Part shown: piece after piece, positions 1 through 64,000 of the stretch | Layout: every line of letters begins with the position of its first letter | Position numbering within the stretch: the first letter of the stretch is position 1 | Source of the DNA: Thalassomonas sp. RHCl1 | GTDB taxonomy: Bacteria; Pseudomonadota; Gammaproteobacteria; Enterobacterales; Alteromonadaceae | Direction: 5' to 3' | Length of the DNA stretch: 64,000 nucleotides | NCBI RefSeq assembly: GCF_947387555.1 | Contig: NZ_CANDNZ010000012.1 | Location: 1 to 64,000, forward strand | Program-made: the position numbers and the translations under genes | The notes under the pieces: generated by a model | Told to the model about the DNA's origin: nothing | Seen by the model: the letters and a program-made list of their open reading frames with translations, nothing else | Databases searched by the model: none

Positions 1-73
1 CATCCCTAAGGGGATTCGAACCCCTGTTACCGCCGTGAAAGGGCGGTGTCCTAGGCCTCTAGACGATAGGGAC
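1..73 (-). tRNA. tRNA-Glu (anticodon TTC), copy 1
   Basis: The reverse complement folds as a complete cloverleaf: acceptor GTCCCTA pairing with the 3' end, anticodon loop CTTTCAC giving TTC, and T-arm GGTTCGAATCC. The encoded CCA would lie just outside the window start, as it does in the second copy. It is the last tRNA of an Ala-Glu-Glu transcript read on the minus strand. Confidence 0.97.
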
Positions 74-110
74 ACAGCTATTCAATGCGTACTCGTTTCG
101 ATTTAAAAGT

Positions 111-186
111 TGGCATCCCTAAGGGGATTCGAACCCCTGTTACCGCCGTGAAAGGGCGGTGTCCTAGGCCTCTAGACGATAGGGAC
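111..186 (-). tRNA. tRNA-Glu (anticodon TTC), copy 2
   Basis: This copy is identical in its body to the tRNA-Glu at the window start, and its CCA end is encoded (tgg at 111-113 on the plus strand). The two copies sit 37 bp apart and share a few flanking bases, so they are a recent or homogenised tandem duplication. Confidence 0.97.
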
Positions 187-230
187 ACAGATGACACTTT
201 TAAATCTAAACACCTTATCAAAAGATAAGA

Positions 231-306
231 TGGTGGAGCTATGCGGGATCGAACCGCAGACCTCTTCGCTGCCAGCGAAGCGCTCTCCCAGCTGAGCTAT
301 AGCCCC
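231..306 (-). tRNA. tRNA-Ala (anticodon GGC)
   Basis: The reverse complement begins GGGGCTATAGCTCAGCTGGG and ends with encoded CCA. The anticodon stem CTTCG/CGAAG encloses the loop CTGGCAG, giving GGC. It is the first gene of the Ala-Glu-Glu operon, 45 bp before the next tRNA and directly downstream of a near-consensus promoter. Confidence 0.97.
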
Positions 307-996
307 GTTTTCTTGCTTAGCAAGTTGACCTACCTACTTGCTGAAAACGAGGCGCATTCTAAGCAGAGGCCTGCTTGGTGTCAACACTTATTTCAAAAAA
401 ACAGGGAAAAATATCAATCTTTTGGTTTGAGTGCTCAGTTAAGAAGCATCTTGATTATTTTTTGTATAATCAAGCGCTTATGTGTATGATTTTTATACTC
501 ACCCTTGCCGGGTTTGTCCTTTCTCCTTAGTAAAACCCGCTGTTTAAGGCCGCTTTTAACTCAGATGAAAATAAAACAAAGACAACCGCTATTAAAATAA
601 CAATACTAAGCTCTTCATTTTTAACTTCTTTACCCTTGTTATTACCCCCTACGCTTTATTGGCAGACAAATATCATAATAAGCACGCATGCATAACAATC
701 GATACCGCCCTGCCCCATAGCCGCAACTTCCTCAGTCTTTCCCCCTGAATATGGAAAAGCTCTTTTCAATATTAAGCGGCTATACTTTTACTACTTGTAG
801 ATATTTTTAAAACGCGTTAACCCGCCTTATCCCTGTTTAAGTAATAAAGCATCAGTTCATGGGTAAATTCTCGCCGTGTAATATGCTGTAATCCGATGTA
901 AGGGTTCTTTGCTTTATTTTTATAGCGGTTACAGGTAAGGTTGACTCTTATTTTTGACGGGTTAAACAACCTCATTGAGCACGTAACAACTATTAT
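307..996. other. 690-bp gene-free region between tRNA operon and yvcK
   Basis: Apart from the tRNA promoter at 356-384 I see no gene here. The sequence is AT-rich and all three frames on both strands are short. A weak inverted pair (GGGTTT ... AAACCC, about 509-539) and a TTGACT near 940 that could belong to a yvcK promoter are the only structures noticed. Confidence 0.6.
356..384 (-). promoter_or_regulatory. sigma-70 promoter of the tRNA operon
   Basis: On the minus strand there is a perfect -35 TTGACA (379-384), a 17-bp spacer and -10 TAGAAT (356-361). These are followed by a GC-rich discriminator (GCGCC), as is typical of stringently controlled stable-RNA promoters. The predicted start lies near 349, about 43 bp before tRNA-Ala. 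Confidence 0.85.
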
Positions 997-1914
997 ATGC
1001 AGCTAAACAAGCTAAATATTGTCGCCATCGGCGGAGGCCATGGATTAGGGCGGGTGTTATCGACACTTTCATTTATGAGGGATCAACTAACAGGTATAGT
1101 CGCCACCACAGACAACGGCGGCTCCACCGGGCGTTTAAGAAAACGCAGCAGTTCCATCGCCTGGGGCGATTTGCGCAACTGCCTGACCCAACTGGTAGAA
1201 CACGACTCTGTCGGCAACCAACTCTTTAACTATCGTTTTGACGGCCAGGATGAACTGGGCGGCCATAACCTGGGTAACCTGATTTTATACGGTCTCGACC
1301 AGGTGCAATCGCGCCCGTTAGACTCTATTAAACTGGTGCGTCGTCTGCTCAGGGTGAAAACCCAGGTATTTCCGATGTCGGAAACCCCGACAGATTTAAT
1401 GGCCTTTTACCCACAAAGACGCTGCCGTGTCGGCGAGCTCTCGGTGGACGAAATGCCGATCATGCCGAAAAACCTGATGCTGGCGCCTCTAGTGAAATCC
1501 CTGCCCCAGTGTATTGAAGCCATTGAAAATGCCGATTTGATCATTCTCGGTCCCGGCAGCTTCCTTACCAGCGTGATCCCGCCGCTGCTGGTACGTGATA
1601 TCGCCAATGCCCTGTGCAAAAGGCGCGGCCACAGTGTTTTTATCGAAAATATTGTCGCCGAGAAAAGCCCGGCGGCAGCCTTGTCTTTGCCGGAGAAGCT
1701 GGACTGGATAGAAACAAATGTCGGTTGTTTGCCGATAGATACCGTGATTTGCCAGGATAAGGAAGTATACTCTCCCCGGGTGAATATGATTTACCGGGAT
1801 CTGACCTGTGATGCCGTGCCCCATCATCACGATAAGGAAAAGCTGGTGGCGGCGTTAATGGAATGTGCCAGCCAGTTGCCGGAAACAACCCGGCTTAAAG
1901 CAGCTCAGAGGTAA
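997..1914 (+). CDS. yvcK: YvcK/YbhK-family protein (CofD-like fold)
   Basis: This 305-residue protein belongs to the gluconeogenesis-factor (YvcK/YbhK) branch of the CofD-like family. The nucleotide-sugar-binding signature is visible at the N-terminus: GGGHG at residues 12-16 and TTDNGGSTGRLR at 37-48. Members bind UDP-sugars and affect cell-wall and carbon metabolism in Bacillus; in Proteobacteria the role is poorly defined. The length is normal for the family. The ATG start has no clear ribosome-binding site (upstream gagcacgtaacaactatt), but it places the glycine motif at the usual distance. It is monocistronic and convergent with dcd, with a shared terminator in between. Confidence 0.9.
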   Translation: MQLNKLNIVAIGGGHGLGRVLSTLSFMRDQLTGIVATTDNGGSTGRLRKRSSSIAWGDLRNCLTQLVEHDSVGNQLFNYRFDGQDELGGHNLGNLILYGLDQVQSRPLDSIKLVRRLLRVKTQVFPMSETPTDLMAFYPQRRCRVGELSVDEMPIMPKNLMLAPLVKSLPQCIEAIENADLIILGPGSFLTSVIPPLLVRDIANALCKRRGHSVFIENIVAEKSPAAALSLPEKLDWIETNVGCLPIDTVICQDKEVYSPRVNMIYRDLTCDAVPHHHDKEKLVAALMECASQLPETTRLKAAQR

Positions 1915-1918
1915 ATCT

Positions 1919-2013
1919 GTCATGCCTGTTCATCCATGAACCCATGACATACATTACATCCTGAAATCGTCATTCCTGTTCATCCATGAACCCATGACAT
2001 ACATTACATCCTG
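1919..2013. repeat. two direct copies of a 45-bp intergenic repeat
   Basis: Positions 1919-1963 and 1969-2013 are the same 45-bp sequence with one mismatch, separated by 5 bp (50-bp period). Each unit contains a short inverted core, TTCAT-CC-ATGAA. The pair sits immediately after yvcK and before its terminator, outside any reading frame I can support. Confidence 0.85.
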
Positions 2014-2018
2014 TAAAT

Positions 2019-2049
2019 AAAAAGAGCCGGTCAAAGCCGGCTCTTTTTA
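2019..2049. terminator. bidirectional terminator between yvcK and dcd
   Basis: Stem AAAGAGCCGG (2021-2030) pairs with CCGGCTCTTT (2037-2046) around a 6-base loop. There is an A-run before and a T-run after, so it can stop transcription from both convergent genes. Confidence 0.9.
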
Positions 2050-2093
2050 TTTAGACATTTTATTTTGCCATCACCGGCTATTGTGCCGTTAAA

Positions 2094-2129
2094 GACTACT
2101 CAGCCGTTGAGGACTACTCAGCCGTTGAG
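2094..2129. repeat. 18-bp tandem duplication spanning the dcd stop codon
   Basis: Two head-to-tail copies of GACTACTCAGCCGTTGAG occupy 2094-2111 and 2112-2129. The unit contains the last codons and the stop of dcd, so a second in-frame copy of the C-terminal codons plus another TAG lies just beyond the functional stop. Confidence 0.9.
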
Positions 2130-2713
2130 GACTCATCCTGACTGATACGGCTGGCAACAGCGCCCATTTGTCCCTTGTACTTGGCATCGTTACGCTTATT
2201 ATAAGGGTGTAATGCTTTAGACGACATGGTTTCAAAGTTCAGCGCGGCAATCTTCATCTTAGGTCTTAATGCCAGCGGCAATTTACCGCTGTTATAAAAT
2301 TCTAGTACGATCTGTCCGGACCAGCCGGGATCGATACGGTGCGCAGTTACATGCACCATAAGACCTAAACGCGCCAAAGAAGAGCGGCCGTCTAACCAGC
2401 CGACAATATCATCGGGTAAAGTCACCGACTCATAGGTGACGGCAAGCGCCAGTTCGCCGGGATGAAGAAAGAAGGCTTCACCGTCGGGGATAAAGATTTC
2501 TTCACTCATCACCGAATTCATCGCCTTTTGCATTTCTTCTCTGGGCCCGCTTAAATCAATATAAGGCGCGGTATGATCCTGAAAAACGCGAAATTCATTG
2601 CCCAAACGAATATCGACACTGACCCCGGAAATCATGCTGGCACTTGGGGTCGGCGAAATTTGAATTTTACCGTCTTTAATATGTTGTTCTATGTCCTGAT
2701 CACTTAATCTCAT
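2114..2713 (-). CDS. dcd: dCTP deaminase
   Basis: This 199-residue protein converts dCTP to dUTP and ammonia, the first step of dTTP supply in Gammaproteobacteria. Conserved active-site positions match the E. coli numbering: S111 and R115 in GRSSLARLG, and catalytic Glu138 in [17 protein letters not shown]. The length and the C-terminal YKGQ motif are normal, up to the last residues DESSTAE, which derive from a tandem repeat. It is followed upstream (on its own strand) by apbC, 56 bp away, an arrangement that may allow co-transcription. It fits with the pyrimidine salvage genes later in the window but is housekeeping. Confidence 0.97.
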
Positions 2714-2769
2714 AAGGTCTTCTTCTTGGTTTAATCCCTATTTATACTTTAATACCCGAAGCCTGCCAG

Positions 2770-3879
2770 CTAAAGCGTGACGATTTCTGCGGTATTCGGG
2801 CTACGGCTGTCTAACTGATAAAATAACTGCGCCGCCATATTGCGGGCTATTTTACGGTAAAGCAGGGCAATTTCACCAGCGCTATTTTCTATTATCTCAG
2901 ATTTCCCCAAATCGGCATCTTGCCTGATGGCAATATCCAAAGGTAACTGACCCAATAACCGGGTTCTATAGCTGGTGGCAATATCGCCTCCCCCGCCCTG
3001 GCCGAACAGGTGGGATTTTTCGCCGCAATGCTCGCACAGGTGATAACTCATGTTCTCCACCACGCCAAGCACCGGCACCTGCACCTTATCAAACATCACT
3101 ATGCCCTTGGCGGCATCGGCTAAGGCAATATCCTGGGGCGTGGTCACCACCACAGCCGCCGCTACCGGTACTTTTTGCGCCAGGGTCAGCTGGATATCAC
3201 CCGTACCCGGCGGCATATCTATCAGTAAATAATCTAAATCAGACCAATCGGTTTCATTCAGCAGCTGGCTAAAGGCGGAGCTGGCCATGGGGCCGCGCCA
3301 TACGGTGGCTTCTTCATCCGGCACCAAAAAGCCGATAGACATGGCCTCTAAACCCTGTGCGTTAAGCGGGGTCATGAGTTTGCCGTCTTTGGAAGTGGGC
3401 TTTTCGTTTTTCAGCCCAAGCATAGTAGGAATGGAAGGGCCATAAATATCGGCATCCAATATCCCCACTTTCGCCCCTTCCGCCATCAGCGCATAGGCGA
3501 GATTGACCGTGGTCGTCGATTTCCCGACACCGCCTTTACCCGAGGCAACAGCGATAATATTACCGACATTGGCAATCTCATGGCTTCTTACCGGCCTCAC
3601 CTGCAATTGAACATCAAAAATAACCTCGGTCTGCAGCGCTTCACTGAGGTTATCCGCCACCTGGGCCAGTTCAAAGGTACAGGGAAATGGCACCGTCAGC
3701 GCCACGGTGATTTTTTTCCCCTTGCCGGGCAAGGAAATATTAAAGTCCGTGCACAGGGACAAAATGCCGTCTGGAAAAATGTCTGAGCGATACTCAGCCA
3801 AGCTATCCGCAATAAGTTGCTTGATCTCATCGCTGCTTAGCGCTGTTTCTGCTTTACTGGAAAAAAACTTACCGAACAA
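2770..3879 (-). CDS. apbC: iron-sulfur cluster carrier protein ApbC (Mrp family)
   Basis: This 369-residue P-loop ATPase carries Fe-S clusters to apoproteins in the cytoplasm. An N-terminal MIP18-like (DUF59) segment of about 95 residues precedes the deviant Walker A GKGGVGKS (114-121). The conserved CxxC is C282/C285 in MSYHLCEHCG. The start codon is TTG, supported by GGTGGG six bases upstream; no ATG offers a full N-terminal domain. It is divergent from metG across 181 bp, the same neighbourhood as mrp/metG in E. coli. Confidence 0.95.
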   Translation of the reverse strand: MFGKFFSSKAETALSSDEIKQLIADSLAEYRSDIFPDGILSLCTDFNISLPGKGKKITVALTVPFPCTFELAQVADNLSEALQTEVIFDVQLQVRPVRSHEIANVGNIIAVASGKGGVGKSTTTVNLAYALMAEGAKVGILDADIYGPSIPTMLGLKNEKPTSKDGKLMTPLNAQGLEAMSIGFLVPDEEATVWRGPMASSAFSQLLNETDWSDLDYLLIDMPPGTGDIQLTLAQKVPVAAAVVVTTPQDIALADAAKGIVMFDKVQVPVLGVVENMSYHLCEHCGEKSHLFGQGGGGDIATSYRTRLLGQLPLDIAIRQDADLGKSEIIENSAGEIALLYRKIARNMAAQLFYQLDSRSPNTAEIVTL

Positions 3880-4060
3880 TTTAACCCACCGAGAATAGGT
3901 TCTATTCAGCCTTATATCCTATGTAGGGGCAATACATTTAACCGTGATCACCACAGGCATAAGAAAGATTGAATAAAACGTAATAATTATTAATGAAAAT
4001 AGACCTTAAATTCTGTACCATTCCCCCCACGATTACCATCAAAATAATATTAACCTTTAT

Positions 4061-6124
4061 ATGTCAGTAGAAAAGACTATGGAACAGCCGTCAACATCAA
4101 CGCCGGCAAAGCGTAAAATACTTGCCACCTGTGCCCTGCCCTATGCCAATGGTTCTATTCATTTAGGCCACATGTTAGAGCATATCCAAACCGATATCTG
4201 GGTACGCTTCCAGCGAATGCGCGGCCATGAAGTCTATTTCGTTTGCGCCGACGATGCCCACGGCACGCCGATCATGCTTAAAGCCCAGGAGCTTGGCATG
4301 ACCCCGGAAGAGATGATTGCCGGTGTGCGTGAAGAGCATATGGCGGATTTTAACGATTTCTATATCAGCTTTGACAATTATCATTCCACCCATTGCGACG
4401 AAAACCGCGAGTTGTCGGAAGAGATATATAACCGCCTGCACGCCAAAGGCCATATTAAAACCAAAGTGATCTCCCAGTTGTACGATCCGGAAAAAGGCAT
4501 GTTCCTGCCGGACCGTTTCGTGAAGGGCACCTGCCCGACCTGTAAAAGCGAAGATCAAAACGGCGACAGCTGCGACAGCTGCGGCGCTACCTATTCGCCG
4601 ACAGAGGTGATCAACCCGCGCTCTGTGGTTTCTGGTGCGACGCCGGTATTAAAAGATTCCGAGCACTACTTCTTCGACCTGCCGGCTTTTGGTGAAATGC
4701 TCAACGACTGGACCCGCAGCGGCTCGTTGCAGGACGAAATGGCCAACAAACTTGGCGAGTGGTTCGAGCAAGGCTTGCAGCAATGGGACATCAGCCGCGA
4801 TGCCCCTTATTTCGGCTTTGAGATCCCCAATGCCCCGGGCAAGTACTTCTATGTCTGGTTAGACGCCCCTATCGGTTATATGGGCAGCTTTAAAAACCTG
4901 TGTGACAAGGCCGGTATCGACTTTGATACCTACTGGAAAAAAGACTCGGATGCCGAGCTTTACCACTTTATCGGTAAAGACATCATCTATTTCCACAGCC
5001 TGTTCTGGCCGGCTATGTTAGAAGGCGCCGGTTACCGCAAGCCGACTTCGGTTTACGCCCACGGTTTTGTTACCGTAAACGGCGCGAAAATGTCTAAATC
5101 CAAAGGTACCTTTATTAAAGGCCGTACCTATTTAGAGCATTTAAACCCGGAATACCTGCGTTATTATTATGCCGCCAAGCTCACCAGCCGTATCGATGAT
5201 CTGGATTTAAACCTGGAAGACTTTGCCCAGCGGGTAAATTCAGATTTAGTCGGCAAGGTGGTTAACATCGCATCCCGTTGCGCCAGCTTTATTACCAAGC
5301 GCTTTGACGGCATGTTATCCACCAACATCGACAATCAGGCACTGGCAGACGAAGTGATGGCCGCCGGCGACAGTATCGCAGCCCATTATGAAGGGCGTGA
5401 TTTTGGCCGGGCAATGCGTGAAATCATGGCGCTTGCCGATAAGGTCAACGAATATATTGCCGTAAAAGAGCCGTGGCAGCTGGTGAAAGATGAAAGCAAG
5501 CAGCAGGAAGTACAGGATATCTGCTCGCTGGGCATCAATATGTTCCGTACCCTGATGACCTATCTTAAGCCGGTACTGCCTAAGCTGGCCGAAAGCACCG
5601 AAGCTTTCCTGAACGACACCCTTGTCTGGGAAGGCCATAAAACCCTATTAACAGATCATAAAATCAACAAGTTCAAAGCCTTATTGCAACGAGTTGATAT
5701 GGATAAAGTAAACGCCATGACAGAAGCATCAAAAGAAAGTTTAACCGTTGAGACTAAAGCGCCGCTAACCGGCCCGTTAGCCGACGATCCGATTAGCGAA
5801 GAAATCCAGTTTGACGATTTTGCCAAAATCGATTTACGTGTCGCGAAAATCGTCAAAGCCGAGCATGTCGAAAAAGCCGATAAATTATTACGCCTTGAAC
5901 TGGACTTAGGCGGCGAAACCCGCCAGGTATTTGCCGGTATCAAGTCTGCCTACCAGCCGGAAGATCTTGAAGGTAAGATGACGGTCATGGTGGCCAACCT
6001 GGCACCGCGTAAAATGCGTTTTGGCATGTCCGAAGGCATGGTGTTGGCCGCCGGCCCCGGCGGTAAAGATTTATGGATCTTAAATCCGGAAGAAGGCGCC
6101 CAGCCGGGTATGCGGGTGAAATAA
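4061..6124 (+). CDS. metG: methionine-tRNA ligase
   Basis: This class I aminoacyl-tRNA synthetase of 687 residues charges tRNA-Met. The HIGH-type signature HLGH is at 34-37 and KMSKS at 343-347. A knuckle with four cysteines (158, 161, 171, 174) binds zinc. The C-terminal 110 residues form the EMAP/Trbp-like tRNA-binding and dimerisation domain ([20 protein letters not shown]). There is a second possible ATG at 4079; neither has a strong ribosome-binding site. It ends at a strong intrinsic terminator. Confidence 0.98.
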
Positions 6125-6148
6125 CCCCAGAACCCTTTAAAAACTCTC

Positions 6149-6174
6149 AGGCGAGCTTAGGCTCGCCTTTTTTA
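6149..6174. terminator. intrinsic terminator after metG
   Basis: Perfect 8-bp stem AGGCGAGC/GCTCGCCT with loop TTAG, followed by six T residues. It separates metG from the convergent regulator gene. Confidence 0.92.
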
Positions 6175-6186
6175 TTTCATATTGCT

Positions 6187-6819
6187 TTAGCCAAAACCAT
6201 TTTTTACCGCATAAATCGCGGCCTGAGTCCTGTCGCTTAACTCCAGCTTCGCCAGCAGGTTACTGACATGTACTTTGACGGTTTTTAAACTGATGAAAAG
6301 CTCATCGGCTATCTCCTGATTGCGCAATCCCTGCCCCAAAAGCGCCAGAATTTCTACTTCCCGCCGGGTCAATGCCTCCCCTTTGTGTTTTTTTGTCAGC
6401 CCAACCGCCAGCTTTGCTGCTACTTCAGCTTGAATATAGTGCTCACCGCCGGCAACTTTACGCACCGCAGCGACCAGTTCATCACCGTCTATATCTTTGA
6501 GCATAAACCCTAAGGCACCAGAGGCAATCGCCTGATTAACTTTAAGCTCGCCGGAAAAGCTGGTCAGTATCGCCACCCGGGTAGTTAATCCCCTGCTTTG
6601 AATCTTATTCAGGGTTTCCAGACCACCTCCCCCGGGCATGCTTAAGTCCAGTAAAGCAACATCCGGAGCATATTTTTCAATTAACTCGAATGCCAGGCGA
6701 CCATTGTCGGCCTGAGCAACGATGGCGATATCATCTTCCAGCTCCAACAGGCGGGCTATGCCCTGGCGTACCACATGGTGATCATCGGCTATCACTACAC
6801 TTATTTGCTTATCAGGCAT
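6187..6819 (-). CDS. NarL/LuxR-family response regulator
   Basis: This 210-residue protein has an N-terminal receiver domain with acidic pocket D12/D13, phospho-acceptor D58 (VALLDLSMPGGGG) and a switch lysine in MLKD. A C-terminal LuxR-type helix-turn-helix follows (LTRREVEILALLGQG ... IADELFISLKTVKVHVSNL). It is the last gene of a three-gene operon: its ATG overlaps the end of the kinase gene by 8 bp, so translation is coupled and the kinase is almost certainly its partner. The output genes are not evident from the sequence. Confidence 0.93.
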   Translation of the reverse strand: MPDKQISVVIADDHHVVRQGIARLLELEDDIAIVAQADNGRLAFELIEKYAPDVALLDLSMPGGGGLETLNKIQSRGLTTRVAILTSFSGELKVNQAIASGALGFMLKDIDGDELVAAVRKVAGGEHYIQAEVAAKLAVGLTKKHKGEALTRREVEILALLGQGLRNQEIADELFISLKTVKVHVSNLLAKLELSDRTQAAIYAVKNGFG

Positions 6820-8785
6820 TTAATATTTCCTTTGTTGACTGGCTCAGGAGTGTTTTCCCGCTCATGGCCAGCTGCCAGTTCAAATTAATCTCGCTGCCCT
6901 GGTTTTGGACACTGACGATGGACAGCCCGGCATTAATGTCACTGGCACGCTCTTTCATCATGATTAACCCCAGCGAGCTGTCATGGCATTGTCCGGGCTC
7001 AAAACCTATACCATTATCTTTGATCGTCAGGCTCAATAAATTATCCTTGATGCTCAAGGTTAAATTTACTTCTGTAGCGCCTGCATGTTTGACTATATTG
7101 TTAAAGGCTTCCTGGGCAACCCGGTAAAAAGTAAGCCTGACATTATCCGGCAACACAGGCTGCGCTGTAATAGCGCTCGAAAGAGTAAAATGCTTTCTTT
7201 TTTCAATACGTTTAACCAAGCGGGCCAACAAAGTCGGCAGATCGTAGCTGGCAGACAAATCCGGCCTGAGTCCGCTCAGTACGGCGCGCATTTCAGACAA
7301 GGCCGACTGGGTCAGAGCGCCCAATTCATCCAGGTATCGACGCGCCAGTTCCGGATCTTTGTGCCATAACTTACCCGAAGTTTTCGCCATCAGGTTGACT
7401 GAAAACAGGGTTTGGCTGACTTCATCATGTAAATCCCGGGCAAGCTGTTGCCGCTCTTTCAGGGCTATTTGCGATTTATCGCGGATAAAACGCTCCCTGG
7501 TAGCCACAGCCAGCGAAACCTGGTGATTTAAAGCCGATAACGTAGAGAAATCAACTTCCTCTTCTATCTGGTCAATATCGGGGACATAGACCTCTACCAG
7601 CGCCAATAAGCGGCCATTTTCGGTTAATGGCAGCAAAAGAAAGTCATCGCAAATATATTCACACAAGCTAGATGCTTGTGCCGCGCTTGCCGCCCGGAGA
7701 CAATGAAATTGCCGGTAATATTCCCCGGCATGCTCCGTTAGTCTGTCAAACAATCGGGTGCAGAGATCACTTGCTGCTTTGATATCGGGCAGCTCGTCAG
7801 TATAAAGTACAACCGCCACTTCCCTGCCCGGAAACAGTTTTTGATATTGCTGCACGATCAACGGGTAAAAGTTAGCGGCATACAACCGGGTCATCAGAGT
7901 TTCACCCGCCAGAGCCACCAGCTCCAGCTGCCTTATTTGGCTAACGGATGCCAACAGGCGTGCTCCGGATTCACTTTTCGATCGTGACAAACCTTCCTGC
8001 ATATGATTGACGGAAAGCATTAGGGTCGCAAGCTCATCTTTGCCCGAAGACGGTAACCGGACACTGAAATCTCCCCGGGAAATCCTCCTGGTGACACCCA
8101 ACAATTTATCGATAGGGATCAGTAAACTCTGGCTGACCTTGATGCCCGCCAGGGCACTGAAGAAAATCATCAAGCTCGCCAGCAAGGCGGCAATATAGAA
8201 GGCAGCTCTTTCTTTACTCCTGGCAAGTTCGGCATGCACACTCGCTTCATTCTCCAGAGTCGCCGTTAATGTTTTAATCACCGACAGAATATCCGCCTTA
8301 TATGTTTTACTTTTCTTCTCCCACAAAAATAAGGCGCTGCTGGGGAAACCATGACTGAGCAAATTAAAATATTGCCGGGTTTCCCCGATAAATAAATCAT
8401 GCCCGGCAACCAGATGCTGCAGCTGCCGGCGGATATCCGGGCTTAACTCTCTGGCAGATATGGCCGCCACGCTATGCTCGAACTGCCCCAGCACCCGGGA
8501 ATATTGTTCCAGATAAAGCGGATCTTGGCCAATAAGATAGGCACGTATCAGTTCATTTTCTTCGCTAAAAGCCACATGTAGCTGATGTATCTGCTTGTGC
8601 AGCTGGTGATCTTGCCGGGCCACAACCACATAATGCTGATGCACCCGGCTGACAAAATATAAACTGGACAAGGCGATCAGTAACGACAGCAACACCGACA
8701 GCATAAAGCCGTAGCGGATCCGGGCCCGGATAGACAGCCGGTGATCTAAAAAACGGTTAATCCCCCCCATTGAGCCCTTCAACAT
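6812..8785 (-). CDS. NarX-type sensor histidine kinase with periplasmic helical domain
   Basis: The 657-residue inner-membrane kinase has TM1 at about 25-46, a periplasmic, mostly helical region (47-193, CHASE3/four-helix type), TM2 at 194-215 and a HAMP linker to about 268. A GAF-like or unassigned region (about 285-430) follows, then a HisKA_3 dimerisation domain with H453 in ARDLHDEVSQ and a C-terminal HATPase with DNGIGFEPG. The start overlaps the end of the solute-binding protein gene by 29 bp and its end overlaps the regulator, so all three are made together. The signal could reach the kinase through the binding protein rather than directly; that is inference from gene order. Confidence 0.92.
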   Translation of the reverse strand: MLKGSMGGINRFLDHRLSIRARIRYGFMLSVLLSLLIALSSLYFVSRVHQHYVVVARQDHQLHKQIHQLHVAFSEENELIRAYLIGQDPLYLEQYSRVLGQFEHSVAAISARELSPDIRRQLQHLVAGHDLFIGETRQYFNLLSHGFPSSALFLWEKKSKTYKADILSVIKTLTATLENEASVHAELARSKERAAFYIAALLASLMIFFSALAGIKVSQSLLIPIDKLLGVTRRISRGDFSVRLPSSGKDELATLMLSVNHMQEGLSRSKSESGARLLASVSQIRQLELVALAGETLMTRLYAANFYPLIVQQYQKLFPGREVAVVLYTDELPDIKAASDLCTRLFDRLTEHAGEYYRQFHCLRAASAAQASSLCEYICDDFLLLPLTENGRLLALVEVYVPDIDQIEEEVDFSTLSALNHQVSLAVATRERFIRDKSQIALKERQQLARDLHDEVSQTLFSVNLMAKTSGKLWHKDPELARRYLDELGALTQSALSEMRAVLSGLRPDLSASYDLPTLLARLVKRIEKRKHFTLSSAITAQPVLPDNVRLTFYRVAQEAFNNIVKHAGATEVNLTLSIKDNLLSLTIKDNGIGFEPGQCHDSSLGLIMMKERASDINAGLSIVSVQNQGSEINLNWQLAMSGKTLLSQSTKEILNA

Positions 8786-10046
8786 CTTGTTTTACCTGCT
8801 GCATTGCCCGGTCAAAATCACCTTTGTCCAGCAAAACCTCATTGAGATGCCTGCTGAGGATATCGTCAATTTTCCCGTCATTGACATAATCGACTTTCTT
8901 TATTCCCAGCAAGGTTTCCTTGATAAAAACCCGGGCATGGGCAGGATCTTTTAACTGGCTGAACACACGGGAGCGACTAACCGATTGACGTGAGGGCATC
9001 ATGGCCCCTGATTCGGTAAAAATGGCCTGACCTTTCTGACTCGCCAGCCATTTCAAAAAACGCCAGGCGGCGGCCTTTTTCGCTGATTTTTCACTGATAA
9101 CATAACCGGCACCGCCAATTTTATTCACCCGCACCTTTCCCCTGGGTAAACCCGCCACTGCCCAGTTAATTCCCCGATACTGCAAAAGCTCGGGCACTAC
9201 GGCATGATTACCGAACAGCATGGCAGCCTGTCCGCGGGTAAAATAGCGAACCGCCTCGGACGTGGTGACATCAATATACTGCAACGGGCTTGTTTGCCGG
9301 ATAAGCTTAACAAACCAGGCAAGCGCGGCAACACCTTCGGGGGTGTTCACCATATGTTCACGGGAGTAAGGCTGCTGATCGGCAGCACTCAGGGTGTTTT
9401 GCCACATAAGCATAGGCAACCAGTCGCGGGAATGAGCCACTCCATATTGCTGCTCCCCCGGCCGGGTTAATAAATTGGCCGTGGTAAAAAACTCATCCCA
9501 ACTCCAGTTATCTTGCGGATAATCCAGCCCGGCCCGATCAAAAAGGTTTTTATTATAAAAAATGACCTTAGTATCATTATCCCTGGGAAAACCATAAAGC
9601 TCCCCCCGATACCGGAACAAGGATAACAACTGCGGATAAAAATCACCGGTATCGTAACCATCTTCTGCGATCAAGGGCTCAAGAGAAGCCAGATATCCCC
9701 GCTCAATATAACGTTGAACAGAGGTAAGAAAAAGCACGTCAGGCGGATTATCCGATAGCAACCAGCCATCGACATGCTGAAAATATTCTGACCAGGGCTT
9801 ATGCAGGGAGTTAACCTTGATATCCGGGTTTTCTGATTCAAAGACTTCTATGATGCGTTCATTGACCCGCACTTCCCAGGGGTTGCCCCAGTAAGACCAG
9901 GTAATGGAAACCTGTGCTGTTTTTTGCCCGGCCATGAGCGTGCCGGGCAGCAGAGCGGTCAAAAACAACACGGCAGTAATCACTGCCCGGATAAAAAATC
10001 TCCCCTTTGTAAAAGGAACCAATGTTAAAAATAAGAACCTGACCAC
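8757..10046 (-). CDS. family 1 (sugar-type) extracellular solute-binding protein, likely sensory
   Basis: This 429-residue periplasmic protein has a signal peptide (hydrophobic 19-38, cleavage near AG/QK) and the fold signatures of ABC sugar-binding proteins: ITWSYWGNPWE near the N-terminus, PPDVLFLTS, and a C-terminal RFLKWLASQKGQ. The start is GTG, with AGGGAAGG just upstream. No ABC permease or ATPase is next to it. Instead it is the first gene of a coupled operon with a histidine kinase and a regulator, which suggests that it presents a ligand to the kinase. It may alternatively serve a transporter elsewhere. Confidence 0.88.
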   Translation of the reverse strand: MVRFLFLTLVPFTKGRFFIRAVITAVLFLTALLPGTLMAGQKTAQVSITWSYWGNPWEVRVNERIIEVFESENPDIKVNSLHKPWSEYFQHVDGWLLSDNPPDVLFLTSVQRYIERGYLASLEPLIAEDGYDTGDFYPQLLSLFRYRGELYGFPRDNDTKVIFYNKNLFDRAGLDYPQDNWSWDEFFTTANLLTRPGEQQYGVAHSRDWLPMLMWQNTLSAADQQPYSREHMVNTPEGVAALAWFVKLIRQTSPLQYIDVTTSEAVRYFTRGQAAMLFGNHAVVPELLQYRGINWAVAGLPRGKVRVNKIGGAGYVISEKSAKKAAAWRFLKWLASQKGQAIFTESGAMMPSRQSVSRSRVFSQLKDPAHARVFIKETLLGIKKVDYVNDGKIDDILSRHLNEVLLDKGDFDRAMQQVKQDVEGLNGGD

Positions 10047-10375
10047 AGTCCTTCCCTGAACCTACTAGCATAATGAACAGGCATCTTATGCCAGTTGTAC
10101 ATATCGTGCAAGATCATCGAACTTGTATAGCATCATAGCGGTAAAGAGCGCATAACATACAGGGGAAGGAATAAAAATAAGGGAGAAAAAGCCCCAACAA
10201 GGCAGTAACAGTTACCGGCCTTGCAGGCACTAAAAGCCACCAGGGAGAGGTAAGCTGTGCCTGCGAGGCCTGTAAACCTCCTCAGGGGAGATGGCTTGTG
10301 ACATCACAATAACAGTCAGGTAGCACATATCCGGTGGCCCGTTTTAGGGAGCAGGCTCACCGGGTTTGCCCACGG
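10047..10375 (-). other. 329-bp gene-free region with strong potential RNA structure
   Basis: The promoter at 10083-10111 accounts for one end. The rest holds several nested inverted repeats: GGCCTTGCAGGCAC (10217-10230) with GTGCCTGCGAGGCC (10257-10270), one T/G difference. AGCCA...GAGGT inside that loop can also pair with ACCTC...TGGCT just beyond it. CAAGGC/GCCTTG brackets 10202-10225, and CCGGTG/CACCGG brackets about 10331-10363. No reading frame fits. On the minus strand it could be a small RNA or a structured 3' UTR of the upstream gene. Confidence 0.5.
10083..10111 (-). promoter_or_regulatory. predicted promoter of the binding protein/kinase/regulator operon
   Basis: Minus-strand -35 TTGCAC (10106-10111), 17-bp spacer and -10 TAAGAT (10083-10088). 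It lies 37 bp upstream of the GTG start, so the operon can be transcribed independently of the structured stretch further upstream. Confidence 0.6.
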
Positions 10376-11239
10376 CTATAAAAGCCTGGTGTCATAATTA
10401 TGACTTAAGCTCCACACCGGCCAGCCACCTTGCGCCACTTTTACCGCTATCATATACGCCACTTCCCGTTCAGAGCGCTGCGCAGAAGAAGAGCTTTTCC
10501 ACTCATTTTTAAAATGTCCCGGGGTAGAATATTTGGTAATATCCCATTTGTCGCAAATATTATGGCTGGTTGAAATGCCAACCGCCTGCGCTGTTACCTG
10601 CAGACTTACGGTGGAACAATTACCGACATCCAGATCGGCTCTCGGATTCCAGTCGACCCATTGCATGCTGTCGCTGTTAGAAGCTTTGCTTGCTTCCAGT
10701 GTTGCACTGGTCAAGCCCCAAATACTTTTCCCTTTCGCGGTGGCATAGTGCTCCAGCTGAAAATAATCGTAATTACTGTCACCGTCCCCGCTTAATTTAT
10801 GCACTTTATAACAACTGTCAATCCAGCCGGTACTGCCCTCATAACGGGAGAAACAGTTATGTGCCTGCATTCCCCAGCTGCCTGCCTGTATTTGCCGGAG
10901 TGCTCCTTTTGAGGCTTTATCCGGTGTTTCTACAACTAACTGAAATTGCGAACCGCTTTCACCGGCCTTACCTGTGTCATAGGTATCAAATGTCATCGAT
11001 TTCACTGACTTTGGTGTCTTGGTGACCAGAATACTGCCGTCGGCAAGCCTTTTGGCTTTAATGTTATTGACGTCGCCATATTGTCCGGTTAACTCGAACC
11101 AGCGCTCATTGGCCTGACTTTTAATATCAAGCATATCCGCCGGCAACCGCGCGCCATTGCTATCGGACAAGGATTCATTCGCCTGAACTGCAAAACAGCT
11201 AAGCATGGCTACCGTCACTGGCAATAATGTGTTTTTCAT
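10376..11239 (-). CDS. secreted protein of unknown function, four cysteines
   Basis: I do not recognise this 287-residue protein. It has a clear signal peptide (residues 1-20, cleavage at VQA/NE) and a good ribosome-binding site (AAAAGGAGAAAGAG before ATG). The mature part is Ser/Asp/Trp-rich, has no membrane segment and contains exactly four cysteines (129, 143, 208, 229), consistent with two disulfides in a periplasmic or extracellular protein. The repeated short W-containing stretches (RWFEL, GSWGMQ, GWIDS, SIWGL, WVDWN, GGWPVWSL) suggest a beta-rich fold. It is divergent from trhO and upstream of the binding-protein operon. Confidence 0.75.
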   Translation of the reverse strand: MKNTLLPVTVAMLSCFAVQANESLSDSNGARLPADMLDIKSQANERWFELTGQYGDVNNIKAKRLADGSILVTKTPKSVKSMTFDTYDTGKAGESGSQFQLVVETPDKASKGALRQIQAGSWGMQAHNCFSRYEGSTGWIDSCYKVHKLSGDGDSNYDYFQLEHYATAKGKSIWGLTSATLEASKASNSDSMQWVDWNPRADLDVGNCSTVSLQVTAQAVGISTSHNICDKWDITKYSTPGHFKNEWKSSSSAQRSEREVAYMIAVKVAQGGWPVWSLSHNYDTRLL

Positions 11240-11554
11240 TCTCTTTCTCCTTTTGTTGTCTATGGTTATGGGCGCTTGCCCAATGCAGTCATTGTCACAA
11301 AAGCCAAACTATCCGGGATCTGTCTTCGGACCGAATTTATCTAGGCCTTGAGACCTAGATAAAATAAACCGGATAACAAAAATAGATTTTGCCGGAAACT
11401 CGTCCGGGCTGTTGCCTTACGATAAACACAGACACACAGGAAAGGTGTTATTAGCAAAGATTTTTTCGGCCTGTACACTTAATAATGCCTGGGCTATAAT
11501 GCGCGCCGAATTTTTAGCACCGGATTTACGATCCGATCAGCAGTAGGAAAAAAG
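11240..11554. other. 315-bp divergent intergenic region with a 10-bp-arm palindrome and trhO promoter
   Basis: Arms TTTATCTAGG (11336-11345) and CCTAGATAAA (11354-11363) form a perfect inverted repeat with an 8-base centre, about 100 bp upstream of the secreted protein gene. A TATAAT (11495-11500) followed by GCGCGCC is the likely -10 for trhO, with a weak -35 TGTACA at 11472-11477. Confidence 0.6.
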
Positions 11555-12550
11555 ATGTCACAATATGTAGTATCAGCCTTATATAAGTTTGTTACCCTGG
11601 AAAACTTCGAACAAATGCGTCAGCCGTTATTAGCCGTTATGGAAGACAATGAAGTACGCGGTACCCTATTACTTGCCCTTGAAGGTATCAACGGCACCAT
11701 CGCCGGACCTCAGGCCGGTATCGACACTGTGCTTAACTGGTTAAAAAGCGACGAGCGCTTAGCCAACCTGGTACACAAAGAGTCTTACAATAACATTTGC
11801 CCGTTTAAGCGCAGCAAGGTCAAACTGAAAAAAGAAATCGTCACTATGGGTGTGGAAGGCATAGATCCGAAACAGGTCGTCGGCACCTATGTTAAACCTA
11901 AAGACTGGAACGCCCTAATCTCAGATCCGGAAGTTTTCCTGGTTGATACCCGTAACGATTATGAAATTGAAATCGGTACCTTTGAAAATGCGGTAAACCC
12001 TAATACCGAAACTTTCCGCGAGTTTCCACAGTATGTCAAAGACAACATGGATCCCGCCAAACATAAAAAAGTGGCCATGTTCTGTACCGGCGGCATCCGC
12101 TGTGAAAAATCAACCGCTTATATGAAAGAGCAAGGTTTTGAAGAAGTTTATCACCTTGAAGGCGGTATTTTAAAATACCTGGAAGAGGTACCGGAAGCCG
12201 AAACCATGTGGCAAGGAGAATGTTTTGTTTTTGACGACAGGGTTGCCGTTGACCATCAGCTGAATAAAGGCCAGTACGACCAATGTCATGCCTGCCGCAT
12301 GCCGATCACCGAAGCAGACAAGACCCGTGAAGCTTATCAAAAAGGCGTCAGCTGTCACCATTGTATCGATAAGGTCAGCGACGAGCAGCGTGCCCGTTAT
12401 GCCGAGCGTGAAAAGCAGATGGAGCTGGCCAAACAACGCGGTGAAGCCCATATCGGCAGCGATGCCAAGAAAAGCCTGGCATTAAGAAAAGAGGCGAAAA
12501 AAGCCAAGATAGCCGAACAGAAAGCCCAGCAACAGGCCAAAGCCGGCTAG
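11555..12550 (+). CDS. trhO: tRNA uridine-34 hydroxylase (rhodanese-domain protein)
   Basis: This 331-residue member of the YceA/TrhO family performs oxygen-dependent hydroxylation of U34 in tRNAs to 5-hydroxyuridine. It has the N-terminal ferredoxin-like domain ([27 protein letters not shown]) and a rhodanese domain with the catalytic cysteine C177 in [13 protein letters not shown] Cys-rich segment (CHACRMP, CHHC) follows at about 244-272, as in relatives. The C-terminal 45 residues are Lys/Ala-rich and probably disordered. The RBS is AGGAAAAAAG just before ATG. Confidence 0.95.
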
Positions 12551-12641
12551 TAGCGCTTTCCAGGGTAAGGTAGCAGCACCACTGTTGCCTTACCCATTTT
12601 TATCCCCCAGCACTTAGTTTTTCACTTTAGCTATCAAAGTT

Positions 12642-12911
12642 ATGGTAAAAAGATTAAGGGATCTCAAAGGTTTTGGTCCCAAAAGTGAAGCAGTTCTGGC
12701 ACAAGTCGATATCCACAACGTTGATGACTTTATGGCCACCGATCCCTACCAGCTCTATAAGCAGTTAAAAGAAACCGTTGAAGGCACAGGATTAAACTTC
12801 CTTTATGCCATTATCGGTGCCCGGGAAAATTGCCACTGGCAATCAGTAGCTAAAGAACAAAAAACCGCCATTTTACTCCGCCTCGAAGACATGGGCCTGG
12901 CGCCTAAATAA
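12642..12911 (+). CDS. TfoX C-terminal domain protein
   Basis: This 89-residue protein matches only the C-terminal helix-hairpin-helix domain of the TfoX/Sxy competence regulators (LRDLKGFGPKSEAVLAQVDIH ... NFLYAIIGARENCHWQSVAKEQK). The N-terminal TfoX domain is absent, and no in-frame extension upstream could supply it. Such stand-alone C-domains are common in marine Gammaproteobacteria, and their role is not established; a link to natural competence is an inference from the family. It is 91 bp after trhO. Confidence 0.82.
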   Translation: MVKRLRDLKGFGPKSEAVLAQVDIHNVDDFMATDPYQLYKQLKETVEGTGLNFLYAIIGARENCHWQSVAKEQKTAILLRLEDMGLAPK

Positions 12912-13309
12912 CCATGAGCAGAGAGCTTATGATCAAATTATGCTCAGGCAGTTTTCAGACAAATCGCATAAATAACGCCAAAACCCGACATTTTATTCAG
13001 ACATTTCCCTGAAAAACAGAAAATATTCTTGGCAAAATATTCCTTATAAACAGCGGCTTTCAGCCTGGTTCAGCATTTTCGTGTCGCTTTAGCGCGAAAT
13101 TTTGTCGCCTTTTTGCTAGTCATAAATAATCAACAACTTATCGTAATAAGCGCTGCCGGATGTTAACAGGCTAAATCATTTTTATTACATTTTGATTAAA
13201 CCTACATGAATATCCGGAAGCAGGTTGAGAAGCCACTGCTTGACGGTGGCAATTAAGAATATCCAAAAAAATAAAAACTCAGGATAGTTGTTATACAAAG
13301 GAAGATAAA
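12912..13309. other. 398-bp gene-free region upstream of the metalloprotease
   Basis: No reading frame or RNA gene is evident. GCCAC (13233-13237) can pair with GTGGC (13246-13250), forming a small hairpin in the probable 5' UTR of the protease. The remainder is AT-rich and probably holds its promoter, which I cannot pin down. Confidence 0.5.
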
Positions 13310-14833
13310 ATGAACAAATTTAAACTTAGTGTGATCTCAGCAGCGTTACTGACCATGGGCATGCAGGCCCAGGCAGCGACTGACTTATTCTCTCCAGCAA
13401 GCAATGCCGAAATGAATGCCGTGCAAACATTAAAGGCAGATGTTAACAAGCGCAGCCTGTTTCACATTAACAAAGGAGCTTTAAAGCAAAGCACTAAAAG
13501 CTTAAATATCCAGCTTGATGACCAGCTCAATATCGAGTTCGACAGAACCAAGGCCAACATGAGCAAATCCGGCTCCATGATTTGGCAAGGTGAAGTTTCT
13601 TCAGAATTTTTAAGCCTGAACAGCAATGCCGATGCATTAACCAAGCAGCAAAACTCTGCTATTTTAGTTGAGCGTGACGGCACAGTGACCGGTACTGTAC
13701 GCTATGAAGGTAAATTATACCGCATCCGCTCAGTAGGCCAGGGCAATCACTCGGTTGAGCAAATCAACGAAGACGTCTTTAAAGATCACGCCGATGATTA
13801 TGTAGAGCCGGCAAGTGCCAGTTTCGATGCTTCTTCACAGCCCACAACCTTAGCCGCTAACCCGGTTATCGACGTGCTGGTCGTCTATACCTCAAAAGCC
13901 GCCAGCCTGTCCGGTAACATTTCGGCTTTGATTGATCTGGCTGAAACAGAAACCAATAACGGTTACAGCACCAGTGGCGTTAACGCCAGCGTCAATATCG
14001 TGCATACCGCGCAAGTCAGCTATACCGAGCACAGCAATTCAGAAACCGACTTAAACCGTTTAGCCGCCACCAACGACGGCTACATGGATGAAGTACATAC
14101 CATGCGTGACACCTATGGCGCCGATATGGTGGTATTGGTACATGACACCAATGGTTACTGTGGCCAGGCAGATGCCATTTATGCCAATGCTTCAAGCGCC
14201 TTTGCCATCGTCGATTATGACTGTGCCACAGGTTACTACTCTTTCGGCCATGAATTAGGTCACCTGCAGGGTGCCCGTCATAACCCGGAAAATGATCCGA
14301 CAAATTCCCCGTTCTCTTACGGTCATGGTTACCAGGATCCAAACGGCAACTGGCGTACGGTGATGGCCTATAACTGTAGCTCAGGTTGTACCCGTCAGTT
14401 ATTCTGGTCTAACCCGAACAAAACTTACGGCGGCACAGCCACCGGCACCAGTTCGCGCAGTGACAATACCCGGGTATTAAATGAAACTGCAGCCACCATG
14501 GCGGCCTTTAGAACTGCCGGTGCGCCAAGTGACTGGACCACAGTAAGCCACAGCAATTTATCTGCCAGCAGCAAAAACTGGGTACGTTTTGAGCAAGAGA
14601 TCCCGGCAGGCACGACTCAGCTGGTAGTGGATATTACCGGCGGTAGCGGTGATGCCGATCTGTATCTGCGCAGCGGCAGCGCCCCGACCACAAGTTCATA
14701 TTCTTGTCGTTCATGGGATTACGGTAATACCGAAACCTGTACTATCAACAACCCAAGTGCAGGTACCTGGCATATCGGCATTCATGCCTACTCAGCCTTT
14801 AGCGGTAACAATATTACCTGGAAGTACAAATAA
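13310..14833 (+). CDS. secreted M12B-like zinc metalloprotease with PPC domain
   Basis: This 507-residue exported protease has a signal peptide (cleavage near AQA/AT at 22), a propeptide to about residue 180 and a metzincin catalytic domain. The zinc site is HELGHLQGARH (H314, E315, H318, H324), with Met-turn M352 (RTVMAYNCSSGC). A C-terminal pre-peptidase (PPC) domain (about 408-507) follows; it is usually removed after secretion. The catalytic domain resembles bacterial reprolysin-like or peptidyl-Asp metalloproteases. The RBS is AAAGGAAGATAAA. It stands directly upstream of the twin small peptide genes, but a terminator separates them, so a role in their processing is only a possibility. 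Confidence 0.93.
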   Translation: MNKFKLSVISAALLTMGMQAQAATDLFSPASNAEMNAVQTLKADVNKRSLFHINKGALKQSTKSLNIQLDDQLNIEFDRTKANMSKSGSMIWQGEVSSEFLSLNSNADALTKQQNSAILVERDGTVTGTVRYEGKLYRIRSVGQGNHSVEQINEDVFKDHADDYVEPASASFDASSQPTTLAANPVIDVLVVYTSKAASLSGNISALIDLAETETNNGYSTSGVNASVNIVHTAQVSYTEHSNSETDLNRLAATNDGYMDEVHTMRDTYGADMVVLVHDTNGYCGQADAIYANASSAFAIVDYDCATGYYSFGHELGHLQGARHNPENDPTNSPFSYGHGYQDPNGNWRTVMAYNCSSGCTRQLFWSNPNKTYGGTATGTSSRSDNTRVLNETAATMAAFRTAGAPSDWTTVSHSNLSASSKNWVRFEQEIPAGTTQLVVDITGGSGDADLYLRSGSAPTTSSYSCRSWDYGNTETCTINNPSAGTWHIGIHAYSAFSGNNITWKYK

Positions 14834-14877
14834 GCTTGTTTGCACAAGTTTTAAGTTAACTAAGACTTAAATGAAGC

Positions 14878-14909
14878 AAAGCCGGACCTTCGCTGTCCGG
14901 CTTTTTCTC
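14878..14909 (+). terminator. intrinsic terminator after the metalloprotease
   Basis: Stem AAAGCCGGAC (14878-14887) with GTCCGGCTTT (14895-14904) around a 7-base loop, followed by a T-run. Confidence 0.93.
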
Positions 14910-14990
14910 TCGCCTCCCCCAGGCTTTACGCTTAACCCCTCACCAAATAACACAACCTAAAAACACTATGGCTACAAATTAAAGACAATA

Positions 14991-15040
14991 TTTACACATG
15001 GTTAATGTCTGTTATGATGCCAAAGGTGTATTATTTACAC
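14991..15040 (+). promoter_or_regulatory. promoter and start-site inverted repeat of peptide gene 1
   Basis: -35 TTTACA (14991-14996), 16-bp spacer, -10 TATGAT (15013-15018), then the inverted repeat GTGTA-N5-TACAC (15026-15040) over the expected transcription start. The same elements at the same spacing precede the second peptide gene, so the cassette was duplicated with its control region. Confidence 0.75.
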
Positions 15041-15064
15041 GATTTAATAAAAAAGGAGTTAACA

Positions 15065-15271
15065 ATGAAATTATCATTAAATAAAAATAAATTAAAAACC
15101 CTTTCTCAGGACAAAAACGTTTTACCTGCCGAAGCGACCATGCAAATAGGCGGCGCTGCGGTAACGGTTTGGACCCGTGACGGAGGCTGTGAAGGTCCTT
15201 TCACCGGTCAATGTACTGACACTTGCCAGGGCAGTGTTGGCGCTACCTGTGCTACCTCTAACCAGTGTTAA
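15065..15271 (+). CDS. GG-leader RiPP-like precursor peptide 1
   Basis: This 68-residue peptide starts at the ATG at 15065, preceded by a strong AAAGGAG. The first 30 residues are a Lys/Leu-rich leader ending in a double glycine (QIGG, 27-30). The leader has the L-x-L-x-K...L-x-x-L pattern seen in class I lanthipeptide-type precursors of Bacteroidetes and some Gammaproteobacteria. The 38-residue core is rich in Thr, Ser and Cys (C42, C50, C54, C62, C68; seven Thr, two Ser), with the invariant block CTDTCQGSVGATCATSN. No LanB/LanC, radical SAM or cleaving ABC transporter gene is nearby, so modification would depend on enzymes elsewhere. It could instead be a disulfide-bonded bacteriocin-like peptide. 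The class assignment is inference. Confidence 0.8.
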   Translation: MKLSLNKNKLKTLSQDKNVLPAEATMQIGGAAVTVWTRDGGCEGPFTGQCTDTCQGSVGATCATSNQC

Positions 15272-15597
15272 TAGCATAATGCTTTCGGCTCTAAACGGTT
15301 TTCGTTTAGAGCCAACGACAGTAAAATCAGCCACACCGCAAACCTTAGTCCCCTTTTCGCTAGCAAGTAGAGATAAAGCCGCCCTTATTTTTCAATATGT
15401 TTCATCACTGTAAACAACCGCCCTTAGCACTAACTTTATGAACCAGGGAGCTGGTCGGATATTATTAGCCCTGTTTTTTCTTTTGCACCAGCTATATAGA
15501 AAAACAAATAAGCAACACACCATTTACATGGTATTAATTTCTGCTATGATGTTTCCGTGCATTTTTTACACGGTTTAACATTAAAATGGAGTTAACA
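15272..15597 (+). other. 326-bp spacer between the two peptide genes
   Basis: The spacer holds a perfect 11-bp hairpin just after the first stop codon (GGCTCTAAACG 15287-15297 with CGTTTAGAGCC 15303-15313, no T-run) and the promoter of the second gene (15523-15573). Between them I see no gene or recognisable modification-enzyme remnant. Confidence 0.7.
15523..15573 (+). promoter_or_regulatory. promoter and start-site inverted repeat of peptide gene 2
   Basis: -35 TTTACA (15523-15528), 16-bp spacer, -10 TATGAT (15545-15550), then CCGTG (15555-15559) and CACGG (15569-15573) as an inverted repeat over the expected start. The arms differ in sequence from those of the first gene, but the arrangement is kept, which points to a conserved operator or 5' hairpin. 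Confidence 0.75.
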
Positions 15598-15804
15598 ATG
15601 AAATTAACCTTGAATAAAAAAAAATTAAAAACCCTTTCCAAGGATAACAATGTTTTACCTGCCGAAGCGACCAGACAAATCGGCGGAGCTGCAGTAACGG
15701 TTTGGACCCTTGATGGTACCTGTAATGGCCAGTTTACAAATCAATGTACTGACACTTGTCAGGGCAGTGTTGGCGCTACCTGTGCTACATCAAACATGTG
15801 CTAA
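15598..15804 (+). CDS. GG-leader RiPP-like precursor peptide 2
   Basis: This is a 68-residue paralogue of the preceding peptide, 57 of 68 positions identical. The leader (MKLTLNKKKLKTLS ... RQIGG) and the core block CTDTCQGSVGATCATSN are kept, as are all five cysteines. The eleven changes are 4, 8, 15, 17 and 26 in the leader and 38, 41, 43, 45, 48 and 67 in the core. Position 41 adds a Thr next to the first core Cys. The core variation sits between the fixed Cys/Thr positions, as expected if a common modifying enzyme tolerates variable ring residues. The RBS is ATGGAG before the ATG at 15598. A good intrinsic terminator follows. Confidence 0.8.
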   Translation: MKLTLNKKKLKTLSKDNNVLPAEATRQIGGAAVTVWTLDGTCNGQFTNQCTDTCQGSVGATCATSNMC

Positions 15805-15815
15805 TTAACACTTTC

Positions 15816-15850
15816 GGGTATATACGGTCAAAACGTATATACCCTTTTTG
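15816..15850 (+). terminator. intrinsic terminator after peptide gene 2
   Basis: Perfect 11-bp stem GGGTATATACG/CGTATATACCC with a 7-base loop, then TTTTT. It sits at the same place, after CTTTCG, as the unrelated hairpin following the first peptide gene. Confidence 0.88.
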
Positions 15851-16009
15851 CGAAGCCTTAACTAACAAGCACAAATCCCTTCTTTTCCTGAAACACACTA
15901 CTATTAGTTCTCTCCTGTTTTTAAATCGCCCGGTTTCAGGGTAATTTACTGGTGTATTTCCCTTTTTTCTTTTAAGGTTCACTGTATTGTTACCTATTTC
16001 AAGCTGGTT

Positions 16010-18136
16010 ATGCCGTTAAGCTCTCTTCCCCTGTCTGTTAAAATTCTTTTCACCATGGCATTGGGCCTGGTTATCGGCGGCATTAGCCAGACCGAAGTGC
16101 CGGCTATCGGCGCGCTGGCCGACACCTTTGTAACTTTATTGCAAATGACCGCCTTGCCCTATATTGCCCTGTCCCTGATTGTCGGTATCGGCGGACTATC
16201 GCCCTTGCAGGCGGGTAAAGCCTTTAAACAAAGTCTGCTCATTTTGGTCCTGCTGCTCTTTATTGCCCTGATCTTTATCTTTTTAACGCCGCTTGCTTTT
16301 CCAAACTGGCCAAATGCCGACTTTTACAGCCCGGGGGCGATAAAAGCACCGGACGAATTGGAGCTGATCGCGTTATTGATCCCCGCCAACCCCTTTTATG
16401 CCCTGGCCCATACCATAATTCCCGCGGTCGTGCTGTTCAGTATTTTTGTCGGTATCGGCCTGATGTCGGTGAAAGGTAAAAGACATACTTTGTCGGTATT
16501 AACCAGCTTACAGGCGGCGGTCGCCAACATCAGCAATATGGTGATGCGCTTTGCCCCGCTCGGGGTCTTTTGTATCGCCTATCGCGCGGCGGCCACCATA
16601 GAGGCAGCACAAATTGACGGCTTGTTTGTTTATATCATCAGCTCCACCCTGGTAGTCGCGCTATTGTCATTTGCGGTATTGCCCGCCACCGTTGCCCTGC
16701 TTACCCCTTTTAGCTACCGCCAGCTGGTCAAAGCTTTTCGGGAAGCCATGGTCACTGCTTTTGCCACCGGCAGTTTTTTTATTGTTATCCCGGTGCTGAT
16801 CGAAAAGACCAAAGCACTGCTGGCACAAAACCAGGCAAGTTCGTCATCGACCAGCCATAACGCCAATATTGAAAAAGTGCCCGGTATTTTAATCCCGATT
16901 TCCTTTAGCCTGCCGGTGGGTGGGAAATTACTGGCAATTCTCTTTACCCTGTTTGCCGCCTGGTTTTCCGGCGCCTATATTTCATCGGGGGATTACCTGA
17001 TGCTGCTACTCGCCGGTTTACCCCAGTTATTTGGCACCAGTACCTTGGCCATGCCTAAGTTGCTGGAATTATTTAATGTGTCCGCCAGCATGTTTGACTT
17101 TTTCATCGTTGCCGAAAACCTGATCATCGGCCGTTTGTCTGCGGTTTTATCTGTGAGCTTCGCCACTTGCCTGCCGCTGCTGCTCGCCTGTGCCATGAAT
17201 AACACCATCAAGGTAAAATGGCGCTATCTGGGCCGCAACCTGATGATTATTCCCGCCGTTTCCATCGTGTTATTTTTATCCTTACGCTTTGGTTTTAATG
17301 AAATCGGCCACCAGTACCAGGGTTACGACAACTTTATCAACCGCGATTTTTTGCACCCTGAGGTCAAGAGCCGCAATCTCCCACAGGCACAGGAGCAGCT
17401 GTTAAATGCCCGGCCTTTTACCAGCGTATTAACCCGGATCAAGCAAAGAGGTTTTATCCGTGTCGGTTATTTCCGTGACGATCTGCCCTACGCCTTTCAC
17501 AACGGCGAAGGCAAATTGGTGGGCTTTGATATTGAAATCATGCACCTTTTGGCAACCGATCTCCAGGTAGAGATAGAGTTTGTTAAAATTTACCATCACC
17601 AGGCGGCTGCCCTGCTTGCTTCCGGCTACCTGGATATCACTTCAGGGATCCCGGTGATCCCGGATAACCTCAGGGAATTTACCCTGACGGCGCCATACAG
17701 CCAGCAATCGCTGGCGTTTTTGGTTAAGGATGAACGCCGCAGCGAATTCGTCCGCTGGCAGGACATTACCGCACGGGAAGATCTCACCATAGGCATACCG
17801 GAAACCTTCTTTTATCAAAATGCCGTACAAAGATATTTTACCCGGGGCAAGGCCTGGGAAATCGCCAGCCCGAGGTTATTTTTCCGCGATCAATATCAGC
17901 ATATAGACGCCATGTTATACGGCGCTGCCGCCGCATCCGCCTGGACTTTGCTCTACCCGGATTATACCGTGATAGCCCCCAAACCTGTGCTGCCGCCTTT
18001 GGCCATGGCTTTTCCCATCAATAAAAACGATCAGGAATTTGAGCTCTTTATGCGTAACTGGATAGCCATGAAGCAGAAAAACAATAGCCTGGCAAGGTTA
18101 TTCGATTACTGGATCGGCGGTAAATCCCCCAAGTAA
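16010..18136 (+). CDS. DAACS-type carrier fused to a family 3 solute-binding domain
   Basis: This 708-residue membrane protein carries a dicarboxylate/amino-acid:cation symporter (SDF) domain of multiple membrane segments in residues 1 to about 425. A linker leads to a family 3 periplasmic binding domain from about 468 to the end (RGFIRVGYFRDDLPYAF ... GKLVGFDIEIMHLLA). The two are normally separate proteins; here the binding domain would be tethered to the membrane. The hallmark coupling motif of the carrier (NMDGT type) is replaced by LPVGGK (301-306). The TM8 block reads AENLIIGRLSAVLSVSF instead of the usual D...R...N pattern, so transport by the normal mechanism is doubtful. The RBS is weak. 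It may act as a sensor-like or altered carrier. Confidence 0.85.
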   Translation: MPLSSLPLSVKILFTMALGLVIGGISQTEVPAIGALADTFVTLLQMTALPYIALSLIVGIGGLSPLQAGKAFKQSLLILVLLLFIALIFIFLTPLAFPNWPNADFYSPGAIKAPDELELIALLIPANPFYALAHTIIPAVVLFSIFVGIGLMSVKGKRHTLSVLTSLQAAVANISNMVMRFAPLGVFCIAYRAAATIEAAQIDGLFVYIISSTLVVALLSFAVLPATVALLTPFSYRQLVKAFREAMVTAFATGSFFIVIPVLIEKTKALLAQNQASSSSTSHNANIEKVPGILIPISFSLPVGGKLLAILFTLFAAWFSGAYISSGDYLMLLLAGLPQLFGTSTLAMPKLLELFNVSASMFDFFIVAENLIIGRLSAVLSVSFATCLPLLLACAMNNTIKVKWRYLGRNLMIIPAVSIVLFLSLRFGFNEIGHQYQGYDNFINRDFLHPEVKSRNLPQAQEQLLNARPFTSVLTRIKQRGFIRVGYFRDDLPYAFHNGEGKLVGFDIEIMHLLATDLQVEIEFVKIYHHQAAALLASGYLDITSGIPVIPDNLREFTLTAPYSQQSLAFLVKDERRSEFVRWQDITAREDLTIGIPETFFYQNAVQRYFTRGKAWEIASPRLFFRDQYQHIDAMLYGAAAASAWTLLYPDYTVIAPKPVLPPLAMAFPINKNDQEFELFMRNWIAMKQKNNSLARLFDYWIGGKSPK

Positions 18137-18239
18137 CCTACCGCCGGGATCATGACCCCCGGCGACAAAAGTCCGTAGCGGTTTTTTCGCGGCAGAAAAA
18201 CCTGTAAACTAGGGCCTTAAATTATTTAGTAGGTTATTT

Positions 18240-18641
18240 ATGCTCTCTCGGAAAATACCATCTCGGAAATTGACCGTCACCTTTAGTTTCCTTGCCGCGG
18301 CCCTGCTTGGCGGATGCAGCAGCCAATATCAAGTGTCCACCAACCTGGATGAGGAAAACTTTAAAGAATACTTCTCCCCTACCCGGGTTAAAATTTACCA
18401 AAGTGAGCAGGAGTTTCCCGGGGACCACAGATATATCGGCCTGGTGGAAGGCCAGGATTGCCAGCTAAAACCCCATCATGCCGCCGCAGATGAAATCAAC
18501 GCCCGTACCGAGGCAAGACGTCAGGCAGATGAAAAAAAGGCCAACGCGGTGATCTTTACCGGCTGCACCGACATAAAATCGGCACAATGCATCAGCTTAC
18601 GGGTATGTTATGCCAAGGCTTACCAGGTGCTCGGACAATAA
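18240..18641 (+). CDS. rcsF: RcsF outer-membrane stress lipoprotein
   Basis: This 133-residue lipoprotein has lipobox LLGGC with Cys26 as the acylated residue. The RcsF core follows, with four conserved cysteines (74, 109, 117, 123) that form the two nested disulfides in E. coli RcsF, and the matching segments TRVKIYQSEQEF, GLVEGQDC and KANAVIFTGC. In enterics it signals envelope damage to the Rcs phosphorelay; no Rcs kinase genes are in this window. Its stop codon abuts the start of trmO (TAA then ATG), the same pairing as in E. coli. Confidence 0.92.
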   Translation: MLSRKIPSRKLTVTFSFLAAALLGGCSSQYQVSTNLDEENFKEYFSPTRVKIYQSEQEFPGDHRYIGLVEGQDCQLKPHHAAADEINARTEARRQADEKKANAVIFTGCTDIKSAQCISLRVCYAKAYQVLGQ

Positions 18642-19361
18642 ATGAATCAACAAATTACCCTGGATATCATAGGTTACGTCAGCTCCCCCTATAAAGAAAA
18701 ATTTGCCATCCCGCGCCAGCCGGGTATTGTCAGCGCAGCCAAGGGCCATATCGAGTTAACTGGCCAGGCCAATAATATCGAACTGGTGCGCGGACTGGAG
18801 CAATTTAGCCATCTGTGGCTGATGTTTATTTTCCACGGCACCTCGGCGCAAGGGTGGAAGCCGCTGGTGCGGCCGCCGCGCCTGGGGGGCAATAAAAAAC
18901 TCGGCGTGCTTGCCACCCGCTCGACCTTCAGACCAAATCCGGTAGGCATGTCTGTGGTGAAACTCGAAGATATCCGGTTGGATAACAAAAGCGTAAAACT
19001 CGAGATCTCGGGGTTGGATTTGCTGGATCAGACGCCGATCATTGATATCAAGCCTTATGTGCCTTATTCCGATGCCCTGTATGAGGCCAGTGCTGGCTTT
19101 GCCCAAGACTCCCCTGCCGATAGCCTGAGCATCAGCTTCTCAAGCCAGGCAAAGCAAGATCTGGCGAAGTACCACAAGGCTTATCCCGAACTTGAGCAGC
19201 TGATCAGCCAGGTATTGGCTCAAGATCCGCGCCCGGCCTATAAAAGCGGCCAGGCAGACGACAAGCGTTATGGCATGCATTTACACCAGTTTAATATCCT
19301 GTGGCAGATGACGGATCTGACCCGGGCAGAAGTTATCGCCATAGAAAAAATCGCCGGTTAA
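18642..19361 (+). CDS. trmO: tRNA (t6A37) N6-methyltransferase TrmO
   Basis: This 239-residue protein belongs to the TsaA/TrmO family, which uses S-adenosylmethionine to methylate N6-threonylcarbamoyladenosine at position 37 of tRNA-Thr. Family motifs visible are GYVSSPYKEKFAIPRQPG near the start, RSTFRPNPVGMSVVKLEDI, and LDLLDQTPIIDIKPYVPYSD. The C-terminal domain includes DPRPAYK and KRYGMHLHQFNILWQ. It directly follows rcsF with no spacer, so the two are co-translated. Confidence 0.95.
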   Translation: MNQQITLDIIGYVSSPYKEKFAIPRQPGIVSAAKGHIELTGQANNIELVRGLEQFSHLWLMFIFHGTSAQGWKPLVRPPRLGGNKKLGVLATRSTFRPNPVGMSVVKLEDIRLDNKSVKLEISGLDLLDQTPIIDIKPYVPYSDALYEASAGFAQDSPADSLSISFSSQAKQDLAKYHKAYPELEQLISQVLAQDPRPAYKSGQADDKRYGMHLHQFNILWQMTDLTRAEVIAIEKIAG

Positions 19362-19398
19362 GCCGACTGATAAGCCGTATTTAAAAAAGAAACAAACC

Positions 19399-20322
19399 AT
19401 GAAAACATCCCAAGGTATACAAGCCAGACAAGGCTTAGAATTAATCTTGCTCGCCTCGATCTGGGGCGCTTCCTTTATGTTTATGCGTATCGGCAGCCCG
19501 GAGTTCGGTCCTGTGCTGTTTATGGCGATGCGCACCCTGATCGCCAGCTTATTGTTAGTGCCGTTATTATTTCTTTATCGCCAGCAAAAAGCGCTGAGCG
19601 GCCAATGGCCGAAACTCTTTATTGTCGGGGCGCTCAATACCGCGATCCCTTTTGTGTTATTCGGCTATGCCACCTTAACCCTGTCGGCGGGGCTGACCTC
19701 TATTTTAAATACCACCACCCCCATGTTCGGCGTGCTGGTTGCCTATTTATGGTTTAAAGACAAACTCAGTCTCAATGCTGTCTTTGGCATCATACTCGGC
19801 TGCCTTGGGGTTTATTTACTTATGTATGACAAGATAGCGGTCACGCCAAATCCGGGGGAAGAGAGCAATATCCTGTTACCGGTACTGGCGGTGATGGGAG
19901 CCGCTTTGTGTTATGCCATCTCGGCAAACTTTACCAAAAGGTACTTAAGCCATATCAAACCCCTGGCCCAGGCAAGCGGCAGCCAGCTGGCGGCAACAGT
20001 TTTATTGGCGCCCGTCAGTTTATTTTTTCTGCCGACAAGCATGCCCTCGCCTTTGGCCATTACTTCGGTGGTGCTGCTGGGTACCGTTTGTACCGGCATC
20101 GCCTATATCATCTTTTTTAGGTTGATCGCCGCATTGGGGCCGGCCAATGCCATGTCGGTAACTTACCTTATTCCCGTCTTTGGCGTATTCTGGGGCGCAT
20201 TATTTCTTAATGAAGTGGTCACCACCTCGATGTTGCTTGGCGGTGGCTGTATTTTAACCGGGGTTGCGCTGATCACCGGGGTGATTAAGCTTAGCAAGAA
20301 AAAATCGGCTGCCAAGGCTTGA
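19399..20322 (+). CDS. EamA-family (DMT) membrane transporter
   Basis: This 307-residue inner-membrane protein has the ten-helix layout of two EamA repeats, beginning LILLASIWGASFMFMRIGSPE and, in the second half, MGAALCYAISANFTKRYL. It ends with a lysine-rich cytoplasmic tail (KLSKKKSAAKA). Members export or import amino acids and other metabolites; the substrate cannot be told. It follows trmO by 37 bp on the same strand and may share its transcript. Confidence 0.9.
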   Translation: MKTSQGIQARQGLELILLASIWGASFMFMRIGSPEFGPVLFMAMRTLIASLLLVPLLFLYRQQKALSGQWPKLFIVGALNTAIPFVLFGYATLTLSAGLTSILNTTTPMFGVLVAYLWFKDKLSLNAVFGIILGCLGVYLLMYDKIAVTPNPGEESNILLPVLAVMGAALCYAISANFTKRYLSHIKPLAQASGSQLAATVLLAPVSLFFLPTSMPSPLAITSVVLLGTVCTGIAYIIFFRLIAALGPANAMSVTYLIPVFGVFWGALFLNEVVTTSMLLGGGCILTGVALITGVIKLSKKKSAAKA

Positions 20323-20361
20323 TGCTATAAGCCCGCCTTCCTTCTTCGGCTTAGCACCGGG

Positions 20362-21540
20362 TTATTTTGCTTTAAAAGGTAACCTGGTGTGCATCAGCTG
20401 ATAATACCCCTCAAGGTAGGCATCTTCCTGCTTGAGAAAATCGCCGATGGCGGCATTAAAGTCCGGCCGTAATATCTGGTAAGCACCATAAGTAAACACC
20501 GGGGTAAATCCCCGGGCCACCTTATGCTCCCCCTGGACCCCGGCGTTAAACCGGTTGAGCTTATGCCGGATACAATAGTCTATGCCCTGGTAGTAACAGG
20601 TTTCAAAGTGCAGGAAATCAAACTCCTGCTCGCAGCCCCAATAACGTCCGTAAAGGGTTTGCTGATCGCGAAAAAACAGCGCCGCGGCAACGATTTTATC
20701 CTGCTGTTTGGCAAAGAGCAGCAAGAGATTGTCCGCCATGGTTTCGCCAAGCACAGTGAAAAAGTCTTTATTTAAATAACCATAGTGGCCGGAGCGTTTA
20801 GCATAGGTTGCCTGGTAAAAACGTAAAAACTGCTGCCATAACCGGGCATTCATTTCTGCACCGCTGAGCCAATGAAAACGGATCCCCGAGGCAAACACCT
20901 TATCTCTTTCTTTTTTGATATTTTTACGCTTACGTGCACTCATTGTTGCAAGATAATCATTGAAACTGGCGTATTCCCTGTTAAACCAGTAAAACTGGAC
21001 ATCCCGTCGTGGCAGCCAGTTATTTGATTGCAACAAGGCCCTGGTATGGGCTTGCTGCGGGTAAAAGAAACATTGCACGGTTTGCGCGTTAAGCTCCCGG
21101 GCTTTATCCAGCAGGGCCCGGGTTACCTGTTGGGCAATTTGCTGATGGTAAAGCCGGTAATCATCAGCAATAGCCAGGCGTTCACCCGCCACCGGAGTAA
21201 AGGGGATGGCACTGACCAGCTTAGGGTAATATTCAAAGCCGTATCTTTGATAAGCCTCGGCCCAGGACCAGTCAAACAGATATTCGCCAAAAGAATGAGA
21301 CTTGATATAGAGCGGCATCAATGCCGCTACAACGCCGTCCTGGCGACTTTTAACCACCAGGTGTGAAACCTGCCAGCCAGTGTTAGCACCAACACAGTCT
21401 GACTGCTCCAGCGCCGATAAATAAGCATGGCGTACAAAAGGATCCCGGCGCTGAAAAAGGCCATCCCAAATATCTGCACTTACCCGGGAGATAGCGTCCA
21501 GATATAAAATATCAAAACCAGTTTCTTGCTCAACAGCCAT
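20362..21540 (-). CDS. COG3146-type GNAT-fold N-acyltransferase
   Basis: This 392-residue soluble protein of the peptidoglycan-biosynthesis-like/FemAB-related GNAT family (COG3146) has typical blocks FVRHAYLSALEQS, FDWSWAEAYQRYGFEYYPKLVSAIPFTPV and FETCYYQGIDYCIRHKL...AGVQGEHKVARGF. The biochemical function of this widespread family is not settled. It ends convergent with the EamA transporter, and its start lies 11 bp after the stop of the amidohydrolase gene on the same strand, so the two are likely one transcript. Confidence 0.88.
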   Translation of the reverse strand: MAVEQETGFDILYLDAISRVSADIWDGLFQRRDPFVRHAYLSALEQSDCVGANTGWQVSHLVVKSRQDGVVAALMPLYIKSHSFGEYLFDWSWAEAYQRYGFEYYPKLVSAIPFTPVAGERLAIADDYRLYHQQIAQQVTRALLDKARELNAQTVQCFFYPQQAHTRALLQSNNWLPRRDVQFYWFNREYASFNDYLATMSARKRKNIKKERDKVFASGIRFHWLSGAEMNARLWQQFLRFYQATYAKRSGHYGYLNKDFFTVLGETMADNLLLLFAKQQDKIVAAALFFRDQQTLYGRYWGCEQEFDFLHFETCYYQGIDYCIRHKLNRFNAGVQGEHKVARGFTPVFTYGAYQILRPDFNAAIGDFLKQEDAYLEGYYQLMHTRLPFKAK

Positions 21541-21551
21541 GGCAACGGGTG

Positions 21552-22874
21552 CTAGCTTTTCTCATGTGCTTTGACCACTTTGCCTGCTTTCATCACAAAA
21601 TCAACACTGAGCAAGGCGCTGATGTCTTCAAGCGGGCTGGTGTCCGTGGCGATAATGTCTGCCAGCTTGCCTTTTTCAAGCGTCCCTAAGCTGTCCTGGT
21701 AACCGATCAATTTGGCCGCATTAACCGTCGCCGACTTTAAGATCTCCGCGGCGCTCATACCGCCCTCAAACATCAGCACCGCTTCTCTGGCATTCTCGCC
21801 ATGCCTGGAAACGCCGCTGTCGGTGCCAAAGGCAATATTGACGCCTGAGCGCTGCGCCCGGGAAAAGTTCTTCAACATGTCACCGCCGACACGTATCGCC
21901 TTGGTTTTAATGTCATCAGACATAAAGTCAGCTGTTTTCGCCATGGTCACCACAGTATCCCCCGCCAGCAAGGTCGGCACCAGGTAGGCGCCGCTTTGCT
22001 TAAATAAGCGGATGCTTTCTTCATCGGCATAACTGCCGTGTTCTATGCTGTCGACCCCGGCACGCAGCGCCGCATTGATGCCCGCTGCCGCATGGGCATG
22101 GCTGGCCACTTTTCGCCCTAAACCATGGGCGGTTTCCACCACTTCTTTCAGTTCACCATCCGTCATCTGCACCCCGGTGCCGGTATTGGTATCGGATAAC
22201 ACGCCGCCGGTTGAGGTAATTTTGATCAGATCCGCACCGAACTTGATCGCCCGGCGGGTGGCCCGGCGACAGTCAAAAGGGCCGTCACAAACGGTTTTGG
22301 CGGTAAATTTCTCTAATAAGTCTGCCCGCATACCATCAACATCGGCATGACCGCCGGTGATAGAAACCCTGCCGGCGGCAATAATTCTCGGACCGGACAC
22401 CCAGCCTTTGTCAATGGCATCCCTGAGGGCATAAATTTGCTCGGGTTTGGCACCAAGGTCACGTACAGTGGTAAAACCCGACATCAGGGTTTTCTCGGCA
22501 AAAAATACGCTTTTCATGGCAACATCGGCATCGGATAAACGTAAGGTTTCACTGTCATTATTCGGCCCTAACTCCCCCTGGAGGTGGACATGCATATCCA
22601 TTAATCCCGGCATTACAAAAGCCGAAGATAAGTCGATTAAGTCGGCATCATCGGCAAACTTGTCCAGAGATAAATATCCCGGAAAAACCCCGGTGATTTT
22701 ACCGTCCGTCACCACTAAGGTTTGCTGCTTTAAAGGGTCCTGCCCCGGCACAGCCAGTAATTGCCCGGCATGGATCACCTTCACTTGCGCCAGACTGGTG
22801 GCCGGTAACATAGTGAACAATAGACAGGCTGCCGCCGACAGCAGAGATTTACCTGGAGATGAAAAAGCTAACAT
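21552..22874 (-). CDS. secreted amidohydrolase (Xaa-Pro dipeptidase/imidazolonepropionase-like)
   Basis: This 440-residue exported metal-dependent hydrolase has a signal peptide of about 29 residues ending LAQ. The TIM-barrel metal ligands of the amidohydrolase superfamily are present: HVH at 95-97, a lysine in ADLIKITSTGG, histidines in VASHAHAAAG and IEHGSY, and the aspartate in FGTDSGV. Relatives include prolidase-like peptidases and organophosphate- or carnosine-type hydrolases, so a dipeptide substrate is likely but unproven. It is first in a probable two-gene unit with the GNAT protein. Confidence 0.9.
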   Translation of the reverse strand: MLAFSSPGKSLLSAAACLLFTMLPATSLAQVKVIHAGQLLAVPGQDPLKQQTLVVTDGKITGVFPGYLSLDKFADDADLIDLSSAFVMPGLMDMHVHLQGELGPNNDSETLRLSDADVAMKSVFFAEKTLMSGFTTVRDLGAKPEQIYALRDAIDKGWVSGPRIIAAGRVSITGGHADVDGMRADLLEKFTAKTVCDGPFDCRRATRRAIKFGADLIKITSTGGVLSDTNTGTGVQMTDGELKEVVETAHGLGRKVASHAHAAAGINAALRAGVDSIEHGSYADEESIRLFKQSGAYLVPTLLAGDTVVTMAKTADFMSDDIKTKAIRVGGDMLKNFSRAQRSGVNIAFGTDSGVSRHGENAREAVLMFEGGMSAAEILKSATVNAAKLIGYQDSLGTLEKGKLADIIATDTSPLEDISALLSVDFVMKAGKVVKAHEKS

Positions 22875-23155
22875 CAGTATTCCTTTAACCGCTTATTTGT
22901 TGATTAAGTCCCCAAGATAACAAGATTTTAACTAAATAAAAAGCCAAAGCATTTGGCTGTAGCCTGCCCCGGGCATCAGCGCTAAAAAACGGTTTGAGGC
23001 GCACCTTAACCTGCCCCTTTGAGTGAAACCGCTGGTTATAATATTCGACTATACTCTAGAGGAGTAAACGCCAGGTACAATCAGGCGCAGCAATCCCAGT
23101 CATTTAAGGGATCAGAGTCGGGATATGCGAGCCAGAAATTTCAAAGGGCAAACCC

Positions 23156-23911
23156 ATGTTAAAACAACTCGTGATCCTACTGATATTACTCAGCTCCCCC
23201 AGCTATGGCGATGTTGTCACCATACGCGCCGATGAATGGTATCCCGTCAATGGCAGGCCGGGCGCAGCAAATCCCGGTTATATGATTGAAATAGCAAGAA
23301 AGATCCTTATCGAAAATGGCCACAGCCTGGACTACCAGACCCTGCCCTGGCGCGGCAGCTTAAAAATGGTGCGTAAGGGCCGCTATGACTGCGTGGTCGG
23401 CGCCGATCACAATGACGCCCCCGACTTTGTCTTTACCAAAGAACCCTGGGGCTTTATCAAACCGGTGTTCTATATCAAAAAAGAAAGTTCCTGGCGTTAC
23501 CAGGGCATAGACTCCCTGCGCAATATCCGCCTCGGGGTCATCGGCGATTATGCCTATACCCAGGTACTCGAAGACTATATCGCCCGCAATAAAGATACCG
23601 ACAAGGTGCAGATTGTTTTTGCCAATAAGGCCTTAAGGCAAAATATCGGTAAGCTGATGTCCGGCAGACTCGATGTTGTTATTGAATACGATATTGTCAT
23701 GGATGCGAAACTGCGCGAACTCGGCCATGATAAGGATATTATCTCCGTGGGCAGTATTACCGATGGCCAGCCTCTTTATATCGCCTGCTCTCCCAATAAA
23801 GCCAACGCCAGGGAATACATCCGGTTATTTGCAGAGGGCTTCAGCAAAATGCGTAAAAATGGCGAATTAGCCGGCATTTTACAAAAATACGGTCTCAAAG
23901 ACTGGCAGTAA
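23156..23911 (+). CDS. family 3 periplasmic solute-binding protein
   Basis: This 251-residue protein has a short signal peptide (ending SYG/DV) and the SBP_bac_3 pattern: IRADEWYPVNGRPG, GYMIEIARKIL, LPWRGSLKMVRKGRYDCVVGA. The usual arginine-rich amino-acid-binding site is not obvious, as in many sensory or orphan members. It lacks any adjacent permease. It lies 37 bp before an amide/urea-type binding lipoprotein and a hybrid sensor kinase on the same strand, suggesting one operon that senses small nitrogen compounds. Confidence 0.88.
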   Translation: MLKQLVILLILLSSPSYGDVVTIRADEWYPVNGRPGAANPGYMIEIARKILIENGHSLDYQTLPWRGSLKMVRKGRYDCVVGADHNDAPDFVFTKEPWGFIKPVFYIKKESSWRYQGIDSLRNIRLGVIGDYAYTQVLEDYIARNKDTDKVQIVFANKALRQNIGKLMSGRLDVVIEYDIVMDAKLRELGHDKDIISVGSITDGQPLYIACSPNKANAREYIRLFAEGFSKMRKNGELAGILQKYGLKDWQ

Positions 23912-23948
23912 TCAGCAAATAGCCGGCAACTTCCCGGTGGCAGCAGCA

Positions 23949-25208
23949 ATGCAAAAGCACAGACAAATAACAACATTCATCCTGTTCACGCTTGTTTCAA
24001 TAAGCACCCTGATACTATCCTGCAGCGATGATAGCGGCCAACCAATCAAAGTCGGTATTCTCCATTCCCTGACCGGTACCATGGCCTTTAGCGAAAAAGA
24101 CCTGGTTGATGCCCTTACCCTGGCGGTAGAAGAAATTAACCGTTCAGGGGGCGTGTTAGGACAGCCATTACAGCCGGTGATCGCCGACGGTGCTTCCAAC
24201 TGGGATCAATTTGCCAGCAAGGCCAAGCAGCTGATTGTCCAGGACCAGGTGCCGGTGATTTTCGGCTGCTGGACCTCTGCCAGCAGAAAAGCGGTAAAAC
24301 CTGTGGTAGAGCAATATCAGCATTTACTCTTTTATCCGGTGCAATATGAAGGGCTGGAGCAATCCCCCAATATTATCTATACCGGTGCAGCCCCCAACCA
24401 GCAAATTATCCCCAGTATCCACTGGGCGCTGGAAAACCTGGGGCAAAGAGTTTACCTGCTCGGCTCTGATTATATTTTTCCCCGGGCCGCCAATATGATC
24501 ATCAAAGATTTATTGAAAAAACGGGGGCTCACTCCTTTGGCCGAAGTCTACCTGCCCCTGGGTTCAAACGATGTTTCCTCGGTCATCAGGGATATCCGGC
24601 AGCTAAAGCCTGATCTGATTTTTAATACCATCAACGGCGACAGTAATATTGCCTTTTTTACCGCCCTGAATAACTTAAAACCTGCCGATAACAAAAGTAC
24701 CTCGCCGGAGCACGATGTCACCAGGCCTACCGTGGTCTCTTTCAGCATTGGCGAACCCGAAGTTAAAACCATCGGCAGTAAGTTGCTGGCGGGTCACTAT
24801 GCCGCCTGGAATTATTTTCAAAGTATTAACAGCCGGGAAAATATCAATTTCGTTCACGCTTTTAAAAGCCGCTTCGGGCAGCACAGGGTCATCAATGATC
24901 CTATGGAATCTGCCTATATCGGACTTTATCTCTGGGCTCAGGCGGTCACGGCAGCCGGTACCACAGATCCCAAAAGTGTCAAAGCCGTTATGGCCTACCA
25001 GAGTTTTAAGGCACCGCAGGGAGTGGTATCCATTGATGCCCCCACCCAGCATTTATGGAAAACCGTCAGGATCGGCCGGGTACTTAACGATGGCCAGTTT
25101 AAAATCGTCTGGTCAAGCAAGACCCCGGTAAGGCCGGCGCCCTTTCCTTCTTATTACAGCAAAGACCAGTGGCGAAAACGCCTGGCCTTACTTACTGCCA
25201 ATGAATAA
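23949..25208 (+). CDS. UrtA/AmiC-like substrate-binding lipoprotein
   Basis: This 419-residue protein, counted from the ATG at 23949, has a lipobox LILSC with Cys25. A GTG at 23937 gives four more residues but a poorer start. The type I periplasmic binding fold of the urea/short-chain amide group follows: KVGILHSLTGTMAFSEKDLVDA, GGVLGQPLQPVIADGASNW, FGCWTSASRKAVKPVVE, LLFYPVQYEGLEQSPNI. In relatives this domain binds urea or acetamide. The gene overlaps the hybrid kinase start by 8 bp, so it is probably the sensory input of that kinase rather than a transporter component. Confidence 0.88.
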   Translation: MQKHRQITTFILFTLVSISTLILSCSDDSGQPIKVGILHSLTGTMAFSEKDLVDALTLAVEEINRSGGVLGQPLQPVIADGASNWDQFASKAKQLIVQDQVPVIFGCWTSASRKAVKPVVEQYQHLLFYPVQYEGLEQSPNIIYTGAAPNQQIIPSIHWALENLGQRVYLLGSDYIFPRAANMIIKDLLKKRGLTPLAEVYLPLGSNDVSSVIRDIRQLKPDLIFNTINGDSNIAFFTALNNLKPADNKSTSPEHDVTRPTVVSFSIGEPEVKTIGSKLLAGHYAAWNYFQSINSRENINFVHAFKSRFGQHRVINDPMESAYIGLYLWAQAVTAAGTTDPKSVKAVMAYQSFKAPQGVVSIDAPTQHLWKTVRIGRVLNDGQFKIVWSSKTPVRPAPFPSYYSKDQWRKRLALLTANE

Positions 25209-27867
25209 GGTTCCGCTTTCCTTTAAACTCTTCTCCTGGCTGTTGATATGCGCCGTCATACCCACCAGTTTGCTGGCGCTGTTATACTTAAACTCTTTTG
25301 AACAGGCATTTTTGCAGCAAAAACAAGAGAATTTATCCCAGATGGCGGACCAAAAAGTTCGTCAGATAGAAAATTATATCGCGGGAAAAATTGGCGATGC
25401 CAGTATGCTGGCGCAGTTGCCGCAAACGGTCAATATTATGCTCAGCCCGCAGCACTTAAAAGGCAAGCAGAGCTTAGATAAAGCCATATTAAACGACTTT
25501 TACCAGCAATTTCTCCAGCGCGGTTACCTCAACCTGATGCTACTCTCCCCTGCCGGCAAGATAATTTTAAACTTGCAGGACCGGCAGCTAACGAAAAAAA
25601 ACATTGATTCGGATTTACTTAATAACAGTGCTTTGGCCCAGGTATTCCAACGGGCGACCTATTTTCTTGAGTCCTCTTCTTCCTCGTTTGAATTTCTCCC
25701 CGCCAGCAAAAACTCGGCGGCTTTTATTGCCGCACCGATCTTATACCGGGAACGGTTATCCGGTGTTTTGGTGTTGCAAATCGATAACCGGATCATTGAT
25801 CAGGTAACAGCAGATGTCAGCGGCTCAATATTAAGCCGGGAGGTTGTGGTAGCAGCCCGCGACCATGATTTTTTTTCATTTCAGTTACCGGTAAAATACG
25901 ATGAAAACATCCTGGTGGGGCAAAAGTTGCGCATTGCCAAGGCTACATTTCCCCTGAAAAAAGCCATGGATGGCATAAGGAGTGTCACAGTAACCACAGA
26001 TTATCGCAATGTTAAAGTTATCGCCGCTTCCCGCTATATACCATCGATACACTGGGGCCTGGTATTAAAAGAAGATCTGGCAGAAGCCATGGCGGTTTTT
26101 CAACAGATGCGTACGCTTGCCCTGGTGATCCTGCTGCTTATTTTGCTCAGTGTACTGGTGATCGCCGGTTACCTGGGGCGGTCAATTGCCAAACCGTTAA
26201 CTGCCATGGCCGAGATCAGCCGATCTATTGCCTCAGGCAATACCCGGATCCGGGTTGAGCCTCAGGGCTTCAAAGAAAACTATGAACTGGCATTATCTTT
26301 TAACCACATGTCCGATCGCTTATTCAATGCCCAAGATAAGCTCGAGCAACAAGTTCAGGAGCTTAATCATTTAAACCGGCAACTTTCAAAAGAAATTGAT
26401 GAGCGAAAATTTGCTGAATTGGGATTAGTCCAAGCCAAGGAAAAAGCAGAGTTATCTAAAGAGCAGGCCGAACTGGCTCAACAGGAAGCTGTCGCCGCCA
26501 ATAAGGCAAAATCTATTTTCCTGGCCAGTATTTCCCATGAAATCCGCACCCCGATGAATGCGATTTTGGGCTACACCCAGATATTGCAGCGGGATCAGGG
26601 ATTAAATGTTGACCAGCGCCATTCCTTATCCGTGATCAACCGATCAAGCGATCACTTGCTGGCCTTGATCAATGATATTTTAGACCTGTCAAAAATCGAA
26701 GCCGGTGCCGTTGAAACCGTCAGCCAGGTATTTGACCTGGTAGAGCTGATCCAAACCCTCAGTGATATGTTTAAACTTAAAGCCGAACAAAAAGGGCTTC
26801 ACTGGCAGGTAGAGACAGATTTTTCGCTGGAGCAACTGCCGGTGATCGGCGACCAGGGAAAGTTACGGCAAATACTGATCAACCTGGTGGGCAATGCCCT
26901 TAAATTCACCGATAAAGGATTTGTCCAGCTGGCAGTATACTCGGTTGAAAATGATCGCTTTAACTTTGAAGTCAGCGACAGCGGCGCCGGCATTGAGGGC
27001 AAAGATCATGAGGCAATATTTGACGCCTTCAACCAGGGGGATAAAAGTGAAATTCAGGGAGGCACGGGCCTTGGCCTGACCATTTCACAAAAATACCTGA
27101 AAATCATGGGCAGCAAGCTGATGCTGGATTCCGTGGTCAACCAGGGATCCCGCTTTTATTTTCAACTACCGCTCCCCGTCTCCAGGGAAAATATCCGGCT
27201 TGAGCCAAAAAGCCAGGTATTAGCACTCAAACCCGGAGATCAAAAAACCATACTGGTGGTAGATGATGTTGATATTAACCGCACCATTTTAAACCGCATG
27301 TTATCGGATGTCGGTTTTCTGGCCTTTGAAGCCGCCAATGGCCGTCAGGCACTGGACTTGTTAGCACAACAAGATATTGACCTGGTTTTTACCGATCTTA
27401 AGATGCCGGTGATGGACGGCTTAACCCTGCTTCAGCATATCAAAGCCTTTGATAGCACTATCCCTGTGATTGCCATCAGCGCCTCAAGCTTACAAAATGA
27501 AGTACAGCATTATATTCATTTAGGTTTTGAGAATTATCTCTCTAAACCTTTCCATTTCGAAGAAGTGTATAAACTGCTGAAAAATACCCTGGGAATAGAG
27601 TTTATTTACCAGCAAACCAGCAAGGCCAAACCTCAACAGATATCAGATGAGGAATTACGGCAGCAATACCGCCAGGCTCGCGAATTAATTGAGAAAATCA
27701 TACAGGCCTGCGACCGTTACCGGGTGGATGAAGTCGAAGCATTATTAAATGAGCTAAAAAGCAATTACCCCGACAGCCGGGGTTTAGCCGACAAACTTAA
27801 CGAATATGTCAGTCGCTATGAACTCGACACTTTGAAAAATTACCTGAATGAGTTAGACAAAGATTAG
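25201..27867 (+). CDS. hybrid sensor histidine kinase with periplasmic cache-like domain
   Basis: This 888-residue membrane kinase has TM1 at about 8-29, a large periplasmic sensor (30-305, dCache-like), TM2 at about 307-327, HAMP and then a coiled coil (about 385-435, Gln/Glu-rich). HisKA follows with H446 (SISHEIRTPMNAILGY), then HATPase with DSGAGI and GGTGLGLTIS, and a receiver with D732 (VFTDLKMPVMDG). The C-terminal tail of about 90 residues is helical and lacks a recognised output. The ATG lies within the end of the binding-protein gene (8-bp overlap). No DNA-binding regulator is adjacent, so the output partner is unknown. Confidence 0.92.
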   Translation: MNKVPLSFKLFSWLLICAVIPTSLLALLYLNSFEQAFLQQKQENLSQMADQKVRQIENYIAGKIGDASMLAQLPQTVNIMLSPQHLKGKQSLDKAILNDFYQQFLQRGYLNLMLLSPAGKIILNLQDRQLTKKNIDSDLLNNSALAQVFQRATYFLESSSSSFEFLPASKNSAAFIAAPILYRERLSGVLVLQIDNRIIDQVTADVSGSILSREVVVAARDHDFFSFQLPVKYDENILVGQKLRIAKATFPLKKAMDGIRSVTVTTDYRNVKVIAASRYIPSIHWGLVLKEDLAEAMAVFQQMRTLALVILLLILLSVLVIAGYLGRSIAKPLTAMAEISRSIASGNTRIRVEPQGFKENYELALSFNHMSDRLFNAQDKLEQQVQELNHLNRQLSKEIDERKFAELGLVQAKEKAELSKEQAELAQQEAVAANKAKSIFLASISHEIRTPMNAILGYTQILQRDQGLNVDQRHSLSVINRSSDHLLALINDILDLSKIEAGAVETVSQVFDLVELIQTLSDMFKLKAEQKGLHWQVETDFSLEQLPVIGDQGKLRQILINLVGNALKFTDKGFVQLAVYSVENDRFNFEVSDSGAGIEGKDHEAIFDAFNQGDKSEIQGGTGLGLTISQKYLKIMGSKLMLDSVVNQGSRFYFQLPLPVSRENIRLEPKSQVLALKPGDQKTILVVDDVDINRTILNRMLSDVGFLAFEAANGRQALDLLAQQDIDLVFTDLKMPVMDGLTLLQHIKAFDSTIPVIAISASSLQNEVQHYIHLGFENYLSKPFHFEEVYKLLKNTLGIEFIYQQTSKAKPQQISDEELRQQYRQARELIEKIIQACDRYRVDEVEALLNELKSNYPDSRGLADKLNEYVSRYELDTLKNYLNELDKD

Positions 27868-27901
27868 CAATTGAAGGTGAGTGCGACCAGCAACTGACTT
27901 T

Positions 27902-28654
27902 TTATTGCAGGAAGTCATACTGCTGCAACAGCAGCTGGTATTGCTCGGTATTCCTGAACTTTTGCCAATGTCTATCAAAATCCTGCCTGAGGCTGTCATC
28001 CAGGAAACCCAAACGATAAGGGTTGGTTGGAAAAATCTTATGGACATCAACATTTTCCATATGGCTTTTGCCGAGAAATTCCTTACTTAAATAGTTAAAA
28101 ATATTAACGTCCATCACCACCACATCGGTTCTGCCTTTGAGTAACATTTCCACCTGTTTTTTCTGCTCAGGCAGTTCGACATAAAAAGGACTGGACTGCA
28201 CCGCTTTGCTGTATTGCTCCCCTAAAATGAAATTGGCATTTTGAAAACCGACGATAGAATACCTTTGTAACTCGGAAATTTCCTCTATGCTAATGCCACG
28301 CCCTTTAAGGCTTATCGCGACATTTTGGTAAATAATATAAGGTTCGCTGAATTTGGCCGGAGAGATATCAAGCTTGCTGCTTAAGGTCATGCCGACATCT
28401 ACCTTGCCCAGTTTAACTAAATCGTAGGAACGGCCAAAAGGTAAGTAGATAAAATTTAATTGATAACCCATTTGTTTAAAAATGGCCCGAATCAATTCTA
28501 TTTCAAATCCGGTATCGCCCTGCTCAATTACGTAAGGAGGTTTAGTCCAGCCGACAGTCACATCCAGCCGTTTCGCCAGGGCATAGTCACTAGCCACAAC
28601 AAACAAAAACACCAGGAAAACCTTTAACAAAGCCACCGGCAAAGACCTGATCAT
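27902..28654 (-). CDS. family 3 periplasmic solute-binding protein
   Basis: This 250-residue protein is counted from the ATG at 28654. A GTG nine bases upstream has its ribosome-binding site too close, whereas GAAGG suits the ATG. It has a signal peptide (hydrophobic LLKVFLVFLFVVASDYALA) and an SBP_bac_3 domain: VTVGWTKPPYVIEQGDTGFEIELIRAIFKQMG, VDVGMTLSSKLD, GRTDVVVMDVNIFNYL. It is convergent with the hybrid kinase gene, 34 bp apart, and is another binding protein with no permease nearby. Confidence 0.87.
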   Translation of the reverse strand: MIRSLPVALLKVFLVFLFVVASDYALAKRLDVTVGWTKPPYVIEQGDTGFEIELIRAIFKQMGYQLNFIYLPFGRSYDLVKLGKVDVGMTLSSKLDISPAKFSEPYIIYQNVAISLKGRGISIEEISELQRYSIVGFQNANFILGEQYSKAVQSSPFYVELPEQKKQVEMLLKGRTDVVVMDVNIFNYLSKEFLGKSHMENVDVHKIFPTNPYRLGFLDDSLRQDFDRHWQKFRNTEQYQLLLQQYDFLQ

Positions 28655-28769
28655 AGCTTTCACACCTTCACGTAAATTACTCTTTAATTACTATAGCCAA
28701 TCACGGCGTTTTTTATCCGCCTGGCAACAAGTATTTGCCCCCGGCTGAACTACCTGAAACAAACGTAAC

Positions 28770-29486
28770 TTATTCAATAACAAAATCAAAATATTGTTCG
28801 CTGAAAGGCTCATCTTTTAAAGTGAAATGCCACCATTCTTCTTCCAGGAATTTAAAGCCCTGTCTGAGCATCACTTGCTGTAATAACATACGGTTCGCCC
28901 TTTGCTGCGCACTCAGCGCCAGGTTGGCGGGCCAGGATTTGACACTGAAATAATCCCAGGTCGTGCCCATATCCAGCTCGGTTGCTTTCCCCCCGATCAG
29001 GGAAACTAAAGTCACATCGACGGTACTGCCACGCGAATGACCGGATTTTGCCGCGATATAACCATGCCTGAACAGATCTTTTTTAGCGACTTGCGGGTAG
29101 TAGTGCTGTTTCATCTTAGTGTCCTTGAGATCCTCTGCCCAGCGGACAAAAAAATCTACTGCCCGTTGCGGCCGGTAGGCGTCATAGACCTTAAGCCCCA
29201 GCCCGAATTTAAGTAATTCCTCTTGCGCCTGTTTTAAGGCCGTTGCGGCTTTTTTGGTCAGTATCGCCTTGGGCTTGTTATACCCGGGGATGGCCTCACC
29301 GACAAAGTTGTCTTTACCGTAATATCTTAACTCTACCTCCAGGGTTGGTATAAGCTGTTCAAGGTCTACAAAGCCAGGGGGTATGCCCGATTTTTCCTGC
29401 CCGGCCGATACCGTAAAACAAATGCAGGAAAACACCAGCATCAATGCCTGCCGGCCAAGGTTAAAATATCTGCGTGGTTTAACCAT
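28770..29486 (-). CDS. ddpX: D-alanyl-D-alanine dipeptidase (VanX/DdpX, M15D)
   Basis: This 238-residue exported zinc dipeptidase is counted from the ATG at 29486, which has GGGGA six bases upstream; the longer frame starts at a TTG. The signal peptide ends VSA/GQ. Zinc ligands of the VanX family are recognisable: H and D in SGHSRGSTVDVTLV and the histidine of EEWWHFTL, whose neighbouring Glu is the catalytic base. In bacteria without glycopeptide resistance this enzyme recycles D-Ala-D-Ala as a nutrient. No vanA/vanH genes are nearby, so resistance is not implied. Confidence 0.92.
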   Translation of the reverse strand: MVKPRRYFNLGRQALMLVFSCICFTVSAGQEKSGIPPGFVDLEQLIPTLEVELRYYGKDNFVGEAIPGYNKPKAILTKKAATALKQAQEELLKFGLGLKVYDAYRPQRAVDFFVRWAEDLKDTKMKQHYYPQVAKKDLFRHGYIAAKSGHSRGSTVDVTLVSLIGGKATELDMGTTWDYFSVKSWPANLALSAQQRANRMLLQQVMLRQGFKFLEEEWWHFTLKDEPFSEQYFDFVIE

Positions 29487-29555
29487 AGTTTTCCCCGTCA
29501 AAGCCCTTTATTCTTAATATCGCCATTGCCAAAAAACTTGCCATATCCTGTATTA

Positions 29556-30188
29556 TTATCTGTTTTCATTTTGCTGCCATCTTAATCCGGGGTAAACCAG
29601 CCGAAAAGGTTTGAAAGTCCAGCCAAAAGGCAAAGTGGCCAACTGGAAAGTTACATATTTGCCCCAAACAAAATCAGCACCGATAACCGGGGTTGATATT
29701 AAGATCCCCTGCCGGGTTAACTTACTTCCTATTAAACCCAGATAATCTTTACCTATGGCGCTGGGGCCGGGTATTTCCGTGATTTTTGCCTGATCGAGTA
29801 TCCATTGAACATAAGTATTACTGTTAGGGCCGGGCCAGTATCGGTAAAGGGCCAGATGAGGATATTGCTCCGGTGACGCTTCTATCACCCGGATCAAGCT
29901 TACCGCTTTTGCTCCGCGCCAGCGGTACTCTACCCGGCTCGGCCCGTTACCCACTCCGCTTTCGCAATCTTTCAGGTTTTTATGAAGATAATGCCAGCTT
30001 TGCCCGCCGACATTTTTGTGCTGCCAGACTTCCCAGCGCTGTTTGTGGCTATTCCCGCCTTTATCAATCACAAACCAGTAATGATCGGCAATAATCCCCA
30101 CAGCCCCCGGGATTTTTGCCGCCCTTAACTCAACGCTAGCCGCTGTGGCTTGTGTTATCACCGTCATCTGATAAATATCCCCTGGCAT
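29556..30188 (-). CDS. DUF3750-type protein of unknown function
   Basis: This 210-residue protein has the DUF3750 pattern (GIIADHYWFVID, WEVWQHKN, YRYWPGPNSNTYVQWIL, PSAIGKDYLG, PFGWTFKPFRLVYPGLRW). The function is unknown. The predicted start lies inside the thioesterase gene, with a 53-bp overlap; a second ATG seven codons in would cut the overlap to 32 bp. There is no convincing signal peptide. The overlap implies translation coupled to the upstream thioesterase gene. Confidence 0.75.
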   Translation of the reverse strand: MPGDIYQMTVITQATAASVELRAAKIPGAVGIIADHYWFVIDKGGNSHKQRWEVWQHKNVGGQSWHYLHKNLKDCESGVGNGPSRVEYRWRGAKAVSLIRVIEASPEQYPHLALYRYWPGPNSNTYVQWILDQAKITEIPGPSAIGKDYLGLIGSKLTRQGILISTPVIGADFVWGKYVTFQLATLPFGWTFKPFRLVYPGLRWQQNENR

Positions 30189-30603
30189 CCGTTAACGGTA
30201 ATTTTCCCCGGACAAAGATACCATTGCCACGCCCGATCTCCTTATCCTTTTCGTCATAAACCACGGCTTCGGCGATAAACTGGCTTTTATTGCTGTTGAC
30301 CACTTTGCCTTTGGCGGTCAATTTTCCATAGGCCACCGGACGGGTCAGGTAAGTAGTAAAACTCGTGGTTAAGACAAAAACTTTATCTTCGAGGGAGTTG
30401 GCGGCAAAGAATGCGGCATCGTCGAGCATTTTAAAATAAACAGAGCCGTGCACGCCCCCGCCTGAGTGGTGGTGTTTTTCATCCACGGCTATGGTGATAT
30501 TCGCTTCGCCCTCGCTCACCTGCATCTCTGGCCGGTAAAATTCATTGATGGGGGCCGCCTGATACATGCTTTCCAGACGGCGAAAATGTAACGCTTGGGT
30601 CAT
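30136..30603 (-). CDS. PaaI-family hotdog thioesterase
   Basis: This 155-residue protein has the hotdog thioesterase layout. The central helix sequence GGGVHGSVYFKMLDDAAFFAANS corresponds to the active-site helix of the PaaI/YbgC group, and VLTTSFTTYLTRPVAYGKLTAKGKVV is the following strand pair. Substrates are probably acyl- or aryl-CoA esters, but cannot be named. It is the first gene of a pair with the overlapping DUF3750 gene. Confidence 0.85.
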   Translation of the reverse strand: MTQALHFRRLESMYQAAPINEFYRPEMQVSEGEANITIAVDEKHHHSGGGVHGSVYFKMLDDAAFFAANSLEDKVFVLTTSFTTYLTRPVAYGKLTAKGKVVNSNKSQFIAEAVVYDEKDKEIGRGNGIFVRGKLPLTDARGYLSDDGDNTSHSG

Positions 30604-30783
30604 AGCCTTTCCTGTAGGTTCACCTTATGCAAGCTTACGGCGCTTAGCAAAAAGGTAACGGCGCCAGAGAAAACTATACTTGTTTAAAGTGGTTGATAAA
30701 AAGCCATCTTAACGTTCAACGTGCCCAAAGTTAACCTCTTTGTGAAGTTGCCGGAAAGTTTACCCCCTCAATAACCAGCCCTC

Positions 30784-31827
<1,044 letters not shown>

Positions 31828-31917
31828 TTATTGTACTCAATCTAATTAAAGTATACCTTGAGTGCAAACGGACGCCGCTATTTTTTCGTGCCGGCAGCTA
31901 CTGCCATAATATTACCG

Positions 31918-32544
31918 TTATTTTATGCCGCAGCCGCACAGGATGATGGAGGTCAGTGAGCTGACAACATCTTCATAATCGTCATTGGACATTTCCTGTT
32001 TATCCATGGCGGATAAGACCTGAACATTAAAGTCGGCATAATGCTGACTCGCCCCCCAGATCAAAAACAGCAAATGATAGGGATTGACCGGATTGATTTG
32101 TCCCTGATCTATCCAGGACTGGATCACCGCGGTTTTTCCCTGTACCCATTCTTTAAACTCTTTAGCAAGATAGGATTTTAAATGCGGGGCGCCATGAATA
32201 ATTTCACTGGCAAAAATACGAGAGGCATCGGGATCTGTTTTTGAGTACATCACCTTGGCACGGATATAGGCGGTTAACGCCTCCTTGGCATTATCTTCTG
32301 CCGTCAAGGTATCAAACCTTTGGTTCCAGGTTTCCAGGATATCATTAAGCAGTTGCTGGTAGAGATCGATTTTATTCTTGTAGTAATAATGAATATTGGT
32401 TCTGGGAATATTGGCGCGCTCGGCAATACGTTTAATCGATGCCCCTTTAAACCCGTAAGTGACAAATTCTTTTTTCGCCGCAGTTAAAATCAGGGCTTTG
32501 TTTTTTTGCCTGATATTACCGTCTTGTGACTTGGCTGATGACAA
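31918..32544 (-). CDS. RutR-like TetR-family transcriptional regulator
   Basis: This 208-residue regulator has an N-terminal helix-turn-helix (KGASIKRIAERANIPRTNIHYYYKNK) and a C-terminal domain that follows E. coli RutR closely: ASRIFASEIIHGAPHL, KTAVIQSWIDQGQINPVNPYHLLFLIWGASQHYADFNVQV. RutR senses uracil or thymine and binds TTGACCA-N2-TGGTCAA. The start is TTG, with AAGGAG eight bases upstream. It sits between glcB and the adenine deaminase gene, so purine catabolic genes are the nearest candidate targets, yet the best matches to a RutR box in the window are at nucleoside genes (55259 and 61674). The ligand is not known. Confidence 0.88.
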   Translation of the reverse strand: MSSAKSQDGNIRQKNKALILTAAKKEFVTYGFKGASIKRIAERANIPRTNIHYYYKNKIDLYQQLLNDILETWNQRFDTLTAEDNAKEALTAYIRAKVMYSKTDPDASRIFASEIIHGAPHLKSYLAKEFKEWVQGKTAVIQSWIDQGQINPVNPYHLLFLIWGASQHYADFNVQVLSAMDKQEMSNDDYEDVVSSLTSIILCGCGIK

Positions 32545-32657
32545 CGCAATAACTCCTTAATATAGCAATTGATTAGTATATAGGTGCAATCGCCGGTTTT
32601 TAAAGGGGTGAAGCATGTAAATGGCAAAGTTTTCTTTGCCCTGGCAAGCGATAGCAC

Positions 32658-32686
32658 ACTAAACCCGCCGCAGGGGCGAGTTTAGT
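32658..32686. repeat. 12-bp-arm hairpin between glcB and the TetR gene
   Basis: ACTAAACCCGCC and the complementary GGGCGAGTTTAGT close around GCAG with one mismatch. There is no clear T-run on either strand. On the minus strand it follows the glcB stop and precedes the regulator promoter region. Confidence 0.6.
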
Positions 32687-32722
32687 GGCTATTATACAAA
32701 CATTGCCGTGTATTTTTTTGAT

Positions 32723-34903
32723 CTATTTCGCTTTAACCTGACGTCTGCTTTGGTGCAGTAAAGGTTCGGTATAACCGCTCGGCTGTTCTTTACCTTTAAA
32801 GATCAAATCGCAGGCCGCCTGAAAAGCAATGCTGCTCTCAAAATCAGGCGCCATATTGGTATAAGCATCGTCACCGGCATTTTGCCCGTCGACCACTTGG
32901 GCCATGCGTTTAAGGGATGCCATAACTTGCGCTTCATCTAAGATGTTATGCGCTAACCAGTTACAAATATGCTGGCTGGAGATCCTTAACGTCGCCCTGT
33001 CTTCCATACGGCCGATATCATCAATATCCGGCACCTTAGAGCAGCCTATACCCAAGTCCACCCAGCGCACCACATAACCGAGCAGGCCCTGGACATTATT
33101 ATCCAGCTCCGCCTGTATCTCATCTGCAGTTAGGCTTTGCGGATCCGCCAATAACGGCAAGGTCAGCAAATCACTTAAATCATCTTTTGCCGCTTCCTGC
33201 ATCAGTTGTTGCTGCACCTTGGCAACATTGACCTGGTGATAATGCATCACATGCAAAGTGGCGGCAGTCGGTGACGGCACCCAGGCACAATTGGCCCCGG
33301 ATAACGGATGGCCGATTTTGCTATTGAGCATATTGGCCATTTGATCCGGCACCGCCCACATGCCCTTGCCGATTTGCGCTTTGCCCTTAAGCCCGGCCGC
33401 CAGGCCTATGCGAACATTTCTGTTTTCATAGGCAGAAATCCATTTCTCATCCTTCATCAGCTCTTTGCGCACCATAGGGCCCGCCAGCATGCTGGTGTGG
33501 ATTTCATCACCGGTTCTGTCTAAAAAGCCGGTGTTGATAAAGGCAAGGCGGGTTTTCGCCGCGCGGATACATGCCTTTAAATTTACCGAAGTGCGGCGCT
33601 CCTCGTCCATGATCCCCACTTTAATGGTATTTTCCTCAAGGCCAAGCACCTGTTCGATACGGGAAAATAACCGGCAGGTGAAATCCACTTCTTCCGGGCC
33701 GTGCATCTTAGGTTTTACGATATAGATACTGCCGTGGCGTGAGTTTTTAAAGGCCGAGTTACCTTTAAGGTCGTGCAGGGAAATTAAGCTGGTGATCATG
33801 CCATCCACCAGGCCTTCCGGCACTTCGCTGTCATCACTGGCCAGTACCGCATCCGTGGTCATCAAGTGGCCGACATTACGGATAAACTGCAAGCTGCGCC
33901 CCGGCAATACTAACGCCTCGCCGCGGGCATTAAGATATTGGCGATCGGCATTTAAGGTCCGGGTCAGCTGACGGCCATTTTTTTCCAGGGTTTCACTTAA
34001 GTTGCCCCGCATCAGGCCAAGCCAGTTGCGGTAAACCGCGGTTTTATCTTCGCCGTCCACGGCGGCAATCGAGTCTTCACAATCCTGTATCGTGCTTAAA
34101 GCCGACTCCAGGATAATATCTTTGATGCCGGCATTGTCGGTTTTACCGATCAGGTGCTGGTCGTCAAACTGGATCTCTATATGCAGGCCATGGTTTTGGC
34201 ATAATACAGAAGCAGGTTTACTTTGCTCGCCGTTAAAACCGACAAACTGGCTTTCATCTGCCAAATGGGTATGTTCACCGTCGGCGAGTACCGCCACCAG
34301 CCTTTGGTTTTCAATATAATAATTTTGGGTTTGCTTATGGCTGCCGCTAACGAGCGGTAAGGTTTTATCAAGGAAGTCCCGGGCAAAGGCGATCACTTTA
34401 TCGCCGCGGCGGGCATTATAGCCGCCGCGGCGCTCAGCGCCATCGGATTCATCAATCACATCCGTGCCATACAGGGCGTCATATAAGCTGCCCCAGCGGG
34501 CATTGGCGGCGTTCAGGGCATATCTGGCATTCATCAGCGGCACCACCAGCTGCGGTCCGGCGATGGTGGCCACTTCCGCATCGACATTAGCCGTGGTAAT
34601 GCTAAAGTCTTCTCCTTCAGGCACGATATAGCCGATATCCGTTAAAAAAGCCCGGTAAGCACTGGCGTCAAAGTCTTTATGGTTACGGTGCCAATCATCT
34701 ATTTGCTGTTGCAAACTGGCCCTTTTTTCCAGGAGCTCGCGGTTTTGCGGGATAAAGTCCGACAACATATCACTAAAAGCCTGCCAGAAGCTTTCATTGT
34801 CCAGCCCTAACCCCGGCAAGACTTCCTGCTCCACCAGCTCGAATAATGCCGGGTGGATTTTATAGCCATGTTTGATAACACGGTTAACTGTATTGTTTTG
34901 CAT
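32723..34903 (-). CDS. glcB: malate synthase G
   Basis: This 726-residue monomeric malate synthase condenses glyoxylate with acetyl-CoA to malate. Characteristic G-isoform blocks are visible, such as [38 protein letters not shown] with the catalytic region, [12 protein letters not shown] and [13 protein letters not shown]-type ([18 protein letters not shown]). Its place in a urate degradation island makes sense because ureidoglycolate lyase releases glyoxylate; aceA/aceB or glcDEF genes are not present here. It is followed by the RutR-like regulator gene. Confidence 0.97.
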
Positions 34904-34983
34904 AATTTCTGTACCTTATTCTTTTCATTACCCGGGGTTGGCTTTATTAACGGCCCTACCGGCTATTACCTGGTAACTAGCTG

Positions 34984-36183
34984 CTAATGAATGGGCGCCC
35001 CTTTGGCAATCCATAATGCCAGGTACTCACGCTCGTCCTGGGTCATCTGGGTTTTATTCATAAAGGGCATATCCGGGGCATCTATGGTCCGGGCCTTGAT
35101 CCGCGGCGCCCATTGCTGGATGGCTGTAAGCTCATCAAACATCACGCCTCCCGGGGCCGCCTTAAAGACATCATCGCTGGGACTGGCGCTATGACAAGTC
35201 ACACATCGGCTTTGTATGATGGTATTCACCTTGGTGATATCAACCCCCTGCTGCAGTTGCTCGGCACTCGGCTCAAGGTTTTTCGGGGCGATCAGGTACG
35301 CCAGTACCACAATGGCCGCCGCAGCACCTGCCAGTAATACCGGTTTATTACTGCCGAAATGGCGCAGGACAAAGAACTGGCGGATCACTGCAGTGATCAC
35401 TATCACCGCCACTAAAATTAACCAGTTATATTCATGGTTATAAGTGATCGGATAATGGTTGCTGATCATCATAAATAAGATCGGCAAGGTGGTATAGGTA
35501 TTATGGGTCGAGCGTACCTTGGCATTAAGGCCGTAGGCGGGATCCGGGCTGGTACCCTCTTCTACCGCTTTTACCAGCGCCCGCTGGGACGGCATGATGC
35601 CGAAAAACACATTACCCGCCATAATAGTGCCGATAATGGCCCCCATATGAATATAAGCACCGCGGGCGCTAAATACCTGGGTCAGGCCATAAGATAAGGC
35701 CGTGGCCAGGGCCAATAACAAGATCCCCAACAACAGGCCGTGCTCTCTTAACTTGGTACGTACCATCACCTCATAACAGCCGACGCCGAAAACTATGGAG
35801 CCAAGGCCAATGGCAACCGCCTGCATTTGCGTTAAATCCGCCACTCTTTTGTCGATAAGATAAGACTCGGCGCCGACATAAAACATCAAAGACAATAATA
35901 GGAAACCTGTGATCCAGGTGGTATAGGCTTCCCACTTAAACCAGTGCAGGGTTTGCGGCATTTGCGGCGGCGCCAGCTTGTATTTGGCGACTTCATAAAA
36001 ACCACCGCCATGTATGGCCCAGAGATCCCCCTTGATGCCTTTTTCTTCTTTCCACGCCGGTGGTTTTTCCAGGTGGTTATCCAGCCAGACAAAATAAAAC
36101 GATGCGCCGATCCAGGCAATACCCGTGATTAAATGGGCAAAGCGCAAGATCAGGTTGAGCCATTCAGTAATATACGGATCCAT
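34984..36183 (-). CDS. puuD: urate hydroxylase PuuD (membrane, cytochrome c domain)
   Basis: This 399-residue protein is counted from the ATG at 36183, preceded by AGGA; a longer frame from 36222 adds 13 residues unlike the family. The first 300 residues hold about eight membrane helices (LRFAHLITGIAWIGASFYFVWLDN). The C-terminus carries a class I cytochrome c heme site CVTCH near residue 327 and a distal M in DAPDMPFMN. PuuD oxidises urate to 5-hydroxyisourate and passes electrons to the respiratory chain instead of making peroxide. It is flanked by guaD and glcB on the same strand. Confidence 0.94.
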   Translation of the reverse strand: MDPYITEWLNLILRFAHLITGIAWIGASFYFVWLDNHLEKPPAWKEEKGIKGDLWAIHGGGFYEVAKYKLAPPQMPQTLHWFKWEAYTTWITGFLLLSLMFYVGAESYLIDKRVADLTQMQAVAIGLGSIVFGVGCYEVMVRTKLREHGLLLGILLLALATALSYGLTQVFSARGAYIHMGAIIGTIMAGNVFFGIMPSQRALVKAVEEGTSPDPAYGLNAKVRSTHNTYTTLPILFMMISNHYPITYNHEYNWLILVAVIVITAVIRQFFVLRHFGSNKPVLLAGAAAAIVVLAYLIAPKNLEPSAEQLQQGVDITKVNTIIQSRCVTCHSASPSDDVFKAAPGGVMFDELTAIQQWAPRIKARTIDAPDMPFMNKTQMTQDEREYLALWIAKGAPIH

Positions 36184-36287
36184 AAACTTCCTATCAAATG
36201 AGTTGTAAATTAATACCGTCACCGGGGCGGATACCGGGCTTATATTTATATTGTTTGCCCTTCGCTGTTCCCGTGACTTAGGTTTAC

Positions 36288-36313
36288 AGCCGGGGATTTC
36301 TCCCCGGCTTTTC
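36288..36313. terminator. hairpin after guaD
   Basis: Perfect 9-bp stem AGCCGGGGA/TCCCCGGCT with loop TTTC. The T-run is on the plus-strand side, so for the minus-strand guaD transcript it is a hairpin without a U-tract. It may attenuate read-through or protect the transcript end before puuD. Confidence 0.6.
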
Positions 36314-36315
36314 TG

Positions 36316-37614
36316 TTAAGCTTTACCAGTAACCCTCTCACCCAGCACATGAGTGGCACAAACATTACGCTCATCACCTAACATACTCAGGACAAAGAGT
36401 TTTTCATGTAGAGTTTTACATTGCTTGATACGGCGATCCATCAATGGCGTGGCGTTATAGTCAAGCACAATGAAATCGGCTTCTTTACCCGGCGCTAAAT
36501 TACCGATTTTATCTTCTAAGTCCAGCGCCACCGCGCCCCCTAAGGTAGAAAGATAGAAAGATTTAAACGGCGTTAATTTCTCTCCTCTAAGCTGCTGAAT
36601 TTTATAGGCTTCATTCAGGCTGCGCAGGATAGAAAAGCTGGTGCCGGCGCCGACATCTGTACCCATACCGACATTGACATCATATTCTTCTGCCTGCTTT
36701 AAGTTAAACAAGCCGCTGCCGAGGAATAAATTGGAGGTCGGACAAAAGGCGATAGCCGAGCCGGTATCGCTTAAGCGCTGGCATTCTTCATCATGCAGGT
36801 GTACGCCATGGGCAAAAACACTGCGGCGGCCAAGTAAGTTACTTTGATCGTACACATCCAGATAACCGTCATTTTCCGGAAACAACGCCTGTACCCACTC
36901 GATTTCTTTTTTGTTTTCACAAAGGTGGGTATGCATATAAACATCCGGATACAGGGAAAGTAATTCCCCGGCTTTATCCAGTTGCTCCCGGGTACTGGTG
37001 GGGGCAAACCTTGGTGTCACCGCGTATTGCAGGCGATCGGTATTGTGCCATTTTTCAATTAACGCCTTACTGTCGGTAAAACCGGTTTCGGCAGTATCGG
37101 TTAAAAAGTCAGGACAGTTTCTGTCCATCAGCACTTTACCGCAGATCATGCGCAGTTTTTTCTGCTGCGCCACGGTGAAAAAGGCATCTACGGAAGCCTT
37201 GTGCACGGTACCAAAGACCAGGGCGGTGGTGGTACCGGCATCGAGTAGTTGATCCAGGAAAAACTCGGCCACATCTTTAGCGTAGGCTTCATCTTCAAAG
37301 CGCCTTTCTGCCGGGAAGGTATAATTTTCCAGCCATTCAAGCAGCTGCTCGCCATATGAAGCGATCATTTCCGTTTGCGGGTAATGGATATGGGTATCAA
37401 TAAAACCCGGCATGATCAGGCCGTTTTGATAATGGGTCACTTCAATATCGCCCGGTAAAGTCGCTAGCAGCTTTGATGCCTCCCCCAGCTGTTTTACCTT
37501 GCCGTCTTCAATCACCAACAAACCGTCGGCAAAGTGCTGGTAACTTTGCTCCAGTTCCACTTTGGCGGGGTCCGCCAGGAAGTGCAAGATTTCACCACGA
37601 TAAACTTTTAACAT
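36316..37614 (-). CDS. guaD: guanine deaminase
   Basis: This 432-residue zinc amidohydrolase converts guanine to xanthine. The ligands are seen in GFIDTHIHYPQTEM, MHTHLCENKKEIEWV, FAHGVHLHDEEC and GTDVGAGTSFS, all as in bacterial GuaD. The length is normal. It feeds xanthine to the XdhABC enzyme encoded further upstream on the same strand. The 138-bp gap before it contains an inverted pair ATATAACC/GGTTATAT (37686-37693 and 37717-37724). Confidence 0.96.
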   Translation of the reverse strand: MLKVYRGEILHFLADPAKVELEQSYQHFADGLLVIEDGKVKQLGEASKLLATLPGDIEVTHYQNGLIMPGFIDTHIHYPQTEMIASYGEQLLEWLENYTFPAERRFEDEAYAKDVAEFFLDQLLDAGTTTALVFGTVHKASVDAFFTVAQQKKLRMICGKVLMDRNCPDFLTDTAETGFTDSKALIEKWHNTDRLQYAVTPRFAPTSTREQLDKAGELLSLYPDVYMHTHLCENKKEIEWVQALFPENDGYLDVYDQSNLLGRRSVFAHGVHLHDEECQRLSDTGSAIAFCPTSNLFLGSGLFNLKQAEEYDVNVGMGTDVGAGTSFSILRSLNEAYKIQQLRGEKLTPFKSFYLSTLGGAVALDLEDKIGNLAPGKEADFIVLDYNATPLMDRRIKQCKTLHEKLFVLSMLGDERNVCATHVLGERVTGKA

Positions 37615-37752
37615 AACACTTTATTCTCTATAAGATCGTCACCCCGGCGCGTGCCTTAATTTTTGGATGAAGATAGAATTATTCAATATAACCGGGCCGG
37701 ATGTCCTATCAGCACAGGTTATATCACCTCAACTTCTTTACGCTTTACTCAA

Positions 37753-38253
37753 TCATTTTTGCGTTGCTATTATTTTACTGCCATCGAGTTCAACCACATC
37801 GCAGTTGTCCCCTTCTCCGCCCCGGTCAACCACCAAGAAATCGCTTTGCTGGTGCAATGCCAGACAATAGTGATGCCAGGTGCCGGCATGGTAATTGACT
37901 CCCTGGTTGCTTTGGGCGATAAAGACCTCTATGGCGCTTAAATCTAAGTCACCTTTGGGAGCGACCACCACTAAATAAGGTTCATTGCCCAGGGGAATAA
38001 AGGCCTGGCTCGACAGCGGATGACGCTCCATCATTTTAATCGCGATCGGTTGCGCCAAAGGGGTCGAGCGAAAAATATTGATCAGGGTCCGGCCGTTATT
38101 TTTTTCAACATCCACGGTGGCCAAATCATGATAACGCTCGGTAAAGCCGTCATTGATGGTAAAATGCTGCCTGTTCTCATCCACTTCAATCACATCACCA
38201 AAGGGGGCAAAGGCTTCACTGGTTAAGATCTTAGGCACGATTTGTTCAGTCAT
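37753..38253 (-). CDS. allA: ureidoglycolate lyase
   Basis: This 166-residue protein releases urea from ureidoglycolate, giving glyoxylate. The AllA motifs are seen: FGDVIEVDE, FTERYHDLA, ERHPLSSQAFIPLGN, VNYHAGTWHHYCLAL and VVDRGGEGDNCDV. The ATG at 38253 agrees with the family N-terminus; the longer frame starts at a GTG overlapping the uraH stop. It is in tight tandem with uraH, uraD and alc, forming the allantoin branch of the island. Confidence 0.95.
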   Translation of the reverse strand: MTEQIVPKILTSEAFAPFGDVIEVDENRQHFTINDGFTERYHDLATVDVEKNNGRTLINIFRSTPLAQPIAIKMMERHPLSSQAFIPLGNEPYLVVVAPKGDLDLSAIEVFIAQSNQGVNYHAGTWHHYCLALHQQSDFLVVDRGGEGDNCDVVELDGSKIIATQK

Positions 38254-38282
38254 ATTATTCAACTCAGCTGTTGCTATTACCA

Positions 38283-38624
38283 CTAACTACCGCGGTAGGT
38301 AGAGTAACCATAAGCCGTCAACAATAACGGAATATGATAGTGATCGCCGCCGGCGCTTAATTCAAAAACAATATCAACATAAGGATAAAAACCTTTATCC
38401 CCCATGCGCTCGAAATAAGCGTTAGTATCAAAATGCATACGGTAAATACCGGCATCCAGAATACGATCATCGGCCAATAACCCGGCAATACGGCCGTCAT
38501 CGTTGGTAATACCGCTGGCAAGCTGTTGCCAGCCTTCAGCTGTTTGCTGATATAAAGTGATCGGGATCTCTGCCCCCGGCTTGCCGCGGGTGGTATCTAA
38601 AACATGGGTGGTAATTTGACTCAT
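38283..38624 (-). CDS. uraH: 5-hydroxyisourate hydrolase (transthyretin-like)
   Basis: This 113-residue protein hydrolyses 5-hydroxyisourate to OHCU. It shows the start motif HVLDTTRGKPG with the active-site His and the C-terminal signature YSTYRGS that defines the enzyme against true transthyretins. The gene lies 10 bp after uraD, and its stop overlaps the allA leader region. Confidence 0.97.
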   Translation of the reverse strand: MSQITTHVLDTTRGKPGAEIPITLYQQTAEGWQQLASGITNDDGRIAGLLADDRILDAGIYRMHFDTNAYFERMGDKGFYPYVDIVFELSAGGDHYHIPLLLTAYGYSTYRGS

Positions 38625-38634
38625 AGTGATTTCC

Positions 38635-39144
38635 CTAAACTTTATCTAAACATTTATCTAAGCGAAGATGAAAAATTTTTCGCTGCTCTTCAGCGGCATT
38701 AACTAATTCCTGTGCCCTGTCATTGGGCAGGCGCGCCTGTAATAACGCCAGCATTTGCTCCGCACTTTTGCCGGTGGCACAGACAATAAAAATAAAGCCA
38801 AACTTGGTTTCATAATCGCTGTTGCCTTTAGCAAGGTCGTTTAGTACCTGCTCGGACGCGACATTGACCGCACTTTGCTCGCCGCTGGCCAGGGCCTTGG
38901 TATTGGCGTATTTGGCCCTGAGGCTGTTGACGTCACCGATTTTCGGATGGCCTTCGAAGGCTTCAAGATAATCGCTTTCACTCAAGCCTTGCCAATGCTG
39001 ATCCGCCGCCTGGTATAACGCCGCTTCATCTGCAAACGGCCGGCTTTGCACCATAGCCTTGACCCAGGTACTTGCGGTGCAACACTGCATAAACGCATGG
39101 CTGGCATCACTTTCGGGCAACAAATTTAATTCTTGTAAAGTCAC
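38635..39144 (-). CDS. uraD: OHCU decarboxylase
   Basis: This 169-residue protein decarboxylates 2-oxo-4-hydroxy-4-carboxy-5-ureidoimidazoline to S-allantoin. Motifs are FEGHPKIGDVNSLRAKYA with the catalytic His-Pro, and ETKFGFIFIVCATGKSAEQML. The start codon is GTG, with AGGAGC upstream. It precedes uraH directly and completes a three-enzyme urate-to-allantoin set with PuuD. Confidence 0.96.
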   Translation of the reverse strand: MTLQELNLLPESDASHAFMQCCTASTWVKAMVQSRPFADEAALYQAADQHWQGLSESDYLEAFEGHPKIGDVNSLRAKYANTKALASGEQSAVNVASEQVLNDLAKGNSDYETKFGFIFIVCATGKSAEQMLALLQARLPNDRAQELVNAAEEQRKIFHLRLDKCLDKV

Positions 39145-39181
39145 TTAACTGCTCCTGTTGGTCCTGCTCATTGTTGCCCGG

Positions 39182-40213
39182 TTACTTATCGACGCGGTGG
39201 CCAAATACCCGCATCCGGCTGACACCGCCGTCGGGGAATATATTTAGGCGCACATGGGTAAAGGCCTGGGCCTTATCCGCAACGATTTCTTTTAAAAACA
39301 GGTGCTCACGGTGGGCATATAGCTTGGTTTTTTCTATAATCGGCTGCCAGTTGACGTTTTCACCCGAGGTGAAATCATCGCTGTCAGAAACCGTTCCTTC
39401 GAGGGTAAAATGATCCGGGAAATTGCCTTTAAAGTGATGGGTATCGACGATCACCTTTTGCACATTGCCTTTTGCCGCCAGCTTGATAATCGACCAGTCG
39501 GGACCGGGATCACGGCGGCGTTTGGTTTCCCAGCCATCGCCCATGTCCTTGCCGCGTCCCGGCATGATCAAATTATTTTTATCGCTGAAAAACATATCAC
39601 TGACCAAAAGCGCTTTACCGCCGTTTTTAATGTAGGCCAGATCGATTAATTCGCCGTCAACAAACTCGTTCCAGTTTACTTGTGCTTCACCGTAAACCCT
39701 GAAACGGGCAACACCGCCATCGGGGAAAATATTTAAACGCACATGGGTCCAGGCGGTATTGGCGGTTGCACTTGGCTCGATTTCAAAGAAATTCTGGCTA
39801 TGAGCATCTACCGGGCTTTGAGATAAAATGGTCTGCCACTGAGTTGACGCATCCGGCTGCCCCTCACTGACACACGCTTCTACGGAAACCGTTTGCGGGG
39901 CATTGCCCCTGAAGAAGTTAGTATCGACATCCAGGCCATAAATAACACCCGGGATACCTAAACGAATAATACACCAGTCGTACTCCCTGCCGTTATCACG
40001 GCCGTAACTGCGGCGGGATTCCCAGCCGTCCATCCATTTGCCGCGCTCTGTATATTTATCGTCAATAAAAATGCCGCGCCCGGGTTTTAACAGATTTTCC
40101 ATTTCGGCAAAAAAATCATCGCTGCAGGCCAGGGTTTCACCGCCGATACGCTCGCTGGCAAGATCAACATAATGAGTATTGTAATGCTGGGTTAACTCTT
40201 CATTTTTAGTCAT
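39182..40213 (-). CDS. alc: allantoicase
   Basis: This 343-residue protein hydrolyses allantoate to ureidoglycolate and urea. The two-repeat jelly-roll structure is visible as paired blocks: GWESRRSYGRDNGREYDWCIIRLG and GWETKRRRDPGPDWSIIKLA, each followed by a VRLNIFPDGGV(A/S)R motif. It is intact and lies just downstream, on the minus strand, of a deleted allantoinase gene, so its substrate must come from another allantoinase or from allantoate uptake. Confidence 0.96.
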   Translation of the reverse strand: MTKNEELTQHYNTHYVDLASERIGGETLACSDDFFAEMENLLKPGRGIFIDDKYTERGKWMDGWESRRSYGRDNGREYDWCIIRLGIPGVIYGLDVDTNFFRGNAPQTVSVEACVSEGQPDASTQWQTILSQSPVDAHSQNFFEIEPSATANTAWTHVRLNIFPDGGVARFRVYGEAQVNWNEFVDGELIDLAYIKNGGKALLVSDMFFSDKNNLIMPGRGKDMGDGWETKRRRDPGPDWSIIKLAAKGNVQKVIVDTHHFKGNFPDHFTLEGTVSDSDDFTSGENVNWQPIIEKTKLYAHREHLFLKEIVADKAQAFTHVRLNIFPDGGVSRMRVFGHRVDK

Positions 40214-40296
40214 TATTTATTTCCATTTTCTCAATTAATTGCTGCCCCTGCCTGCATAAAAGCCAAAGGCTGTTTCTTTGTTTTTATCCGCCTGGG

Positions 40297-40500
40297 TTAT
40301 TTAAGCAGCGGACCCCCAACAGGGGCTGCGACAAATTCATCATCGCGGTAGACCCGCTGGGCGCGGACACAGGTTTTCTCCACCCGGCCAAGCACGGTCT
40401 TTCCTTCATATCCTGAAAAGTCATTTTATTTATGGTGACCGGGATACAATTTAACGACATAGCTACCAAAGTAGTGATGCCGCCTGCCGCGCCTGTTGAG
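40297..40500 (-). pseudogene. allantoinase relic with a large internal deletion
   Basis: Two non-adjacent pieces of an AllB/PucH-type allantoinase are joined here. Reading from 40500, frame one gives STGAAGGITTLVAMSLN followed by CIPVTIN, matching the N-terminal third of the enzyme (GGITT...MPLN). After about 70 bases a different frame gives SGYEGKTVLGRVEKTCVRA, continuing to VGGPLLK and a TAA at 40297-40299, matching the extreme C-terminus. About 320 residues, including the metal ligands, are missing, and the frame shifts at the junction. The 5' end is cut off directly after the xdhC stop codon. It cannot encode a working enzyme. Confidence 0.85.
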
Positions 40501-40502
40501 TC

Positions 40503-41426
40503 TTAGCTGTTACCTTTATCATCTTCAACCAAGAGCAACTGCTTTAGCTCTTTCCAATGTACTCCCTGCTGGGAAGAGGCTTTTTTCGCTGGAGGTGCTT
40601 TTTCGGCTTTAGCTCCCGAGTTTTGTTGCTCGATATTTTCCTGGCTCTTTTGATGGTAAAGACCAATCACCTCAGCCGCGATCGACACCGCCACCTCCAT
40701 CGGGGTTTTACCCGGCACGGCGCTCAAGCCTATCGGGCAATTCATGCGGGCAACCAGTTGCTCATCGATTTCCCTGTGCTTAAACCTTTGCTGGAACCTG
40801 CGCCATTTGGTATCTGAAGCGATCAGGCCCAGGTAACGAAAGTCTTGCCGCGCCAAAACCGACTGGCACAGTTCAAAATCCAGCTGGTGGTTATGGGTCA
40901 TCACTATGTAATAACTGTTGGCGGGCATAGCGGCAATTTCATCACAGGGGAATTCGCTCACTACCTGACTGACATTATGATATTGCTGCATTTCACTCGC
41001 GGGAGGGAATTCCTGCTCACGACTGTCCACCCAATGTACTTTGCACGGCAAACCAGCAAGTATTTTCACCAGCGCCTTGCCGACATGACCGGCGCCAAAG
41101 AGCATGATATTGACCGTACTGGCGGCAAAGTATTCAAATAGAACACTGGCGGTGCCGCCGCAGCACTGCCCGAGATGTGTGCCGAGCTGAAAATGCTCTA
41201 ATTGCTGAGTTTCCTCACCGCTGGCCAACATTTTATGGGCATGAGCTATGGTTTTATGCTCTAAATGACCGCCGCCAATGGTGTCGTAAATATTATCGGC
41301 GGTGATCACCATTTTCGTGCCGCTGTTACGCGGCGTCGAGCCCGAGACCCCAACCAGGGTGACCAGCACATAAGCTTCACCCTGCTGATTTAACTGATGC
41401 AGGGCATTCACCCAGTTGGTATTCAT
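40503..41426 (-). CDS. xdhC: xanthine dehydrogenase accessory protein XdhC
   Basis: This 307-residue chaperone inserts sulfurated molybdenum cofactor into xanthine dehydrogenase. An N-terminal XdhC/CoxI domain (TLVGVSGSTPRNSGTKMVI, DTIGGGHLE) is followed by a Rossmann domain (MLFGAGHVGKALVKILAGL). The C-terminal 40 residues are charged, Gln/Lys-rich and end abruptly just before the allantoinase relic. It starts 4 bp after xdhB. Confidence 0.95.
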   Translation of the reverse strand: MNTNWVNALHQLNQQGEAYVLVTLVGVSGSTPRNSGTKMVITADNIYDTIGGGHLEHKTIAHAHKMLASGEETQQLEHFQLGTHLGQCCGGTASVLFEYFAASTVNIMLFGAGHVGKALVKILAGLPCKVHWVDSREQEFPPASEMQQYHNVSQVVSEFPCDEIAAMPANSYYIVMTHNHQLDFELCQSVLARQDFRYLGLIASDTKWRRFQQRFKHREIDEQLVARMNCPIGLSAVPGKTPMEVAVSIAAEVIGLYHQKSQENIEQQNSGAKAEKAPPAKKASSQQGVHWKELKQLLLVEDDKGNS

Positions 41427-41429
41427 GGC

Positions 41430-43811
41430 TTAGTCCCCGCTCTTATCAAGTGCGGCTTGTTGCATATCCTGCACCGCCCACAGCACTTTTTCCGGGGTCG
41501 CCGGGGTATTTAGCTTAGGACTGACTTTGTAATCGGCAACACTGGCAACGGCATCTTTAATCGCCGACCAGACACTGATCCCGAGCATAAACGGCGGCTC
41601 GCCAACGGCTTTAGAGTTGTAAACCGTATGCTCTTTGTTGGGATCGTCTGGCAATAACGCGACATTAAAATCTACCGGTGCATCGCTGATGGCGGGGATT
41701 TTATAGGTCGCCGGGTTATTGCTGAGCAAACGGCCCTTGTCGTTCCACATCAGCTCTTCCGTGGTTAACCAGCCCATGCCCTGGATAAAGGCCCCTTCAA
41801 TTTGGCCGATATCAATACTGGGGTTTAACGACTTGCCGACATCATGCAAAATATCGGCGCGCAGCAGTTTGTATTCGCCGGTCAGGGTATCGATCAACAC
41901 CTCAGAAACCGCGGCACCGTTGGCGTAATAGAAAAACGGCCGGCCTTTGGCGGTTTCACGGTCAAAGTGAATTTTAGGGGTTTTATAATAGCCGGTAGAA
42001 GATAAAGATACCCGGTTCATATAGGCCAGCTGGATCAGCTCGGCAAAGGCCATGGTCTTCTTGCCGACTTCTGCGCCGATATGCACCTGGTTATCGGCAA
42101 ATACCACCTGTTCTTCTTTAACATTGAAATGTTCGGCGGCAAAGTCCACCAAACGTTTTTTCAAGGTGATGGCGGCATTTTGCGCCGCTTTACCGTTTAA
42201 GTCGGTACCGGATGACGCTGCCGTCGGCGAGGTATTAGGCACCTTATCGGTTCGGGTTGCCGATACCCCTATGGTATCAACGTCCACCTGGAATTCTTCG
42301 GCAACAATTTGCGCCACCTTAGTAAACAGCCCCTGCCCCATTTCGGTACCGCCATGGTTTAAATGGATAGTACCGTCGGTGTAGATATGCACCAGGGCAC
42401 CAGCCTGGTTAAGGTGCTGCACGGTAAAGGAAATACCGAATTTTACCGGCGTCAGGGCAATACCTTTTTTCAGTATGGTATTTTCCTTGTTAAATTCGCT
42501 GATTTGCTTGCGGCGGGCCTGGTAGTCGCTGCTTTGCTCCAGGGAGTCGATCAGCTTATCCAGGTTATTGTGTTCAACCGTCTGGTGATAATGGGTGATG
42601 TTACGCTCGCCATGGCCGTAAAGGTTGATTTTACGGATTTCCAGCGGATCTTTACCTAAGTGACGGGCAATATCGTCCATCACCATTTCTATGGTCATCA
42701 TGCCCTGCGGGCCGCCAAAACCACGGTAGGCGGTATGAGAAACGGTATTGGTTTTACAACGGTTACCGGTCACCGTGGCATTATCTAAATAATAGGCATT
42801 ATCGGAATGGAACATGGCCCGGTCGACAATAGCATCGGAAAGATCCGGGGAATAACCGCAATTGCCGTTCACGGTAATATCTATGCCCTGGATACGGCCA
42901 CTGTCATCAAAACCGACCTGATAATTGTTTTCAAAAGGATGGCGTTTACCGGTTAAGCACATGTCGTCGCTGCGGCTTAATTTCATTTTTACCGGCAATT
43001 GGCACTTATTCGCCAGCAAGGCGGCGATACACGCCCAAGGGGCTGCCTGGGTTTCTTTACCACCGAAACCGCCCCCCATGCGCCGGGTATCAACGGTGAT
43101 TTTGTTAAGGGGGACATCCAAAACTTCCGCCACCAGCTTTTGTACTTCACTGGGATGCTGGGAAGAGGAAAATATCGTCATGCCGCCATCTTCTGTCGGC
43201 TCGGCAGTAGATACCTGGCCTTCAAGATAAAAGTGCTCCTGACCGCCAACACTGATCTCGCCGCTTAACACATGTGGTGCCGAGTCGATGGCCGCTGCCG
43301 AATCTCCTCTTTGCATGGTAAAAGGCGGACGAACAAAATGTTGTTTTGCCAGGGCCTCTTTTACCGTGAGTACCGGCTCTAATTCTTCATATTCTACTTT
43401 GGCAAGCAAGGCCGCTTTACGCGCCAGATCATGGCTGGTGGCGGCTACCGCAAATAACGGCTGGCCCAGGTATTCTACTTCGTCTAATGCCAGCACGGGA
43501 TCGCCGGGGAAAACAGGCCCGATATCGACATGGCCGGGCACATCTTTAACGGTGATCACCGCTTTGACCCCTTCGGCGGCCTTAACCGCGCTTAAATCCA
43601 TGCTTTTAATGCGGGCGCGGGCAAACTGGCTTTGCCCTACCGCAGCGTGTAACTGGCCGCGCAATTCCGGCCTGTCGTCAATATAGACCGCTTCGCCGGA
43701 TACATGTTTATCGGCGCTTTCATGTTTTTTGCTGCGGCCAACGCCGCCCATGCCGGGGTCCTGAATACTTTCCCGGGCGCTTTGTTGCTCAACTTTTTTA
43801 AGACTACGCAT
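41430..43811 (-). CDS. xdhB: xanthine dehydrogenase, molybdopterin-binding subunit
   Basis: This 793-residue large subunit carries the molybdenum centre, which oxidises hypoxanthine and xanthine to urate. Visible are GGQEHFYLEGQ, RRMGGGFGGKE (Moco contact), CLTGKRHPF, AYRGFGGPQGM with the substrate Arg, and the catalytic Glu in SKAVGEPPFMLG near the C-terminus. It overlaps xdhA by 8 bp and precedes xdhC by 4 bp, so the complex is made from one message. Confidence 0.97.
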   Translation of the reverse strand: MRSLKKVEQQSARESIQDPGMGGVGRSKKHESADKHVSGEAVYIDDRPELRGQLHAAVGQSQFARARIKSMDLSAVKAAEGVKAVITVKDVPGHVDIGPVFPGDPVLALDEVEYLGQPLFAVAATSHDLARKAALLAKVEYEELEPVLTVKEALAKQHFVRPPFTMQRGDSAAAIDSAPHVLSGEISVGGQEHFYLEGQVSTAEPTEDGGMTIFSSSQHPSEVQKLVAEVLDVPLNKITVDTRRMGGGFGGKETQAAPWACIAALLANKCQLPVKMKLSRSDDMCLTGKRHPFENNYQVGFDDSGRIQGIDITVNGNCGYSPDLSDAIVDRAMFHSDNAYYLDNATVTGNRCKTNTVSHTAYRGFGGPQGMMTIEMVMDDIARHLGKDPLEIRKINLYGHGERNITHYHQTVEHNNLDKLIDSLEQSSDYQARRKQISEFNKENTILKKGIALTPVKFGISFTVQHLNQAGALVHIYTDGTIHLNHGGTEMGQGLFTKVAQIVAEEFQVDVDTIGVSATRTDKVPNTSPTAASSGTDLNGKAAQNAAITLKKRLVDFAAEHFNVKEEQVVFADNQVHIGAEVGKKTMAFAELIQLAYMNRVSLSSTGYYKTPKIHFDRETAKGRPFFYYANGAAVSEVLIDTLTGEYKLLRADILHDVGKSLNPSIDIGQIEGAFIQGMGWLTTEELMWNDKGRLLSNNPATYKIPAISDAPVDFNVALLPDDPNKEHTVYNSKAVGEPPFMLGISVWSAIKDAVASVADYKVSPKLNTPATPEKVLWAVQDMQQAALDKSGD

Positions 43812-45264
43812 AATTCACTACTCTTGTTTCAACATGGCGGTTTTGCAGCTCAAGAAAACATTTCTGTAAAAGATTCTGCGCTACTGTCATACGGTATTTA
43901 TCGGAGGCGCGGACATCGGACATCGGCTGGAAGTCTTGCGTTAACGCCTGTTTCGCCGCATCTATGCTCGTTTGCGTCCACGGCTGGCCTTTTAAGGCTG
44001 CTTCACAGGCAGCCGCCCTTTGAGGGATCGCGGCCATGCCGCCATAAGCGATAGACACACTTTTTACGCTATCTTGCTCTATTTCGATGGAGATCGCCGC
44101 CAATACCGCGGAGATATCATCATCAATACGCTTAGAAATCTTATACACTTTGCATTCCTGACCGGCTTTAGCCTTGGGAATGGTGATATCCTGGATAAAT
44201 TCAGACTCGGCAAGATCTGTGACCTTATAACCTTTAAAGTAATCTTCCACCGGCATTTCCCGGGTGCTGTTACCGCATCTGAGGGTCATGGTGGCCCCTA
44301 AGGCGATTAACGCCGGCGGCATATCACCGATAGGAGAAGCATTGCCGATATTGCCCCCCAGGGTACCGTTATTGCGGATTTGGGTAGAGCCGATGCGCTC
44401 GATCATCTCGCCAAGCTCAGGATATTGCTGATGCAATAACGGGGTGAACAGACTATAAGGCACGGCCGAGCCGACAATAATACTCTCTTCGGTTTCTCTC
44501 AGGCCGTTAAGCTCTTTGACATTGCCCAGATATACCAGTTTATCTATGGTATTAAGCTGCTGGGTGACACTTAACGCCAAGTCGGTACCGCCGCCAAGCA
44601 AAGTCGCGTTAGGGTGTGCCAATAAGTAATCGGCGAGCTGGTCGATGTTAGTCGGTGAATAAAAATGGTGTCCGGATGCGCTCAGCTGCGCTTCAGACTG
44701 TAAATGGATTTTTTTTAGCTCAGCAACCGTTTGATGGTAATGACGGGCAAAACTGTCGGGAGCGGCATCCGCGCTGGAAGCCATGGCCGCATCAATGATA
44801 GAGCGATAACCGGTACAACGGCATAAATTACCCGCCAAAGCTTCCACTACCTGCGCCCGGTCCGGACTGCTCACCGCTTTATGCAAAGCAAAAGAAGACA
44901 TCACAAAACCCGGGGTACAAAAGCCGCACTGGGAGCCGTGGAAATCGACAATGGCCTGCTGCACCGGATGCAATGCTTCACCTTCTTTTAAGTGTTCCAC
45001 CGTGATCAGTTGCTTGCCGTGCAAACTGCCGACAAATAAAATACAGGCATTGGCGGATTTATAGTTGAGTTCGTTAAACTCCTCTCCCGCCAGCTCGACC
45101 AGCACCACGGTACAGGCGCCGCAGTCGCCGGAGGCACAGCCCTCCTTGGTGCCTGACTGAAAACGTATGTCTCTCAGGTATTGCAGTACGGTTAAATTGG
45201 GATCGATATTTTCCAACATGATGAGTTCATCATTGAGGAGAAAGCGGATTGTGTTGTCTGTCAT
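43804..45264 (-). CDS. xdhA: xanthine dehydrogenase, Fe-S/FAD subunit
   Basis: This 486-residue small subunit has a plant-type [2Fe-2S] site (GCASGDCGACTVVL), the second cluster motifs CGFCTPGFV and GNLCRCTGY, and an FAD-binding domain (LLGGGTDLALSV, GTLGGNIGNASPIGD). It passes electrons from the molybdenum subunit to NAD. It is first in the xdhABC operon. The upstream 400 bp are shared with the divergent deoB gene and contain several palindromes, including TTGAA-N2-TTCAA at 45285-45296. Confidence 0.97.
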   Translation of the reverse strand: MTDNTIRFLLNDELIMLENIDPNLTVLQYLRDIRFQSGTKEGCASGDCGACTVVLVELAGEEFNELNYKSANACILFVGSLHGKQLITVEHLKEGEALHPVQQAIVDFHGSQCGFCTPGFVMSSFALHKAVSSPDRAQVVEALAGNLCRCTGYRSIIDAAMASSADAAPDSFARHYHQTVAELKKIHLQSEAQLSASGHHFYSPTNIDQLADYLLAHPNATLLGGGTDLALSVTQQLNTIDKLVYLGNVKELNGLRETEESIIVGSAVPYSLFTPLLHQQYPELGEMIERIGSTQIRNNGTLGGNIGNASPIGDMPPALIALGATMTLRCGNSTREMPVEDYFKGYKVTDLAESEFIQDITIPKAKAGQECKVYKISKRIDDDISAVLAAISIEIEQDSVKSVSIAYGGMAAIPQRAAACEAALKGQPWTQTSIDAAKQALTQDFQPMSDVRASDKYRMTVAQNLLQKCFLELQNRHVETRVVNYA

Positions 45265-45395
45265 GCTTGATTTCCATCAAATACTTGAAAGTTCAATTAC
45301 TTATTGGCGCTAATGCACACTTTGTTTTATTGACTCATGTTCAAGCTTGCCCGTCTCTAATTTAAGAAAAGCAAAGTTTCACCGAAAGGCAAGTG

Positions 45396-45413
45396 CAGGG
45401 GAAAATTCCCCTG
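45396..45413. promoter_or_regulatory. perfect 18-bp palindrome upstream of xdhA
   Basis: CAGGGGAAAATTCCCCTG is its own reverse complement. It lies about 130 bp upstream of xdhA and 255 bp upstream of deoB, with no T-run, so an operator is more likely than a terminator. Confidence 0.55.
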
Positions 45414-45478
45414 TGCCGTTTTTTAAACTTTTGTCAAGTAATCTCATCTAAAAAATGTCGGGAGATTAATTGTGTGTT

Positions 45479-45528
45479 TATAAGATATTTAAAACTTGAC
45501 AGTTGTGTCAAGTTTTAAATATCTTATA
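45479..45528 (+). promoter_or_regulatory. 50-bp palindrome overlapping the deoB promoter
   Basis: Arms 45479-45501 and 45506-45528 are perfect 23-bp complements around GTTG. The core is TTGACA-N4-TGTCAA. The same TTGACA (45496-45501) is a consensus -35, with TATCTT at 45520-45525 as -10 after 18 bp, so a repressor bound here would block deoB. The core, the promoter spacing and part of the flanks recur at udk. Confidence 0.8.
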
Positions 45529-45668
45529 TGATTAATGTTTATCGAAAGTCGATAAAAGTGTTATCATAATGCCCTGTAGTACCTGAATTAACTGGTTTCG
45601 GCTGTTTTTTAGCCTGCCGTGTTGATTTATCGCGCTATTTGGCGTGTTTTTATCTTTTGGAGAATTGA

Positions 45669-46877
45669 GTGGCTCGAGCAATTATTTTAGTTGTGGATGG
45701 TTTTGGTCTTGGCAGTGCCCCTGACGCGGAGCAGTTTGGTGATGTATCGGCAAATACTTTTGCCAACCTTGCCGATGCGTATTTTCAAGAAAAGGGCGTA
45801 CCGTTAAATATTCCTAACCTTGCCGCCCTTGGTTTAGTAAAGGCGTGTGAGCAGGCATCTAATCGCAGCTTTCCTTATAAAGGTGAAGCACCGAGCAAAG
45901 GCGCCTACGGCTATGCCGCAGAAATCAGCACAGGTAAAGATACCCCCAGCGGTCACTGGGAAATGGCCGGTGTGCCGGTCTTGTTTGACTGGGGTTATTT
46001 CCGCGATAAAGAAAACAGCTTCCCGCAAGACTTGTTGGAAAAGATTTATCAAAAAACCGGTATCCCGGCTATCTTGGGCAATTGCCACGCGTCCGGCACC
46101 AACATTATCGCCGATTTAGGCGAAGAGCATATCCGCACCGGCACCCCGATTTGTTATACCTCGGCGGACAGCGTATTCCAGATCGCCGCCCATGAAGAAC
46201 ACTTTGGCTTAGATAACCTCTATAAATATTGTGAAAATGTCCGAGAAGTGCTTGAAGACATGAACATCGGCCGGGTCATTGCCCGCCCCTTTGTCGGCAC
46301 CAACAGCGAAGACTTTGAACGTACCGGTAACCGCCGCGATTATTCCGTTTTACCGCCGGCACCGACGGTACTGGATAAGATGGCCGAAAAAGGGCATGTG
46401 ATCAGTGTCGGTAAAATTGCCGATATCTTTGCCCATCAGGGGATCACGGAAAAAACCAAGGCCAGCGGCTTGCCCGCCCTGATTGATGCCACGATAGATC
46501 ATATCGAAAGCGCGGATGAGAACAGCATCATCTTTACCAACCTGGTGAATTTCGATCAGGACTTTGGCCACAGACGGGACCCGGTAGGTTATGGCGAAGC
46601 GCTGGAATACTTAGATGTCAGATTAGAAGATATCTACCAGCAGCTACGCGATGACGATATCCTGTTTTTAACTTCAGACCACGGCTGCGACCCTACCTGG
46701 CAAGGCAATGACCATACCCGGGAGTATGTGCCTGTAATAGCTTATGCTAAAGGTATGCCCTCGGTACCGCTGGGAGAGCGCAGTACTTTTGCCGATTTAG
46801 GTCAAACCATTGCCGAGATGTTCGATTTAGAAAAAATGGCATACGGCAATTCGTTCTTAGCAAATATTCGTCAGTAG
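45669..46877 (+). CDS. deoB: phosphopentomutase
   Basis: This 402-residue alkaline-phosphatase-superfamily enzyme interconverts (deoxy)ribose 1- and 5-phosphates, linking nucleoside phosphorolysis to DeoC and the pentose pathway. Metal sites are seen in [30 protein letters not shown] and [22 protein letters not shown]. The start is GTG, with TTTGGAG six bases upstream. It is transcribed alone and ends at a strong terminator. The deoD and deoC partners are further along the window. Confidence 0.97.
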
Positions 46878-46888
46878 TGACAAGAATT

Positions 46889-46928
46889 TAAAAGGTGAAA
46901 CCATTTTATGGCTTCACCTTTTTTTTGC
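46889..46928 (+). terminator. intrinsic terminator after deoB
   Basis: AAAGGTGAAACCA (46891-46903) pairs with TGGCTTCACCTTT (one mismatch) around TTTTA, followed by eight T residues. Confidence 0.92.
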
Positions 46929-46998
46929 GCTTTTTTTATCAAAAAAGCAACACTGGTTAGCCTATCAGTGAAAAAACGCAAAAAGGAATAGCAAAGCT

Positions 46999-47032
46999 TT
47001 TGCCAAGGCCGTTGACAGACCGCCTTGGCAAA
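46999..47032 (+). promoter_or_regulatory. hairpin in the upstream region of the TonB receptor gene
   Basis: Perfect 11-bp arms TTTGCCAAGGC (46999-47009) and GCCTTGGCAAA (47022-47032) enclose a 12-base loop containing TTGACA. It lies 60 bp before the ATG of the receptor. It may be an operator around a -35 element or a leader hairpin. Confidence 0.5.
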
Positions 47033-47091
47033 GATGTAACAACAATAACATTAGACAACTATGACAACATCGTTTATCTAGGGAGATAAAA

Positions 47092-49329
47092 ATGAAAACC
47101 ATAAAGAAGTCACCGGTCTTTCTGTGTGTCCACGCAGCATTAATCGCCGGTAGTTTAGGTACATCGGCCATCGCCAGTGCTGAAGAAGCACAAGACATGA
47201 AATTGGAAGTCATCGAAGTAACCGCACGTAAGCGGGTAGAGAACGTGCAGGAAGTGCCTGTGTCTGTTTCTGCCATGCAGGGTGAAATGCTCGATGTCTA
47301 CAGCTCAGCGGGTATGGATATCCGTTTTATGAGTGCTAAAATCCCCAGCCTTTCCATTGAGTCTTCATTTGGCCGTACCTTCCCGCGTTTTTATGTGCGT
47401 GGCTTAGGTAACACTGACTTCGATCTGAACGGTTCACAGCCTGTTTCCCTGGTAGTAGATGAAGTCGTACAGGAAAACCCTATCTTAAAAGGTTTCCCGG
47501 TTTTTGATGTGGAACGTGTTGAAGTGCTGCGCGGCCCGCAAGGTACCTTGTTCGGCCGTAATACCCCGGCTGGTCTTGTTAAGTTCGACTCAAAAAAACC
47601 CACCCAGGATTTTGACGGTTTCATGTCTTATTCCTACGGTACCCACAATACCCAGGACTTTAAAGGTGCTGTCGGTTTTGGTTTAACCGATAAGTTATCA
47701 ACCCGTGTTTCCGTGTTAAAACAAAAGCGTGACGATTATATTGATAACGAAGCCCCGGGTTATGAAGACAATAATGTACTTGGCGGCTATGATGAAACCG
47801 CAGGTCGCGTGCAGTTTCTTTGGGAAGACGGCGATTTCACTGCCTTATTGAATTACCACTTCCGCGACTTGGAAGCCAAGCCAATTGTTTTTAATGCCAA
47901 CTTAATTGAAGCCGGTACCAATAATATCCGTAAAGGTTTTGACGATGAAACGGTTTACCAGGATGCGGCACGGTTTGCCACTCAGGATGTGGAAACCAAC
48001 GGCGGCAGCTTGAAGCTGGAATATACTTCAGATGAATACGTCTATACCTCAATCACAGGTTATGAAAGTGCGGAAATTTTCTCCCGCGCCGATGTTGATG
48101 GCGGTAACCCTGACGGACCTGGCTTTATTCCATTCTCTGCTGAAAGTGCCGATGCTATCCCGGACCATAAGCAAATCACTCAGGAATTTCGTGTCACCAG
48201 TCTTTATGACGGCCCTATGAACTTCCAGGCCGGCTTCTTCTATTATATGGAAGATTTGACTATCGAGAGTCTGAGCTACAATACCGCTGATAACAGTGCG
48301 ATTAACGGTTATGCCGTGCAGGATCAGGAAACCCGTGCCTGGGCACTGTTTGGCTCTATGGATTACCAGGTATCTGATGATCTGAAAATCACCACAGGCC
48401 TGCGTTATTCTGCCGACGACAAAGAATTTGTTGCCGAGCGTTTTACCAACCCTACCCCCTGGAACGGCTCTCCTGATTATATGAAGGGTGAAGCCAATCC
48501 GGATGACTCCCATGTCAGCTGGGATATCAGCGCCAACTATAAAGTCAGCGATGATGTAAACTGGTTTGGGCGTATTGCCAACAGCTTCCGCGCACCAAGT
48601 ATCCAGGGCCGTATTTTATTCGGTGATGAAGTCACCGTTGCCGACTCGGAAACCATTACCTCATTTGAAACCGGTTTGAAAACAGATGTGATGGATGGCC
48701 GCGGCCGCATCAACGGCTCGGTTTTCTACTATAGCATGGATGATCAGCAACTGACGGCTGTTGGTGGTGATGCCAACTTCAACCGCTTAGTGAATGCCGA
48801 AGAAACCACAGGTTACGGTTTTGAACTTGATGCCGAGTTTGTTGTCACCGAAAACCTGCTGGTAACAGGTAACATCAGTTATAACAATACCGAAATCAAC
48901 GATAACGACTTATCCATCGCGGTATGTGCTCAATGTACGGTTACCGACCCTATCAACAGTGACGGACGCGCCGTGATCGACGGCAACAGCCTGCCACATG
49001 CACCTGAGTGGATCGCTAACTTTACCGCCCGTTACGCCCGTGAACTTGGCGACGGTGAAATCTTCATCTACACCGACTGGTCATACCGCAGCGAAGTTGA
49101 TTTCTTCCTGTACAAATCAGTTGAATTTGAAGGCAAGTCGCTGTTAGAAGGCGGCCTACGCACCGGTTATGCCTGGTCCGGCGCCGATAACGACTATGAA
49201 GTTGCCCTGTTCGCCCGTAATATTACCGATGAGCAAGTAGCCATTGGTGGTGTCGACTTTAATAACAATACCGGTATTGTTAACGAAGGTCGCTTTGTTG
49301 GTGCAGAGTTCAAGGTTAATTTCTTTTAA
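47092..49329 (+). CDS. TonB-dependent outer-membrane receptor
   Basis: This 745-residue protein has a signal peptide (cleavage near ASA/EE at about 30), a TonB-box-like EVIEVTARKR and a plug domain at about 45-165 (VPVSVSAMQGEML, FYVRGLGNTDFDL, ERVEVLRGPQGTLFGRNTPAG). A C-terminal 22-strand barrel ends in a Phe (FKVNFF). It resembles the Caulobacter/marine receptor group without an N-terminal extension. The ligand is unknown; its position between deoB and other nucleoside genes only hints at one. A good RBS (GGGAGATAAAA) precedes the ATG. Confidence 0.93.
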   Translation: MKTIKKSPVFLCVHAALIAGSLGTSAIASAEEAQDMKLEVIEVTARKRVENVQEVPVSVSAMQGEMLDVYSSAGMDIRFMSAKIPSLSIESSFGRTFPRFYVRGLGNTDFDLNGSQPVSLVVDEVVQENPILKGFPVFDVERVEVLRGPQGTLFGRNTPAGLVKFDSKKPTQDFDGFMSYSYGTHNTQDFKGAVGFGLTDKLSTRVSVLKQKRDDYIDNEAPGYEDNNVLGGYDETAGRVQFLWEDGDFTALLNYHFRDLEAKPIVFNANLIEAGTNNIRKGFDDETVYQDAARFATQDVETNGGSLKLEYTSDEYVYTSITGYESAEIFSRADVDGGNPDGPGFIPFSAESADAIPDHKQITQEFRVTSLYDGPMNFQAGFFYYMEDLTIESLSYNTADNSAINGYAVQDQETRAWALFGSMDYQVSDDLKITTGLRYSADDKEFVAERFTNPTPWNGSPDYMKGEANPDDSHVSWDISANYKVSDDVNWFGRIANSFRAPSIQGRILFGDEVTVADSETITSFETGLKTDVMDGRGRINGSVFYYSMDDQQLTAVGGDANFNRLVNAEETTGYGFELDAEFVVTENLLVTGNISYNNTEINDNDLSIAVCAQCTVTDPINSDGRAVIDGNSLPHAPEWIANFTARYARELGDGEIFIYTDWSYRSEVDFFLYKSVEFEGKSLLEGGLRTGYAWSGADNDYEVALFARNITDEQVAIGGVDFNNNTGIVNEGRFVGAEFKVNFF

Positions 49330-49440
49330 TTAAGTGAACAAAGCTGTGTATGGCATCCATGTCACCACAGCATTGCCTACAGGGATGTAGGTACTTAACT
49401 TACGTCTGGAACCTGTAAGTTGACCGTTCATCCTGAACAT

Positions 49441-49525
49441 AAAAAAACCAGCAACTTGTGAAGTGACCCCCAATAGTTGGACTATCCAATTACTGGGGGT
49501 CACTTCACAAGTTGCTGGTTTTTTT
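49441..49525. terminator. 41-bp-arm hairpin, possibly derived from insertion-sequence ends
   Basis: 49441-49481 and 49485-49525 are complementary over 41 bp with two mismatches and a 3-base loop. A-runs and T-runs at the ends make it a bidirectional terminator between the receptor and aroG. The inner sequence GTGACCCCCAATAGTTGGA resembles the terminal repeats of IS3-family elements placed head to head, without a transposase. The origin is inference. Confidence 0.75.
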
Positions 49526-49623
49526 TATTATATGGAAATATTTATCCGGCGCTCATATAGCTGTGAAACTACAGAAGGGATTCACTCTCCGAAAAACATC
49601 ACTTGGCCCATCATAGCCAAGAA

Positions 49624-50682
49624 TTAACGGTTCTCCCGGCGTTTCGCCACCGCTTCACTTAGCTGTGCTAATAACTTTTCACTGTCATCCCAGCCGATAC
49701 AGGCATCGGTGACACTTTGCCCGTAAGTCAGCTCCTGCCCTTCCACCAGATCCTGGCGGCCTTCAATCAGGTTGCTTTCCACCATGACACCGAAAATAGA
49801 CTGATTTCCCTGAGCTATCTGCCCGCAGACATCCCGGCAAACCAGCATCTGGTTTTCAAACTTCTTCAAGCTGTTGGCATGGCTGAAATCTATCATAATA
49901 TTGTTTATCAACCCGGCAGCACTTAACTGGTCGGTGACCGATTTGACGCTTTCTTTATCATAGTTCGGCTGTTTACCGCCGCGTAAAATAATATGGCAGT
50001 CCTGGTTACCTGTGGTTTCGACAATGGCGGAATGACCGTATTTAGTGACCGACAAAAAATGATGCGGTGCGCTGGCAGCGCCTATGGCATCGATGGCAAT
50101 TTTAATGGTACCGTCAGTGCCGTTTTTAAATCCTACCGGGCAAGACAAGCCCGAAGCCAGTTCACGGTGTACCTGGGATTCTGTAGTCCGTGCCCCTATT
50201 GCCCCCCAGCACATCAAATCTGCCATATACTGCGGGGTGATCATATCTAAAAACTCACCGGCGGTGGGTAGCCCGATATCATTAAGATCAACAAGCAACT
50301 TACGGCCTAAACGCAGGCCATCATTAAGCTTAAAGCTGTTATCCATATAAGGGTCGTTGATCAAGCCTTTCCAGCCCACCGTAGTTCTGGGTTTTTCAAA
50401 ATACACCCGCATCACCACTTCCAGGGTATCTTGATATTTTTCTCTTAATTTCATCAGCCGCTGGCCATATTCCAGTGCCGCTTTCGGATCATGAATAGAA
50501 CAGGGACCGATGACGACTAATAACCTGTCATCCTGGTTTTGAAATATCTTGTGGATCGCTTCGCGTCCGGCATAAACCGACTCAGAAGCCCGCTCTGTGG
50601 CCGGAAATCGTTCGAGCAAGGCAACAGGGGGTAATAACTCTTTGATTTTGTTGATGCGAATATCGTCGGTTTGGTAAAACAT
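49624..50682 (-). CDS. aroG: 3-deoxy-7-phosphoheptulonate synthase, AroG type
   Basis: This 352-residue class I-alpha DAHP synthase condenses PEP and erythrose 4-phosphate in the first step of aromatic amino acid synthesis. It follows E. coli AroG closely: DDIRINKIKELLPPVALLE, VVIGPCSIHDPKAALEY, MRVYFEKPRTTVGWKGLIND, GARTTESQVHRELASG and HIILRGGK. N-terminal residues of the allosteric region are kept, so feedback control by an aromatic amino acid is expected; which one cannot be told. It is monocistronic. Confidence 0.96.
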   Translation of the reverse strand: MFYQTDDIRINKIKELLPPVALLERFPATERASESVYAGREAIHKIFQNQDDRLLVVIGPCSIHDPKAALEYGQRLMKLREKYQDTLEVVMRVYFEKPRTTVGWKGLINDPYMDNSFKLNDGLRLGRKLLVDLNDIGLPTAGEFLDMITPQYMADLMCWGAIGARTTESQVHRELASGLSCPVGFKNGTDGTIKIAIDAIGAASAPHHFLSVTKYGHSAIVETTGNQDCHIILRGGKQPNYDKESVKSVTDQLSAAGLINNIMIDFSHANSLKKFENQMLVCRDVCGQIAQGNQSIFGVMVESNLIEGRQDLVEGQELTYGQSVTDACIGWDDSEKLLAQLSEAVAKRRENR

Positions 50683-50894
50683 GCTGTTTCTCTTTATTAC
50701 TTTAATCTATAAAATATTTACGTCTAGACACCTAAATGCTAATCCCGAAGCTAATCTATCAAGGTTAAACCGCTATTAGCAACACATATTAGTAAAAAAG
50801 AAAATAAACTGACGTTTATAGCCGGAAAAAATCATCTGAGCATAAAATAACAGGGGAATAAGCTAAAATAAGTGGGACTGATTAAGGAGGATAT

Positions 50895-51065
50895 ATGACT
50901 GAAATACTGATCGCCCTGGCGGCCGGCACTTTTATCGGCATCGTATTTTCGTTGCTGAAATTACCCATACCCGCCCCTCAGGCGATTTCCGGCATTGCCG
51001 GTATTTTAGGCATTTACCTTGGAAGTATCACATACAGCTGGATCATCGAAAGGTTTTTCAGTTAA
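50895..51065 (+). CDS. XapX-domain small membrane protein
   Basis: This 56-residue protein is encoded from an ATG at 50895 with a perfect ribosome-binding site (AAGGAGG, 50884-50890) to TAA at 51063. It has two hydrophobic helices and the XapX (DUF1427) signature LPIPAPQAISGIAGILGIYLG. The family name comes from a neighbour of xanthosine utilisation genes in some bacteria, but the function is not known. The next gene, 127 bp on, is deoD. Confidence 0.85.
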   Translation: MTEILIALAAGTFIGIVFSLLKLPIPAPQAISGIAGILGIYLGSITYSWIIERFFS

Positions 51066-51192
51066 ACTTATCCGTCTGCCTTCTGCTAACAAATAGTTAG
51101 AAATAGCAGATTAACAAGAATTCAGTAAAACACCCTTGATAGCACAGGCTTGAAACTTACTGAGACATTAACATTTAAAAAGGTTAACTCTC

Positions 51193-51897
51193 ATGTCAAC
51201 ACCACATATTGAAGCGAAACCCGGTGACTTTGCCGAAACAGTCTTAATGCCAGGCGATCCGCTTAGAGCAAAATTTATTGCGGAAAACTTTCTCGATGAC
51301 GCCAAATGCGTGACCCGGGTGCGTAACATGTTCGGTTATACCGGTACCTACAAAGGCAAGCCAATCTCAGTGATGGGCTCAGGTATGGGTATTCCTTCAA
51401 TTTCCATCTATGCCACCGAATTATACAAAGAATACGGCGTAGAAAACATTATCCGTATCGGCTCCTGTGGCGCGGTACGCGATGATATCAAGGTACGCGA
51501 TATCGTGATCGGTATGGCCGCCAGCACAGACTCCAATGTCAACCGCAGCCGTTTAAACCAGTGTGATTTTGCCGCCTGTGCCGATTTCGGCCTGTTGCAA
51601 AAAGTAGTTAACACTGCCGACAAGTTAAATAAGCCGGTACATGTCGGTAACGTCTTTACTGCGGATCTTTTCTATACGCCAAACCCGGAAATGTTTGCCT
51701 TAATGGAAAAATACGGCATTCTGGCGGTAGAAATGGAAGCGGCCGGTTTATTCGGTGTTGCTGCCGAGTACGGTAAAAAAGCCTTAACCGTATTGACGGT
51801 AAGCGATCATATTAAAACCGGCGAAGTGACCACTGCCGATGAAAGGGAAAACACCTTTAAAGATATGATGGAACTGACGTTGGAAAGTATTTTATAA
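51193..51897 (+). CDS. deoD: purine nucleoside phosphorylase, DeoD type
   Basis: This 234-residue hexameric enzyme cleaves purine (deoxy)nucleosides with phosphate, giving base and (deoxy)ribose 1-phosphate. Motifs: H5 in [69 protein letters not shown] and the catalytic Asp in [10 protein letters not shown]. It supplies substrate for DeoB and free purines for the degradation island. It ends at a strong terminator. Confidence 0.98.
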
Positions 51898-51930
51898 ATA
51901 CCGACTTACTGTCATTGACCATTAAAAAGA

Positions 51931-51966
51931 AAAAGGGTTATCAACAAAAGTTGATAACCCTTTTTT
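51931..51966. terminator. bidirectional terminator between deoD and the TonB receptor
   Basis: Perfect 15-bp stem AAAAGGGTTATCAAC/GTTGATAACCCTTTT with loop AAAA. A- and T-runs outside serve both convergent genes. Confidence 0.94.
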
Positions 51967-51986
51967 ATTAGCTGCGGCCTAAACCG

Positions 51987-54900
51987 TTAAAAACGGTAGC
52001 GTATCCCCAACTGGGCTTTCCATACCGAAGGAATTTTTGCCAATGTCGGCGTTGGCTCAGTGAAGTTACTGTAAACATACTGACCATTTTCAATCGCAAC
52101 ATCTACTACCGGCGCATTAAACGGCTGTACAAAAGACTCCGCCCTGCCCCAATCATCGTTGATTAAATTCCCCAGGTTTTCAATATCCAGGCTGATTTCC
52201 AGCTTATGCTCGCCACTGATATGAATTTCCTGCATCAACCGCATATCCAGGCGCTGGATCCAGCGGCTGGTACAGGCATGCCTTCTTGAGATCTCACCCC
52301 GGCTTAAACAATCCGCACTGTCGATATAATCCCAAAAAGCAGCAGTATCAAAACCGTCGGCATAAGTCACCAGAGGATCATCTGCCCCGTCAGGTACATA
52401 TAACAGTTGTGAGTTATAACCATCCCAGGTGGCAAAGTCGGCAAAACCGCCGAAGGTACCACTTGATCTCATGGTATGGCTATAATGGCGTCCTTCCCGC
52501 GCGGTAAAGGATAAGGCAACCGTGGTCAGGTTATTACCGAAGATCTCGTCACTCCAACTGAAGTTTACCGTCAACCTGTGTTGTACTTCATATTCGGAGT
52601 TATATTCATTTTCCGCCTGAAAATCATCATTGGCGGGCATTGAATAGCCCTCAAAAGCAACAAAAGCATTACCGGGATTAATCTCGGTAATATCTTGATA
52701 GGTATACCCTATGCCAAAGTTATAAGTACCATGGTCGGTGTAGAAGTTTTTCTCTGCGGCAAAGGTCCATACCTGGCCTTCCCCTTCATCTGTGTTGGTC
52801 AAACTGAGATCAAACGGTGCCGGTGAGTCATAAATGGGCCGGCCATCCGGTGCAACAATCACATTACCGTCATCATCGGTAGCAGGCGCCATATTAAGCT
52901 CGGTATAAATAGCCGCATCTTTCACCTTGCTGAAAATCACATCAGCGGTCAGCAACCAGGCATCACCGAGGAAGCCTAAATCCTGCCGCCTTTCTATACC
53001 AAAATTAAGCTTCCAGGTACTGGGGATATCAAAATCCGGGGCAATACTATTGGTATCGCCATTGCCTCCCCCCGAAGCCAGGCCATCTACAATCGCATCA
53101 GGCATGGTGCGGCCATCAAAGTCACAAAGCGGCAAACCAATAAAAGATAATTCTTCTGGCGCACAAACCGCAAAAGTTTTCCTGACACCGTCGTTACCGT
53201 AAGAGTTAGACAACCAGACGTTCGGCGCACCGCCGCCAAATAACCCCACCCCAGCGCGGATCACGGTATCGTCATCATAGGTCCAGTTAAACCCTAGTCT
53301 GGGTTCAAACAAGTCTAAGCCGTCATAGTTGTTTTGATTGCTGTAGCCATGACGGGTAACGAAGTTGTCATTAAGCACAGGTTTATCATCATTATCATAT
53401 TCGGTATACCTGAAACCATAGGTCAGGGTAATATCATCGGTAACCGACCATTCATCCTGTAAATAATAGGTGGTCGTGCTGTATTCAAATTTATCTATCG
53501 CATCGTTGACATCACCGGTAACAGAGCTTTGGAAAACATGTACGCCGATATTATTTTCGAAATCATCAATACTGGAGAATTCTGTCATGCCCAGCGAGCC
53601 GAAGACAAAGGTATTTTCAATTTCCAGGATCTCATGTTCCACCCCGAAGGTGATCAAATGCTCATCGGTAAGATAATAATCCCCTTTAAACTTGAACATA
53701 TCCCTGTCGTTGGTTAAGGCATTGGCATGGCGGAACTGATCCGGTCCGATATATAAAGAGCCGCCATTGCCGGTATGAATGAGAAACTGGGCAAAATTCG
53801 CCCCCAGTAACGGCACCTGCTCGGTTTCCACTTCCTTGCGGGCAAATTTAAATTCACTGGAGAAGTCTTCGGTCCAGTCGGAAAAAACCTGCAAGCTATA
53901 AGCCTTTAAAGTTTCGTTCATATTATACCGGTTAGACTCGGCCGTAGCCCAGGTGGCATTAGGAAAGGTTTCCGCCCAATAGTCACGTACCGTATTGCCT
54001 TCATTATCCTGAAAGGTAAAAGAGGCCCGGTGATCGTCTGACACATACCAGTCAAATTTGATCAGCAGTTTCTCATCTTCTTCATCCGAGGTGGTATCAT
54101 AACCGCCGATATCATAATTCCAGCTGTCCTGGGCAATCTGGGAAATACGATCAAAATCCGCCTGGGTAACCCCCATTTTTTCATTGGCTTCCGCGACACC
54201 GTTTTCATTATCCAGGGTAAATTGGTAAGGTTTAGTGGCTTCAAATTTTTCATAAGAAATAAAGAAGAACAGAGTATCTTCAACTACCGGTCCCCCCAGG
54301 GTAAAGCCATAAGTATCTTCTTCGAAATCACCTATGCTGAGATCTTCTCCCTTGTTATCTTCACCCGCCATACCTTCATCGGAGCGAAAATAAAAAGCCG
54401 AACCGTGAAATTCATTGCTGCCGGATTTGGTGACGATATTGACATTTCCCCCCTGGAAATCCCCGTAAGTGACTTCAAACGGCGCAACATTAACCGCCAG
54501 TTGCTCGATGGCATCAAGGGATATCGGCGTTCTGCGCCCCGGATAGCCGTTTTTATTGAGGCCAAAATCATCGTTTTGCTTGACCCCGTCCACGGTCAGG
54601 CTGTTACCGCGAACACTGCCGCCGGCAATGGAAAGCGCCGGTCCGCCATCGGCTGTGGTATCGACCACCATACGCGAGTCGCTTTTAAGCACCGACTTCA
54701 AATCCCGGCTGATGGCCGCGGTATTGGCAATTTCCTGCTCGGAAAATTCTTCACTGGGCCCTTTTTTGTAGGTACCCGCCATCGCCAGCTGTCCCGTAAC
54801 CTGAATACGCTCAATTTCCTGTACTTGTTCCTGTTTTTCATTGAGTACGACCTTAGAGGTCTGCCCCAGTTGCAACACAAGATCGTCGACCTCCTCAAAG

Positions 54901-55166
54901 GTCAGCGAACTGCCGCCGGTAACTTTGACCGTATAAGGTCCGCCTATGGTTAAGCCCCTGGCCTGAAAGACTCCCCCTTCCGTGGTTGTTACTGTTTTTG
55001 CCGTGCCGGTGGGCCCATGTATGATTTGCACGGTGACATTCGCCTGATTGACACCGTTAGCATCTACTACAAGCCCCCGAATTGCCGATGATGTATCAGA
55101 AGCCAAGGCTGGGTTCTGAACCGTTAATGCTGCAAACATCAACATAACCGCAATTATTTTACTCAT
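51987..55166 (-). CDS. Oar-like TonB-dependent receptor with carboxypeptidase-regulatory domain
   Basis: This 1059-residue outer-membrane protein is counted from the ATG at 55166, which has GGGAGG eight bases upstream; a longer frame to 55196 lacks such a site. The signal peptide ends ALA/SD. Residues about 25-105 form a carboxypeptidase-regulatory-like beta domain (IRGLVVDANGVNQANVTVQI). A plug (IANTAAISRDLKSVLKSD, GGNVNIVTKSGSNEFHGSAFYF) and a large barrel ending GIRYRF follow. It is divergent from udk-nupC-deoC and has a RutR-box-like palindrome 93 bp upstream, so a role in taking up nucleosides or nucleic-acid fragments is a reasonable inference. Confidence 0.92.
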   Translation of the reverse strand: MSKIIAVMLMFAALTVQNPALASDTSSAIRGLVVDANGVNQANVTVQIIHGPTGTAKTVTTTEGGVFQARGLTIGGPYTVKVTGGSSLTFEEVDDLVLQLGQTSKVVLNEKQEQVQEIERIQVTGQLAMAGTYKKGPSEEFSEQEIANTAAISRDLKSVLKSDSRMVVDTTADGGPALSIAGGSVRGNSLTVDGVKQNDDFGLNKNGYPGRRTPISLDAIEQLAVNVAPFEVTYGDFQGGNVNIVTKSGSNEFHGSAFYFRSDEGMAGEDNKGEDLSIGDFEEDTYGFTLGGPVVEDTLFFFISYEKFEATKPYQFTLDNENGVAEANEKMGVTQADFDRISQIAQDSWNYDIGGYDTTSDEEDEKLLIKFDWYVSDDHRASFTFQDNEGNTVRDYWAETFPNATWATAESNRYNMNETLKAYSLQVFSDWTEDFSSEFKFARKEVETEQVPLLGANFAQFLIHTGNGGSLYIGPDQFRHANALTNDRDMFKFKGDYYLTDEHLITFGVEHEILEIENTFVFGSLGMTEFSSIDDFENNIGVHVFQSSVTGDVNDAIDKFEYSTTTYYLQDEWSVTDDITLTYGFRYTEYDNDDKPVLNDNFVTRHGYSNQNNYDGLDLFEPRLGFNWTYDDDTVIRAGVGLFGGGAPNVWLSNSYGNDGVRKTFAVCAPEELSFIGLPLCDFDGRTMPDAIVDGLASGGGNGDTNSIAPDFDIPSTWKLNFGIERRQDLGFLGDAWLLTADVIFSKVKDAAIYTELNMAPATDDDGNVIVAPDGRPIYDSPAPFDLSLTNTDEGEGQVWTFAAEKNFYTDHGTYNFGIGYTYQDITEINPGNAFVAFEGYSMPANDDFQAENEYNSEYEVQHRLTVNFSWSDEIFGNNLTTVALSFTAREGRHYSHTMRSSGTFGGFADFATWDGYNSQLLYVPDGADDPLVTYADGFDTAAFWDYIDSADCLSRGEISRRHACTSRWIQRLDMRLMQEIHISGEHKLEISLDIENLGNLINDDWGRAESFVQPFNAPVVDVAIENGQYVYSNFTEPTPTLAKIPSVWKAQLGIRYRF

Positions 55167-55258
55167 AAAATAACCTCCCACTCGAATAACAATCAATCAA
55201 CATCCATTAATCTCAGTCAATAAATGTTGAACTTTGCAATAAATCCCGACATAAAACA

Positions 55259-55272
55259 TGACCATTTGGTCA
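55259..55272 (-). promoter_or_regulatory. RutR-box-like operator upstream of the large TonB receptor
   Basis: TGACCATTTGGTCA is a 14-bp palindrome matching the inner part of the RutR consensus TTGACCA-N2-TGGTCAA. It lies 93 bp upstream of the receptor start. A second palindrome, GGTAAATTTACC, is 6 bp further from the receptor gene. Confidence 0.7.
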
Positions 55273-55483
55273 GGTTATGGTAAATTTACCGAATAAATTA
55301 AATTATCCGCCGGATTGCTACCGTTCTTTAATACATAAAATTATTTGTTTTCGGTATAATAGTAGTCTTATCAGTCTTATTGTCCATTTTAGCAGCAACA
55401 AATTGACGTCTTGAACTTGAGCAAGTGTCAACCGGGCTGGAATGTGCGAAAAACAAACCGTCGCCAGATAAGCAATTTAAAAC

Positions 55484-55513
55484 TTGACACAAGTGTCAGC
55501 TTTTGAATATCTT
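55484..55513 (+). promoter_or_regulatory. udk promoter with TTGACA-N4-TGTCA operator
   Basis: -35 TTGACA (55484-55489) and -10 TATCTT (55508-55513) are 18 bp apart, as at deoB. TTGACA-CAAG-TGTCAG (55484-55499) covers the -35. Flanks TTTAAAAC before and AATATCTTA after also match deoB. Confidence 0.75.
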
Positions 55514-55545
55514 ACTGCTGCGTCAAGAAGCGGATAGCTAACTTA

Positions 55546-56208
55546 ATGAATCAAACTAAGGCAAAAAACTCTGTGCAACACAAAAAACCGACAGTTATAG
55601 CAATTGCAGGCGCTTCAGCCTCTGGAAAAACCCTCTTTGCACAGACCATATATGATGAGTTATTGGCGGAATTAGGAGCAGACGGCATCTCCATTATTAA
55701 AGAAGATGCCTACTACCGCGATCAGTCTCATATGACCATGAGTGAGCGGGAAAAAACCAATTATGATGATCCCAACGCCTTCGAGCATGAATTGTTATGC
55801 AAACAAATAGGAGAGCTCACTCAAGGGAAAGACGTTGATTGTCCTGTTTATTGCTATAAAACCCATACCCGCATTGACGAAACCATCAAGATAAATTCCA
55901 CCCCTATTATCCTGGTGGAAGGTATTTTGCTGTTTTGTAATGAAGAATTACGCAACAGTTTTGATATCAAGATGTATATGGATACCCCGCTGGACATCTG
56001 CCTTATCCGCCGCATCCAGCGCGATACCGTAGAGCGCGGACGCAGCATAGACTCTATCACCAACCAATACCTAGATACCGTACGCCCTATGTACTACCAG
56101 CATATAGAGCCATCGAAATCTTATGCAGATATCGTCATCACCCGTGGTGGCAAAAACCGTATGGCAATCGAATTATTAAAAGCAAAAATTCGCCAACTTA
56201 CAAAATAA
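55546..56208 (+). CDS. udk: uridine kinase
   Basis: This 220-residue P-loop kinase phosphorylates uridine and cytidine to UMP and CMP. Walker A is GASASGKT (22-29). Other family blocks are [37 protein letters not shown] and [14 protein letters not shown] with [12 protein letters not shown]. It is first in udk-nupC-deoC (16 and 9 bp gaps), an operon for uptake and use of nucleosides, under the palindromic promoter just upstream. Confidence 0.94.
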
Positions 56209-56224
56209 TAACAATGAGGTCTTC

Positions 56225-57472
56225 ATGGAATTAACGGCATTACGTGGCATGCTCGGCATAGTATTTTTACTGGCCTTTGCCATTTTCTTATCACAGCATC
56301 GTAAGGCGATCAACTGGCGTACCGTAGGTCTTGCCTTTACCCTGCAGGTGATATTTGGCGCCTTTGTACTTTATGTGCCTTTTGGTAAAGATGTTTTAGA
56401 ATCTATTACCGGTGGCGTGCAGCAGGTTATCGACAGCGCCAAGGCCGGTATTGACTTTTTATTCGGCGGCCTGGGCACAGATGCCATGTATTCCAACGGC
56501 GTAGGTTTTGTCTTTGCTGTACGTGTACTGCCGATTATTATCTTTTTCTCCTCACTGATCGCCGTGCTCTATTATCTGGGCATTATGCAAGTGGTTATCA
56601 AGGTGATCGGCGGCGGCTTACAAAAGCTGTTAAAAACCAGTCAGCCTGAGTCTTTATCTGCCACCGCCAATATCTTTGTCGGCCAAACCGAAGCACCGCT
56701 GGTAGTACGCCCTTATATTGCCAAGATGACCCAGTCAGAATTATTCGCCATCATGGTCGGCGGCCTGGCCTCCGTTGCCGGCTCTATCCTGGCCGGTTAT
56801 GCCGGTTTGGGCATCGAGCTCAAGTACCTGATCGCCGCCTCTTTTATGGCCGCCCCCGGCGGTTTGTTGATGGCAAAAATTATCATGCCGGAAACCGAGC
56901 ATGAAAAACTCAAAGAAGGCCCGGTAGAGTTTGAAGACAATGTCGACGACAAACCCGCCAATGTCATTGATGCCGCCGCCGGCGGTGCCGCCTCGGGCTT
57001 AAAGCTGGCAGTGAATGTCGGCGCTATGCTGCTTGCCTTTATCGGTTTGATTGCCTTATTGAATATGTTGATCGGCGGTATTGGCAACTTACTCGGTTTT
57101 GAAGGCATCACCATAGAGTTGATCCTCGGCTACGTATTTGCGCCGCTGGCCTTTATTATCGGCGTACCTGTTGATGAAATGTTACAGGCAGGCAGCTTTA
57201 TCGGACAAAAAATTGCCGTGAATGAATTTTTTGCCTACGTCAATTTTGTTGAAGTCAAAGACAGCTTAAGTCACCACACACAAACGATTGTGACCTTTGC
57301 CCTTTGCGGTTTTGCCAACCTATCTTCTATTGCCATTTTATTGGGTGGTTTAGGCTCTATGGCCCCTAGCAGACGACATGATATTGCCCGTTTAGGCATG
57401 CGTGCGATGCTGGCAGCTACCTTAGCTAACTTGATGAGCGCGGCGATTGCCGGTGTTTTCGTCACCTTATAA
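56225..57472 (+). CDS. nupC: concentrative nucleoside transporter NupC
   Basis: This 415-residue inner-membrane CNT-family symporter imports nucleosides with protons or sodium. The core motifs are [13 protein letters not shown] (nucleoside-binding region), [19 protein letters not shown] and the C-terminal [21 protein letters not shown], spread over about eight to ten helices. It is the middle gene of udk-nupC-deoC and would work with an outer-membrane receptor to complete the uptake route. Confidence 0.96.
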
Positions 57473-57481
57473 GGAACCAGA

Positions 57482-58252
57482 ATGAGTAAATTACAAGACT
57501 ACGCGTTAACCGCGCTGAGTTTAATGGACTTAACCAGCTTAACCGATAGTGAAACCGAGCAGGACATTATTGACCTGTGCCGCCAGGCCAAATCGCCTGC
57601 CGGCAATACCGCCGCCATTTGTATTTTCCCGCGTTTTATCCCGCTGGCGAAAAAAACACTGGCCGCCCAGGGCACACCAGAAGTCCAAATCGCCACGGTG
57701 ACCAACTTCCCTCACGGCAATGATGATATTGCGATTGCCGTTGCCGAAACCAAAGCTGCGGTAGCCTACGGCGCCGATGAAGTTGACGTGGTATTCCCCT
57801 ACCGCGCCCTGATTGACGGTAATGAAGAAGTCGGTTTTGAGCTGGTCAAAGCCTGTAAAGCCGCCTGTGGCGATATCATGCTCAAAGTGATCATCGAATC
57901 CGGTGAATTGAAAAGCGAAACGCTGATCCAAAAAGCCAGTGAAATTTCCATTGCCGCCGGGGCCGACTTTATCAAGACTTCTACCGGGAAAGTGCCGGTA
58001 AATGCCACACCGGAAGCGGCCAAGGTTATGCTTGAAGTGATTAAAGCAAAAAACCCACAAGTAGGCTTTAAAGCCGCCGGTGGTGTTCGAAGCGCAGAAG
58101 ATGCCGCCGTTTATCTGGATATGGCCAGTGAAACATTAGGCGAAAACTGGAGCAATGCCCAAACGTTCAGGTTTGGTGCCAGCAGCCTGCTGGGCAGTTT
58201 ACTGACCACCTTAGGCCACCAGGGCGATAAAGACCAAAGCAGCGGTTACTAA
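57482..58252 (+). CDS. deoC: deoxyribose-phosphate aldolase
   Basis: This 256-residue class I aldolase splits deoxyribose 5-phosphate into glyceraldehyde 3-phosphate and acetaldehyde. Active-site residues are D102, Schiff-base K165 ([10 protein letters not shown]) and K198 (GFKAAGG), at nearly the same positions as in E. coli DeoC. The RBS AAGGAACC precedes the ATG. It is last in its operon and ends before a long hairpin. Confidence 0.97.
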
Positions 58253-58267
58253 TAGCCGGTGCTGAAG

Positions 58268-58303
58268 CGACAAGATAAGCGGCTAAAGCTGCTTATCTTG
58301 TCG
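58268..58303 (+). terminator. hairpin after deoC
   Basis: Perfect 13-bp arms CGACAAGATAAGC and GCTTATCTTGTCG enclose a 10-base loop. Only AATATTTC follows, so termination may be weak. Confidence 0.75.
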
Positions 58304-58556
58304 AATATTTCTTAGACAATTTCTCCCCTTCCCCTGATAAAACAAGATGTTTTATCACTTATTCCCGGTTTAATACCAGCTTAAGTCAAATCCTTTGATT
58401 ATTTTTCTTAGCCATTGGCGTATTTTGTAATAGAATACCCAGCCAATAGCCCCCACCCAGTCATTTTCGGGGTAAGCTACTGGTACTTCTTTGCTCTGAC
58501 AAGCCACGCACAAGTCACGCCAGTAAAACCAATTAAAAACAGGAAATTTACTTTTT
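58304..58556 (+). other. spacer before tdk
   Basis: After the deoC hairpin, the rest of this 304-bp intergenic stretch (58253-58556) shows no gene. An AGGAAA 10 bases before the tdk ATG serves as ribosome-binding site. I could not fix a promoter. Confidence 0.5.
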
Positions 58557-59135
58557 ATGGCGCAGTTGTACTTTTATTACTCCGCAATGAATGCCGGCAA
58601 ATCCACCCATTTATTACAATCTTCTTATAATTACCGCGAACGCGGCATGCATACGGTAATTTTTACCGCGAAAATCGACGACAGATTCGCCGAAGGCAAG
58701 GTCGCCTCCCGCCTAGGCATCAATGCCGATGCCCAGGTTTTCAGCGAGCAAACCAATATCTTTAGTGAAGTAGAAAAACTGCACCAAGAACAAAAACTCA
58801 GTTGTATCCTGATCGACGAAGCCCAGTTCTTATCATCGAACCAGGTAAAACAATTAACCGATATCGTCGATGCCCTGCATATTCCCGTACTTGCCTACGG
58901 CCTGCGTACCGATTTCCTCGGCGAAACTTTTGAAGGCAGCGCCGCCCTGCTGGCCTGGGCCGATAAACTGGTTGAGCTGAAAACCATTTGTCACTGCGGA
59001 CGCAAGGCTAACTTTGTCACCCGGTTGGATGAAAATAACCGCCCCATCACCACTGGCGCCCAGGTAGAGGTGGGCGGCAATGAAAGATACGAGTCCCTGT
59101 GCCGCGAGCATTTTAAACAACTCGTTTGGCAATAA
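58557..59135 (+). CDS. tdk: thymidine kinase (TK1-like)
   Basis: This 192-residue TK1-type enzyme phosphorylates thymidine and deoxyuridine. The P-loop is SAMNAGKST (K15), with the DEAQFL Walker B and lasso region [23 protein letters not shown]. The zinc-binding cysteines are in ICHCGRKA and SLCREH. The gene stands alone between deoC and upp and belongs to the pyrimidine salvage set. Confidence 0.97.
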
Positions 59136-59213
59136 AGCTTTTATACCGAGTCTTTGCTAGCAATAAAGCTAAGACTCTCCTTCACCTTTTAATTATCGTT
59201 TCAAGGAAACACT

Positions 59214-59840
59214 ATGGCCGTTTATCCCAGTAACCATCCCATGGTTAAACATAAAGTCAGCCTGCTCAGAGAAGATACCATTTCGCTGAAAAAATTCCGT
59301 GAGCTGGTTGATGAAGTCGCCACTATGCTCACCATGGAGGCCACGGCAGATCTTGAGCTTAAGCAGCAACCTATGACCTGCTGGTCCGGTAATATCTCTG
59401 CGCCGGTATTAGCCAACAAGCAACCGACCTTAGTGCCGATTTTGCGCGCCGGTTTAGGCATGTTAAACGGCGCCCAGTCTATTTTGCCTTGTGCCACCGT
59501 CAGCATTGTCGGTATTGCCCGCAACGAAGAAACCCTGGAGCCGGAAAGCTATTATCAGAATATCGTTGCCGATATCAGTGAAAGAACGGCGCTGATCATA
59601 GATCCTATGCTGGCAACCGGCGGCAGCGCCCTGGCCACCATAGACCTGCTAAAAGAAAGTGGTTGTAAACAAATTAAAGCCCTGTTTTTGGTAGCTGCAC
59701 CTGAAGGCATTGAATTGATAGAAAAAGCCCACCCGGATGTCGACATGTATATCGGCAGTGTTGATGAAAAGCTCAACGACAAGGGTTATATATTGCCCGG
59801 CCTTGGCGATGCCGGTGATAAGATTTTTGGCACCCTTTAG
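59214..59840 (+). CDS. upp: uracil phosphoribosyltransferase
   Basis: This 208-residue protein converts uracil and PRPP to UMP. Motifs: NHPMVKHKVSLLRE at the start, PILRAGLGML, the PRPP loop IIDPMLATGGSALATI, and YILPGLGDAGDKIFGT at the C-terminus. The length is standard. It recovers uracil, including that released by the pyrimidine phosphorylase DeoA. Confidence 0.98.
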   Translation: MAVYPSNHPMVKHKVSLLREDTISLKKFRELVDEVATMLTMEATADLELKQQPMTCWSGNISAPVLANKQPTLVPILRAGLGMLNGAQSILPCATVSIVGIARNEETLEPESYYQNIVADISERTALIIDPMLATGGSALATIDLLKESGCKQIKALFLVAAPEGIELIEKAHPDVDMYIGSVDEKLNDKGYILPGLGDAGDKIFGTL

Positions 59841-59864
59841 CCCTCGCCAGTTTTAAACAGCAAT

Positions 59865-59890
59865 AGTGGACAGAGTAAGCTCTGTCCACT
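59865..59890. terminator. hairpin between convergent upp and deoA
   Basis: Perfect 11-bp stem AGTGGACAGAG/CTCTGTCCACT with loop TAAG. The T-content after it is modest. Confidence 0.75.
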
Positions 59891-59912
59891 TTCACTAAAC
59901 TATCCTGTTCAG

Positions 59913-61235
59913 CTATTTCTCGGCAGTCACGCTGTGATATATCACCGGCGTTAATTCGGCTAAACCATCGCCAAGCGTTATTGCCCCAAGATAGCTATTT
60001 GCCGCCCGCTTGGCACTATCGCTGTCTTTGGCATGCACCCTAGCAATAACATCTCCGGCTTTGACCTGAGTGCCCAGCGGCACGATGGCATCAAAACCGA
60101 CACTGTGATCAACTTGCTGATCACCGGCTAAACGGCCGCCGCCTAACGCCACCACCGCCATGCCGATATCCCGGGTTTGCATGGCGTTAATATAACCGTC
60201 TTGTTTTGCAATAATATCCTGCACCACCTTGGCTTTTGGCATCGAAGCCCAGGGGTTCTCCAATAAGTCACCCGGTCCGCCCATGGCAGCGATCATATCG
60301 GCAAACTTTTGCGCCGCCTTGCCTGAACTTAATACCTGTTCGATTTTAGCCCGGGCCTCACTTTCATCCCCGGCGAGCCCGGCATGTTGCAACATGGCAG
60401 TGGCTAAAGAAACCGTGACCTGGTGTAATCTCGGCTCACGATAAACCCCGGTAAGGTAATCCACGGTTTCCTTGATTTCCAGGGCATTACCCGCACTATT
60501 GCCCAATACCTGGTTCATGTCGGTAATAATGGCCTCGGTTTTTACCCCGGCGCCGGTGGCAACATTGACGATACTTTGCGCCAGCGCATTGGCCTGCTTG
60601 ATATCGGTCATCATAGCGCCATTACCGACCTTAATATCCATCACCAGGGCATCCAGCCCGGCGGAGAGTTTTTTCGATAAAATAGAGGCGGTAATAAGCG
60701 CAATGGAATCCACCGTAGCGGTAATATCACGCACGCCGTATAAACGCTTATCCGCCGGCGCCAAATTACTGGTTTGCGAAATGATCGCAAGACCATGTTT
60801 CGCCACCAGGGCTTTAAATTCTTGTAAACTCGGCTGGACATTAAAACCGGCAATACTTTCCAGCTTATCTACCGTGCCGCCGGTATGGCCCAGTCCCCTG
60901 CCCGAAATCATAGGCACATAACCGCCACAGGCGGCAACTATGGCCGAGAGCATAAAGCTGACCTTATCGCCAACACCGCCGGTAGAATGTTTATCAACAA
61001 TCGGACCGTCAAGCTCGGGCCAACTAAGGACATCACCGGAGTTTTTCATGGCGTTGGTAAAAGCGACGGTTTCATCCACCGTCATGCCCTGCTGATAAAT
61101 AGACATGGCCATGGCCCCTACCTGGGCATCGGTAAAACTGCCGGTCACCAGACCGTCAATAAAAGTCTGAATTTCATCCTGGCTTAATACCAGCCCGTCA
61201 CGTTTATGGCGTATGATTTCTTGGGGGAGTAACAT
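59913..61235 (-). CDS. deoA: thymidine phosphorylase
   Basis: This 440-residue enzyme cleaves thymidine and deoxyuridine with phosphate. The family signature VDKHSTGGVGDKVSFMLSAIVAACGGYVPMISGRGLGHTGGT (abridged: KHSTGGVGDK and SGRGLGHTGGT) is intact, as are MDIKVGNGAMM and LGNSAGNALEI. Its ATG lies one base after the cdd stop, so cdd and deoA form a coupled operon, controlled at the RutR-box-like site upstream of cdd. Confidence 0.97.
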   Translation of the reverse strand: MLLPQEIIRHKRDGLVLSQDEIQTFIDGLVTGSFTDAQVGAMAMSIYQQGMTVDETVAFTNAMKNSGDVLSWPELDGPIVDKHSTGGVGDKVSFMLSAIVAACGGYVPMISGRGLGHTGGTVDKLESIAGFNVQPSLQEFKALVAKHGLAIISQTSNLAPADKRLYGVRDITATVDSIALITASILSKKLSAGLDALVMDIKVGNGAMMTDIKQANALAQSIVNVATGAGVKTEAIITDMNQVLGNSAGNALEIKETVDYLTGVYREPRLHQVTVSLATAMLQHAGLAGDESEARAKIEQVLSSGKAAQKFADMIAAMGGPGDLLENPWASMPKAKVVQDIIAKQDGYINAMQTRDIGMAVVALGGGRLAGDQQVDHSVGFDAIVPLGTQVKAGDVIARVHAKDSDSAKRAANSYLGAITLGDGLAELTPVIYHSVTAEK

Positions 61236-61236
61236 A

Positions 61237-61656
61237 TTACTGCTCTAATAAATTCTTGGGAGTAAAGGCATCCGGCAATAGCTGGGCTACTGTCCAGGTT
61301 TTACGGTTATCAAGATGATTCACCGCCATCACTTCTGCTTCCGGGGCAAAAAATTCGGCAATCACCTGGCGGCAGGCACCGCAAGGCGGGGTTAATTTTT
61401 CCTGCTCGGTGTAGACCACCATGGCAGAAAAAGTCTGTTGCCCCTGGATCACCGCCTGGGCGATGCAATTTCGCTCAGCGCATACCGTCAAACCATAAGA
61501 GGCATTTTCAACGTTACAGCCCTTAACGATAGTGCCCTGCTCGGTCATGGCCGCAGCGCCGACATGAAACTTACTATAAGGCGCATACGCATTGTTATAA
61601 CCTTGCTGCGCGCTCTCGATCAGCTTTTGCCAATCATTGTTTTTTTCAACAGACAT
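61237..61656 (-). CDS. cdd: cytidine deaminase (short, tetrameric type)
   Basis: This 139-residue enzyme deaminates cytidine and deoxycytidine. Zinc ligands are C59, C92 and C95, with catalytic E61 (TVCAERNC, PPCGACRQV). I chose the ATG at 61656; an upstream TTG at 61689 would start inside the operator and is unlikely. The length matches the Bacillus-type tetrameric form rather than the long E. coli form. It is first in cdd-deoA. Confidence 0.95.
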   Translation of the reverse strand: MSVEKNNDWQKLIESAQQGYNNAYAPYSKFHVGAAAMTEQGTIVKGCNVENASYGLTVCAERNCIAQAVIQGQQTFSAMVVYTEQEKLTPPCGACRQVIAEFFAPEAEVMAVNHLDNRKTWTVAQLLPDAFTPKNLLEQ

Positions 61657-61673
61657 AAAAGAACCTTTAAAAT

Positions 61674-61689
61674 TTGACCATATGGTCAA
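61674..61689 (-). promoter_or_regulatory. RutR-box-type operator upstream of cdd-deoA
   Basis: TTGACCATATGGTCAA is a perfect 16-bp palindrome and an exact match to the consensus reported for E. coli RutR. It begins 18 bp before the cdd ATG, just after a TATACT (61694-61699) that could be the -10, so bound repressor would cover the transcription start. Confidence 0.82.
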
Positions 61690-61800
61690 GTTTAGTATAT
61701 CGAACTCGTCAAAAAATTAAAATATAATTTATTTGATCTCAAAGACGATTTCGGCCGTTAGTATCAAGTCACTGATAAAGACAAAGATACCAAAGACTAA

Positions 61801-61828
61801 AAAGCCGTACTTAAATAAGTACGGCTTT
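61801..61828. terminator. terminator after the second Oar-like receptor
   Basis: Perfect 12-bp stem AAAGCCGTACTT/AAGTACGGCTTT with loop AAAT. On the minus strand it is followed by TTTTT, so it ends the receptor transcript. Confidence 0.88.
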
Positions 61829-61867
61829 AATTCTTAAACGAGCTAATAAATATAGCGAAAGACTATA

Positions 61868-64000
61868 TTAGAAGTCGTATTTAACCCCTAAACGGATTTC
61901 CCACAATGATGCATCACGGTCACGCGACTGTGAAGGAGGTGCAAGGAACTCGTTGTAGGTATAGGTATTGTCGTCATTGATACTGGCATTGACCGCACCT
62001 TGCAAGTAAGAACCTTGCTTCAGCACACCCCAGTCATCATTGAGTAAGTTACCGACATTTTCAATCACGAAGAAAGCACTGCCTTTATGACCTTCCATAA
62101 AGCCGGCAAATTCCTGCTCGACGCGAACATCGAACTTCACCCACCAGTCGCTGCTTAATTCGTTACGGTCCATGATTTCACCACGGGTCAGGCCTTCAGA
62201 CTCGATGAAGTCATTAAAGGCAGCCACATCGAAGTTTTCACCGTAATTTACCAGAGGATCATTTTCCAGCGGTACATACAATAACTGGCGGTCAACGTCA
62301 TTGTAGTCAAAGTCAAAACCACCGCTACTCAATTCCGTCCGGTTATTAGAGCCGCCGAACGCCCAGGTATATGGACGACCTTCGTTTGCCTGACCAAACA
62401 GGCTGAAAGTGGTTTCATAACCGGCAAAGAATTCATGAACATAGCTGATGTTCAACGTGAATCTGTGCGGGATCTCATAGTTGGACGTTGCTTCTTCCAA
62501 GCTATTAGGACTGGCGGTAGCAACATCGTGATAGTTGGTAAAGGCAACGGCGCTGGTCATAGGATGCACGTCGTTTGACTCGGTATAGGCATAAGAAGCG
62601 GTAAAGCTAAAGCCGCTATCATAATTCTTGCTAACAGAAAGTGATAATACGGTAGTATCGCCACCGTCACTGACGTTGGTTAACAGGTAATCGTCACCGC
62701 CGGTCGTGATCGGACGACCATCAGGGGCCAACTCATCTTTGTAAGTTTTGCCTATATTTTTAATGATAGCCGAGTCTTGCTTATCGGTATAAAGCAAGTC
62801 TGCCATGATCACATATTCGTCTTCCGTGGTATAAGTGGCGCCTAAGGCATATTTCCACTCAGAAGGAATTTCAAAGTCAGGATCTGTGACATTAACATCA
62901 TTATCCTGAGAGCCATTGGTAACATCATTAATCAAATCAACCGGAATATCATAACCCGGACGACCGCTGCCATCATATTCGATACCGTCAGGGCCGATGA
63001 TCAGGAACGGAGATCTGTCGCTGTTACGCATTCTGTACTGAAGGTTACGGACACCGTCGTTAGAATAACTGTTTGAAATCCATACGTTCGGGTTACCGCC
63101 GGAATAAAGGCCAAAGCCACCGCGTACTTCCAGCTGGTCGCTTGCTGCCCAGTTAAACCCGAATCTTGGCTGGATTAAATCCGCACCATCAAGGTTTTGC
63201 GCATTGGAGTAGCCATAACGATCAAAAAAGTTAGGGTTTTCGGTAGGTTTGTCACTGCTGGTATACCAGTCGTAACGTACGCCGACCATAAGGGTCAAGT
63301 CATATTCGTACAGTTCAAACTTGTCCTGGAAATACATGGTATTTAACGCGTATTTAAATTCGCCGGCGGCATCATCCGGGTTATGGCTGCTGGCATTACC
63401 ATACTCGATTTGCGCGGCTAAACCGTTCTCAAAATCATCAATAGAGTTAAAACGGGTTTCTGTCTGGCTGTGCTGCACGAACAAGTTGAAAACATCCAAC
63501 TCTTCACGCTCAATACCAAAATACAACTCATGATCATCCAGGTAATAGGTACCGGCAAGCTTGAAGGTCGTGGTATCGTATTTCAACTTATTCGACTGGC
63601 GGGAATCATCAGGGCCGATATAAACCCGGATATCATCTGCCTGAACACGGAATTCACCAAAACCGCTGTCAGCATCCCTTGAAATCTGACGGTTATCCAT
63701 CTCTAGGTAACCAACACGGAACTCAGTAGAAAAGTTATCTGTCCAGTCAGAATAAATAGAAGTCACATATGAAGTTAACTCGGCGCCACGCTCATAAACA
63801 TGGTTAGATAAGGAAATTTCCACCGGGTCAGCGTCGGACTGGCCCCATTCAAAACCATCATTATAGTTGTAAACAAAAGCGGCCCTGTGCTGGTCATTAA
63901 TGTTCCAGTCAAGTTTGACCAGGATCTTTTCATCGTCAACCGGTAAGCTCGGCTCCATGGTGCCGGGATCGTACTCATAAACATCTTTGGAAATTTGCGT
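61868..64000 (-). CDS. Oar-like TonB-dependent receptor, N-terminus beyond the window
   Basis: The frame is open to the last base of the window; at least 710 residues of the C-terminal barrel are present, ending GVKYDF. It is a paralogue of the receptor at 51987-55166; compare RFGFNWAASDQLEVRGGFGLYSGGNPNVWISNSYSNDGVRN (abridged: PNVWISNSYSNDGVRN) with PNVWLSNSYGNDGVRK. The signal peptide, any regulatory-like domain and the plug lie outside. With its paralogue it brackets the udk-to-cdd block, which suggests both serve the same nutrient class. Confidence 0.88.
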   Translation of the reverse strand, partial: TQISKDVYEYDPGTMEPSLPVDDEKILVKLDWNINDQHRAAFVYNYNDGFEWGQSDADPVEISLSNHVYERGAELTSYVTSIYSDWTDNFSTEFRVGYLEMDNRQISRDADSGFGEFRVQADDIRVYIGPDDSRQSNKLKYDTTTFKLAGTYYLDDHELYFGIEREELDVFNLFVQHSQTETRFNSIDDFENGLAAQIEYGNASSHNPDDAAGEFKYALNTMYFQDKFELYEYDLTLMVGVRYDWYTSSDKPTENPNFFDRYGYSNAQNLDGADLIQPRFGFNWAASDQLEVRGGFGLYSGGNPNVWISNSYSNDGVRNLQYRMRNSDRSPFLIIGPDGIEYDGSGRPGYDIPVDLINDVTNGSQDNDVNVTDPDFEIPSEWKYALGATYTTEDEYVIMADLLYTDKQDSAIIKNIGKTYKDELAPDGRPITTGGDDYLLTNVSDGGDTTVLSLSVSKNYDSGFSFTASYAYTESNDVHPMTSAVAFTNYHDVATASPNSLEEATSNYEIPHRFTLNISYVHEFFAGYETTFSLFGQANEGRPYTWAFGGSNNRTELSSGGFDFDYNDVDRQLLYVPLENDPLVNYGENFDVAAFNDFIESEGLTRGEIMDRNELSSDWWVKFDVRVEQEFAGFMEGHKGSAFFVIENVGNLLNDDWGVLKQGSYLQGAVNASINDDNTYTYNEFLAPPSQSRDRDASLWEIRLGVKYDF

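Follow-up and report, generated by a model that had tools for sequence, protein, structure and literature searches.

A probable dispersed class I lanthipeptide system with common-leader precursors throughout a Thalassomonas genome

Introduction

The class I enzymes and the local operon of the system considered here are already known. Thalassomonasins A and B of Thalassomonas actiniarum have cores of 25 amino acids with three Cys and 26 amino acids with two Cys, according to the available part of a review (PMC11433236, for Thetsana 2022 and Vermeulen 2022), which also gives 4, 2, and 2 Cys for the viridisins VdsA1-3 of T. viridans. As described in that part, lanthionine peptides were obtained when the matching published operon was expressed, the host being E. 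coli for the thalassomonasins. Scattered substrates have been reported elsewhere, 29 for ProcM and 79 for SyncM in the accessible portion of PMC10783134. The prochlorosins and synechococsins in question combine a class II LanM with Nif11-type leaders and come from picocyanobacteria. To our knowledge, one-enzyme scattered lanthipeptide repertoires are known only for class II ProcM-type enzymes.

In the available text of a mining study of more than 100,000 genomes, precursors were restricted to seven genes either side of a LanC-domain protein, a limit under which scattered precursors would be missed. Judged by titles and the beginnings of abstracts, the papers listed in our literature searches give no account of scattered class I precursors, and the two primary papers on the Thalassomonas operons could mention more.

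Here, we analyzed a pair of short genes in a 64,000-nt stretch (the window) of the genome of Thalassomonas sp. RHCl1. Sequence comparison makes it very likely that both genes belong to a set of 28 class I lanthipeptide precursors with a common leader, all served by shared LanB, LanC, and C39 machinery. We consider it probable that they belong to a dispersed class I system with one LanB, at least two LanCs, a separate C39 exporter, and a genome-wide library of independently controlled precursors, in which LanB would be naturally promiscuous like ProcM.

Results

A GG-leader gene pair in the window

The pair and its flanking genes are as follows.

13310-14833, plus strand: metalloprotease of the M12 (reprolysin-like) type carrying a PPC domain, immediately preceding the pair (Pfam)
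15065-15271, plus strand: precursor peptide gene 1, 68 aa, a 30-residue GG leader and a 38-residue core with five Cys
15598-15804, plus strand: precursor peptide gene 2, with 57 of its 68 aa shared with gene 1
16010-18136, plus strand: symporter gene, downstream flank of the pair (Pfam)

Both 68-residue ORFs were found as the initial annotation had described them, with a GG leader, 38 residues containing five Cys after the GG, and 57 of 68 positions identical, and both genes are covered by a 226-nt direct repeat of 84% identity. The same annotation had placed no modifying enzyme or exporter in the window, and LanB, LanC-like, and C39 peptidase profiles gave no match there. Look-up of the pair in Pfam and NCBIfam returned chance-level matches only and no lanthipeptide family, so profile-based naming failed. 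The leader resembles lant_leader_L1a, lant_leader_L1b, and TIGR04149, which are likewise short, K/L/N-rich, and end in GG; the window pair gave no match to any of the three, and weak matches appeared in three of eight other family members tested from this genome, with best scores below the curated cut-offs (10.1 against 22 bits for L1a, 13.0 against 27 for L1b, and 16.8 against 25 for TIGR04149; the NCBIfam leader scan covered 10 of the 28 precursors of this genome). Judged by orthologues in the same slot of three sister species and a leader that recurs 29 times in the genome, the pair are not chance ORFs.

The upstream metalloprotease is probably secreted, and its synteny with the pair is kept in the sister species. 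The downstream protein joins a sodium:dicarboxylate symporter (SDF) domain to a family 3 solute-binding domain, a fusion that, as far as we know, seems unusual.

Precursors with a common leader occur at 21 places in the genome

A genome search for further copies of the leader had been proposed in the initial annotation. With peptide 1 as query, the 7.56-Mb genome (39 contigs) returned 29 matches at E ≤ 10, and a leader model built from 27 leaders (A1) returned 29 at E ≤ 3.3e-11, with the next match at 0.33. Intact precursor ORFs of 46–69 residues underlie 28 of the 29 leader matches, the single copy with a stop (TAA) being C27:12567. Joining members less than 2 kb apart, the 28 intact precursors stand at 21 places on 14 contigs.

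Leaders and cores differ sharply in how far they are conserved within the genome: taking the first 31 residues as leader and the rest as core, mean identity over 378 pairs was about 64% for leaders and about 17% for cores. Cys is present in 27 of 28 cores and in none of the leaders, and core composition includes 12.7% Thr and 10.3% Cys. The leader/core statistics drew on 115 places read in this genome and its relatives, with C27:12567 excluded and two of the 115 left out for being shorter than 40 residues (G003:C1:4271670 and G001:C1:5489711, a broken copy that ends at 23 residues). With one shared ring-forming enzyme very probably acting on all the precursors, this genome appears to hold a natural library of varied ring-shaped peptides.

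A local expansion is seen at G000:C3:614716-615778 (L023), where four precursors stand in tandem and an RYCASDI core block is common to three. At L137 (G001:C1:5386113 and 5386742), two precursors have identical leaders and core starts, and one of them continues into a long, unlike C-terminus of the sort that a frameshift or a recent fusion would leave.

A single LanB lies in a thalassomonasin-type operon

The Lant_dehydr_N profile had one match in the genome, on contig C10, whereas the window pair lies on contig C12. This LanB has 1064 codons, contains both Pfam domains (glutamylation and elimination) over their length, and aligns with NisB over its length. In that alignment, R836 and R881 correspond to NisB R784 and R826, and R836, R881, and H1031 are invariant across six aligned LanBs; NisB positions 784, 826, and 961 are elimination residues. 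The operon reads LanC and LanB on one strand, and then two leader-bearing precursors. Three hallmarks of a class I lanthipeptide system were found, namely a full-length LanB, a separate LanC, and a precursor with a leader and a Ser/Thr/Cys core.

The two operon precursors have 25 residues with three Cys and 26 residues with two Cys after the GG, matching thalassomonasins A and B as given in the available part of the review, although leader length is 29 residues there and 31 by our count (PMC11433236). The operon cores of the sister species G001 carry 4, 2, and 2 Cys, as VdsA1-3 do in the same source, where VdsA1 has 25 aa compared with 26 after the GG in the G001 core (PMC11433236). From core lengths and Cys numbers rather than from sequence, we infer that the LanCB operon of this genome corresponds to a published thalassomonasin-type cluster, in so far as the consulted part of the review describes it. 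The precursors of the thalassomonasin and viridisin operons have the same leader family as the window pair, but the pair lies outside the LanCB operon and its cores are unrelated to theirs. Another 24 precursors of this genome, with unrelated cores too, also lie outside it, leaving two of 28 inside, and under model A1 the two leaders beside LanB score lowest among the intact ones. The suggestion in the initial annotation of a potentially undescribed natural product family therefore holds in part: the LanCB operon matches the published thalassomonasin clusters by core length and Cys number, and what seems new is the dispersed precursor repertoire.

The genome encodes two LanCs, on C10 and C5, both with WCYGD and CHG motifs, which carry the Cys-Cys-His zinc ligands of LanC. 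The C5 LanC is 65% identical to the operon LanC of G027, 50% to that of G020, 41% to the C10 LanC, and 40% to that of G019, and it is conserved at 82–97% in the sister species. At L163 (G003:C1:4781799-4783265), a leader peptide is followed by a third LanC, with no LanB within the stretch read. A PmbA protease beside the LanB operon was considered as leader peptidase and rejected, since by ORF layout it stands with darP at the same site in G001 and is likely housekeeping.

The leader co-occurs with LanB across genomes

A search of 59 related genomes recovered the LanB protein in eight, with one match each, and the leader model hit exactly those eight (29, 23, 29, 15, 2, 13, 3, and 2 matches). 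A larger sample of 394 genomes from the same order, with at most 20 leader candidates scored per genome, gave the leader in five genomes and LanB alignment A2 in the same five. Three genomes are common to the two draws and the positive genomes are partly related, so the counts are not independent, and because of this overlap and relatedness we offer no probability as proof of co-occurrence. Leaders stand near LanB or LanC in Rheinheimera, Colwellia, and an Alkalimonas MAG; in G020, all 13 leader matches fall outside the LanB stretch that was retrieved.

A search with alignment A2 yielded 80 LanB loci (a scan with the single LanB protein gave no relative), all of which were searched for leaders over the retrieved sequence, and 35 of them were selected for a broader leader search, which left out one of these (L252). 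With the broader leader model A3, leader matches were present in 37 of 38 LanB-bearing genomes, numbering 1 to 73 per genome, with 58–73 in a group of Pseudoalteromonas genomes that includes Pseudoalteromonas luteoviolacea H33-S (73), MMG020 (69), and MMG009 (60). The one genome with no A3 match despite a LanB was Photobacterium arenosum.

The genome also encodes a LanM (contig C26) with DUF4135 and LANC_like domains, and this enzyme, not LanB, might modify the window peptides or many of the set. Such a reading would fit locus L150 (G001:C2:376880-379500), where a LanM sharing 81% identity with the C26 enzyme over 535 residues is followed, some 0.9 kb downstream, by a leader peptide. The leader, however, co-occurs with LanB across genera and sits close to LanB/LanC in the three groups named above, and we regard modification by LanM as improbable. 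Modification by the single LanB would agree with what the initial annotation had supposed, a distant synthetase serving many precursors: the one LanB, its adjoining LanC, the 28 common-leader precursors, and the co-occurrence of leader and LanB all point to it. The LanB/LanC and C39 transporter genes that it had proposed to look for are all present outside the window.

Cys-free cores of leader peptides occur at several Pseudoalteromonas LanB loci, with a repeated NTDTVTQ (L226 and L251), a short NTDTITQ (L229), or SSDTSVT (L224, L227, L255, and L268). If modified, these cores would carry dehydro-residues without thioether rings.

A candidate exporter is encoded apart from LanB

LanB adjoins two ORFs in G019, G020, G027, and G031, one encoding a C39 ABC transporter and the other a membrane fusion protein (by Pfam for G019). 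Among the 50 LanB loci taken for a neighbor-gene search, a LanC was present in 50, a fusion protein in 44, and a relative of the contig C6 transporter of our genome in 46, the other four being stretches that end at a contig end. The C6 transporter has the Pfam domains C39, ABC_membrane, and ABC_tran, and upstream of it on the same strand lies an HlyD-like protein 60% identical to that of the G020 LanB operon. It is 79, 76, 63, and 51% identical to the LanB-operon transporters of four other genera, compared with at most 51% for its five paralogues in the same genome, and its conservation among the three sister species is 96–98%. Further C39 transporters come fairly close to it (61% in G002, 56% in G031, 54% in G019, and 52% on contig C1 of our genome), and the non-operon transporter of G031 (56%) is closer than the LanB-operon transporter of that genome (51%), so more than one exporter is possible. 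By this evidence, the pathway seems to have been taken apart, with one cyclase, the dehydratase with the other cyclase, the exporter, and the substrates at separate places.

At L136 (G002:C1:86157-92167), a leader-like match that does not begin with an ATG of its own lies about 4 kb from a second C39 transporter, the one 61% identical to the C6 transporter. A leader peptide also stands beside the C6 transporter in our genome and all three sister species; this peptide (L029, G000:C6:218157-218351, and orthologues) has a Cys-free core and may be a signal or a substrate of the export step alone.

The family could, in principle, consist of unmodified or disulfide-bonded GG-leader bacteriocins or signals exported by C39 transporters, with LanB limited to its own operon. 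The Cys-free peptide beside the C39 transporter in four species and the several Pseudoalteromonas leader peptides without Cys in LanB loci are what this explanation would lead one to expect, but C39 domains are also present in 8 of the 14 genomes used as controls, whereas the leader tracks LanB exactly (8/59 and 5/394), and the Thr and Cys content of the cores also counts against it. We judge it quite improbable.

Orthologous precursors are conserved between species

The slot occupied by the window pair holds one copy in G001, one in G002, and two in G003, gene 2 being absent from it in two of the three sister species. An extended -10, five Cys, and a GGAGTTAACAATG start are retained by all six slot copies. 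Among reciprocal orthologues whose cores are 60% or more identical, a cut-off that biases the values low, dN/dS of leader and core was 0.08 and 0.07 against G002 (22 pairs), 0.08 and 0.10 against G003 (6 pairs), and 0.06 and 0.12 against G001 (8 pairs, with a core dS of 1.5, near saturation). Within the compared pairs, these values indicate that orthologous cores are kept, though paralogous cores are unrelated.

These data bear on whether most orphan copies are non-functional duplication remnants. Broken copies do exist (C27:12567 with its TAA, and G001:C1:5489711 at 23 residues), and the second copy of the window is missing in two sister species. Against this, 28 of 29 copies in the genome are intact, dN/dS lies at 0.06–0.12 for orthologous leaders and cores, and 27 of 28 precursor genes keep a GGA at most 20 nt before the start, which leaves the remnant explanation hardly credible.

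A proposed class I counterpart of the prochlorosin system

The sequences establish the common leader, the single LanB, their co-occurrence, the transporter relationship, and the conservation of orthologous cores. For leader recognition, dehydration, ring formation, cleavage, export, and separate regulation, we propose the following scheme. The common leader would bring each precursor to the single LanB of the genome, which would dehydrate core Ser and Thr using glutamyl-tRNA. A LanC, either the one beside LanB on C10 or that on C5, would then add Cys to form thioether rings, and the C6 C39-peptidase ABC transporter with its HlyD-like fusion protein may cut after the GG and export the product. 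For the window pair, the scheme predicts monoisotopic core masses of 3781.55 (gene 1) and 3858.57 (gene 2) prior to dehydration, less 18.01 for every water lost, with 9 and 10 Ser/Thr available.

Prochlorosins and synechococsins likewise have one synthetase, a conserved GG leader, hypervariable cores, and scattered precursor genes, as far as the consulted portion of the literature describes them. The Thalassomonas system differs in its class I LanB, separate LanCs, and short lysine-rich leader; in Pfam and NCBIfam, the leader had no match to a Nif11-type/ProcM precursor family, and the co-occurring enzyme is LanB. Among the traits of prochlorosin systems, a single synthetase (here LanB), scattering, and core variation were observed, and promiscuity is predicted. 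By sequence, the Thalassomonas system appears to parallel that of the prochlorosins with class I enzymes. If so, tRNA-dependent LanB enzymes can be naturally promiscuous, and many products are hidden from genome mining that is restricted to the enzyme neighborhood. The repertoire also provides natural cores on which a LanB type already expressed in E. coli could readily be tried. Because an upstream region of its own precedes most of the orphan genes, the common machinery could make different products as conditions change.

Control elements of the window pair

Candidate control elements around the two genes are listed below.

14991-15018, plus strand: sigma-70 type promoter of gene 1, TTTACA-16-TATGAT with extended -10, 10/12, conserved in six orthologous copies
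15026-15040, plus strand: inverted repeat GTGTA-N5-TACAC near the expected transcription start, a putative operator or 5' stem, weak fold alone
15287-15313, plus strand: post-gene hairpin of gene 1, lacking a T tract (15272-15330 folded, -20 kcal/mol)
15523-15550, plus strand: sigma-70 type promoter of gene 2, TTTACA-16-TATGAT with extended -10, 10/12, conserved in six orthologous copies
15555-15573, plus strand: inverted repeat CCGTG-N9-CACGG near the expected transcription start of gene 2
15816-15844, plus strand: post-gene hairpin of gene 2, with a T tract, scanning as intrinsic terminator-like

The duplicated layout of promoter, start-site inverted repeat, and post-gene hairpin, already noted in the initial annotation, is present at both genes, with a T tract at the second hairpin only. 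By count, promoter-like sites were not above chance (4, compared with 2.4 in shuffles), and the promoter calls are supported by their conservation in the six orthologous copies instead. An operator or 5' stem common to all orphan genes was considered and rejected, as upstream inverted repeats were just mildly above shuffles: p ≤ 0.05 was reached for 4 of 28 precursor genes, compared with 1 and 3 of 28 in the two control stretches, and over all 28 precursors these repeats did not clearly exceed either shuffles or control stretches. At the window slot itself, the start-site repeat of the six orthologous copies reads GTGYA/TRCAC, with a T-A pair in three, a C-G pair in two, and a C/A mismatch in the second copy of the window. 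The start-site repeats are weak as RNA folds (z of -1.3 for gene 1 and -0.75 for gene 2), whereas the post-gene hairpins fold at -20 and -17.4 kcal/mol (z of -5.2 and -4.1), values that none of 200 shuffles equaled for either gene.
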